A stretch of DNA of 44,699 nucleotides from an uncultured Polynucleobacter sp. (lineage in GTDB: Bacteria > Pseudomonadota > Gammaproteobacteria > Burkholderiales > Burkholderiaceae): contig CALMBU010000100.1 in NCBI GenBank assembly GCA_937863045.1, forward strand, positions 1 to 44,699, in the 5' to 3' direction. The position numbers were made by a program, and so were the translations under genes. Below are positions 1-44,699 of this stretch, one piece after another. Each line of letters begins with the position of its first letter. Within the stretch, counting starts at the first letter, position 1. Below the pieces are notes generated by a model. The model ran no database searches. It was not told the DNA's origin and saw only the letters and a program-made list of their open reading frames with translations.

Positions 1-332
1 GCAATGACATAGCTTTGATCATTACTGTCGGGATTCAAGGATTTTTGTAAAACATCCTTGGCCTTCAGTTGGGTGTCGGTGCTGTCAAGACGAATCTTGA
101 TGGTACCGTTGGCACCGATGCGCTCAAATTGCATGCCTTTGGGCTCAATTTGTGCGTTTTTTAATACTTCGGCAATACGCTCTTGCATATTGCTATCAAT
201 TTTTACCGTGACTTTACCCGCTGAGATTTGTACTGCCGGGGCCTCTCCGAAAAAATTAGGAAGAGTGTATAGAGCTCCAATAACAAGCGCTACAACGATG
301 ACAAGGTATTTCCACAGCGGGTAACGGTTCAT
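1..332 (-). CDS. secD: Protein translocase subunit SecD, N-terminal part (truncated by window edge)
   Basis: The reading frame begins with ATG at 332 and runs off the left edge, so only about 110 codons are present. The protein starts MNRYPLWKYLVIVVALVIG followed by LYTLPNFFGEAPAVQIS, the usual SecD start: one membrane-spanning helix at about residues 8-25, then the first part of the large periplasmic region. SecD with SecF and YajC assists SecYEG-dependent export and uses the proton motive force to pull substrates across the inner membrane (family knowledge). It lies 12 bases after the yajC stop, in the well-known order queA-tgt-yajC-secD, and is probably co-transcribed with them. SecF is expected just outside the window. 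Confidence 0.93.
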   Translation of the reverse strand, partial: MNRYPLWKYLVIVVALVIGALYTLPNFFGEAPAVQISAGKVTVKIDSNMQERIAEVLKNAQIEPKGMQFERIGANGTIKIRLDSTDTQLKAKDVLQKSLNPDSNDQSYVI

Positions 333-344
333 GCTAAATCTTTC

Positions 345-665
345 TTAGATTTCTTTGATGGTGCCTTTTGGTAAAACAGCAGTAATTGCATTTTTCTGCA
401 TTTTTACTTCTGTTCCAGGTAGCAATTCAACTGTCACATACGGATCTTTTAGGGTAGTTACTTTGCCCATAAGACCGCCAACAGTCACAACCTCATCACC
501 AACTGACAATGCCTCAAGCATATTTCTAACTTCTTTTTGACGCTTCATTTGTGGGCGAATCATCACAAAATACAAAACGACAAACATCAATATCAAGGGT
601 ATAAAACCCATTAAACCACCAGATTCTGCTCCGGCTGTCTGTGCATATGCGTTACTGATCAACAT
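345..665 (-). CDS. yajC: Sec translocon accessory subunit YajC
   Basis: A 106-residue protein. It has a short N-terminal periplasmic segment rich in Ala and Gly, one membrane helix at about residues 18-37 (GFIPLILMFVVLYFVMIRP) and a cytoplasmic domain with the family pattern RPQMKRQKE followed by GDEVVTVGGLMGKV. Length and layout match YajC, a small inner-membrane partner of SecDF that may also bind AcrB in E. coli. The start at 665 is supported by a strong Shine-Dalgarno GGAGG at 673-677 on the minus strand, seven bases before the ATG. It sits 29 bases after tgt and 12 bases before secD, which suggests one transcript. Confidence 0.95.
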   Translation of the reverse strand: MLISNAYAQTAGAESGGLMGFIPLILMFVVLYFVMIRPQMKRQKEVRNMLEALSVGDEVVTVGGLMGKVTTLKDPYVTVELLPGTEVKMQKNAITAVLPKGTIKEI

Positions 666-694
666 CTTATTTCCTCCAAGTAGAAAGTCTGATT

Positions 695-2883
<2,189 letters not shown>

Positions 2884-2915
2884 CGCAGTACCATGAAAGA
2901 ATAAAAAATTTAAAC

Positions 2916-4985
2916 ATGACCAAAAAAGCCAGTTCACCCTCATTAGAAAAGCTAGGATTGCATTCCAGCTTGGACTGCGTTTTGCATCTGCCGATTCGTT
3001 ATGAGGACGAAACCAAATTATCAACCATTGCCCAAGCTATTGGTACTTTTGGTGGATTGACCTTTCAGGTACAAGGGATTGTGATCAAACAAGAAGTTTT
3101 GTTTCGCCCCAGAAGGCAATTATTGGTTGTGATCAGGGATGAGAATGGGGATGAGTTATTCCTGAGATGGTTGAACTTTTACCCCAGCCAGCAAAAGCAA
3201 ATGGCTGTGGGAGTTAATCTTAGGGTTCGCGGTGAAATCAGAGATGGGTTTTATGGGCCTGAGATGGTTCACCCAGGTGTTAAAGCAGTTAGCCCTGACG
3301 CTCCCTTGCCAAGCACTTTGACACCAGTCTATTCAACCGTGGCAGGCGTTGGTCAGCACGTGATTCGTCAAGCCATCAGCAAGGCCTTTAAAGATGATGA
3401 ATTACAGTCAGACTTAAAAGATCTTTTGCCCAAAGAAGTGATGGCCAGCACTTTTGTGGGTTTGAACATCCCAAGTTTGTGGGATGCTTTAAATACTCTG
3501 CATCAACCAGGCAAGTCGGATGACTTGGCAGCCATTCAGGATCGCCATCATCCAGCTTGGAGGCGAGTTCAAATTGAAGAGTTGTTGGCTCAACAACTGT
3601 CTCTTTTGCAAGCTCGTGAAAAACGTTTGGCTCGTCAAGCTGTGCGCATGAGTCAAGAAGCCATTGAGGGCGGAGTGCTCAAGAATTTCTTAAAGCAGTT
3701 GCCTTTTGAGTTAACCAATGCTCAACAGCAATCTTGGCTAGATATCTTGAAAGATTTGGGTGAGTCGTATCCGATGAACAGGCTTTTGCAAGGAGATGTT
3801 GGCAGTGGCAAAACAGTGGTAGCAACTTTGGCCGCATTGCATTGCATTGATCATGGGTATCAGGCGGCGATCATGGCCCCAACAGAAATACTGGCAGAGC
3901 AACATTACCGCAAGTTAAAAAATTGGCTTGAACCTTTGGGCGTCAAAATCACATGGTTAACAGGCTCTCTTAAAGCCAAAGAAAAGCGAGAAGCCCAAGA
4001 GCTGATTTGTAATGGTCAGGCTCAGTTGGTGATTGGCACGCATGCATTAATTCAAGAGGGCGTTGAGTTCGCAAGATTGGGATTCGCGGTGATTGATGAG
4101 CAACATCGCTTTGGGGTCAAGCAGCGTTTGCGTTTACAGCAAAAAATTGATGATATTGAAGTGGATTGTCATCAATTAATGATGTCTGCAACACCAATAC
4201 CAAGAACACTGGCGATGACTTTTTATGCTGATTTAGAAGTGTCTGTCATCAACGAATTACCGCCGGGTAGAAGCCCGATTGTTACAAAATTAGTTAAAAA
4301 CGAGCGGCGCCAAGAGCTGGTCTTGGGTTTGGTGTCTGAGTTGGATAAAGGGCGCCAAGTGTATTGGGTCTGCCCTTTGATTGAAGAGTCTGAAGTCTTG
4401 CAGCTAAAAACGGCCGTAGATACTCATGCAGCACTCCAAGAGGCTTTACCTGGGATCTCAATCGGTTTGGTTCATGGACGTTTAAAGGGGTCTGAAAAAA
4501 ATGCCGTGATGCAAGCCTTTGCAGCGGGAGATATTCAAGTGCTGGTGGCCACAACGGTGATTGAGGTTGGGGTTGATGTGCCAAATGCCTCATTGATGAT
4601 CATTGAGCATGCAGAAAGATTTGGCTACTCGCAGCTTCATCAATTAAGGGGTCGAGTCGGACGAGGTTCTGCAGAGTCTGTGTGTATTTTGTTATACGGC
4701 CCAGAGCTATCATTGGCAGCCAAGGAGCGATTGCAGACTCTCAAAGAAACGCAAGATGGTTTTGTGATTGCTGAGCGAGATTTGGCCTTGCGCGGCCCAG
4801 GAGAGTTGCTGGGATCAAAGCAATCGGGCGATGCCATGTTGCGCTTCATCGATTTACAAAAAGAATCTTGGTTGATCGAAAAAACTCAAGAGTTGGCCAA
4901 GCAATTACTCATCAGCTACCCCGATGTTGCCCAGCAACACTTATCGCGCTGGTTAGGTAATCGTGCTGAATATCTAAAAGCTTGA
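2916..4985 (+). CDS. recG: ATP-dependent DNA helicase RecG
   Basis: A 689-residue superfamily 2 helicase; E. coli RecG has 693. It remodels stalled replication forks and branch-migrates Holliday junctions. The order is an N-terminal wedge/OB-fold domain, then helicase domain 1 with Walker A GDVGSGKT at residues 293-300 and the DEQH box at 394-397 (RecG has DEQH where many helicases have DEAH), then [12 protein letters not shown] (motif III), then domain 2 with [15 protein letters not shown] and QLRGRVGRG (motif VI). The C-terminus carries the [18 protein letters not shown] motif of the RecG/Mfd family. The stop lies 12 bases before oxyR, and recG next to oxyR is a recurring arrangement in betaproteobacteria. 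Confidence 0.98.
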
Positions 4986-4997
4986 TATTCTCTCTGT

Positions 4998-5915
4998 ATG
5001 ACACTCACCGAACTCAGATATATCGTTGCCGTTGCAAGGGAGCGCCATTTTGGCCGAGCTGCTGAAGCGTGCTTTGTTTCTCAGCCAACCTTATCGGTCG
5101 CGATTAAAAAATTAGAAGATGAGCTCAATGTTCAAATTTTTGAGCGTTCTGGTTCTGAGCTGGCAATCACTGCCCTAGGGCAGACCATCATTCATCAAGC
5201 TCAAAAGGTTTTGGATGAAGCTCATGTCATCAAGCACCTGGCCCAACATGGCCAAGATCCTTTGTCGGGCCCTGTGCGTTTAGGAACTATCTATACGATC
5301 GCACCTTATTTATTGCCAAAGTTAATTGCTAAGAGTCGTGAAGCTTTGCCGCAGATGCCTTTGTACCTTCAAGAAAATTTCACCACAAAGCTTTTAGAGC
5401 TTCTAAAGCAAGGTGATATCGATGCTGCCATCATGGCGGATACATTTCCGCAAAGCGGGCTAGAGGTTTTACCTTTGTATGAAGAAGGCTTCATGGTGGC
5501 TGTTCCTCAAGGGCATCCGTGGCAAAGTCTATCAATCATTCAACACAATGAATTGCAGTCGCAAAAAACATTGCTCTTGGGTGAGGGGCATTGCTTCAGA
5601 GATCAAGTCTTAGATATTTGTCCTGATATGCAAAAAAATCAGAAAGATGGCGAGATCAGTAGCTTTGAGGGATCATCTTTAGAGACCATCAGACAAATGG
5701 TGGCTGGTGGGATTGGTATCAGCATCATGCCCATCACATCCATTCCTGATGAAGCCAATAGCAATGGTTTGATTCGTTACATCCCATTTGCCAATCCGAT
5801 TCCTAAGCGTCGCGTGGTCTTGGCTTGGCGTAAAAGTTACGCCAGAACAAAAGCCATGCATGCTTTAGCGGATGCGATTAAATCATCTGGTTTGACAGGG
5901 GTGGATTTCTTGTAA
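4998..5915 (+). CDS. oxyR: LysR-family hydrogen peroxide sensor OxyR
   Basis: A 305-residue LysR-type regulator. The N-terminal winged helix-turn-helix lies at about residues 1-60 ([17 protein letters not shown], then [14 protein letters not shown]), followed by the ligand-fold effector domain. Two cysteines stand at residues 199 and 208 (GHCFRDQ and ICPD), the same numbers as the peroxide-sensing disulfide pair of E. coli OxyR, so a true OxyR rather than another LysR is likely. When oxidised, OxyR activates catalase and alkyl hydroperoxide reductase genes; none of these is in the window, so it would act elsewhere. It follows recG by 12 bases and overlaps the ubiA start by one base (TAATG). 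No strong Shine-Dalgarno is seen. Confidence 0.95.
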
Positions 5916-6766
5916 TGTCTTCAAGGTTGTCTGATTATTTAGCGCTGATTCGATTTGATAAGCCCATTGGCACTTTATTGGTCTTGTGGCCAACTTTGTG
6001 GGGTTTATGGATTGCATCCTCTGGCGAGCCAAAAGCATCTCATCTGATCATATTTGTTGTGGGTTGCTTTTTGATGAGAAGTGCTGGATGTGCCATCAAT
6101 GATTATGCTGACAGAGACTTTGACAAGCATGTTTCAAGAACCCAAGATCGCCCTGTCACTGCTGGACGAATCAAGCCCATAGAGGCTTTGATGATTGCTG
6201 CTGCGCTTGCGCTTGCGGCATTCATATTGATTCTGCCACTCAATACATTCACAAAGCTTCTATCTGTTCCAGCAGTCGCTATTGCGATTATTTATCCCTT
6301 CACCAAAAGATTTTTCTCTATCCCACAAGCGATTTTGGGCATAGCCTTTTCGTTTGGTATTCCGATGGCTTTTGCGGCGGTCTTGAATGAGATACCTGCT
6401 TACGCATGGTTGTTGGTTCTTGCGAACATCGCTTGGGCCATTGCTTACGATACGGCTTACGCCATGGTTGATAGAGATGATGACTTAAGTTTGGGTATCA
6501 AGACCTCTGCCATCACATTTGGTCGGTACGATGTAATGGCCATTTGTCTTTGTTATGGCATCTGTCTTTTGAGTTTTGCTGTGCTTGGATGGCTGTTGGC
6601 ATTCCCGACAGTTTTTTGGATCTTTTTAGGACTAGCCTTTTTGCTGGCTGTTTACTATTTCCAGTTGATCAAAGATCGACAAAAAGAAAAATGCTTTTTG
6701 GCATTTAGAAGAAATAATTGGTTTGGCATGTGCTTATTCTTAGCCATTGCGTTTGCCTATTGGTGA
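5915..6766 (+). CDS. ubiA: 4-hydroxybenzoate polyprenyltransferase UbiA
   Basis: A 283-residue integral membrane prenyltransferase that joins the polyprenyl tail to 4-hydroxybenzoate in ubiquinone synthesis. Both Asp-rich metal/diphosphate motifs are present: NDYADRDFD at residues 62-70 and DRDDD at 186-190. About eight to nine hydrophobic helices can be picked out, for example around residues 92-110, 115-130 and 205-235. The start shares one base with the oxyR stop, so translation is probably coupled. The last codons form part of an inverted repeat at 6760-6780. E. coli UbiA has 290 residues, so the length is normal. The neighbouring ubiC is not present. Confidence 0.96.
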
Positions 6767-6780
6767 TCACTGATCACCAA
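6760..6780. repeat. Inverted repeat between convergent ubiA and proC ends
   Basis: The arms TTGGTGATCA and TGATCACCAA flank a single central base, giving a hairpin of 9-10 pairs that includes the ubiA stop codon. Related sextets (ATCACT, ATCACC, GTCACT, ATCACT) continue to about 6799, into the proC stop. There is no T-run on either side, so a role as intrinsic terminator is only possible, not shown. Confidence 0.5.
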
Positions 6781-6794
6781 CCGCTAGTCACTAA

Positions 6795-7643
6795 TCACTG
6801 CTTGCTGAATTCTTGGCCCATCGCTTCACTGCGTTGACTAGCAGCTGCCACCGCCTTCATCATGATGTTCGCCCAAGATTCTTGCTCAAGGACTGTCAGT
6901 GCAGCATAGGTGGTGCCACCTTTTGAGGTCACGCGTTCTCTGAGGGTCGCTGGCGACTCTGAAGATTGGGCGGCAAGCTTAGCAGCACCCTGCAAGGTTT
7001 GTATTGCTAGAAGACGGGCCTGCTCTTGTGAAAGTCCTTGAGCGATGGCGGCTTTCTCAAGAGATTCTAAGAAAGCAAATACATAGGCTGGACCACTGCC
7101 AGATACTGCTGTGATGTCGTCCATTTGTTTTTCAGAGTTAACCCAAACAATCTTACCCACGGCTTCACAAATCGAACTTGCGAGTGCTTGGTCGGCAGCG
7201 CTGATATTACTATCTGCAAATAGACCAGTCATGCCTTCACCAATCAAGGCAGGCGTATTGGGCATGGCTCTGATAATTCTTTGGTGGCCAAGCCATTTAG
7301 CCATATCGGCTGTTTTAATGCCGGCTGCCACGCTTAGGCAAAGAGGTTTGCTTGTGAATGACTTCAGAACAAGTGCTAACTCAGAAGCTGCTTCTTTAAA
7401 TTGCTGAGGCTTCACTGCCATGACAAGAACATCGCAGTTTTCAATGTGCGGAGCTAGCTTATCAACTGAAGCAGCGCAGATGATCGAGAGATCACTTTCC
7501 AGGCGCAGGCGCGTTTGATCAAATGGATCAGCAACAAACATATTCTTTGCTTGAGCACCCCGATTGATCAAGCCACCAATCAAGGCGCTGGCCATGTTTC
7601 CGCCACCAATAAAGCCGATTTTTAAATTTGCTAATGAAGTCAT
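6795..7643 (-). CDS. proC: Pyrroline-5-carboxylate reductase
   Basis: A 282-residue enzyme that reduces 1-pyrroline-5-carboxylate to proline with NAD(P)H, the last step of proline synthesis. The N-terminal Rossmann fingerprint IGFIGGGNMASALIGGL lies at residues 9-25. The family signature with VSGSGPAYVFAFLESL, followed later by LRERVTSKGGTTYAAL, lies in the C-terminal dimerisation domain. The start overlaps the yggS stop by four bases; yggS directly before proC is a widely conserved pair. It is the last gene of the minus operon glcD-glcE-glcF-yggS-proC and converges on ubiA, with only 28 bases between the stops. Confidence 0.97.
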   Translation of the reverse strand: MTSLANLKIGFIGGGNMASALIGGLINRGAQAKNMFVADPFDQTRLRLESDLSIICAASVDKLAPHIENCDVLVMAVKPQQFKEAASELALVLKSFTSKPLCLSVAAGIKTADMAKWLGHQRIIRAMPNTPALIGEGMTGLFADSNISAADQALASSICEAVGKIVWVNSEKQMDDITAVSGSGPAYVFAFLESLEKAAIAQGLSQEQARLLAIQTLQGAAKLAAQSSESPATLRERVTSKGGTTYAALTVLEQESWANIMMKAVAAASQRSEAMGQEFSKQ

Positions 7644-8353
7644 AAATAGGTTCTTTTGCCGAAAATTGCTGTGCCAACACGCACCATCGTACTACCTTCT
7701 GCAATGGCTGCTTCAATATCTGAAGACATGCCCATGGATAGAGTATCTAACTGAACCTTTTGATGATCAAGGGCGGTGGATTGCTGTAAGTTGCTTAAAA
7801 GTTCACGTAACTGTTGGTGAGATTTTTTTTGAGCCTCTACATCTTCAGTGGGCTCTGGAATACTCATGAGACCTCTTAGGCGAAGATGAGGCATGGCTGA
7901 TATTTTTTGGCAGATATCTAATAGTTCATTAGCCTGGATACCACTTTTGGATGCTTCACCACTGATGTTCACTTGCACGCAAACATCCAAAGGCGGCAAG
8001 TGAGCAGGACGTTGATCATTTAGGCGTTGAGCAATTTTGAGGCGATCAATGCTGTGCACCCAGTCAAAATTTTCTGCCACATCTTTTGATTTATTACTTT
8101 GAATAGGACCAATGAAGTGCCACTCTATGCTTGAGCGCAAATCTTTTAGCTCTAATACCTTGGCAACACCTTCTTGAACATAGTTTTCACCAAAGCATCT
8201 TTGGCCAAAAGAATAAGCATCTCTCACATCTTCTGCTGGAAATGTCTTTGAAACTGCTAGTAATTTGATATCTTGCGCAGAGCGGCCACAAGCTGTGGCC
8301 GCTTGATTGATGCGCTCTTTGATGGCGTTTAAATTATTTTGAAGTGCTGACAT
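7640..8353 (-). CDS. yggS: YggS/PLPBP family pyridoxal phosphate homeostasis protein
   Basis: A 237-residue fold-type III PLP protein without known catalysis; the family buffers pyridoxal 5'-phosphate and affects amino acid balance (family knowledge). The PLP-binding lysine is K36 in LLAVSKTFP, the same number as in E. coli YggS. Further family segments are GENYVQE, WHFIGPIQSNK, LRGLMSIPEP and the phosphate-binding LSMGMSSDIEAAIAEGSTMVRVGTAIFG. The open frame extends ten codons upstream, but MSALQNNL at 8353 fits the family start. With this start it overlaps the end of glcF by 20 bases, and it overlaps proC by four. Confidence 0.94.
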   Translation of the reverse strand: MSALQNNLNAIKERINQAATACGRSAQDIKLLAVSKTFPAEDVRDAYSFGQRCFGENYVQEGVAKVLELKDLRSSIEWHFIGPIQSNKSKDVAENFDWVHSIDRLKIAQRLNDQRPAHLPPLDVCVQVNISGEASKSGIQANELLDICQKISAMPHLRLRGLMSIPEPTEDVEAQKKSHQQLRELLSNLQQSTALDHQKVQLDTLSMGMSSDIEAAIAEGSTMVRVGTAIFGKRTYL

Positions 8354-9629
8354 GTCCCATGTTCTTCTCGATGAGAGAGTCAATCAATTCAATCCAATGC
8401 TCAACAGGCGTTGTTTCATTTTGTAGATGAGTGATACAACCAACGTTGGCAGAAACAATTCTTTGAGCTTGATGATCAACCACCGCTTGTTGAAGATTAC
8501 TTAACTTTTGTTCTTTTAATTGTTTGGATAGATCGGCTTGCAGAATCGAGTAAGTACCAGCTGAGCCGCAACACAGGTGACTGTCTTGGCAAGTATTGAT
8601 GTTAATACCAAGCTTGCTAAGCATGACCTCTAGTTGACCTTTGATTTTTTGCCCATGTTGCAAGGTGCAAGGCGGATGGAAAATCACACCTTCTTGTTTT
8701 GCACGATCACCAACCAAACCTTGAAGCTTATCAAGATACTGAGGCAAGATTTCAACCAAGTCTTTACATAGATCTGAAATAACTTGGGCTTTCTTGGCAT
8801 AAGCAGGATCATCTTTAAGGATGTGACCATATTCCTTGATGGTGACGCCACAGCCTGAGGCATTCATCAAGATAGCCTGAATCTTTTCACCTTGGCACTC
8901 TGGAGCAGTTCCTTCGATGTAAGGCCACCAAGCGTCAATGTTGCGACGCATGTCATTCAAGCCAGCTTCCTGCTCATTTAAATGGTATTTCAGGGCGCCA
9001 CAACAACCTGCTTTTGGCGCTGCTAAAACATCAACGCCCAAGTGCGACATCACTCTAAAACTTGCATTATTGATGTTGGGCAGCATGCCTGGTTGAACGC
9101 AGCCTTCCAAGATCAACATCTTGGTTTTATTCAAGTTGGCTGCAGGTCTTGTACCAGGATTTTTTCCTTGAGGAATTTTTTGTTTGATTGCCGCCGGTAA
9201 AAGAGGGCGCATGACTCTGCCGATGCGCATCGCGTTATCAAACAAAGTTTTATTTGTTAAGCCATTGGCCAAGGCTTTGCGAAGCAATCTTTGCATCAAT
9301 GGCCTTGGGTTGGTTTGTTCTTCAGCCCACTTGCGGCCAATATCAATCAGATGGCCATAGTCAACGCCGCTAGGGCAAGTGCTTTCGCAGTTACGGCAGG
9401 TCAAGCAGCGATCCAAATGTTCTCTGGTTTTTTCGGTGGCCTGTCTACCTTCAGCCATTTGCTTGATCAAATAAATACGTCCACGCGGACCATCTAATTC
9501 ATCACCAAGTAACTGATAAGTAGGACAAGTTGCTGTACAAAAACCACAATGGACGCATTTATTCAAAATACTTTGAGCCATCGTGCCATCGGCAGTGCCT
9601 ATAAATTGAGGAGCTAATTCTGTTTGCAT
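8334..9629 (-). CDS. glcF: Glycolate oxidase iron-sulfur subunit GlcF
   Basis: A 431-residue protein starting MQTELAPQFIG. Two ferredoxin-type [4Fe-4S] motifs are complete: C25-C28-C31-C35 (CVHCGFCTATCP) and C75-C78-C81-C85 (CLTCRNCESTCP). The C-terminal half has two cysteine-rich CCG domains (GCCGAL and LCCGSAG). With GlcD and GlcE it forms the membrane-linked glycolate dehydrogenase that oxidises glycolate to glyoxylate and passes electrons to the respiratory chain. The longer frame begins 11 codons upstream, but ATG 9629 matches family starts and follows the glcE stop by one base (TAATATG), which implies tight coupling. Glycolate is a major algal exudate, which fits a freshwater lifestyle (inference). 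Confidence 0.95.
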   Translation of the reverse strand: MQTELAPQFIGTADGTMAQSILNKCVHCGFCTATCPTYQLLGDELDGPRGRIYLIKQMAEGRQATEKTREHLDRCLTCRNCESTCPSGVDYGHLIDIGRKWAEEQTNPRPLMQRLLRKALANGLTNKTLFDNAMRIGRVMRPLLPAAIKQKIPQGKNPGTRPAANLNKTKMLILEGCVQPGMLPNINNASFRVMSHLGVDVLAAPKAGCCGALKYHLNEQEAGLNDMRRNIDAWWPYIEGTAPECQGEKIQAILMNASGCGVTIKEYGHILKDDPAYAKKAQVISDLCKDLVEILPQYLDKLQGLVGDRAKQEGVIFHPPCTLQHGQKIKGQLEVMLSKLGININTCQDSHLCCGSAGTYSILQADLSKQLKEQKLSNLQQAVVDHQAQRIVSANVGCITHLQNETTPVEHWIELIDSLIEKNMGHVSTSK

Positions 9630-9630
9630 A

Positions 9631-10731
9631 TTAGGCCAATCTTCCGGTTGCAAAAACGCCATTAGGATCGAAAGCTTTTGCGAGACGATCTTGAATGGTT
9701 GCTAAGGGGCTTGTTAGAGGGTTGTCTTTGAGTGAGCTGAGCATCGCCTGATTTTTATGACTTGCTCTAAAAATACTTGCATGACCATTGGCTGCGAGAG
9801 CGATCTTCTTGGCACTTTCTGCATCAATCTGACCTTTCCACCAACGTTGACCACCATGCCATTCAATCAAAGTTGTACCTGGTAAATCCAGTGGTGCAGA
9901 GGTTGGTGCTACTGCGAAGCGCCACAGTGGTGATTCGCTTGACTCACTGAACCAAGTATTTTTTTGTTCTTTTAAGTCATGCCAAAAAATAGCGGCTTGC
10001 TCATCATCAATGACTTTCATGCCATATTTTTGACCAAACGTCTGGATGGCTGATTCAACAGCTGCTTTGGCACCATTTAAGCGAAGGTGCAGCGTACCTG
10101 AGCCATCACCTTGCCAGCAAGAAGCACTCAAAGGCCATGGTTGACTGGCCAGTAAGTTCATTAACTGAATAGCTTCAGCCTGAGTGATTTGCGTTGTGAC
10201 GGTTGCGCTCGCCGCAGGCTTTGGTAAAACTTTAATAGACACATCCAGCAGCAATCCCAAAGTGCCGAATGATCCAGGCATCAATCTTGAAACATCATAA
10301 CCAGCAACGTTTTTCATGACAGTGCCACCAAAGTTCATGATTTGAGATTGGCCATCCATGACTTTAGCGCCCAAAACAAAATCTCTGAGATTGCCAGCGC
10401 TCACACGTCCAGGACCTGCTAGACCCGAGCAAACCATGCCACCAATGGTTGCGTTAGCACCAAAATGTGGGGATTCAAAAGAAAACTGTTGATTCTTTTC
10501 TGCAAGAATTGACTCAACTTCTTTGATTAGAGTGCCAGCCTTGACTGTGATCACCAACTCATCCGGCTGATAACTCACCACACCTTGATAGTCTTTCGTG
10601 GACAGAGGGGTGCCTTTGAGCTCGCCACCCAACCAATCCTTTGAACCTGAGCCTGTGATGCGCAACAATTGTTTGGCCTGAACTGCGCCTTGGATTTGCT
10701 CTGCAAATCCTTTCAATAACTGATCACTCAT
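9631..10731 (-). CDS. glcE: Glycolate oxidase FAD-binding subunit GlcE
   Basis: A 366-residue flavoprotein subunit. It has the N-terminal FAD_binding_4 fold (TGSGSKDWLGG, then VSYQPDELVITVKAGT), an FAD-contact region around residues 85-150 (FGANATIGGMVCSGLAGPGRVSAGNLRDFVLG, then GGTVMKNVAGYDVSRLMPGSFGTLG), and the C-terminal end FDPNGVFATGRL typical of GlcE. It is shorter than GlcD, as expected. Its ATG directly abuts the glcD stop (TAAATG), and the next gene glcF starts one base after its own stop, so the three subunits are translated in close series. Confidence 0.96.
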   Translation of the reverse strand: MSDQLLKGFAEQIQGAVQAKQLLRITGSGSKDWLGGELKGTPLSTKDYQGVVSYQPDELVITVKAGTLIKEVESILAEKNQQFSFESPHFGANATIGGMVCSGLAGPGRVSAGNLRDFVLGAKVMDGQSQIMNFGGTVMKNVAGYDVSRLMPGSFGTLGLLLDVSIKVLPKPAASATVTTQITQAEAIQLMNLLASQPWPLSASCWQGDGSGTLHLRLNGAKAAVESAIQTFGQKYGMKVIDDEQAAIFWHDLKEQKNTWFSESSESPLWRFAVAPTSAPLDLPGTTLIEWHGGQRWWKGQIDAESAKKIALAANGHASIFRASHKNQAMLSSLKDNPLTSPLATIQDRLAKAFDPNGVFATGRLA

Positions 10732-12225
10732 TTAAAAGCGCTCCAATTCTGGGTGAGGTAAAACACCACCAGTGACGCGCATGCGACCATATTCAGCACA
10801 GCGATTGAGCGTTGGGATTGCTTTGTCAGGATTCAATAATTTATCTGGATCAAAGGCTGCTTTTACTTTCCAAAAAAGTTCGCGCTCTGAGTCACTGAAT
10901 TGAACACACATCTCATTGATCTTCTCAATACCTACGCCGTGCTCACCAGTGATAGTTCCACCAAGTTCAACGCAGGTTCTTAAAATGTCACTGCCAAACG
11001 CTTCAGCGCGATGCCATTCGGCCTTATCTGAACCGTTGAACATGATGAGTGGGTGCATATTGCCATCACCTGCATGGAAAACGTTCATGCAGCGCAATTG
11101 GTATTTCTGTTCCATCACCTGAATACGTTTTAACAAAGTAGCAATGTGTTGGCGGGGAATGGTTCCATCCATGCAATAGTAGTCAGCTGAAATTCTACCG
11201 GCGGCTGGGAAGGCATTCTTTCTACCGCTCCAAAACTTAAGGCGCTCAGCTTCACTTTGAGAAACCTGTAGACGAATGGCGCCACTATTTTTAAGCACAG
11301 CAGTCATGCGCTCAATTTCTTCAGCTACTTCTTCAGGTGTGCCATCAGACTCGCACAACAAAATAGCCGCAGCGTTCATATCGTAACCGGCATGAACAAA
11401 CTCTTCCACAGCACGTGTGGCGGCTTGGTCCATCATTTCTAGACCTGCGGGAATAATGCCTGCAGCAATGATCGCAGCAACTGCGTTGCCACCTTTTTCT
11501 ACGTCATCAAAACTAGCCATGATGACTTGAGCTAATTGAGGTTTTGGTACCAGCTTGACCACCACTTCGGTGATGACTGCCAACATGCCTTCACTACCAA
11601 CCAAGATCGAGATCAAATCTAATCCAGGTGCATCTGGCGCTAGACTGCCGAACTCAACAACCTCACCAGTCATCAAAATACCGCGCACCTTGAGGATATT
11701 GTGAAGGGTTAGGCCGTACTTTAGGCAATGCACGCCACCAGAGTTTTCGCTGACATTGCCGCCAATCGAGCAGGCAATTTGAGAGGATGGATCTGGAGCG
11801 TAATACAAGCCGTGTTTTGCAACTGCCTCAGAAATTGCTAAATTTCTAACGCCAGGCTGAACCACTGCCGTTCTGGCGATGGGGTCAACATGGATGATTT
11901 TCTTGAGTTTTGCCAAGGAGAGCACCAAACCTTGAGAAATCGGCATAGCGCCGCCTGAGAGACCGGTTCCTGCACCTCTTGGCACAATCGGTACCTGTAA
12001 ATCTCTGCAGACCTTGATGACTTCAACGGCTTGGGCCTCAGTTTCAGGCAGGGCTACTGCCAAAGGCATTTGGCGATATGCCGCTAAACCATCACATTCA
12101 TAAGGAATTGTGTCTTCGGGCTCCCATAAAAGGGCATGTTCAGGCAAATGAGGCTTTAAAGCCTTAACTAGATGGGCTTGGCGGGCTTTAATAAAAGCCT
12201 CAGAGTTCTCATTAACAGTATTCAT
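10732..12225 (-). CDS. glcD: Glycolate oxidase catalytic subunit GlcD (FAD-linked)
   Basis: A 497-residue FAD-linked oxidase of the GlcD/D-lactate dehydrogenase family. The FAD-binding loop VPRGAGTGLSGGAMP is at residues 82-95, followed by the FAD core with GGNVSENSGG and LVGSEGMLAVITE. The C-terminal oxidase domain carries FHAGDGNMHPLI and TGEHGVG, and the chain ends with DPDKLLNPDK. The open frame runs 49 codons upstream, through the divergent pduO promoter, and is unlike the family there; MNTVNENSEAFIK at 12225 is chosen. A weak Shine-Dalgarno (CGAG) precedes it. It is the first gene of the glc operon and shares a 57-base divergent region with the cobalamin adenosyltransferase gene. No glcC regulator gene is visible nearby. 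Confidence 0.95.
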   Translation of the reverse strand: MNTVNENSEAFIKARQAHLVKALKPHLPEHALLWEPEDTIPYECDGLAAYRQMPLAVALPETEAQAVEVIKVCRDLQVPIVPRGAGTGLSGGAMPISQGLVLSLAKLKKIIHVDPIARTAVVQPGVRNLAISEAVAKHGLYYAPDPSSQIACSIGGNVSENSGGVHCLKYGLTLHNILKVRGILMTGEVVEFGSLAPDAPGLDLISILVGSEGMLAVITEVVVKLVPKPQLAQVIMASFDDVEKGGNAVAAIIAAGIIPAGLEMMDQAATRAVEEFVHAGYDMNAAAILLCESDGTPEEVAEEIERMTAVLKNSGAIRLQVSQSEAERLKFWSGRKNAFPAAGRISADYYCMDGTIPRQHIATLLKRIQVMEQKYQLRCMNVFHAGDGNMHPLIMFNGSDKAEWHRAEAFGSDILRTCVELGGTITGEHGVGIEKINEMCVQFSDSERELFWKVKAAFDPDKLLNPDKAIPTLNRCAEYGRMRVTGGVLPHPELERF

Positions 12226-12245
12226 ATATCTCGATTGTTGATGGT

Positions 12246-12275
12246 TTGGCTCTATTCTAGCCATTTCCCTATAAT
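12246..12275 (+). promoter_or_regulatory. Promoter of the cobalamin adenosyltransferase gene, probably giving a leaderless mRNA
   Basis: A perfect -10 hexamer TATAAT lies at 12270-12275, with a fair -35 (TTGGCT at 12246-12251) at an 18-base spacing. The ATG of the gene begins eight bases after the -10 hexamer, at the position where transcription should start, and no Shine-Dalgarno is present. The transcript is therefore predicted to begin at or within a base or two of the A of the start codon. Confidence 0.65.
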
Positions 12276-12282
12276 CAGTCAC

Positions 12283-12855
12283 ATGGGTAAAAGATTGACA
12301 CAAATTGCAACACGCACAGGCGATACCGGCACCACTGGTTTGGGTGATGGTCAACGCGTTGACAAAGACCATCTCAGGATCTGCGCCATGGGCGATGTTG
12401 ATGAGCTTAATTCAGAAATTGGGGTCTTGATCACTGAGGATATTCCTCAGGCAATCGCTGCTGAATTGAGAGAATTATTCTCCACAGTCCAGCACGATCT
12501 ATTCGATTTGGGTGGTGAGTTATGCATCCCTAATTACACCTTGCTCAAAGAAGAGCAGGTCGCTCAGTTAGATGTTTGGCTTGAAAAATACAATGCCAGC
12601 TTGCCTCGTCTAGAAGAATTTATTCTTCCAGGTGGTACACGTGCCGCTGCCCAAGCTCATGTTTGCAGAACCGTTTGTCGAAGAGCTGAGCGTTCAATCG
12701 TTAAGTTAGGGCGTCATGAACCGATTCATGATTCACCACGTCAATACGTCAACAGACTCTCAGATTTGTTATTCGTTTTAGCTCGTGTATTGAACCGCGC
12801 TGCAGGTGGCACTGATGTTTTGTGGCACCACAAAAAAGACCCCGAAGGGTCTTGA
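12283..12855 (+). CDS. ATP:cob(I)alamin adenosyltransferase, PduO/MMAB type
   Basis: A 190-residue enzyme that transfers the adenosyl group of ATP to cob(I)alamin to make adenosylcobalamin. The N-terminal ATP-binding motif TRTGDTGTTGLGDGQRV occupies residues 10-26. The helical core includes the conserved VCRTVCRRAERSIVKL and YVNRLSDLLFVLARVLN segments, so it is the trimeric PduO-type rather than CobA or EutT. The frame is open 37 codons further upstream, but MGKRLTQIATRTGDTG at 12283 is the family start and lies just behind a TATAAT box. The last codons (KKDPEGS) overlap a terminator hairpin that serves aroG on the other strand. No B12 riboswitch is seen in the 57-base upstream region. Confidence 0.94.
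   Translation: MGKRLTQIATRTGDTGTTGLGDGQRVDKDHLRICAMGDVDELNSEIGVLITEDIPQAIAAELRELFSTVQHDLFDLGGELCIPNYTLLKEEQVAQLDVWLEKYNASLPRLEEFILPGGTRAAAQAHVCRTVCRRAERSIVKLGRHEPIHDSPRQYVNRLSDLLFVLARVLNRAAGGTDVLWHHKKDPEGS
12832..12853 (-). terminator. Intrinsic terminator of aroG with UUCG tetraloop, inside the end of the opposing gene
   Basis: Read on the minus strand, a seven-pair stem AAGACCC/GGGTCTT closes a TTCG loop and is followed by a T-run (the A-run 12832-12837 on plus). It lies 44-65 bases after the aroG stop. The same bases encode the last residues of the plus-strand adenosyltransferase, whose stop codon is at 12853-12855. On the plus strand the hairpin has no T-run, so it should terminate only minus-strand transcripts. 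Confidence 0.8.
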
Positions 12856-12867
12856 TTGCTTAGCTGC

Positions 12868-12887
12868 TCAAGCAGTTAACTGCTTGA
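12868..12887. repeat. 20-bp perfect palindrome between convergent genes
   Basis: The bases TCAAGCAGTTAACTGCTTGA read the same on both strands. As RNA this would be an eight-pair stem with a TTAA loop on either strand. It lies between the adenosyltransferase stop (12855) and the aroG stop (12897). No T-run follows in either direction. It could be a transcript-end stabiliser, a weak plus-strand terminator or a protein site; the sequence does not decide. Confidence 0.6.
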
Positions 12888-12896
12888 TTGACTGGG

Positions 12897-14018
12897 TTAC
12901 TTCTTGCGACGTTTTTTAACACCGTCTGCGAGTATCTCTAATACATTCAGAGAGTCATCCCAACCAATGCACGCATCAGTGATGCTGGTTGCATACTTAA
13001 GGTCATGCGGATTGTCTTTGCCAGGAGTGAATTTTTGTGCTCCAGCAAATAGATGACTTTCCACCATCACGCCAAAAATTTGTTTTGAGCCTTTGGCCAA
13101 TTGACCAGCAATGTCCTTGGCTACTTCAATCTGGCGCTCATGTTGTTTACTTGAGTTGGCATGTGAACAGTCAACCATCAATGAAGCTGGAAGTTTGGCG
13201 GCATCAAGCTCGCTACAAGCTTTGGCGACACTTTCCTGATCATAGTTTGTGGTTTTGCCACCACGAAGAATCACGTGACAGTCACTATTGCCTTTTGTTT
13301 CAACAATGGCCACCTGACCATTTTTGTGAACTGATAAAAAGTGGTGTGGGCGGCTCGCTGATTGAATCGCATCTGTGGCAATTTTGATGTTGCCATCTGT
13401 GCCATTCTTAAAGCCAATCGGTGCTGAGATACCAGAAGCTAATTCACGGTGAATTTGGCTTTCTGTGGTTCTGGCGCCAATGGCACCCCAAGAAATAAGG
13501 TCACCAATGTATTGTGGAGAAATGACGTCCAAGAATTCGCTACCAGCAGGCATACCCATGCGGTTGATTTCAATTAGTAGGTGGCGAGCGATTCTTAAGC
13601 CCTCATCAATGCGATAGCTCTCATCAAGGTATGGGTCATTGATCAAACCTTTCCAACCCACGGTTGTGCGAGGCTTTTCAAAATAAACGCGCATGACGAT
13701 TTCTAGTTCACCCTCAAATTTTTTGCGCTGCTCTAATAATTTATGAGCATAAGCAACTGCGGCACTTGGATCATGGATAGAACATGGGCCAATGATCACT
13801 AAAAGACGATCATCCTTGAAGTTCATGATGTCACGAATCTTCTTCCTGGTTTTGCTGATCAATTTCTCAACAGATGTGCCTTGTATAGGGAAGAAGCGAA
13901 TGAGATGCTCTGGCGGCGGTAGCACCGTGATGTTTTGAATGCGGGCATCATCAGTCTCTGATGTTTTATCAATACTGGCATACCAGCTGTCTCTGGTGCT
14001 GAGAGATTTATCAACCAT
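12897..14018 (-). CDS. aroG: 3-deoxy-7-phosphoheptulonate (DAHP) synthase, class I alpha (AroF/AroG/AroH type)
   Basis: A 373-residue enzyme that condenses phosphoenolpyruvate and erythrose 4-phosphate, the first step of aromatic amino acid synthesis. Family marks are the N-terminal DDARI element (allosteric arm region), IGPCSIHDP at about residues 76-84, the central GARTTESQIHRELASG, KNGTDGN and DCSHANSSK. The frame is open ten codons upstream, but ATG 14018 is preceded by a good Shine-Dalgarno (AAGGAG at 14027-14032). Transcription probably passes through an attenuator with an aromatic leader peptide (14061-14198). The mRNA is expected to end at the UUCG terminator at 12832-12853. Which aromatic amino acid inhibits the enzyme cannot be read from sequence alone. 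Confidence 0.95.
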   Translation of the reverse strand: MVDKSLSTRDSWYASIDKTSETDDARIQNITVLPPPEHLIRFFPIQGTSVEKLISKTRKKIRDIMNFKDDRLLVIIGPCSIHDPSAAVAYAHKLLEQRKKFEGELEIVMRVYFEKPRTTVGWKGLINDPYLDESYRIDEGLRIARHLLIEINRMGMPAGSEFLDVISPQYIGDLISWGAIGARTTESQIHRELASGISAPIGFKNGTDGNIKIATDAIQSASRPHHFLSVHKNGQVAIVETKGNSDCHVILRGGKTTNYDQESVAKACSELDAAKLPASLMVDCSHANSSKQHERQIEVAKDIAGQLAKGSKQIFGVMVESHLFAGAQKFTPGKDNPHDLKYATSITDACIGWDDSLNVLEILADGVKKRRKK

Positions 14019-14060
14019 TTCATTAACTCCTTTTTCTATTACCGTCATTCTTAAATCTGT

Positions 14061-14090
14061 AAAAAAAAACCGCCGTTGGTGTCGGCGGTT
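14061..14090 (-). terminator. Attenuator terminator in the aroG leader
   Basis: On the minus strand, arms AACCGCCG (14090-14083) and CGGCGGTT (14075-14068) form an eight-pair stem with a seven-base loop. A run of nine T (14069-14061), partly shared with the stem, follows. This is a strong intrinsic terminator placed upstream of the aroG start and downstream of the leader peptide stop, so it would stop transcription before aroG unless prevented. Confidence 0.88.
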
Positions 14091-14150
14091 ATTTTGAGTG
14101 CTGGAAATTTATGCTTGAATTTCTGCCTCTCGACCGCCGTGGGCTGAGAA
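14083..14150 (-). promoter_or_regulatory. Alternative antiterminator and leader hairpin of the aroG attenuator
   Basis: The leader bases CGGCGGT (plus coordinates 14133-14139, the Gly17-Gly18 codons) can pair with ACCGCCG, the 5' arm of the terminator at 14083-14090, in a seven-pair helix that would exclude the terminator. A competing upstream hairpin pairs TTCTC (14146-14150, codons 13-14) with GAGAG (14127-14131) and GCC with GGC inside it, hiding the same segment. A ribosome waiting on the first aromatic codons would cover the first arm of that hairpin and leave the antiterminator segment free. This is the classical 1:2, 2:3, 3:4 arrangement. Pairing was done by eye. Confidence 0.68.
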
Positions 14151-14186
14151 CCAAAAGTAAAAGAAATAAAATTTATTTGCAGACAT
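14109..14186 (-). CDS. aroG leader peptide rich in Phe, Tyr and Trp
   Basis: A 25-residue ORF with ATG at 14186 and TAA at 14111-14109. The sequence begins MSANK, followed by eight consecutive aromatic residues FYFFYFWF at positions 6-13 (five Phe, two Tyr, one Trp), then SAHGGREAEIQA. It lies 36 bases after the tldD stop and 90 bases before aroG, with a strong terminator in between. Such a block of codons for the pathway's end products, directly before a terminator and the first pathway gene, is what attenuation leader peptides look like (trpL, pheL, hisL by analogy). The mixed Phe/Tyr/Trp content suggests that shortage of any aromatic amino acid, mainly Phe and Tyr, relieves termination. 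The ORF has no Shine-Dalgarno and may be translated from a leaderless transcript. Confidence 0.85.
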   Translation of the reverse strand: MSANKFYFFYFWFSAHGGREAEIQA

Positions 14187-14192
14187 GGGGTT

Positions 14193-14198
14193 AATGTA
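14193..14198 (-). promoter_or_regulatory. Possible extended -10 promoter element of the aroG leader transcript
   Basis: On the minus strand TGCTACATT has a TG-n extended -10 pattern with hexamer TACATT, six bases before the leader peptide ATG. No convincing -35 is visible, in keeping with extended -10 promoters. The hexamer matches the consensus at only four positions, so this is tentative. If real, the leader mRNA would begin at or next to the AUG. Confidence 0.4.
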
Positions 14199-14222
14199 GC
14201 ACAGTTTTATTTGTTTTAGTGA

Positions 14223-15704
14223 TTAAGCAGTTCCGCCAACTGTCATATTGTCGATCCTCAATGTGGGCTGACCAACGCCAACTGGCACGCTTTGACCTTC
14301 TTTGCCACAAACGCCGATGCCACTGTCCAAATCCATGTCATTGCCAATCATGCTGATATCTTTGAGTGACTCAGGGCCATTGCCAATGATGGTGGCTCCT
14401 TTGACGGGGTACAAAATTTTCCCGTTTTCAACCCAATAAGCCTCAGACGCTGAAAATACAAATTTGCCACTGGTGATGTCTACTTGCCCACCACCAAAGT
14501 TGGCCGCATAAAGTCCTTTTTTGATGCTGCCAATGATTTCTTGAGGATCTTCTTTGCCGCCCAACATATAAGTATTGGTCATGCGAGGCATTGGAAGAGA
14601 TGCATAACTTTCACGTCTGGCGTTACCGGTTGTTGGCATTTTCATTAGGCGAGCATTAAGACTGTCTTGTATGTAACCTTTAAGAATGCCATCTTCAATC
14701 AAGGTGGTGCATTGAGTAGGGGTGCCTTCATCATCAACAGACAAAGAACCGCGGCGACCTGGAATGGTGCCATCATCCACAACCGTGACGCCCTTAGCAG
14801 CGACTCGTTGGCCAATCTTGCCAGAAAAAGCTGATGAACCTTTGCGATTGAAGTCGCCTTCAAGGCCATGGCCAATAGCTTCGTGCAGTAATACGCCTGG
14901 CCAGCCTGGTCCTAAGACAACAGTCATAGGGCCTGCGGGCGCAGGTCGAGATTCAAGGTTGACCAAAGCTGAGCGAACTGCTTCATTGATCCATTGATCA
15001 ATCTTATCTTTGACAAAAAAGTGATAATCAAACCTACCGCCACCGCCGGATGAACCAACTTCACGACGACCGTTTTGCTCTGCAATCACGGTGATCGAAA
15101 TGCGTACCAGGGGACGTATATCCGCTGCCAGAACACCGTTTGCACGAGCAACCAACACAACATCAAATTCGCCAGCAAGACCCGCCATCACCTGCACAAT
15201 GCGTGGGTCTTTGGCTTTGGCTTTGCGCTCAATGTCTTCTAGGATGGCAATCTTTGCTTTGGCATCAAGACTATCTAATGGATTGAATGATTGATAAAGA
15301 GCGTGGGTGGCAGGCGTTTTCCATTTGGGGCTGATGTAGGTACTCTTTTGTTGAGCCCCAATCACGCGCGTAGCCTCAGCAGCATTTCTTAATGCCAAAG
15401 CACTGATTTCATCTGAGTAAGCAAATGCTGTTTTGTCATGACTGACTGCGCGCACACCAACACCCTGATCAATGCTAAAGCTGCCTGATTTAACAATGCC
15501 CTCTTCAAGACTCCAAGATTCATTGTGAGTTCTTTGGAAATACAAATCAGCATCATCTAGTTGGTGCGTGTACATGTGAGCAAGAGTCTTTTGCAGGTCT
15601 TGTTCAGAAATGCCTGCTGGCGCCAAAAGAATTTCTTTTGCAATATTTAAAGCATCAGCTCGACTGAGATGCAGAGGGTTTTCTAGTGCAAGAGTTGAAT
15701 TCAT
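14223..15704 (-). CDS. tldD: Metalloprotease TldD
   Basis: A 493-residue protein of the TldD/PmbA family (E. coli TldD 481). With its partner PmbA/TldE it forms a zinc-dependent protease that degrades unfolded peptides and processes microcin B17 and the CcdA antitoxin in E. coli. The metal-binding HExxxH motif reads HEAIGH at residues 274-279, the mark that separates TldD from PmbA. Other family segments are [38 protein letters not shown] and the C-terminal [22 protein letters not shown]. It follows the nitrilase gene by eight bases. pmbA is not in the window. Downstream comes the aroG leader, without an obvious tldD terminator of its own. Confidence 0.96.
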
Positions 15705-15712
15705 TATGTTCT

Positions 15713-16534
15713 TTAGATGGTGCGATGTTGTAGTGAAGGTAATTTTGCTCGAATTTCATCAATTCTGCTTTTATCCAAGATGCCCAAGGTGAATCCTTCA
15801 CCTTCTTTAAGCTCTGCCTGAATCTCGCCCCAGGGGTCGATCAGCATGCTTTGCCCCCAAGTCCTGCGACCATTGCTGTGCTGACCGCTTTGAGCGCTGG
15901 CCAGAAGGTAGGATTGGTTTTCAATGGCTCTGGCTCTTAGGAGGATTTCCCAATGCGCCTTACCGGTGGTGTGGGTAAAAGCAGCAGAGACAATGTGGCA
16001 ATCCACAGGCCCAATTTGTCTGTACAACTCTGGGAAGCGGATGTCGTAGCAAATGGTGACACCAAATTTCCAATCAACACCATTCTTCTGAATGCTGAAG
16101 CTGCAGGGAAGTGATCCAGGTTCAATTGTTTTTGACTCTTGATATTCCTCATCGCCTTGCTTAAAGCCAAATAAGTGAATTTTGTCGTATCTGCTGATGA
16201 TTTGACCGTTAGGGTCAAAAACCAAACTCGTGTTTTTAACTTGATGTTGATTGAGGGTACTCAGAGGAATGGTTCCAGCAATCAAATGAATCTGATGTTG
16301 CTTGGCCATTTGACTCAAAGAGTCTTGTAAGCGACCTTGACCGTAATCTTCTCTGATGGCAACTTTATCTTGATCTGTTTGCCCCATTAAACAAAAATAC
16401 TCGGGCAAGACCATGATGTCAGCGCCAGCTTGTTTTGCCGCTTGGATTAATTTATTGGCCGTTTGTAAATTTTCTTCAACAGAATCAGTTGAAGTCATTT
16501 GAATTGCGGCGACAGTTAATTGATTGGGATTCAT
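15713..16534 (-). CDS. Carbon-nitrogen hydrolase (Nit1/Nit2-like amidase)
   Basis: A 273-residue member of the nitrilase superfamily with the full catalytic triad: E45 in LPEYFC, K118 in [10 protein letters not shown] and C162 in [13 protein letters not shown]. The context around the Cys and Lys resembles Nit1-type deaminated glutathione amidases and omega-amidases, so hydrolysis of a small amide is likely; the exact substrate cannot be stated. The gene sits between yhdP (21 bases) and tldD (8 bases) on the same strand, an arrangement common in Burkholderiales. Length is typical for the branch (about 270). The start ATG 16534 gives the usual beta-strand TVAAIQM at the N-terminus. Confidence 0.9.
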
Positions 16535-16555
16535 TAACTTGATATTAACTCTGAT

Positions 16556-19500
16556 CTACTTTTTGGTGGGAGTTTGTTGTTTCAGTAAAGATTTGTCCCG
16601 AATATCCTTCAATTGCTTTTCATCTAAGGGCTTGCCCTTGTTATCAAGTGCAATGATTTGGGGATTTGCCCATGTGCCTTGAACCAGGTAATCCAATTGA
16701 AATAGCTTACTCAATTCGTCGGCAATTAAAAATTGACCAACCATGGTGCTAAGGCCAATGATTGGGTTAATGAATGTGTAAGCCAGCGAAGCAGAGCCAG
16801 CATTAAAGTTGGGAACAACTGTTATCCGAATATCTTGGTTTTCCTGAATCAGATCTGCTTTACCGGTCAAGCGAATGTTTCCTTGAGGTCCTCGCATACT
16901 TAAATCTTTGATGTTTGCAATGCCATTATTGATTGAGCCAGTGGAAGTGATTCTGTCAAAAGGAGTTCCTTGGCTAACGATGGGTTTAAGCACGCCACCA
17001 ATGTCCAGGGTCGCGATTCTGCTCAAACCTTGGAAGCTGAGAACTCCTAGTAATCGAGCAACACCCGGATCGACTTGCAAAATTGTGCCTTTGATTAGAT
17101 CTAAAGATAATTCCGCATTCAAAGACTTGATGTCAAAACTGTATGGAGCATTCGCCCAGTTAATTTGACCAACCAACTTTCCGGATCCATCATCAATTGC
17201 TTTCGGAAAGCCTAGTTTTGATAAAAGCTTGCCAGCGTTGTTGATGTCTAAATCAAAATTCAATTCAGTTTTTCCGGCATTCAGTTGCTTGCTTTCCTTG
17301 GGAAGAATCCATCTGCCGGTTGCATTGATTTGAGCATCAGCTGTTTTTAAAGATAGCTTATCAATCTTCCAGTCATTTTTATCATTGCTGGCAAGTAACT
17401 CCATTTTTCCATAAGACTTGCCATTAAAAATAAGCTCATCAGACTGAATATCTAAAGCTGGAATCTTTTGAATGCGTTTATTGACACCTTTGGTGATGGT
17501 GTCACCGGATTCAGTGTTTTCGATGACTAACTGCTGAAGTCGTGCCGTTAGTTTTCCTTGAGGGAATCCTGCTCTTGCTGATTGCCATTGCAATAAACCT
17601 TTGGCAACAGGCGATTGAATGCTGGCATTCCATTGCTCTTTATTGTGAGTGGCTTGTATGGCAACGTCTTTGAAAGATCTATCAGCTAACTTAAGATTTT
17701 TAATCTTTGCTGAAATGGTATCAAGATCAAAATCAGAACTTGCCGCAGGTTTGGCATTGGATTGTTTTGCTGACTCAGGGAAGTTCTTATCCAGCCAGCT
17801 CTGCCAAGCTGATGCATCCAGTTGGTCTAAAACGATGGTGCTTGAAAAACCTTTCTGAGGGATGTAACCCGGAGCATTGATACCGAGGCCTAAGCTTAAT
17901 TTTTGAGTGGCGCTGGAGGTGAATTTGGCATCAATGAGCTTGCCAACCTTTAGTTGACCAGAGGTAGGCTTATCTGGGTTATCACTTAAATTGCTTAAGT
18001 TGAATTGACCCGCCAAGGATTGACCGGATTTTTTATTGAATGGGGCGGGAAATTGAGAGCCAAGTTGGTCGAGCTTCAATCCCAAATCCAACTGATAGCC
18101 TTTGGAGCGAATGGCTAGTTTTCCATCATAAGAAACCAGACCATTTAACTGGCCTTGAATTTTTTTGATTTCAGCAGAGTCTGAAGTATTCAAAGCTTGA
18201 ATCAATTGATTGATATCAACCTTGCCCGACACCTTCATATCTGATGAAGATTGCCAAGGCAATTTATTCGCGTTATCAATCAGTACTTCACCACCAAGTA
18301 ATTGGGCCTTTAAGTTTCTGCCGATGATGTTTTCTTCAGAAAACAGTATATCGCCTGATATTTGTTGCACATCTAGTTTTTGATTAATTTTGGCTTGGTT
18401 GCGATCAAGCCTTACTTCGCCTTGTAATTTAGTTTCCTTGGCGTTATTGATGGGCATTTCAATATTGATCTTTAACTGGGCATTGCCTGAGATCTCAACT
18501 TTTTTACTGATCGCTTCAATGCTCTTTCCTGAAGGGCTGTCTAAATAGTATTTGAGCAACTCTTGACTAGAGCCTTTAGCAATACCATTGATTTTGAGCG
18601 TTGCTGCTGGGCTAACAATGTTGTCTATGACCCCTTCAATATCGCTTAACTGCACACTTTCAAAAGAGGCACTTTTTAAATCTAGTTGAAGTTTTGGGCC
18701 TTTGAATAAAACAGTGCCACGCACATCTGAAAAGTCTGACCATTGCCCTTGTTTTTTATCAGCGGTGGGTGCTGGTGAGTATTGCACTTGTTCAATTGGT
18801 AAGTTGAGCTCAAAGATACCTGGGAACTTGGTGTCGAATGGAATGTGCAGCGGGTCGCCGTGAATATGAAGTTGACCATTGCGAATGCGACCTTCTTTGA
18901 GGGCTGCATTTAGATAGGCTCTTGCATTTTTAGACATTCCCAAGGGAAAGTATCTGGTCAAATTTTTAACATCGGCTTCTTGGATGTCTGCTTTGATGTA
19001 AAGATCAGCTGGAGCTTTAGCGGTCTTGGCTTTGTAATTTGCATCAAAGGCCAAATTAACTGAATCATTTTTTAACTTGAGTTTGCTGACCTGATACTCG
19101 GGCCTGCCATCCTTTTTAAGCCACTTAACTTTACCCTTGATCAGATCGAGCGCCAGGTTATCGTTCTCTAGAATTTGGGGAAGTGCAATGAAGGTGTTTT
19201 CACTATCGAGCGTGAGCTCGCCACCAAGTTCTGTTGCAAAGAGTCTGCCTGTTAGATTAGATATTGAAAGCAGGCCCTTTTGCTCAGGCTTGAGATAAGC
19301 ATTCTCAAAATCAAATGAGAGTTTGTAGTGAGATGCGTTGAACCCTGGGATTTTTATACTAAACGGTAGCTTGCTAGCCTCTGCGTGCCAATTAGCATCT
19401 AAATTTTTAAGCATTCCTGAGGGTTGATAGCGCTTAATGAATTCGCTGATATCTTTTGGCAGCGGAAATTGTTTGGCCAATTGCTCAACAAGATTGATAT

Positions 19501-20632
19501 CAATCTGGTCAGCTTTTACTCCAGCATGAGTGATTGCATCAATATTTGCAGCCATGTCCCAGTAGATGCTGATGCCATTCAGTTCCTTTGATGCAGCTTT
19601 TTCATTCACTTGCCATTTAAGTAAAGGTGCACTGACAGACATTTTTTTACCAGAAGTCTTTTGCTCGAGCTCTACGTCAACTTTTGCAATTTTCAGTGGT
19701 GCGCCTAGGCGTGGCCATTCAATGTGCAGATTTTGTGCGGCAAGCTTAGTTCCACCGCCATCCAATGCTCCACCATCGATATAGGTGTGACCTTCAGAAT
19801 TAACTTGGCCAGAAACAACGTCAATGGGGCTCTCAAACAATTGATTGACTTTGGCAAGATTCAGTTCACTGATTTGCCATTCAATTCTGCCAATCCAGTC
19901 TTTCCAGTTACCTGCATTGCCAAATACACTGTGCCTGAAGTCGGCTTTGATGGATGCAGTATTTGAATGCCAAGGTGTCTTGAGGTTTAAATCGATAGAA
20001 TGTTTGAACCAAGAATTATTTAATGTAAGTGATTCAATATCGAGCGAGTATTGGCTGCTTTGAAAGCGTTGATCAAGCCAATTAATCTTGGCATTCTTAA
20101 CTTTAAGACTGTCTTGTTCAAACAACCAATTACCAAATTTATAACCAGCCGTTGATTGATCTAACTTAATCCCTGCAATATTCCAGTTGCCCTTTGAATC
20201 TCGTTGAATCTGAATCAGAGCATCGTCAAAGCTAAGGCCGTGAAAATGAGGTTGAAGATTCCACAGACTTTCCCAGGATAGCTTTCCAGTCACCTGAGGA
20301 ATACTCAACTTAGGTGAATTCAAATCGCCCAGCTCATAAAGCTTGATGTTGTCAATTTTGAATGATGGCCAAAGAAAATCCCAGCCAGCTTCAATCTTTT
20401 CAATTTTTAAATGAACGCCCAGTGTTTGACTGATCACCTGCTCAAATGAGGCTTTGTTTTTTTCAACTTGTGGCCATATGTAAAAGCGCGTTAGTAGTTG
20501 AGCGGCAACTAAAATCAGGGCAATCAATAAAAGTAGCCATCGGGCTCTTTTTTTCCAAATGGCAAGTCTATTCACGTCAACTTTGAGGTGACGGATGCTT
20601 TCCAGGGGGTTGAAATTGGATAACCATGACAT
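16556..20632 (-). CDS. yhdP: YhdP family AsmA-like envelope protein (DUF3971)
   Basis: A very long 1358-residue protein (E. coli YhdP 1266). One membrane helix near the N-terminus (about residues 31-53, LLLLIALILVAAQLL) anchors it in the inner membrane. The rest is a long, repetitive beta-rich periplasmic chain with many short alternating strands, ending in the AsmA-like C-terminal region (ASLAYTFINPIIGLSTMVGQFLIADEL). By family knowledge YhdP is a bridge-like protein that helps carry phospholipids from inner to outer membrane, with TamB and YdbH. It is divergent from glnE and heads the yhdP-nitrilase-tldD block. A -10-like CATAAT (20640-20645) lies seven bases before the ATG and no Shine-Dalgarno is seen, so the mRNA may be leaderless. 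Confidence 0.92.
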   Translation of the reverse strand: MSWLSNFNPLESIRHLKVDVNRLAIWKKRARWLLLLIALILVAAQLLTRFYIWPQVEKNKASFEQVISQTLGVHLKIEKIEAGWDFLWPSFKIDNIKLYELGDLNSPKLSIPQVTGKLSWESLWNLQPHFHGLSFDDALIQIQRDSKGNWNIAGIKLDQSTAGYKFGNWLFEQDSLKVKNAKINWLDQRFQSSQYSLDIESLTLNNSWFKHSIDLNLKTPWHSNTASIKADFRHSVFGNAGNWKDWIGRIEWQISELNLAKVNQLFESPIDVVSGQVNSEGHTYIDGGALDGGGTKLAAQNLHIEWPRLGAPLKIAKVDVELEQKTSGKKMSVSAPLLKWQVNEKAASKELNGISIYWDMAANIDAITHAGVKADQIDINLVEQLAKQFPLPKDISEFIKRYQPSGMLKNLDANWHAEASKLPFSIKIPGFNASHYKLSFDFENAYLKPEQKGLLSISNLTGRLFATELGGELTLDSENTFIALPQILENDNLALDLIKGKVKWLKKDGRPEYQVSKLKLKNDSVNLAFDANYKAKTAKAPADLYIKADIQEADVKNLTRYFPLGMSKNARAYLNAALKEGRIRNGQLHIHGDPLHIPFDTKFPGIFELNLPIEQVQYSPAPTADKKQGQWSDFSDVRGTVLFKGPKLQLDLKSASFESVQLSDIEGVIDNIVSPAATLKINGIAKGSSQELLKYYLDSPSGKSIEAISKKVEISGNAQLKINIEMPINNAKETKLQGEVRLDRNQAKINQKLDVQQISGDILFSEENIIGRNLKAQLLGGEVLIDNANKLPWQSSSDMKVSGKVDINQLIQALNTSDSAEIKKIQGQLNGLVSYDGKLAIRSKGYQLDLGLKLDQLGSQFPAPFNKKSGQSLAGQFNLSNLSDNPDKPTSGQLKVGKLIDAKFTSSATQKLSLGLGINAPGYIPQKGFSSTIVLDQLDASAWQSWLDKNFPESAKQSNAKPAASSDFDLDTISAKIKNLKLADRSFKDVAIQATHNKEQWNASIQSPVAKGLLQWQSARAGFPQGKLTARLQQLVIENTESGDTITKGVNKRIQKIPALDIQSDELIFNGKSYGKMELLASNDKNDWKIDKLSLKTADAQINATGRWILPKESKQLNAGKTELNFDLDINNAGKLLSKLGFPKAIDDGSGKLVGQINWANAPYSFDIKSLNAELSLDLIKGTILQVDPGVARLLGVLSFQGLSRIATLDIGGVLKPIVSQGTPFDRITSTGSINNGIANIKDLSMRGPQGNIRLTGKADLIQENQDIRITVVPNFNAGSASLAYTFINPIIGLSTMVGQFLIADELSKLFQLDYLVQGTWANPQIIALDNKGKPLDEKQLKDIRDKSLLKQQTPTKK

Positions 20633-20676
20633 TTTTGTAATTATGCTGTAGCCGAGCGGGTATTGATAGCGATAAC

Positions 20677-23484
20677 ATGATACCTATGACAACAATTCAC
20701 CCTAAACTTTCCCTTCTTTTGGACCATTCAGCCTACGCTGTGCGTTGGTTAACTGCCCGCCCAGAGTGGTCCTCAGAAATTGGCGAAATGGCTGCAAGCC
20801 CTGTCAGCGAATCTGTCATTGATGATTTGCTGAAATCTGCAGTGCCAACTGTGGCAGATCAACCCCTGAGCATTGATGATTTGGCGGCAAATTTACGCCT
20901 CGCTCGGCAAAAATTCATGTTGTTGATCGCTGCTAGAGATTTCAATGGGGCAGCTGATGTTCAGGAAGTGACGCAAGCCATGAGTTGTTTTGCTGAAAAG
21001 GTCACTGCGGTGGCGATTGAGGCAATTCGTCAAGATGTTAAGCCGATGGTAGGTGAACCCCTGAATCAGCAGGGAGATTACTCGCCGATGATGATTGTTG
21101 GCATGGGTAAATTGGGAGGGCGTGAGCTCAACGTGTCATCAGACATCGATTTGGTCTTTTTATACGAAGAAGAGGGTGAAACCCAAGGTGGCTTAAAAAG
21201 CATTTCTCATCAAGAGTGGTACACGCGCGTTGGTAAACGTCTGATTGCCTTATTGAGCGAATTAAGATCAGAGGGTTTTATCTTCAGGGTGGATATGCGC
21301 TTAAGACCCAATGGCGACTCGGGCCCCCTGGTTTGTAGTTTGGGGATGCTAGAAGAATATTTCTGTGTTCAGGGGCGTGAATGGGAGAGGTATGCATGGA
21401 TCAAGGGGCGAATGATTTATCCCTCTCCTCATATGTCGGCATACGAAAGATGTCAAAAAGGTTTGCAAGATTTGGTCAGGCCTTTTGTCTACAGGCGCTA
21501 CCTTGATTTTGGTGTGATTGCCGCGATCAGAGAGTTGCATGGACAAATTCAGCAAGAAGCTGAAAAGCGCAGCCTGCTTCATCCAGAAAGAGCAGCGGAT
21601 GTGAAGTTAGGGCGTGGAGGAATTCGTGAAATTGAATTCATGGCGCAAATGTTTCAATTGGTGCGAGGTGGTCAAGATCCTGGCTTGAGAATTCGTCCGA
21701 CCCTGGAAGTCTTGAGAGCTGTTTTTGAGCGCCAACTGATTGGTCAGGTGGAGCTTGATCAGCTGACCAATGCTTATACCTACCTCAGAAAACTAGAGCA
21801 TCGCTTGCAATACTGGGAGGATGCTCAAACACACCATCTGCCTAAGGACGACACCTCTCAACAAAGGCTTGGTCTTGCGATGGGGCATGCGACTTTGGAT
21901 GAGTTCAAAAAGCAGTTAGCTCAACACAGAGACAATGTGGCCAAATTGTTTGCTGATGCTTTTGTATTGAAAAAACATCAAGCGGAGGTTGATCAAGGCG
22001 GTGCGAATCTTGCGGTATGGACGCCATCAGCTGACCATCCTGCTTTGGCTGAAAAATGGAATGAGTGGTGGGGCAGCGCACGCTGGCGGTCTTTGTCTGA
22101 CTCATCGAGAAGAAAGTTCACGCAGTCAATGTCTGCAGCCATGAATTATGTGGAGCAACAGGGTTGGGGTTCATCAAGATCCGATGAGGTCATGGTGAGA
22201 ATGATGAATTTGCTCGATTCAATTTCTAGACGTTCATCCTATCTTGCACTCTTGAGTGAGTATCCGCATATTTTGAGCAGACTCATTTCATTGATTTCTG
22301 CTTCAAAGTGGGGCACTGATTATTTGATTCAACACCCTCACCTCTTGGACGATCTATTAACTGGTCAAGGTCAGTACACCCCAGAAGATCATCCTGCGGT
22401 TTATTGGACCAAGCTAAGGGCCGATATCAATATCTTGCTAGATGACGCCATGGACAATGGTGATCAAGCAGAGCAAGCCATGGATATTCTGAGGCAAGTT
22501 CATCACACAGAAACATTCTTGACCTTGTTGGCAGAGTTGGGCATTGGACGGGACGAACCATTGCCGATTGAAAAAGTGAGCGATCGACTTTCTGCCTTGG
22601 CTGATTTGATTCTTGGTTTAACTCTGGAAAGAGTTTGGCCCATGGTGGCAAAGAAATTCCAATTAAACGAAGTGATCCCACCTTCCTTTGCGGTGATTGC
22701 CTATGGCAAGCTGGGTGGTAAAGAGCTGGGCTACGCATCCGATCTGGACATTGTATTTTTGTACGATGCTCCCGAGTCCGATCAAAATGCGGGCGAAATT
22801 TATGCCTTGTATGCAAGACGTTTGATTGCTTGGCTCACTGCATCAACATCGGCCGGCATTCTGTTTGAAATCGACACTCGTTTAAGACCGAATGGTGCGG
22901 CGGGATTATTGGTGACCAGCATTGACTCTTTCAGGCGTTATCAATTGCGAGAAGGAGATAACTCTGCTTGGCTTTGGGAGCATCAAGCTTTAACGCGCGC
23001 TCGTTTTTGTGCTGGTGATACAGCGATTGGCGAAAAGTTTGAAAAAATCAGATCTGAGGTATTGGCGCAAGAAAGAAATGAGGCTTTACTCAAGCAAGAA
23101 ATTCTAGATATGCGTCAAAAGGTCAGTGAAGGTCACCCGAATGACTCTGGCCTATTTGATATCAAGCATGACAGTGGCGGCATGGTTGATATCGAATTCA
23201 TTGTCCAATATTTGGTATTACGTTTTAGTAAGGGTCACCCAATACTTTTAGGAAACTTGGGGAATATTGCTTTGCTATCTTTGGCCAGTGAAGAAGGTTT
23301 GATTCCGAGTGATGCAGCATTACAGGCTGCAAACGCTTATCGTCTTTATCGTGAATACCAGCATCGCATCAGATTGGATGGCGCTGATAAGACCAGAGTA
23401 TCTCAGGAGGAAATGGATCCTGCTTTGCTTGAATCGCGAGATTGCGTTAAGAGGCTTTGGGAAAAAGTTTTACTTACCCAGTAA
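20677..23484 (+). CDS. glnE: Bifunctional glutamine synthetase adenylyltransferase/deadenylase
   Basis: A 935-residue protein (E. coli GlnE 946) that adds and removes AMP on glutamine synthetase in response to PII and glutamine. It contains two nucleotidyltransferase domains. The N-terminal one has GKLGGRELNVSSDIDLVFLY at about residue 145 (deadenylase half), and the C-terminal one has GKLGGKELGYASDLDIVFLY at about residue 675 (adenylyltransferase half). Each is followed by an all-helical domain with RGGIREIEF or SGGMVDIEF. Start codons at 20677 and 20686 are both possible (MIPMTTIHP); the first is used. Its last 15 bases overlap the end of recN on the opposite strand. Confidence 0.96.
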   Translation: MIPMTTIHPKLSLLLDHSAYAVRWLTARPEWSSEIGEMAASPVSESVIDDLLKSAVPTVADQPLSIDDLAANLRLARQKFMLLIAARDFNGAADVQEVTQAMSCFAEKVTAVAIEAIRQDVKPMVGEPLNQQGDYSPMMIVGMGKLGGRELNVSSDIDLVFLYEEEGETQGGLKSISHQEWYTRVGKRLIALLSELRSEGFIFRVDMRLRPNGDSGPLVCSLGMLEEYFCVQGREWERYAWIKGRMIYPSPHMSAYERCQKGLQDLVRPFVYRRYLDFGVIAAIRELHGQIQQEAEKRSLLHPERAADVKLGRGGIREIEFMAQMFQLVRGGQDPGLRIRPTLEVLRAVFERQLIGQVELDQLTNAYTYLRKLEHRLQYWEDAQTHHLPKDDTSQQRLGLAMGHATLDEFKKQLAQHRDNVAKLFADAFVLKKHQAEVDQGGANLAVWTPSADHPALAEKWNEWWGSARWRSLSDSSRRKFTQSMSAAMNYVEQQGWGSSRSDEVMVRMMNLLDSISRRSSYLALLSEYPHILSRLISLISASKWGTDYLIQHPHLLDDLLTGQGQYTPEDHPAVYWTKLRADINILLDDAMDNGDQAEQAMDILRQVHHTETFLTLLAELGIGRDEPLPIEKVSDRLSALADLILGLTLERVWPMVAKKFQLNEVIPPSFAVIAYGKLGGKELGYASDLDIVFLYDAPESDQNAGEIYALYARRLIAWLTASTSAGILFEIDTRLRPNGAAGLLVTSIDSFRRYQLREGDNSAWLWEHQALTRARFCAGDTAIGEKFEKIRSEVLAQERNEALLKQEILDMRQKVSEGHPNDSGLFDIKHDSGGMVDIEFIVQYLVLRFSKGHPILLGNLGNIALLSLASEEGLIPSDAALQAANAYRLYREYQHRIRLDGADKTRVSQEEMDPALLESRDCVKRLWEKVLLTQ

Positions 23485-25137
23485 TTCGCGAGCGTGACGT
23501 CTGGTGGTGTCTGTGATTTCAGCGCCACCAAGCATTCTTGCAATTTCTTCAACTCGCTCTTGTCTGCCCAAGATTTGCATGCTTGAAATAGTCACATTAT
23601 CTTGGCTTTGCTTAGCAACCTTCCAATGTTGATGACCTTCTGCAGCCACTTGAGGTAAGTGGGTGACACACAAGACTTGATGAGCTTGCCCCAATTCTTT
23701 TAAGCGCTTGCCAACTGTTTCGGCAACGGCACCACCGATGCCTGAATCTACTTCATCAAAAATCAAAGTTGGGATTTGACTGGCTTCAGAAGTGATGACG
23801 CTGATGGCCAAACTGATTCTTGCTAACTCGCCACCAGAAGCTACTTTTGCTAACTGCTTAGGTGTTGCACCAGGATGGCCTGCAACCAAAAACTCAACTT
23901 GCTCTAAACCATGAGCATTACCTTCTTCAAGGGCTTCAATTTGGATTGCAAAAACACCGCCGGACATCGCTAAATCTTGCATGGCTGCAGTCACCAGGGT
24001 TTCTAATGTTTTTGCTGCTGCGATTCTTTCTTGACTTAACTTTTTGGCGCTCTTTGTATAGGCTGCTAAAGTTTTGCTGAGGTTTTGTTCAAGAGCACCC
24101 AAGTCTTGTGAATTCTTAATCGCAGTGACTTGCTCTTGAATCTCTGTCCACTTTTCTGGAAGATCATTCGGCGTTACTTTGAATTTCTTGGCCGCGCTGT
24201 GAAGTGCCTTGAGGCGTTCTTCAACAGTTGCTAAGCGCTCAGGATCGACATCTATTTTTTGTAAATAGCGATTAAGACTGTGACTTGCTTCGCCAATTTG
24301 TATTTGTGCAGATTCAATGGCAATTTTTGCATCTTCTAAATTGCTATCAAGTTTGGCCAAATCAGCAATTTCATTGAATGCTTTGGAGAGAAGTTCTTCC
24401 GCATTGCCTTCTTGATCTTGCAGCGCTTGAATGGCTTTTTGCGATCCCTCAATTAGTTTGGCTGCATTCGCTAAGCGCGCATGATCTTGCTCAATTTCTA
24501 CCCACTCACCAGCCTGTGGTGCCAGCGCATCTAATTCTTCAAGTTGCCAAGCCAAGCGCTCTTGCTCTTTTTGTAAGTTCTCGCCGGCGTTCTTTGCAAG
24601 TTCTAATTGCTTCTTGGCTGTTTGCCAGGCTTGATAGAGTTGTTTGACTTCTGCAACGAGTCCATCAAGGTTGGCTTGATTGTCCAAAAGATCTCTTTGG
24701 GCGCCAGCCTTGAGCAGTAATTGATGGGCATGTTGACCATGTATATCAACCAGAAAGCTTGACAGTTCTTTGAGTTGACTCAATGTGGCTGTGCCACCAT
24801 TGATGAAAGCCTTGCTGCGCCCGGAGGTGTCAATCACTCTTTTAAGAATGATGGTTGCACCATCATCTTCCGTTGAGAAGTCTTGTGTCTCTAGCCATGC
24901 AGAAATGGTTTTTTTAAGGGGGTCGTTCAAAGAAAAAATGGCAGATATCTCTGCACGATTTTTACCTTCTCTGATTTGGCTTGGGTCTGCTCTTTCTCCC
25001 ATAGCCAAGGAAAGAGCGTCCAGCAAAATAGATTTGCCTGCGCCAGTCTCGCCAGTTAAAACCGTGAAGCCACTTTCTAAGTCGATGTCTAGTTCATCGA
25101 CAATCACAAAGTCGCGAATATATAGGCTACGTAACAT
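23470..25137 (-). CDS. recN: DNA repair protein RecN
   Basis: A 555-residue SMC-like ATPase that gathers double-strand break ends for RecA-dependent repair. The N-terminal half has Walker A GETGAGKS at residues 29-36. A long coiled coil rich in Ala, Glu, Gln and Lys runs from about 155 to 380. The C-terminal half carries the ABC signature VASGGELARISLAI and Walker B TLIFDEVDSGIGG. It starts two bases after the nadK stop, a conserved nadK-recN pairing. Its 3' end overlaps the convergent glnE by 15 bases, with no terminator hairpin seen in the overlap. No LexA box was recognised in the short nadK upstream region. Confidence 0.97.
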   Translation of the reverse strand: MLRSLYIRDFVIVDELDIDLESGFTVLTGETGAGKSILLDALSLAMGERADPSQIREGKNRAEISAIFSLNDPLKKTISAWLETQDFSTEDDGATIILKRVIDTSGRSKAFINGGTATLSQLKELSSFLVDIHGQHAHQLLLKAGAQRDLLDNQANLDGLVAEVKQLYQAWQTAKKQLELAKNAGENLQKEQERLAWQLEELDALAPQAGEWVEIEQDHARLANAAKLIEGSQKAIQALQDQEGNAEELLSKAFNEIADLAKLDSNLEDAKIAIESAQIQIGEASHSLNRYLQKIDVDPERLATVEERLKALHSAAKKFKVTPNDLPEKWTEIQEQVTAIKNSQDLGALEQNLSKTLAAYTKSAKKLSQERIAAAKTLETLVTAAMQDLAMSGGVFAIQIEALEEGNAHGLEQVEFLVAGHPGATPKQLAKVASGGELARISLAISVITSEASQIPTLIFDEVDSGIGGAVAETVGKRLKELGQAHQVLCVTHLPQVAAEGHQHWKVAKQSQDNVTISSMQILGRQERVEEIARMLGGAEITDTTRRHARELLGK

Positions 25138-25139
25138 GG

Positions 25140-26045
25140 TTAGAAAGAGGAAGGGTGTTCGTTCCAGTGCAGCTTCTGTCGAAGTGCTCTGTAATCGCTG
25201 TGATCAATTGGGTGAAGCAGCGTGATGGTTTTTTGAGATTGCTTGATTTTGATTTGATCGCCCACTTGAAGTTGAGTCAGTGATTGCATATCAAAGTTAA
25301 CGCTGACATCTTTGCCGCCAACCAATTCAATCTCAACCAATGAATCGCTTGGTAAAACAATTGGGCGATTGGATAAAGCATGGGGCGCAATTGGTGCTAA
25401 AACCATGCCGGCCACTGAAGGATGAAGAATTGGACCGCCTGCAGACATCGCATAGGCTGTTGAACCTGTTGGTGTTGCCACAATCAATCCATCAGATCGT
25501 TGGTTGTACATGAACTGACCATTCACGCGAACAGTGAGTTCAAGCATGCCCGAGATACCAGAGCGATTAACAACCACATCGTTCAAAGCCAATCCTGAGC
25601 CTATGACTTGCTCATTTCTATAAACCTCGGCTTCAAGCAAATACCTGTTATCGGACTCATAGTGACCTTTGAGCATTTCAGTTAAAACCAATTCAACATC
25701 TTGAAGTGGAATATCTGTCATGTAACCAAGGGTGCCCATGTTGATACCAATCAAAGGAACGTCTTGACCTGCAATTTGTCTTGCGATGCCAAGCATGGTG
25801 CCATCACCACCGAGAACAATCACTAAGTCGATATTCGATTGAAATTCTTTGGCTGCAATACTCGGAATCTGAGTAATCGTGGTGTTTTGAGCTGTTTCTG
25901 CCTCTAAAAAGACCTCGCATCCTAAGTTTTTGAGGATGTTGGAGAGGTTTAAAAGCATGTGCGCAAAGCCGTCAGCCTGGTATTTCCCTACCAAGGCAAC
26001 TTTTTTAAAATGTCTTTGAGCGCTTTTTGTCTTAAGATTTGACAT
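25140..26045 (-). CDS. nadK: NAD kinase
   Basis: A 301-residue kinase that phosphorylates NAD to NADP using ATP. The glycine-rich GGDGT motif with the catalytic Asp is at residues 79-83 (VIVLGGDGTMLGIAR). Other family marks are the LNDVVVNRSG segment and the glycine-rich VATPTGSTAYAMSAGGPI loop, followed by APIAPHALSNRPIVLP. Length is normal for proteobacterial NadK (about 290-300). It is divergent from hrcA, with 43 bases between the starts, and co-directional with recN, whose ATG follows its stop by two bases. Confidence 0.97.
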   Translation of the reverse strand: MSNLKTKSAQRHFKKVALVGKYQADGFAHMLLNLSNILKNLGCEVFLEAETAQNTTITQIPSIAAKEFQSNIDLVIVLGGDGTMLGIARQIAGQDVPLIGINMGTLGYMTDIPLQDVELVLTEMLKGHYESDNRYLLEAEVYRNEQVIGSGLALNDVVVNRSGISGMLELTVRVNGQFMYNQRSDGLIVATPTGSTAYAMSAGGPILHPSVAGMVLAPIAPHALSNRPIVLPSDSLVEIELVGGKDVSVNFDMQSLTQLQVGDQIKIKQSQKTITLLHPIDHSDYRALRQKLHWNEHPSSF

Positions 26046-26053
26046 GTTGATGA

Positions 26054-26082
26054 TTAAACCATAGCCCCAATAGCCCTACAAT
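26054..26082 (+). promoter_or_regulatory. Likely hrcA promoter, possibly giving a leaderless mRNA
   Basis: A good -10 hexamer TACAAT lies at 26077-26082. A weak -35 (TTAAAC, 26054-26059) sits 17 bases upstream. The start codon begins six bases after the -10, leaving no room for a ribosome binding site, and two in-frame ATG codons stand side by side (26089 and 26092). No CIRCE-type repeat is present here. Confidence 0.45.
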
Positions 26083-26088
26083 TGCTAA

Positions 26089-27114
26089 ATGATGGATGAC
26101 CGTTCAAAAAGCCTACTAAAAACCCTGATTGAGCACTATATCGCCGACGGCCAGCCTGTTGGCTCTAGAGCTTTGTCTAAATTTTCAGGCTTGGATCTAT
26201 CCGCTGCAACGATTCGCAATGTGATGGCCGATCTAGAGGATATGGGTTTTGTGGCCAGTCCACACACTTCTGCTGGTCGTATTCCGACGCCCAAGGGTTA
26301 TCGACTCTTTGTCGATACGATGCTCACCGTAAAGCCAGTCGAAGAAGTGATGGCTCATGAAGCACAAGACGCTATTCAGGCAGACGCTCCACAAAGAGTG
26401 GTTGCAGCAGCAGCTCAAGTTTTATCAAATTTATCTAATTTTGCCGGGGTGGTCATGACCCCAAGACGTTCAGAAGTTTTTAAGCAGGTTGAGTTTTTGA
26501 GATTGTCTGAGAAACGCGTGCTTTTGATTTTGGTGACGCCTGAGGGAGATGTTCAAAATAGAATTATTTTGACTGAGCGAGATTACGGTCCATCTGAATT
26601 GATTGAAGCCAGCAATTATTTGAATAGTCAATTTGCAGGTCTGAGCTTTTTTGCGGTCAAAGAAAAATTACGCCAAGAGTTAGAGGGCATTCGCTCAGGT
26701 ATTTCATCATTGATGGAAGCTGCGTTGAAAGTGGGCGCAGAAAATGCCAAGCCTGACTCAAACATGATTATCTCTGGCGAAAGACGTTTGTTGAACGTTG
26801 GTGATCTTTCTTCTGACATGGTCAAGTTGAAGCAATTGTTTGGTATGTTCGAAGAGAAAACTGAGTTACTACAGTTGTTGGATGTTTCTTCTCGAGCAGA
26901 AGGTGTTCAGGTATTCATTGGTGGTGAAAGTGAATTGGTGCCCATGGAAGACATGGCAGTCATCACAGCGCCATACAGTGTGGATGGCAGAATCGTTGGC
27001 ACCTTGGGTGTGATTGGGCCGACACGCATGGCTTATGAGAGGGTGATACCGATTGTGGATATCACGTCAAAATTACTATCAAGCGCTTTGAGTAGCGGCA
27101 TTTTTAATAAGTGA
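26089..27114 (+). CDS. hrcA: Heat-inducible transcription repressor HrcA
   Basis: A 341-residue repressor that binds CIRCE elements (TTAGCACTC-N9-GAGTGCTAA) and depends on GroEL for activity. The N-terminal winged helix-turn-helix covers about residues 1-75 ([59 protein letters not shown]), followed by the GAF-like and dimerisation domains with the C-terminal [20 protein letters not shown]. No CIRCE copy was found by eye anywhere in the window, so its targets are probably elsewhere (groESL is typical). The grpE and dnaK genes that follow carry sigma-32 type promoters instead. hemH starts nine bases after its stop, so hrcA-hemH is likely one transcript. Confidence 0.96.
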
Positions 27115-27123
27115 GGAAGTTAT

Positions 27124-28215
27124 ATGGCTATTAGTCGCCCAGCGCAACGCACAGCAATTTTATTAATTAACTTGGGTACGCCAGATGCGCCCACGGCCGC
27201 AGCTGTGAAGCCCTACCTCAAACAATTTTTATCCGATCCTCGTGTGGTTGAAATCCCCAAAATTATTTGGTGGTGCATTCTCAACCTCATCATTTTGCCG
27301 ATTCGCTCGGGCGCATCAGCAAAAAAATATGCCAGCGTTTGGATGCCTGGCCCTGAAGGCGGAGCACCTTTGTTGGTTCATTCAAAAAATATCGCCAGAG
27401 CTTTGGAGCAAAAGTTCATTGCTCAAGGAAAAGATGTCTTGGTTGATATCGCTATGCGTTATGGCAATCCAAGCATGGAATCAGTTTTAAAGAAATTAGA
27501 GGCGCAAGGCATGGAAAGATTATTGATCTTGCCTTTGTACCCACAGTACTCTGCAACAACCACCGCTTCAACCTTTGATGAAGTTTTTAGAATCGTCAGT
27601 GGCTGGCGTAATCAGCCAGAGCTACGTTTGATCAAGCACTATCACGATCACCCAGGCTACATCAATGCACTCAAGGAGCAAGTTGAAACTTATTGGCAAA
27701 CGCATGGTCGTCCTGACTTTGCTGCTGGCGATAAATTATTGTTTTCATTTCATGGTGTGCCCAAGAGAACTCTAGACAAGGGTGATCCTTATCACTGTGA
27801 ATGTCATAAGACAGGGCGTTTGCTTCGCGAGGCTTTGGGTTTGACTGCAGAGCAGGCGATGGTCACATTCCAGTCACGTTTTGGTAAAGCTGAGTGGTTA
27901 AAGCCATACACAGCTCCAACGGTTGAAGAATTGGGTCATCAAAAAACCCGTCGTTTGGATATTTTCTGCCCAGGATTTCCTGCTGATTGTTTGGAAACTT
28001 TGGAAGAAATCGCGATGGAAGTTCGTGATGAATTCTTGACAGCGGGCGGTGGCGATTATCACTACATTGCTTGTTTGAATAACAGTCCAGCATGGATCTC
28101 TGGTTTGGCAGAAATCGCGGATGATCATTTGGGTGGTTGGCCACAAGTGCGAGAGTCAGATCAATCTTTGGCTTTGAGTATGCAAAGAGCAGCTTCTTTA
28201 GCGATTAAAAAATAA
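27124..28215 (+). CDS. hemH: Ferrochelatase
   Basis: A 363-residue enzyme that inserts ferrous iron into protoporphyrin IX, the last step of protoheme synthesis. It opens with [14 protein letters not shown], the usual ferrochelatase start. The metal-site His lies in [13 protein letters not shown] and the conserved acidic region in [14 protein letters not shown], followed by NNSPAWI near the C-terminus. The segment [15 protein letters not shown] is typical of betaproteobacterial HemH. A Shine-Dalgarno (GAGGAAG at 27113-27119) overlaps the hrcA stop region. The hrcA-hemH-grpE order is seen in other Burkholderiales. Confidence 0.96.
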
Positions 28216-28233
28216 AGATAAAGCAAAGGCAGG

Positions 28234-28263
28234 CCCTTGAAATCTGGTTTTTAGGCCCTATAT
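28234..28263 (+). promoter_or_regulatory. Sigma-32 (RpoH) heat-shock promoter of grpE
   Basis: CCCTTGAA at 28234-28241 and CCCTATAT at 28256-28263 are separated by 14 bases. This closely matches the heat-shock sigma consensus (CTTGAA, 13-15 bases, CCCCATnT). The expected start of transcription is about 28269-28271, inside the inverted repeat that follows. Confidence 0.8.
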
Positions 28264-28290
28264 GGTCATTTATTACATGAATAAATGACC
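28264..28290. repeat. 27-bp inverted repeat between the heat-shock promoter and the grpE start
   Basis: Perfect 11-base arms GGTCATTTATT (28264-28274) and AATAAATGACC (28280-28290) surround a five-base spacer. The repeat begins right after the -10 element and ends one base before the grpE ATG (28292). It is not a CIRCE sequence. It could be an operator covering the transcription start, or, if transcribed in full, a hairpin next to the start codon. Confidence 0.75.
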
Positions 28291-28291
28291 T

Positions 28292-28891
28292 ATGAGCCAA
28301 GATAAAAACCAAGAAACACCTTCGACTAAACAAGAAAATACTCATGAAATCAATGAGTTGAATCAGGCCGCCCAAGATTCAGACCCAAGCAAGGCTGCCG
28401 ATACTGCTGGTTCAGGCGATCAAAACAGCAAACCTTTGACGCCAGAAGAAATGATTTTGGCCTTAGAGGCGCAAATCAAAGAGTTTCAAGACCAGTTTTT
28501 ACGCGCCAAGGCTGAAGTAGAAAATGCTCGCAGACGCTCCATGGAAGACGTGGCCAAAGCTCACAAATTTGCCATTGAAGGCTTTGCTGAGAACTTATTA
28601 CCCGTTTTGGATAGCTTGAATGCGGCCTTAACAGACACCGGCGCAGACTCTGCCAAGATGAAAGAGGGTATCGAGTTAACTTTGAAGCAACTGGTTTCTG
28701 CTTTGGAAAAAGGCAGAGTTTTAGAGATCAACCCAGTGGGCGAGAAATTTGACCCACATCGTCATCAAGCGATTGCAATGGTGCCTCATGAACAAGAGGC
28801 CAATACCGTTGTGACTGTCTTGCAAAAAGGCTATTTGATCGCAGACCGTGTTTTGAGACCTGCCTTGGTGACAGTTAGTCAGCCCAAGTAA
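28292..28891 (+). CDS. grpE: Nucleotide exchange factor GrpE
   Basis: A 199-residue cochaperone that drives ADP release from DnaK. The N-terminal third is polar and probably disordered (Gln, Asn, Glu, Asp, Ser). A long coiled-coil helix follows (about residues 55-105, [27 protein letters not shown]). The C-terminal beta-wing domain carries the family signature [13 protein letters not shown], then [17 protein letters not shown]. The expression signals are a sigma-32 promoter and a perfect inverted repeat upstream; there is no clear Shine-Dalgarno before the ATG. It lies 77 bases before dnaK, which has its own heat-shock promoter. Confidence 0.97.
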
Positions 28892-28907
28892 AAGCAAGTA
28901 AACCAGA

Positions 28908-28936
28908 CCTTGAAATCAAATCATTCATCCCCAAAT
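28908..28936 (+). promoter_or_regulatory. Sigma-32 (RpoH) heat-shock promoter of dnaK
   Basis: CCTTGAAA at 28908-28915 and CCCCAAAT at 28929-28936 have 13 bases between them, an almost textbook heat-shock promoter. Transcription should begin about 28943, leaving a 5' untranslated region of about 25 bases that contains a good Shine-Dalgarno (AGGAG) before the dnaK ATG. Confidence 0.85.
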
Positions 28937-28968
28937 TACATACATAAAACAATTTTTAGGAGTTAAGC

Positions 28969-30891
28969 ATGGCAAAGATCATCGGTATTGACTTAGGAAC
29001 CACCAATTCGTGCGTTTCAATTTTGGAGGGTAATACTCCTAAAGTGATTGAAAACGCAGAAGGTGCTCGCACAACCCCATCCATCATTGCGTATATGGAA
29101 GATGGCGAAATCTTGGTGGGTGCTCCTGCTAAGCGTCAATCTGTGACCAACCCTCGCAACACCCTGTATGCGGTGAAGCGTTTGATTGGCCGCAAATTTG
29201 AAGAAAAAGAAGTTCAGAAAGACATCAACTTGATGCCTTACACCATTGCAAAAGCCGATAACGGTGATGCATGGGTTGAGGTGCGCGGTAAAAAAATGGC
29301 CCCTCCACAAATTTCTGCTGAAGTTCTTCGCAAAATGAAGAAGACTGCTGAAGATTACTTGGGCGAAGAAGTGACTGAAGCTGTGATCACTGTGCCAGCT
29401 TATTTCAATGACAGCCAACGTCAGGCAACCAAAGATGCTGGCCGTATTGCTGGTCTAGATGTGAAGCGTATCATCAATGAACCAACTGCAGCTGCGCTTG
29501 CTTTTGGTTTGGACAAACAAGAAAAAGGCGATCGCAAGATTGCTGTTTATGACTTGGGTGGCGGTACGTTTGACGTATCAATCATCGAGATTGCTGATGT
29601 GGACGGTGAGAAACAATTTGAAGTGTTGTCAACCAACGGCGACACATTCTTAGGCGGCGAAGACTTCGACCAGCGCATCATTGATTACATCATTGCTGAA
29701 TTCAAAAAAGAACAAGGTGTTGATCTTTCAAAAGACGTATTGGCTTTGCAACGTTTAAAAGAAGCTGCTGAAAAGGCAAAAATTGAATTGTCATCAAGCG
29801 CTCAATCAGATATCAACTTGCCATACATCACTGCTGATGCATCAGGTCCTAAGCATTTGAACATCAAAATGACTCGCGCTAAATTAGAGTCATTGGTCGA
29901 TGATTTGATTGCACGCACGATTGAACCTTGCCGCATAGCCATTAAAGATGCTGGCGTTGCTGTGGGTGATATTCATGACGTGATCTTGGTGGGCGGTATG
30001 ACCCGCATGCCTAAGGTTCAAGAAAAAGTTAAAGAATTTTTCGGTCAAGAGCCACGCAAAGATGTGAACCCGGATGAAGCTGTTGCCGTAGGCGCTGCGA
30101 TTCAGGGAGCAGTTTTATCTGGTGATCGTACAGACGTGTTGTTGTTGGACGTGACACCTTTGTCATTGGGTATCGAAACATTGGGCGGTGTGATGACGAA
30201 GATGATCACAAAAAATACCACCATCCCAACCAAACATGCTCAAGTGTTCTCAACAGCAGAAGACAATCAGCCTGCGGTGACCATCAAGGTTTTCCAGGGT
30301 GAGCGTGAAATGGCTTCAGCGAACAAAGTATTAGGTGAATTCAATCTAGAAGGTATTGCACCTGCATCACGCGGTACACCTCAGATTGAAGTGTCTTTTG
30401 ACATCGATGCCAACGGTATTTTGCATGTGGGCGCCAAAGACAAAGCCACCGGTAAAGAAAACAAAATCACCATCAAGGCTAACTCTGGTTTATCTGAAGA
30501 CGAAATTCAACGCATGGTCAAAGATGCGGAAGAAAACGCAGAAGAAGACAAGAAGTTGCGTGAATTGGTGGATGCGAAGAATACAGCTGAAGCTTTGGTT
30601 CATTCAACCAAGAAAGCCCTTGAGGAGCATGGCGCTTCTCTAGAGGCTGGTGAAAAAGAAAAAATTGAAGCAGCCATGAAAGACTTGGAAGAGGCAGGTA
30701 AGGGCACTGATAAAGACGCCATCACTGCTAAAACTGAAGAGTTAGGCAAGGTTAGTCAGAAGTTAGGTGAAAAAGTGTATGCTGCCATGGCTGAAAAAAA
30801 CCAAGCAGCCCAAGCTGGCGGTGATAATGCTAAACCTAAGGACGACAATGTCGTTGATGCAGAATTCAAGGAAGTAAACGACAAGAAGTAA
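28969..30891 (+). CDS. dnaK: Molecular chaperone DnaK (Hsp70)
   Basis: A 640-residue Hsp70 (E. coli DnaK 638). The ATPase domain opens with [13 protein letters not shown] (phosphate loop 1), then [17 protein letters not shown], the second phosphate loop [12 protein letters not shown] and the adenosine motif [11 protein letters not shown]. The interdomain linker [16 protein letters not shown] leads to the substrate-binding beta domain, then the helical lid and a disordered tail ending in [11 protein letters not shown]. The start is supported by AGGAG seven bases upstream and by the sigma-32 promoter at 28908-28936. dnaJ follows after nine bases in the same transcript. Confidence 0.99.
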
Positions 30892-30900
30892 GGAATAGTT

Positions 30901-32040
30901 TTGGCTAACAAGCGCGATTTTTATGACATTCTGGGGGTAGCTCGGAATGCCACTGACGAAGAGATCAAAAAATCTTATCGTAAGTTGGCAATGAAGTACC
31001 ACCCAGACCGCAATCCTGATAGCAAAGAGGCTGAGGATAAATTCAAAGAAGCCAAAGAGGCTTATGAGATGCTATCCGATCCTCAGAAGCGCGCTGCCTA
31101 TGATCAATACGGTCATGCTGGTGTCGATCCCAATATGGGCGGCATGGGTGGTGGTCAAGGTTTTGGCGGGTTTTCAGATGCCTTTGGCGACATCTTCGGA
31201 GATATCTTCGGTGGTGCCGCTGCTGGTGCTCGTGGTGGCCGTGGTGGACCTCAGGTCTATCGTGGCGCCGACCTTCGCTACAGCATGGAGATCTCGCTTG
31301 AAGAAGCTGCTCATGGTCACGAGACGCAGATCAGAGTCCCAAGCTGGTCTAACTGCGAGCATTGCGGTGGTGAGGGCGCTGAGCCGGGTACAAAAGTTGA
31401 AACTTGCGGAACTTGTCATGGCGCTGGCCAAGTCAGGGTTTCTCAAGGCTTCTTTTCTATGCAGCAGACTTGCCCACGATGCAATGGATCAGGCAAACAC
31501 ATTCCTAAGCCATGTAAAAAATGTCATGGTGCTGGTAAAACAAAATCTCAAAAAACACTTGAAGTCAAAATCCCTGCGGGTATTGATGATGGCATGAGGA
31601 TTCGCTCCGCTGGTAATGGTGAGCCTGGTGTGAATGGCGGCCCAAGCGGTGATTTGTACGTTGAAGTTCATATCAAAGCACACCCAGTGTTTGAGCGTGA
31701 TGGTGATGACTTGCATTGCCAAATGCCAATTTCATTCATCGATGCAGCCTTGGGTGGAGAGATTCAAGTCCCAACGCTCTCTGGCAAAGCCAGCTTTGAT
31801 GTTCCAGAAGGAACTCAGAGCGGTAAAACATTCAGATTGAGATCAAAAGGTATCAAGAGCTTGAGAACATCTTTGCCAGGTGACTTGTACATTCATGTTC
31901 AGGTAGAAACACCAGTGAAGCTCAATCAAGAACAGAAAGATATCTTGAAGCAATTGGATGAAAGTCTGAAATCAGGTGGCGCCAAACACAACCCTCAACA
32001 AAAGGGTTGGGTCGACCGAGTGAAAGACTTTTTTAATTAA
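30901..32040 (+). CDS. dnaJ: Co-chaperone DnaJ (Hsp40), TTG start codon
   Basis: A 379-residue type I J-protein that stimulates DnaK ATPase. The J domain covers residues 1-70 with the HPD triad in KYHPDRNPD, then a Gly/Phe-rich linker (about 75-120, [21 protein letters not shown]). Four zinc-finger repeats follow, [24 protein letters not shown] and CKKCHGAG, and then the C-terminal substrate domains. Translation must start at TTG 30901, because the family start MANKRDFYD uses that codon. An AAGGA element that overlaps the dnaK stop codon is spaced suitably. The stop codon overlaps the panB stop codon on the other strand (TTAA at 32037-32040). Confidence 0.97.
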
Positions 32041-32867
32041 GTAGATTTAAAGCAGTGCTCAGGACCGGGAAATTTCCCGGTTTTGACTTCTTGGACGTAG
32101 CATTTAAATGCAGCCTCGATAGAGTCTTGCCCACTCAAGAAGTTTTTAACAAATTTAGGACTTCTGCCTGGGAATGCGCCCAACATATCGTGCATCACCA
32201 ACACCTGACCAGAGCAATCAGGCCCCGCACCAATACCAATGGTTGGAATTTGAATGGCATCAGTTGCTTTTTTACCAAGCTCTGATGGAATCGCTTCTAA
32301 AACCAATAGCTGGGCGCCTGCCTCTTGCAAGGCTTTGGCGTCATTGATCAAAGTTTGTGCTGACTCCGTTGATTTGCCCTGAACTTTGAAGCCACCCAAG
32401 GTGTGAACTGATTGAGGCAGTAAACCTAAGTGCGCACATACAGGCACACTTCTTTCTACTAAAAACTTCACAGTTTGGGCAAGCCAAGCCCCACCTTCTA
32501 ACTTGACCATGTGGGCGCCAGCTCTCATCAACTGCGCTGCACTTAGCATGGCTTGTTCAGGCGTTGAATATGATCCAAACGGCATATCAGCAACCAAGAA
32601 AGCGGACTGTTGTCCTTTGGCCACACAACTCGTGTGATACACCATGTGTTCAATCGTTACTGGAAGTGTGCTGGATTCTCCTTGAACAATATTGCCCAAA
32701 GAGTCACCAATCAAAATCACATCCACACCAGCATGATCCATGAGAGCCGCAAAGCTTGCATCATAGGCGGTCAAGACAGCGATTTTTTCGCCTGCTTGAC
32801 GCATTTCTTGAAGTTTGGAAATGGTCACAAGTCCACGCGGGGTGGCTGATTCTTGTAAATAACTCAT
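32037..32867 (-). CDS. panB: 3-methyl-2-oxobutanoate hydroxymethyltransferase
   Basis: A 276-residue TIM-barrel enzyme that makes ketopantoate from ketoisovalerate and methylene-tetrahydrofolate, the first step of pantothenate synthesis. Seen are [27 protein letters not shown] (metal-binding Asp), [19 protein letters not shown] and the glycine-rich [21 protein letters not shown]. The frame is open 14 codons further up, but MSYLQES at 32867 is the better start. It follows folK by 14 bases, recalling the E. coli pcnB-folK-panB order; folate and pantothenate enzymes are linked through the folate cofactor of PanB. Its last codons contain a palindrome that may terminate dnaJ transcription. Confidence 0.95.
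32064..32084 (+). terminator. Possible dnaK-dnaJ terminator inside the end of panB
   Basis: The 18-base perfect palindrome ACCGGGAAATTTCCCGGT (32064-32081) gives a seven-pair GC-rich stem with an AATT loop. Its last T begins a run of four T on the plus strand. It lies 23 bases after the dnaJ stop. The T-run is short, so termination may be partial. The same bases encode KTGKFPGP near the C-terminus of PanB. Confidence 0.55.
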
Positions 32868-32881
32868 GTGTATCTTGCCCT

Positions 32882-33385
32882 TTAAATATGCTGAGTGGGG
32901 CAATTGCACCCTTGCATCCTGTTAATTCTTTGATGCTCAACATTTGGTATGTATTGCGTTAATTTACCAAATCCTGGGAGGTCAATATCCGGAGCTATTT
33001 CTAAGAGGGGGAAGAGTACGAATGATCGTTCGATCATTCGTGGGTGTGGAATCGTTAGTCTTTCGTTTTGAATCGATAAATTGTCGTAAGCCAAAACGTC
33101 TAAATCGAGGGTGCGAGGAGCATTGATGTAAGGCCGCTCTCTTCCAAAAGTATTCTCAATGTTTTGACAAATAGACAAAAGGTCTTCAGGGGTTAATTGA
33201 GTCTCAAGAGATACAACCGCGTTGATGAAATCAGGACCTTCGGCACCAACGGGAGCGCTCTCATACATACAACTGCGCGTGAGTACCCGCAGCTCAGGAT
33301 GTTGAGCTAAACAAACTATGGCGTCTCTGATGAGTTGCTTCGTATCACCAATGTTGCCACCAAGACCAATAAAGGCCAATGCCAT
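32882..33385 (-). CDS. folK: 2-amino-4-hydroxy-6-hydroxymethyldihydropteridine pyrophosphokinase (HPPK)
   Basis: A 167-residue kinase of folate synthesis that transfers pyrophosphate from ATP to hydroxymethyl-dihydropterin. Family marks are [10 protein letters not shown] at residues 5-14, [13 protein letters not shown], the metal-binding signature [13 protein letters not shown], and [18 protein letters not shown]. The start ATG 33385 has a clear GGGAG Shine-Dalgarno. It lies 40 bases after pcnB and 14 before panB. A near-perfect 24-base inverted repeat (33018-33041) lies within the RMIERSF codons. Confidence 0.97.
33018..33041. repeat. 24-bp inverted repeat inside folK
   Basis: The 11-base arms ACGAATGATCG and CGATCATTCGT are exact inverted copies with a two-base centre. 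They lie in codons for the conserved RMIERSF segment of HPPK. In mRNA the arms would form a strong hairpin. It may be a chance outcome of codon choice. Confidence 0.7.
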
Positions 33386-33425
33386 TGGAACTCCCTTTTC
33401 AATATAGCTGTACTTTATCTTTTTT

Positions 33426-34823
33426 TTAACTTGTTTGCTCGACTGCTGGTTTTACAGCTTTTGAGCGCGTTCTGCGACGCCTTTTTTTGGGGGCAGATGG
33501 GCTTCCAGCGGCCCCCGGGGTGGTTTTTACTTGTTGCATCAGGTCTGCCCTAGACAGATCATCGCCTTGCCAAAAATCTGTCCACCACTGGCCGATTTCA
33601 GCATCTAACTCTTGGGTTTGGCAGCGCAATAACAAGAAATCGTAAGCTGCTTTGAATTTTGGACTTTCTACCAGGCGATAAGGATATCTGCCCACGCGCT
33701 TTTCTAGGCGAGGTTGCATGGTCCAAATTTCCCGCATATCAGCCTCATGACGTCTTTGCATCCCCAAAAATTCTTTTTGGCGCTCAAAGACCTCATCAAT
33801 GGCCGCATGTAATGCTGGAACTGCAGGCATGGAAGTGTTTTCAAAATTAACCCATGCTTCTTGCACGTCATGCCAAAGAAGAGTTGCAAACAAAAATCCG
33901 GCAGATACTGGTTTGCCAGATTTGATTCTTTCGTCAGTATTTTCTAAAGACCTCTTAACAAAAGCAGTTCTATCGTCATCACTCAAAATAACCTCAATGA
34001 GTGGCAGTATCTTGTGATGCAAACCAACTTTTTCCAAACCTTCAATAGAAGCCCAAGCGTGACCTGACATGAGTAACTTCAGAATCTCATCAAATAGTCG
34101 TGAGCTTGGTACGTCCTGAATCAAATCGCCCAATTGCTCGATAGGGGTAAGCGTTTCTTTTTCAATCACAAAGCCAGTTTTGGCAGCGAATCGAATCGCT
34201 CTTAGCATGCGAACCGGGTCTTCGCGGTATCGTTGAGTTGGTTCGCCAATCATTCTGATAATTTTGGCATTTAAATCTTTCATGCCATTGTGGTAATCCA
34301 ACACCACTTCAGTTTGCGGATCGTAGTACATCGCATTGATTGAGAAATCTCTGCGCGTAGCATCTTCTGCCTGATCGCCCCAGACGTTGTCTCGAAGTAT
34401 TCTTCCGCTGGCAGCCACATCTGCTTGATCAGCTTGTGCGTGCGCTCTGAATGTAGAAACTTCGATGATCTCTGGACGTTCTTTGCCGTAAAAGGTAACG
34501 TGCACAATCTGAAAGCGTCGACCAATCAATCTTGAACGACGAAATAGTTTTTGTACCTGATCAGGGGTGGCATTGGTTGCCACATCAAAATCTTTGGGTG
34601 CAATACCTAAGAGCAAGTCGCGTACAGCGCCCCCTACGATGTAGGCGTCATAACCCGCTTCTTGAAGAACATGGGTTACCTTGACGGCATTCTTGGATAG
34701 GAGCTCAGGGTTGATTCGGTGACTTCGTTTACTGATCTTTTGAGCAGTCAGCGCATGACCATGAATCAGTTTCTTTTGACCGCTTGGCTTTTTTAAGAAT
34801 TTATTGATGAAGCGACGAATCAT
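33426..34823 (-). CDS. pcnB: Poly(A) polymerase I
   Basis: A 465-residue nucleotidyltransferase that adds 3' poly(A) tails which promote RNA decay. The catalytic head has GGAVRDLLLGIAPKDFDVATNATP, with the metal-binding DFD, and FRRSRLIGRRFQIVHV, the feature that favours PcnB over CCA-adding enzyme. It continues with RDFSINAMYYD and the tail DPVRMLRAIRFAAKTGF. The C-terminus is very basic (KKRRRRTRSK), a likely RNA-binding tail. The start ATG 34823 overlaps the preceding HAD stop by four bases (ATGA); a longer frame of eight codons is less likely. folK and panB follow in the same direction. Confidence 0.95.
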   Translation of the reverse strand: MIRRFINKFLKKPSGQKKLIHGHALTAQKISKRSHRINPELLSKNAVKVTHVLQEAGYDAYIVGGAVRDLLLGIAPKDFDVATNATPDQVQKLFRRSRLIGRRFQIVHVTFYGKERPEIIEVSTFRAHAQADQADVAASGRILRDNVWGDQAEDATRRDFSINAMYYDPQTEVVLDYHNGMKDLNAKIIRMIGEPTQRYREDPVRMLRAIRFAAKTGFVIEKETLTPIEQLGDLIQDVPSSRLFDEILKLLMSGHAWASIEGLEKVGLHHKILPLIEVILSDDDRTAFVKRSLENTDERIKSGKPVSAGFLFATLLWHDVQEAWVNFENTSMPAVPALHAAIDEVFERQKEFLGMQRRHEADMREIWTMQPRLEKRVGRYPYRLVESPKFKAAYDFLLLRCQTQELDAEIGQWWTDFWQGDDLSRADLMQQVKTTPGAAGSPSAPKKRRRRTRSKAVKPAVEQTS

Positions 34824-35500
34824 GCAAACAATTCCAAAATAGGCCACTGATTGTTTGCCGCAAGCTCGCGCAGCCTGCTGTCTGGGTTCGTGGCCACTGG
34901 GTGCGAGGCCTTTTCAAGCAAGGGCAAATCATTGATGGAGTCTGAATAAAAGTAACTACTTTGCACAGTGCTTAAAGATAGCTTTTGATCTTTGAGCCAT
35001 GCTTCTAAGCGAGTAACCTTACCTTCTCTAAAATTGGGTAGACCCAAAACTTTGCCTGAGAAGTTACCTGTCACAGGATCACCAATCACCTCGGGTTCGG
35101 TAGCAATCAAATGATCAATCTGAAACGCAGCAACAATGGGTCTTGTCACAAAGCTATTGGTAGCAGTCACAACGCAACACAAGTCGCCAGCATCTTGATG
35201 GCGTTTCACCAACTCAATGGCACTTGGTTTAAGTTGAGGTTGAATCACTTCTTCCATGAACTGAAGGTGCCATTCATTTAACTGCGCTCTTGAGTGTTCT
35301 GATAAGGGCTTTAGGGCAAACTCAAGAAAGGCGTAAATATCTAGGCGACCAGCTTTGTAGTCCGCGTAAAAACGTTCGTTTTGCAAAGCATAGTACTCAG
35401 TGTCAACCACGCCAATTTTGGCTAAAAATCTTCCCCATTCATGATCGCTGTCAATGGGTAATAAGGTGTGGTCTAAGTCAAATAAGGCAATTTGTGTCAT
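34820..35500 (-). CDS. HAD-superfamily hydrolase, subfamily IB (SerB-like)
   Basis: A 226-residue phosphatase-like protein. HAD motif I is LFDLDHTLLP near the N-terminus (nucleophile Asp with D-x-D), motif II is VTATNS, and motifs III/IV lie in the Lys-containing GKVTRLEAWL region and DSINDLPLLEKASHPVATNPD. This is the IB (phosphoserine phosphatase-like) pattern, often annotated as HAD-IB or histidinol-phosphatase-like; the substrate is unknown. MTQIALFDLDHT at 35500 is chosen over a frame that is 11 codons longer. It follows hda by 16 bases and overlaps pcnB by four, so it is inside the operon. Confidence 0.88.
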   Translation of the reverse strand: MTQIALFDLDHTLLPIDSDHEWGRFLAKIGVVDTEYYALQNERFYADYKAGRLDIYAFLEFALKPLSEHSRAQLNEWHLQFMEEVIQPQLKPSAIELVKRHQDAGDLCCVVTATNSFVTRPIVAAFQIDHLIATEPEVIGDPVTGNFSGKVLGLPNFREGKVTRLEAWLKDQKLSLSTVQSSYFYSDSINDLPLLEKASHPVATNPDSRLRELAANNQWPILELFA

Positions 35501-35516
35501 CTGTGTCACATTATGC

Positions 35517-36284
35517 TCAATTTTTTTGAGCAAGCATTTCTTTCAATAATGGCAGGGTGATCGCTCTTTTGGTTTCAAGCGAGTAATTGTCTAAAGCTTC
35601 CAATAAAGACATCAGGCTTGGCATGTCGCGATGAAAGTGCTTCAAAAGCCAAGGAGCCACCTCATTGGAAATTTGCAAGCCTCGCTCAGTGGCGGCTTGC
35701 TGAAGCGCTTGTAATTTTTCTGAATCAGAAAGAGCGTGCATCTGAAACACCAGGCCCCAGACCAAACGTGTTTTTAAATCTTCGCGTATTTGTAAATTCG
35801 ATGATGGCGCAAGACTGCTGGTGATCAAGTGTTGATGACTGGCTTCACGAATCAAGTTGTGAAGTCTGAATAGGGCACCTTGAGCAAACTCACTCAGGTG
35901 ATCAATGTCGTCAACACATAGCAAGCCGGGGGCTTGATTGTTTTCTGTTAATGCATCTGCGCATGCGCGCCATTCATCCATGCTGCTGTCGTGATTGAGC
36001 AGATAAGCATTGATGCCCAATTCAGATGCTTGCAACTGAAGAGCGGACAAGAGGTGGGTACGACCAGATCCACTGGGCCCCCACAAATGAATCATCTTCG
36101 TATCTGTATTCAAGGCAGCATTAAAAGTAGATTCATCTTTTGAGCCTTGCCATGTTCTCTGAATATCTTTTAAAACCGCCATTAAATTTTCATTGCCAGT
36201 CGCTATGAAATTATCAAGCGTTGGCTTGGGCGTGTGACCAAGATCAAGTGCTATTTGGCGAGGCAGCGATGGCGATTGAGACAC
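35517..36284 (-). CDS. hda: DnaA regulatory inactivator Hda, GTG start
   Basis: A 255-residue AAA+ protein related to DnaA domain III. With the DNA-loaded clamp it triggers DnaA-ATP hydrolysis after initiation. Family marks are RQIALDLG near the N-terminus (the clamp-binding segment, QxxLxL-like), the Walker A-type loop GPSGSGRTHLLSAL, the Walker B segment LLCVDDIDHL, and a sensor/lid region with RLVWGLVFQMHAL. The frame is open to a TTG at 36305, but GTG 36284 has a good Shine-Dalgarno (AGAGG at 36294-36298) and gives MSQSPSLPRQIAL; it is preferred. It starts five bases after the stop of the permease gene. Confidence 0.9.
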   Translation of the reverse strand: MSQSPSLPRQIALDLGHTPKPTLDNFIATGNENLMAVLKDIQRTWQGSKDESTFNAALNTDTKMIHLWGPSGSGRTHLLSALQLQASELGINAYLLNHDSSMDEWRACADALTENNQAPGLLCVDDIDHLSEFAQGALFRLHNLIREASHQHLITSSLAPSSNLQIREDLKTRLVWGLVFQMHALSDSEKLQALQQAATERGLQISNEVAPWLLKHFHRDMPSLMSLLEALDNYSLETKRAITLPLLKEMLAQKN

Positions 36285-36289
36285 TGAGA

Positions 36290-37279
36290 CTAACCTCTGT
36301 ACCAAGAAGAGTTTTTATAGAAGGCCATCAAATGCCGTCCTAGCACCAACACAATCGCACTCATTGGAAGAGCTAAGAGGATTCCGAAGAAACCAAACCA
36401 GCCGCCAAAAAGAATCAAGGCAAACACCACCAAGACTGGGTGCAGGCCAATCTTCTCTCCCACCAATTTAGGTGTGAGGAAAAAGCTTTCGATGGTTTGG
36501 CCAACAATGTAAAGCGCGAGCACAGCCAAAATGCTGACCCCTGTTTCTGCTTGCAATAGGGCCGACAGCAGTGCCAAGATCAATGCAACACCGTAACCAA
36601 TGTAGGGGATGAAAATCGCCAGTCCCGTGAAGAGACCAAGTGCAATTGCCCCAGTCACACCCAAGAAGTAAAGACCCATTGAATAGTAGATAGCCAGCAC
36701 TGTAATTACCAAGAGTTGACCTCTTAGGTATTGAGATAAGAGCTCATCAATCTCTACCAAGATTTGTTTGGTTTGACCAAGCCATCTTGGGGGAATCATG
36801 GGACTCATCTTTTTGAAAAAATCTTCCCACTGAATGATCAAGTAGAAAACCACAAAAATGATCAACACAAGACCAACGATGCTGCCGATGATGGTTTGTC
36901 CAGAATTTAAAACTGTTGATAGGCCGCTGCTGATCAATGTGTCGGCATTATTTGACAGGTGAGCGCTGACTTTGGTTTGAATCGTTTCTTGGATCTTTTC
37001 AAGATCAAAGCCAAGCGCCAAACTATCCAACCAAGGTTGAATGAGGTTTTGAATTTGTTCAAGCCACGTTGGGAGTTGCTGTCTCAAGGCTGGCAACTCT
37101 TTTTGTAAAACACTTAAAAAAAGCACCATTAAGCCAAAAATACCCAAAAAACCCAATAAAACAGTCAAAATTGCAGAGACGGTTTTGTGTGCCCCTAGGC
37201 TCAGAAGGCTCTTATATAAAGGCCTTAAGACATAAGCCAAGATAAATGCAGCCAAGAAAGTTGTTAATAAAGAAGCCAT
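36290..37279 (-). CDS. AI-2E family transporter (PerM-like permease)
   Basis: A 329-residue membrane protein. There are hydrophobic helices at both ends: about residues 5-20 and 35-62 before a soluble helical segment (65-120), then about five more helices from 130 onward. The C-terminal block has the AI-2E/PerM family pattern GLAIFIPYIGYGVALILALLSALLQ, then TPKLVGEKIGLHPVLVVFALILFGGWFGFFGILLALP. Family members export small solutes or AI-2-like molecules; the substrate here is unknown. The N-terminus is slightly shorter than usual, but a stop in frame just upstream excludes extension. It is divergent from purM and first in the operon leading to hda; perM next to hda and purM recurs in betaproteobacteria. 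Confidence 0.9.
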   Translation of the reverse strand: MASLLTTFLAAFILAYVLRPLYKSLLSLGAHKTVSAILTVLLGFLGIFGLMVLFLSVLQKELPALRQQLPTWLEQIQNLIQPWLDSLALGFDLEKIQETIQTKVSAHLSNNADTLISSGLSTVLNSGQTIIGSIVGLVLIIFVVFYLIIQWEDFFKKMSPMIPPRWLGQTKQILVEIDELLSQYLRGQLLVITVLAIYYSMGLYFLGVTGAIALGLFTGLAIFIPYIGYGVALILALLSALLQAETGVSILAVLALYIVGQTIESFFLTPKLVGEKIGLHPVLVVFALILFGGWFGFFGILLALPMSAIVLVLGRHLMAFYKNSSWYRG

Positions 37280-37337
37280 AGGTTTAGCGTATCCACTAGA
37301 ATTCTAAGATTCTACTGATTCAAATACATATATAGCC

Positions 37338-38390
37338 ATGTCTGATCAAAATTCTTCTAAATCTCAAGGTCTTTCTTACCGCGACGCGGGTGTTGATATG
37401 GAGGCTGGTGACGCGTTGGTTGAGCGCATCAAGCCAATGGCAAAGAAAACCATGCGCGAAGGTGTTTTGGCGGGTATTGGTGGGTTTGGAGCCCTTTTTG
37501 AGGTGCCCAAGCGTTACAAAGAGCCGGTCTTGGTATCTGGCACCGACGGTGTTGGTACTAAGTTAAAGCTTGCCTTTGATTGGAATCGCCACGATACAGT
37601 TGGTCAAGATTTGGTGGCCATGAGCGTGAATGACATTTTGGTGCAGGGCGCCGAGCCACTATTTTTCTTAGATTACTTTGCCTGTGGCAAGTTATCGGTT
37701 GATACAGCCGCAACAGTGGTGGGTGGCATTGCTCAAGGTTGCGAATTAGCCGGTTGCGCATTGATTGGTGGCGAAACAGCTGAAATGCCTGGCATGTACC
37801 CAGAAGGTGAATACGACTTAGCAGGCTTTGCTGTGGGTGCAGTTGAAAAGTCAGCCATGATTGATGGCAGAAGCATTCAAGCGGGTGATGTCATTTTAGG
37901 TTTGGCATCAAGTGGTGCTCATTCCAATGGTTATTCATTGATCAGAAAAATCATTGATCGCGCGGGTGCAAAAGCCAGTGATGATTTCCATGGCCAAAAG
38001 ATGACGGATGTTGTGATGGCTCCAACCCGCATTTACGTTAAATCAATGTTGGCATTGATTGCAAAAATCAAAGTTAAAGGTATGGCTCACATCACGGGTG
38101 GTGGATTGGTTGAGAACGTGCCCCGTGTGTTGCCTGAAAATACTCAAGCTGTTTTGCACCGTGATGCATGGCAGTTACCGCAACTATTCCAGTGGTTGCA
38201 AAAAAATGGTGGCGTTGAAGATGCTGAAATGCACCGCGTATTCAACTGCGGTGTTGGCATGGTCGTGATTTTGAGTGCCGCTGATGCAAAAGCAGCCAAA
38301 GCGCAACTTGAGTCAACAGGTGAGACGGTTTATCAATTAGGTGAGATTGTTGAAAGACCTGCTGGCGCACATCAAACCATCGTTGTTTAA
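37338..38390 (+). CDS. purM: Phosphoribosylformylglycinamidine cyclo-ligase (AIR synthetase)
   Basis: A 350-residue purine synthesis enzyme that closes the imidazole ring using ATP. The start is [21 protein letters not shown], and the ATP-binding parts are [37 protein letters not shown] and [11 protein letters not shown]. The C-terminal half carries [16 protein letters not shown] and FNCGVGMV. The length equals that of typical PurM (345-350). The upstream divergent region is 58 bases, with no purine operator recognised. An AT-rich TACATA box lies seven bases before the ATG without a Shine-Dalgarno, so this could be another leaderless start, but the -35 is poor. Confidence 0.97.
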
Positions 38391-38410
38391 TTCAAGATTT
38401 AAATCAGAAA

Positions 38411-39400
38411 TTAAATGATTTGATAGTGAGCAAGTACATCTTGCTCACATTGCTTCATTTGACTCTCGTCTAAGGAGTCAATCACTTCTTTTGTTTGCAT
38501 GCCTCTGAGCCAAGTTAATTGGCGCTTGGCCAATTGTCTTGTGGCAGCAATCGCTTGATCTTGAAATTCTTGAAAAGTGATATTGCCATCCAAATGATCC
38601 CAAGCCTGACGATATCCCACGGCCCTCATGGATGGAAGATCGGGGTGTAAGCGAGGATTTTGACGAAGAGCTTTCATCTCATCTAAAAAACCTTCAGCCA
38701 TCATGATTTCAAAACGCTTGGCAATGCGTTCATGGAGAACTGAGCGATCGCTTGGTTCAATTGAAATCAAACGAAGGTTCATAGGAGCATTGTGATCTTC
38801 GCCGCTACCTTCACCTCTACCGCTGTCTTTGGGTTGTTCTTGCAACCACTCAGACATGGGTTTGCCGCTTTGAAGATAAATTTCTAAAGCACGTTGAACG
38901 CGCTGAGCATCATTTTTTTCTAGTCGTGCAGCAGTTTCTGGGTCAACCTGGGCAAGCTCTTCATGAATGGCTGGCCAACCGAGTTTGGCAGCGCGTGACT
39001 CAATTTCCGCGCGAATTTCTGGAGAGGCTGCTGGCATATTTGATAAGCCATGCGCGAGTGCACGCCAGTACAACATCGTGCCACCAACAATCAATGGAAT
39101 GTTGTTTCTTGCGCGTATCTCTTTGAGCCACTGTTTTGCGTCATGGGCAAACTTTGCTGCTGAATAAGGATCTTCTGGCTCAGCAATGTCGATGCCGTGA
39201 TGAGGCACTTCTTGCATTTCAGACTTGCTTGGCTTGGCAGTGCCAATGTCCATACCTTTATAGACGAGGGCTGAATCCATGCTGATGATTTCGATTGTTT
39301 GACCAAGCTGTTTTGCTGACCGCGCGATGGCCATGGCCAGCGAGCTTTTACCACTGGCGGTTGGACCAACGATGGTGATAACCGGTTGTTCAGATGTCAT
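38411..39400 (-). CDS. miaA: tRNA dimethylallyltransferase
   Basis: A 329-residue enzyme that attaches a dimethylallyl group to A37 of tRNAs reading codons that begin with U. The N-terminal P-loop GPTASGKSSLA is at residues 11-21, followed by IISMDSALVYKGMDIGTAKPS and HHGIDIAEPEDPYSAAKF. VGGTMLYWRALAHGLSNMP and the C-terminal RAVGYRQAWDHLDG are also diagnostic. It is last in the minus series murJ-sirB1-like-miaA (50 bases after the previous gene) and converges on purM, with 20 bases between stops. Its final codons contain a nine-pair inverted repeat at 38426-38448. Confidence 0.97.
   Translation of the reverse strand: MTSEQPVITIVGPTASGKSSLAMAIARSAKQLGQTIEIISMDSALVYKGMDIGTAKPSKSEMQEVPHHGIDIAEPEDPYSAAKFAHDAKQWLKEIRARNNIPLIVGGTMLYWRALAHGLSNMPAASPEIRAEIESRAAKLGWPAIHEELAQVDPETAARLEKNDAQRVQRALEIYLQSGKPMSEWLQEQPKDSGRGEGSGEDHNAPMNLRLISIEPSDRSVLHERIAKRFEIMMAEGFLDEMKALRQNPRLHPDLPSMRAVGYRQAWDHLDGNITFQEFQDQAIAATRQLAKRQLTWLRGMQTKEVIDSLDESQMKQCEQDVLAHYQII
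38426..38448 (+). terminator. Hairpin in the end of miaA, possible weak purM terminator
   Basis: Exact arms GTGAGCAAG (38426-38434) and CTTGCTCAC (38440-38448) surround a five-base loop, 36 bases after the purM stop. No T-run follows in either direction, so it could at most be a weak or factor-assisted 3' end, or an mRNA-protecting hairpin for purM. It lies within miaA coding sequence. Confidence 0.4.
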
Positions 39401-39450
39401 GATTAATGGCCGCGCGGCTATGACTTTTTTTATAAGGCAATCGGATTCGA

Positions 39451-40293
39451 TTAATGGAGGCGGTATTGTTCTTCAAGCTCAATGATCTGTGCTCGAATTT
39501 CATCTAAGTCACTTGCATTCTCCGTGCCATCCAAATACGTTTGCATATCTTCAATGGCAGGTCTGATGTAATCAAGCTGTGCCAATGCAATGCCACGGTC
39601 CCTGATTTCTTCTAATGCTTCTGGTAGCAAAATAACCAAACGTTGCTGAACGCCTAAGAGTCTTTCCCATCTTTCTTGTTGTGTGTAGATGGCTTTGAGA
39701 TTGCGTAAAAAGCGAGACAAGATTTCTCGAGAGCTCGATGATCTTAAAAAGGCACTCAAAGGCAGTTGATACTCGCCACGATATCCTTGAGCATCCAAAT
39801 ATGGATCGAGCATTTGTTGAAGCTCTTCTTTAGATAAAGAAGTTCCTGTTAGAGGATCAAGTATCACCTCACCCTGCGGTAGAGATAAGCGAACCATGAA
39901 ATGATTAGGGAATGAAACGCCCTTGATATTGAGACCAATTTGCTGCCCAAGTTCCATGAAGATCAAGGCCAAAGAAATGGGGATGCCTCTCCTGGTTTCT
40001 AGAACGCTGTGCAAGTAAGAGTTATTTGGGTCGTAATAGTCATTGCGGTTAGGTCCAAATCCTAATTCTTTAAAAAAGAAGTTTTTTAAGATTTGCAATT
40101 TTTGAATCCCGGCCATTTCGTGAGTGACACGTTGCTTGAGTTTGTCGCCCAATAAATCTAACTCATCAAAAACATGCTGAACCACCAAATCTGGGTAGGC
40201 GTGTTGAGCAACGGCAATCGCTGCTTCTGTCAAAGGGAAGTGATCATCCTCTGAAACCAATGAAGCAAAGTAATCAAGTTGTTGTGTTGGCAT
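39451..40293 (-). CDS. SirB1 family protein (transglutaminase-like fold with TPR segment)
   Basis: A 280-residue protein of the SirB1 family. The middle carries the transglutaminase-like core (NNSYLHSVLETRRGIPISLALIFMELGQQIGLNIKGVSFPNHFMVRL, about 90-150) and DPLTGTSLSKEEL. The C-terminal part (about 180-270) is helical and repeat-like, as in the tetratricopeptide region. The classical catalytic Cys of transglutaminases is absent in the core (Ser or Ala at that place), as in other SirB1 proteins, so enzymatic activity is doubtful. The biological role is not established. It lies between murJ (18 bases) and miaA. Confidence 0.85.
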   Translation of the reverse strand: MPTQQLDYFASLVSEDDHFPLTEAAIAVAQHAYPDLVVQHVFDELDLLGDKLKQRVTHEMAGIQKLQILKNFFFKELGFGPNRNDYYDPNNSYLHSVLETRRGIPISLALIFMELGQQIGLNIKGVSFPNHFMVRLSLPQGEVILDPLTGTSLSKEELQQMLDPYLDAQGYRGEYQLPLSAFLRSSSSREILSRFLRNLKAIYTQQERWERLLGVQQRLVILLPEALEEIRDRGIALAQLDYIRPAIEDMQTYLDGTENASDLDEIRAQIIELEEQYRLH

Positions 40294-40311
40294 AGTTCTA
40301 AAAAATTTGTT

Positions 40312-41874
40312 TTATGTTGCTTTGTATAAAAAATCTTTGACCCTGAAACCTGTTATCCATAATGTGCCCAAATAAACACCACCCGCCAGAGCCAACCATA
40401 AGCCTAAGAAACCAATTCTGGTGAATGGTGTGCTTTTTAATTCTAACCAGTCATGTTGATGGGCGCCGTAGTAAAAAATAACACCAATCGCCACCAGGGC
40501 AATGCTCAACTTGAATAAAAACTTCAGCCACCCTGCATTTTTCATCAGCAAGCCTTGCTTATGAAGACCGCGCCATAAAAGATAAGCATTCAGGCAAGCG
40601 CCTAAGCCAATCGAAAGTGCCAGACCTGCATGATCTAGCCACGGCACTAAAACAATATTGGCCAGTTGAGTCAATACCAAAACAGTGATGGCAATTTTCA
40701 CGGGTGTTTTGATGTCTTGTCGTGAGTAGTAGGCAGGGGCCAAGATTTTTATCAAGATCAAACCAATCAAACCAACACCGTATGCGGCCAATGCGCGCTG
40801 AGTCATCGTCACATCAACGGCTGTGAATTGGCCGTAGTGATACAAGACCGTGGCCAGTGGCTGACCAAATAAAAATAATGCCAAAGCTGCCGGAGCTGCC
40901 AAGACAAAGGTTAACTTGAGACCCCAGTCAATTAACTGAGTCATTTGTGTTTTATCTTCTAGTGCATTTGCTTTTGAGAGGCTTGGCAGTAAGACTGTAG
41001 CAATTGCAACGCCGAGTAAAGCTGTTGGGAACTCCATCAAGCGATCGGCGTATGAAAGCCAAGACACGCTGCCAACAGCAAGGTGTGAAGCAATATTGGT
41101 ATTGATGATGAGTGATAGTTGAGCTACTGAAACGCCAAACAGCGCTGGCAACATCAGGCGCAATACTTTTTTTGCCCCTGGGTGATTCCATGCTTGATTG
41201 ATTTTGCTAAAGCTCAATCCAATTCTGGGAAGCATGCCAATCTTTTTAAGGGCAGGTATTTGAATCGCTAATTGAGCGATGCCCCCGACAATCACGCCAA
41301 CGCCTAAGGCATAGATGGGGGTCTCAAAATAGGGGGAAAGTAACCATGAAGAAAAGATCATGGATAAATTAAGAAGAACTGGTGTGAAAGCCGGGACCGC
41401 AAATTTCTTATAAGTATTAAGAATGCCGGCTGACAAAGACACCATCGAAATCAGTCCGATATAAGGGAACATGATCCGAGTCAGGGTCAAGCTGGCCTCA
41501 TGAGCTCCTGTCTCTCGAATGCCCGAAGCCACCAAGAAAATGATCCAAGGGGCGCCAATCACCCCCAAAATCACAGTTGCCAACAATGCCCAAAATAAGA
41601 GGGTGGCAATAGCACCCACCATTAAAGCCGTGCCTTCCTTGCCTTCTTTGGTGCTGGTTTCGCTTAAAACAGGGACAAATGCCTGCGAAAACGCCCCTTC
41701 AGCAAACAAACGCCTCAATAAATTGGGGATTCTGAAGGCCACATTGAAGGCGTCAGTCCACTCTGAGGCCCCGTAGGTTCTAGCAATGAGGGTTTCTCGG
41801 AGCAATCCCGTGATGCGGGATAGCATGGTAAAGCTACTGATTTTGGCGGCGGCAGATAATAAGTTCACAGGCAT
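40312..41874 (-). CDS. murJ: Lipid II flippase MurJ
   Basis: A 520-residue polytopic inner-membrane protein of the MOP/MVF superfamily (about 14 helices; E. coli MurJ 511) that turns lipid-linked peptidoglycan precursor to the periplasmic side. The N-terminus has the family signature SSFTMLSRITGLLRETLIARTYGASEWTDAFNVAFRIPNLLRRLFAEGAFSQAFVP. The central cavity region includes LMLPALFGVSVAQLSLIINTNIAS and SYADRLMEFPTALLGVAIATVLLPSLS. The start could be ATG 41874 or the GTG two codons later. It is divergent from rpsT, a common neighbour. Confidence 0.96.
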   Translation of the reverse strand: MPVNLLSAAAKISSFTMLSRITGLLRETLIARTYGASEWTDAFNVAFRIPNLLRRLFAEGAFSQAFVPVLSETSTKEGKEGTALMVGAIATLLFWALLATVILGVIGAPWIIFLVASGIRETGAHEASLTLTRIMFPYIGLISMVSLSAGILNTYKKFAVPAFTPVLLNLSMIFSSWLLSPYFETPIYALGVGVIVGGIAQLAIQIPALKKIGMLPRIGLSFSKINQAWNHPGAKKVLRLMLPALFGVSVAQLSLIINTNIASHLAVGSVSWLSYADRLMEFPTALLGVAIATVLLPSLSKANALEDKTQMTQLIDWGLKLTFVLAAPAALALFLFGQPLATVLYHYGQFTAVDVTMTQRALAAYGVGLIGLILIKILAPAYYSRQDIKTPVKIAITVLVLTQLANIVLVPWLDHAGLALSIGLGACLNAYLLWRGLHKQGLLMKNAGWLKFLFKLSIALVAIGVIFYYGAHQHDWLELKSTPFTRIGFLGLWLALAGGVYLGTLWITGFRVKDFLYKAT

Positions 41875-41921
41875 AGTTTTACAGATTTCTGGCGGGGGTG
41901 GTAGCCTTCCTCAGGATAAGT

Positions 41922-41927
41922 TATAAT
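41922..41927 (+). promoter_or_regulatory. Likely -10 box of the rpsT promoter
   Basis: A perfect TATAAT hexamer lies 36 bases before the rpsT ATG, which fits a strong ribosomal protein promoter with a leader of about 30 bases. No good -35 is seen at 17-18 bases. A ribosome binding element AAAGG (41951-41955) precedes the start. Confidence 0.6.
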
Positions 41928-41963
41928 CTTTTTCTTTTGGCAATACCCCTAAAGGTTATAAAC

Positions 41964-42230
41964 ATGGCAAATACCGCCCAAGCTCGTAAACGTGCCCGCC
42001 AGGCAGTTTCTCAAAATGAACACAACACCAGCTTGCGTTCACGTCTTCGCACAGCTATCAAGTCTGTACGTAAAGCCGTAGATGCTGGTGATAAAGCTGC
42101 TGCAGCTAAGGTTTTCCAGGCTGCACAGGCAACTATCGACAAGATTGCAGACAAAAAGGTTGTGCATAAAAACACTGCTGCGCGTACAAAATCACGCTTA
42201 TCTGCAGCTGTTAAGGGCATGACTGCCTAA
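41964..42230 (+). CDS. rpsT: 30S ribosomal protein S20
   Basis: An 88-residue, very basic, Ala- and Lys-rich helical protein that binds 16S rRNA in the small subunit. It starts [13 protein letters not shown], followed by a long three-helix layout ([20 protein letters not shown], then [18 protein letters not shown]). The frame is open 22 codons upstream, but this start fits the family and follows AAAGG. Divergent from murJ and convergent with the DUF3579 gene, with a clear terminator between them. Confidence 0.98.
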
Positions 42231-42251
42231 TTCAGGTCAGTTTTAAAGAAG

Positions 42252-42280
42252 CCCGTTCCCTTATCCGGAGCGGGTTTTTT
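42252..42280 (+). terminator. Intrinsic terminator of rpsT
   Basis: The stem CCCGTTCC (42252-42259) with GGAGCGGG (42267-42274) has eight pairs including one G-U, a seven-base loop, and six T (42275-42280). Because A-rich bases precede it, it could also act on the convergent DUF3579 transcript, which ends at 42285. Confidence 0.88.
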
Positions 42281-42284
42281 GTTT

Positions 42285-42593
42285 CTAGTTGTTTGATTTT
42301 ATTGGGATTTCGCAAGCCTCAACAATCGGAAGATTGTTATCTTTGGCAAAGTTTTTCACGAAATCCATGGCTTTTGGCTCGATATCACTGAGACGCTCAT
42401 CGACAACCACACACTTTATGCCTGCGATGTTCACAGGTTTAACAAAGGGTGAGTATGTGAAGCGAGGGTCACTTGGGTCATCTTCAGGTCGAAATTGAGC
42501 CATGACACCGCAAAGTCTTTCAGCCCAGTCGCTGGGTCGAAATGGCTTACCATCATGTGTGAGACCTTGAATGAAGAATTGTTTGGTCGTCAC
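42285..42593 (-). CDS. DUF3579 family protein, GTG start
   Basis: A 102-residue protein of a small family common in betaproteobacteria, recognised by FFIQGLTHDGKPFRPSDWAERLCG, the FVKPVNIAGIKCVVVDERL strand region and the C-terminal FVKNFAKDNNLPIVEAC. It has no signal peptide or membrane helix, is soluble and probably an alpha/beta fold. The function is unknown. The frame has no upstream ATG, so GTG 42593 is the start; the first internal Met (residue 31) would remove conserved sequence. No Shine-Dalgarno is evident. The place between rpsT and argF is conserved in related genomes to my knowledge. Confidence 0.85.
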   Translation of the reverse strand: MTTKQFFIQGLTHDGKPFRPSDWAERLCGVMAQFRPEDDPSDPRFTYSPFVKPVNIAGIKCVVVDERLSDIEPKAMDFVKNFAKDNNLPIVEACEIPIKSNN

Positions 42594-42700
42594 GATATGT
42601 ATGCGGTATAAATGAAAGATTGGTTGGGGAAAACCCGATTATTTTAGCAGTTAAGAGCTAGTGTGAATCAATTATTGAGTTAAACAGGCATTTGAAATTT

Positions 42701-43627
42701 ATGGCGTCAAATCTTGCTGTTAGACATTATTTACAGTTCACTGATTTCAGTGCGGATGAGTACGCTTATCTTTTAGAAAGATCAGCTTTTTTAAAAGCTA
42801 AATTTAAAAGATACGAAACCTGGCACCCACTTCATGACCGAACCTTGGCCATGATTTTTGAAAAAAACTCCACCCGCACCAGATTATCTTTTGAAGCAGG
42901 CATCCATCAATTGGGTGGTCATGCTGTATTTCTAAATACCAAAGACACCCAATTAGGTCGTGGTGAGCCAGTTGAGGATGCCGCTCAAGTGATCTCACGC
43001 ATGACTGACATCATCATGATCAGAACATTTGGCCAAGACATCATTGAGCGTTTTGCTGCGCATTCACGTGTGCCTGTGATCAATGGTTTGACCAATGAAT
43101 ACCATCCTTGCCAAGTATTGGCTGACATCTTCACCTATGTAGAGCAGCGCGGCAGCATCAAGGGTAAGACAGTTGCGTGGGTAGGTGATGCTAACAACAT
43201 GGCCTACACCTGGATACAGGCGGCCGAGCTTTTAGATTTCAAGCTTAATTTCTCTGCTCCTGCGGCCTATCAGCTCGATCAAAAGATGTTGAGCCCGAAT
43301 GCCAAAAAATATTTAACAGTTTTTGAAAATCCAGTCGATGCATGTCGTGGGGCTGATTTGGTCACCACCGATGTATGGACCAGCATGGGTTACGAAGATG
43401 AAAATCAAATTCGTTTAAAGGCTTTCAAGGGTTGGATGGTCAATGACGCGCTCATGGCGACTGCCAATGCAGACGCCTTGTTCATGCATTGTTTGCCTGC
43501 TCACAGAGGTGAAGAGGTTTCTGCATCAGTGATTGATGGTCCTCAAAGCGTTGTTTGGGATGAGGCAGAAAATCGTCTGCATGTACAAAAAGCTTTGATG
43601 GAATTTTTGCTTTGCGGCAAGTTGTAA
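42701..43627 (+). CDS. argF: Ornithine carbamoyltransferase
   Basis: A 308-residue enzyme that makes citrulline from ornithine and carbamoyl phosphate in arginine synthesis. The carbamoyl phosphate site STRTR is at residues 57-61, HPCQ at 135-138, the ornithine-side segment DVWTSMGYE at about 224-232, and HCLPAHRGEEV at 263-273. ATG 42701 is used rather than a TTG three codons earlier. The 107-base divergent region upstream shows no clear promoter or ARG box. argG follows after 32 bases, so the last two steps before argininosuccinate lyase may be co-transcribed. Confidence 0.97.
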   Translation: MASNLAVRHYLQFTDFSADEYAYLLERSAFLKAKFKRYETWHPLHDRTLAMIFEKNSTRTRLSFEAGIHQLGGHAVFLNTKDTQLGRGEPVEDAAQVISRMTDIIMIRTFGQDIIERFAAHSRVPVINGLTNEYHPCQVLADIFTYVEQRGSIKGKTVAWVGDANNMAYTWIQAAELLDFKLNFSAPAAYQLDQKMLSPNAKKYLTVFENPVDACRGADLVTTDVWTSMGYEDENQIRLKAFKGWMVNDALMATANADALFMHCLPAHRGEEVSASVIDGPQSVVWDEAENRLHVQKALMEFLLCGKL

Positions 43628-43659
43628 TTTTTACTTAAACTTTAATTTATTAGATAGAT

Positions 43660-44699
43660 ATGTCAGATATTAAAAAAGTTGTTCTAGCTTATTCAGGTGG
43701 CTTAGATACCAGCGTTATTTTGAAGTGGTTGCAAGACACCTATCAATGTGAAATCGTGACTTTCACGGCTGATTTGGGTCAGGGTGAAGAGCTTGAGCCA
43801 GCAAGAGCCAAGGCGCTTAAATTTGGTATCAAACCTGAAAACATTTTTATTGATGATTTGCGCGAAGAGTTTGTCAGAGATTTTGTTTTCCCGATGTTCC
43901 GTGCTAACACGGTTTATGAGGGCGAATATTTGTTGGGCACATCTATTGCCCGCCCATTGATTGCAAAACGTCAAATTGAGATTGCACGCCAAACCGGTGC
44001 TGATTCGGTATCGCATGGCGCCACAGGCAAAGGCAATGACCAGGTTCGTTTTGAACTTGGCTACTACTCATTAGAGCCATCGATCAAAGTGATCGCTCCA
44101 TGGCGTGAATGGGATTTGTTGTCACGTGAAAAGTTATTGGCTTATGCTGAGCAACATGGCATCCCAGTTGAAATGAAACACAAGCAAGGTGGCGCGCCAT
44201 ACTCAATGGACGCAAACTTATTGCACATCAGCTTCGAAGGTCGTCACCTTGAAGATCCTAAGGCAGAAGCTGAAGAATCTATGTGGCGTTGGACTGTATC
44301 TCCAGAGCAGGCTCCTGATACTCCTGAGTACCTCGACATTGAATTCGAGCGCGGTGATGCTGTTGCGATTAACGGTAAGCGTTACAAAGCCCACGAAATG
44401 TTGGCTGAACTCAATAAACTCGGCGGCAAGCATGGCATTGGCCGCTTAGACCTTGTTGAGAACCGCTATGTTGGTATGAAGAGCCGTGGTTGCTACGAAA
44501 CTCCTGGTGGCACGATTCTTTTGAAGGCTCATAGGGGTATCGAGAGCATTACTTTGGATCGCGAAGTGGCTCATTTGAAAGATGATTTGATGCCACGTTA
44601 CGCCAGCATGATTTACAACGGCTATTGGTGGGCGCCAGAGCGTGTGGCTATTCAGACATTGATTGATCACACTCAGCAAAGCGTGAGTGGCTTTGTGCG
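43660..44699 (+). CDS. argG: Argininosuccinate synthase, N-terminal part (truncated by window edge)
   Basis: An open frame with ATG at 43660 runs without a stop to the right edge, giving about 346 codons of an enzyme that is usually about 400-410 long. It joins citrulline and aspartate with ATP. The PP-loop [10 protein letters not shown] is at residues 10-19, followed by [31 protein letters not shown], and in the second domain [26 protein letters not shown], then [16 protein letters not shown]. It belongs to the shorter argininosuccinate synthase type and follows argF by 32 bases. Confidence 0.97.

Follow-up and report, generated by a model that had tools for sequence, protein, structure and literature searches.

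Results

The aroG locus and its leader ORF

The stretch of DNA analysed, referred to below as the window, comprises 44,699 nucleotides from an uncultured Polynucleobacter species. On its minus strand a short leader ORF lies between tldD, which ends at position 14223, and aroG (Table 1). Eight of its 25 codons form an unbroken run of five Phe, two Tyr and one Trp codons, and the ORF is followed by a terminator. The product of aroG matches TIGR00034 with 520.7 bits (cut-off 173.2) and also PF00793, which makes it a class I DAHP synthase. A first-pass annotation had described a 25-codon ORF with eight aromatic residues in a row in the tldD-aroG gap, a strong terminator after it and the first enzyme of the aromatic pathway behind it; translation, terminator scan and family models agree with this description. 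Absent from it were a segment of the ORF that is able to pair with a terminator arm and the -10 element just 5' of the ORF.

Table 1. Features of the aroG leader region, in coordinates of the window.
Feature	Position	Strand	Basis or remark
Extended -10 element, TGCTACATT	14193..14201	-	TACATT hexamer, 3' end 6 nt upstream of the leader ATG
Leader peptide ORF, product MSANKFYFFYFWFSAHGGREAEIQA*	14109..14186	-	translation; relatives' leaders
Regulatory codon run (putative), F Y F F Y F W F, codons 6-13	14148..14171	-	translation, chance test, position profile (155 leaders)
Strand 1, UUCUC (last Phe codon and first Ser bases)	14146..14150	-	MFE fold; predicted partner GAGAG of strand 2
Strand 2, CGGCGGUCGAGAG	14127..14139	-	sequence; within ORF, CGGCGGU repeats the terminator 3' arm
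Strand 3, CUC...AACCGCCG, predicted antiterminator 3' side	14083..14098	-	pairing; last 8 nt are the terminator 5' arm
Terminator, AACCGCCG-ACACCAA-CGGCGGTT-T7	14061..14090	-	
Strand 4 and U tract, CGGCGGUU UUUUUUU, terminator 3' arm	14061..14075	-	terminator scan
aroG, class I DAHP synthase, putatively controlled gene	12897..14018	-	likely start 14018; longest ORF from 14048

The start of aroG is most likely at 14018 (MVDKSLST) rather than at the first ATG, 14048, because AAGGAG precedes 14018 (at 14032-14027) and relatives L005-L008 have stop codons inside the extension from 14048 to 14018. An HMM search with the 25-aa leader peptide, a length that is hard for HMMs, gave no Pfam or NCBIfam family at E up to 10.

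The aromatic run had been called far from chance in the first-pass annotation, and resampling bears this out. Markov-1 resampling of the window (100 rounds, six frames) gave a longest aromatic run of 6, and one of at least 8 never arose; an ORF of 15-40 aa with eight aromatics in eight codons arose in 1 of 20,000 resampled intergenic stretches. A 1.1-kb stretch scanned on both strands holds 5 terminator-like sites, against 1.1 ± 1.0 in shuffles, and the fold of the whole leader is moderately better than that of shuffles (z -1.9; 12 of 200 shuffles equally low).

Conservation in the genus, family and order

aroG was detected in 88 of the 101 genomes of relatives. The loci named here are the best 80 of 591 aroG loci, i.e. 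the closest ones, and 69 of these 80 carry a leader at the ORF-scan threshold of 5.5. The 11 others are five Polynucleobacter loci (L038, L040, L041, L051, L078), two Cupriavidus loci (L084, L106), L087, which ends at a contig edge, and L069, L074 and L097, which have a weaker aromatic leader below the threshold. tldD was found within 600 nt upstream of the leader in 42 of the 69 named leader loci and was undetected there in 27. The relatives' peptides, such as MTSRIAFYFYFWFSVPGGREAIA and MKSATFFFSYFWFSSAVGGREF, have the aromatic run in common; those of equal frame share GGRE, which is read from conserved bases, and there is little peptide conservation beyond the aromatic codons.

Leaders below the threshold (L029, L069, L074, L097, L117) and those with a terminator badly found or missing (L048, L056) were dropped, and removal of near-identical copies took the set from 88 to 78. 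Alignment A1 holds 69 of those 78, the nine others being omitted. The alignment of Polynucleobacter with other Burkholderiales that the first-pass annotation had proposed reveals conserved aromatic codons, variable flanks and a conserved terminator, in the 3' arm of which GGCGGTTT is identical in 69 of 69 sequences.

Covariance model R1 was built from the 69 leaders and begins with the ATG, which keeps the promoter out of the model. A search of 399 genomes of the order with R1 yielded 107 matches in 105 genomes at E <= 0.01, and 102 of these matches (101 genomes) directly precede an aroG-type DAHP synthase gene on the same strand; the five without aroG are the five weakest (E 0.002-0.0099). 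The 102 linked matches consist of 94 of the 99 loci inspected, in which aroG lies downstream on the same strand, the window itself, and seven matched by coordinates alone. By coordinates, 76 matches are separated by 15-145 nt from the start of a listed aroG match downstream. An aroG-type gene at E <= 1e-40 is present in 306 of the 399 genomes, and 101 have an aroG-linked R1 match. All eight ORF-scan leaders from other families, seven of them outside the R1 training set, were recovered by R1. In the window's own genome the aroG leader is the only strong model match, the next having an E value of 0.04.

A second model, R2, was built from 99 leaders, and of 160 family genomes it matches 128; each of ten family loci inspected has a leader of the kind MSAKFYFYFFWYLRPLADREG before aroG. 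Within the genus of the window a model match is present in 18 of 101 genomes and absent from 83. R2 did not match the aroG upstream regions taken from Neisseria gonorrhoeae, a Cupriavidus second replicon, Burkholderia stagnalis, Vibrio and E. coli; the Neisseria region has only a TTG-started, Phe-rich ORF, and the one E. coli and one Vibrio region have no aromatic leader.

Several other loci were noted in these searches. A second, weak match in genus g46 (L255, G342:C1:638005-638107) is a terminator near ribosomal protein-like genes on the other strand and was rejected as a false positive; it is the one inspected of several similar weak second matches in g46 genomes. Cupriavidus loci L084, L106 and L294, of which L084 and L294 are on a second replicon, have a window-like aroG before which the leader was not found. 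Locus L090, from a record named Solimonas, has an aroG 76% identical to that of the window and has the leader. Solimonas is a gammaproteobacterium, and transfer, misnaming and contamination are the candidate readings for this locus.

Spread beyond the order

R2 gave 16 matches in 369 genomes drawn from the class. The seven at E <= 4e-9 precede aroG; for the nine at E >= 2.7e-4 there is no aroG in the stretch fetched. In 299 genomes drawn from the phylum it gave 47 matches in 43 genomes, and the phylum loci inspected leave out nine matches with E > 0.003. Strong matches stand before aroG in inspected loci of families f63 and f68 of the same class and of f253, f256 and f260 of the same phylum, with leaders such as MIHLTASFWYFYSSSLAAGGLRSI and MNAARASFYFWYYFPKPLAEEGLRSP (f253, f256, f260 and f63). 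The exceptions among the phylum loci are L292 (f260) and L290 (f189), which are without aroG, and L289 (f232), which is outside aroG. The leader peptide of L289 (201-317) is presumably pheM, the leader of E. coli pheST, and this match is an unplanned positive control.

Terminator and predicted competing RNA pairings

The stretch GGCGG..GAGAG that follows the aromatic codons repeats the 3' arm of the terminator and can pair with its 5' arm. Its GAGAG is predicted to pair either back to UUCUC, where the aromatic run ends, or forward to the stretch directly before the terminator. Predicted energies in the window are -19.2 kcal/mol for the antiterminator, -13.0 for the terminator and -14.3 for the 1:2 helix. 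Together these predictions suggest the classic 1:2/2:3/3:4 architecture of an attenuator.

The pairings were evaluated in a set of 177 distinct leaders, which leaves out L172 and five matches without aroG. Patterns for GGCGG and CCGCC were found in 155 of them, and these were folded; the other 22 comprise 11 without an exact GGCGG at the strand-2 site, nine without the terminator 3' arm pattern and two without CCGCC. Some 2:3 pairing is therefore built into the folded set: every MFE has at least 4 such pairs, and shuffled strand 2 still averages about 4. For these reasons energy is the better measure. Mean folding energy is -23.3 kcal/mol for intact strand 2; shuffling strand 2 raises it to -16.7, the terminator has -17.8, and a leader's own strand 2 gives a lower energy than shuffled ones in 149 of the 155 leaders.

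The forward helix of GAGAG, a second antiterminator helix, sits outside the terminator and therefore tests the antiterminator alone. Among 40 diverse leaders (strand-2 tails <67% identical) the own partner beats the mean of swapped partners in 31, and 4 of 20,000 permutations, which ignore relatedness and G+C, were as good as the observed pairing. GGCGG stands in frames 2, 0 and 1 in 79, 69 and 7 of the 155 leaders, respectively; its presence in all three reading frames indicates that it is preserved as RNA, not as peptide.

Covariation support for the 2:3 pairing is weak. RNAalifold on A1 (69 leaders) returned the terminator alone with a covariation term of 0, the invariance of the terminator core limiting covariation. 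In fixed columns 80.4% of 2:3 positions are paired, and 51 of 500 shuffles reach the count of pairs changed on both sides. On a tree from which 7 of the 155 leaders were left out there are 3 compensatory double changes, and 6 of 10 strand-3 and 15 of 43 strand-2 changes end paired. Beyond the core, plain permutation makes the 2:3 extension look strong (242 against 168 ± 9), but on the tree it is backed by few independent changes. The 1:2 helix is paired in 94.5% of cells over the 69 sequences, with 3 pairs changed on both sides; the distant L275 is poorly paired.

The last aromatic codon begins a median of 14 nt before strand 2 in the 155 leaders. A ribosome covers up to 12 nt past its codon, according to the portion of PMC4833913 consulted, and the distance from run to strand 2 is close to this reach. 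The window's leader ORF has its stop codon 22 nt beyond GGCGG, and the distance is at least 20 nt in 43 of the 155 leaders, the window included. A ribosome at this stop has thus cleared GGCGG, so that a switch would have to use the GAGAG tail and 1:2 refolding.

Amino acids represented in the leaders

All 177 leaders encode Phe; 164 have Tyr codons and 118 have Trp codons, and 113 leaders combine the three. The leader ORF was picked as the most aromatic near each match, so high aromatic counts are favoured; aromatics number 4 to 8 per 8 codons in 174 of 177, with fewer in L242, L243 and L248. The wobble base varies (TTT/TTC 492/295, TAC/TAT 167/131), and Leu, which would be expected from a mere U tract too, is outside the six commonest residues at all eight positions of the run. 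Phe is most likely the main signal, followed by Tyr; roughly two in three leaders have Trp. Sensing of all three aromatic amino acids, as the first-pass annotation had it, is plausible for the leaders that encode all three and is not general, Trp being limited to the number given above.

The same attenuator could effectively be a sensor of Phe, or of Phe and Tyr, with the Trp codon kept for its place beside strand 1 and the supply of Trp having no influence. This alternative is a serious one, although we judge it somewhat more likely to be wrong than right. The ranking of the three residues agrees with it, and Trp often adjoins strand 1, W being at offset -1 in 68 leaders. UGG is dispensable for strand 1, however, since L055 and L060 have UUCUC without UGG. 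The co-occurrence of all three residues in 113 leaders argues in the same direction, as does the finding that in 75 of 155 leaders the interval 9-24 nt ahead of strand 2 holds codons for Phe, Tyr and Trp alike.

Two published observations could be read in favour of this alternative. C. glutamicum AroR is described in part of PMC11802643 as responding to Phe and not to Tyr. In the portion of PMC6379268 consulted, deletion of either aroG1 or aroG2 of Ralstonia solanacearum raises the lacZ fusion of the other gene about 10-20 fold, and in the deletion strains Phe lowers it 2-3 fold; in the wild type the fusions change little, and Phe is the only addition made. The words leader and attenuat- are absent from that portion of the account of aroG1 and aroG2 (PMC6379268). 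Mixed Phe/Tyr/Trp sensing remains in our view likely but unproved, as judged from the codons present.

Promoter element, predicted leaderless start and apparent loss in Polynucleobacter

A promoter scan at the window locus gave no promoter with a -35 element. From the position of TACATT in the extended -10 element, which lies between tldD and the leader ORF, transcription is predicted to start at the ATG or within 1-2 nt of it. Of the 177 leaders, 111 have the motif TGNTANNNT ending 6-9 nt upstream of the start codon, and for 110 the distance is 6-8 nt; shuffled upstream regions yield 0.8 such cases on average and shifted controls 0-3. The first set, which is the closer one, accounts for 80 of the cases (out of 87 leaders) and the model-match set for 31 (out of 90); an extended -10 is present in 0 of 16 leaders inspected from other genera of the family. 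Transcription initiating about 7 nt downstream of the hexamer would begin at the ATG or beside it, so leaders with the motif are predicted to be leaderless. Leaderless starts have been described elsewhere: Sinorhizobium trpL RNA starts at the ATG (part of PMC7298713), and several Streptomyces leaders are reported to be leaderless (part of PMC8079986).

Polynucleobacter loci that lack the attenuator were inspected in 26 cases (L012-L019, L021-L030, L038, L040, L041, L051, L078, L148-L150; within these, L028/L040 and L021/L051 are probably the same genomes). In all 26, aroG closely follows tldD and TAAAAT ends exactly 6 nt before the aroG ATG. The attenuator has apparently been excised and aroG moved to the place of the leader relative to its promoter, and the aroG mRNA is predicted to be leaderless.

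Discussion

The ORF, its aromatic run, the terminator, the complementary strands, their conservation and the linkage to aroG are directly established. We infer that these form a ribosome-mediated transcription attenuator of aroG, with a probability of about 0.87. The start site, translation, stalling, read-through and the relevant amino acids belong to the inferred part of this model. The first-pass annotation had proposed attenuation of aroG as a candidate, which gains support from the conservation and from RNA that could form a competing antiterminator.

RNA polymerase would start at or next to the leader ATG and so produce a leaderless mRNA that is proposed to be translated during its synthesis. 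When Phe-, Tyr- or Trp-tRNA is short, a ribosome would stall on the aromatic run and cover strand 1, which would leave strand 2 free to pair with strand 3; the 2:3 pairing would block the terminator, and aroG would be transcribed. When the tRNAs are charged, the ribosome would reach the stop codon, strand 2 would be covered or folded back on strand 1, strand 3 would pair with strand 4, and transcription would end in the U tract.

Three further explanations do without such a switch or assign the signal differently. Arrest by a nascent leader peptide is a known means of amino acid sensing, and the leader could be a TnaC-like arrest peptide that senses free amino acid instead of tRNA charging. 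We consider this highly improbable: the peptide after the run is unconserved, with the same bases read in three frames, and leaders differ in how F, Y and W are arranged and in the number of aromatics (4 to 8 per 8 in all except three leaders). A small functional hydrophobic peptide or small RNA followed by a plain terminator has a precedent in rnTrpL and peTrpL of Sinorhizobium, which act in trans (part of PMC7298713). The little peptide conservation outside the aromatic codons, the position of strong matches before aroG and the mimicry of strand 4 by strand 2 leave it hardly any probability. A chance ORF before a tldD terminator, which the terminator on the same strand downstream of tldD might suggest, is virtually dismissed by the resampling of intergenic stretches, the leader loci in which tldD was undetected and the -10 element between tldD and the ORF.

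For the attenuator a wider history can be proposed tentatively, at slightly less than even odds. It would be ancient and present in several classes of the phylum, with one codon run at the entry to the aromatic pathway reading the charging of three tRNAs as an OR gate, so that lack of any single one would switch aroG on; in the lineage of the window it would be leaderless with a set spacing from promoter to ATG; and it would have been excised in most Polynucleobacter, leaving the aroG ATG at that spacing.

Control of the first aromatic step by TyrR and TrpR in E. coli is textbook knowledge. To our knowledge, its control in betaproteobacteria has been little studied, and a conserved cis-element working without a repressor would explain it in many of them. 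A natural mixed-codon leader would also be a system for examining how one attenuator sums several tRNA signals. The leader might account for the Phe-dependent aroG expression published for the relative R. solanacearum (part of PMC6379268).

Comparison with known systems

Leader peptides with aromatic codons, a terminator and an antiterminator precede E. coli pheA (pheL) and pheST (pheM). These leaders differ from that of the window in their target genes and in having Phe as the signal; attenuation of both is named in the portion of PMC11802643 consulted. The window scores 16 bits against Rfam Phe_leader (RF01859; gathering threshold 55) and 20.2 bits against Leu_leader (RF00512; threshold 50), and both were rejected; cmscan listed no match of the window to Trp_leader. 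The trp leaders share the logic of attenuation and, in Sinorhizobium trpL, the leaderless start (part of PMC7298713), but have Trp codons and trpE as target. E. coli aroF, aroG and aroH encode the same enzyme family as the window's aroG but are controlled by the TyrR and TrpR repressors, as described for gamma-proteobacteria in part of PMC5343134.

A further likeness is with Corynebacterium. The C. glutamicum AroR/aroF attenuator is reportedly that of Neshat et al. 2014, and its transcript is said to be leaderless. The AroR leader precedes aroF and mediates attenuation of a DAHP synthase gene (parts of PMC11802643 and PMC4046766). As in the window, a leader with aromatic codons stands before a DAHP synthase gene, and expression rises under Phe limitation; unlike the window, the organism is an actinobacterium, the motif is Phe-Tyr-Phe, and there is an effect of Phe but none of Tyr, the likeness being one of description only (part of PMC11802643). 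Regulatory RNAs are predicted upstream of Shewanella aroF and aroH (part of PMC2659441), and an attenuator upstream of the Vibrio aroA-I-alpha_Y > tyrA (DAHP synthase-tyrA) operon (part of PMC1173090). These predictions concern the same enzyme family and, judged by their description, differ in being computational lists for other genes and lineages in which leader peptides are not given in the portions consulted.

The portions of the literature searched, which left aside the likely sources Vitreschak 2004, Lopatovskaya 2010 and Panina 2001, contain no aromatic leader peptide before a Burkholderiales aroG. In the first-pass annotation, a mixed leader for all three aromatic amino acids at the pathway entry was said to be a distinct regulatory design if real. 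Attenuation of DAHP synthase genes as such is already in print for C. glutamicum and in the Shewanella and Vibrio predictions; what is new here is the breadth of its distribution, the mixed Phe/Tyr/Trp codons and the architecture.
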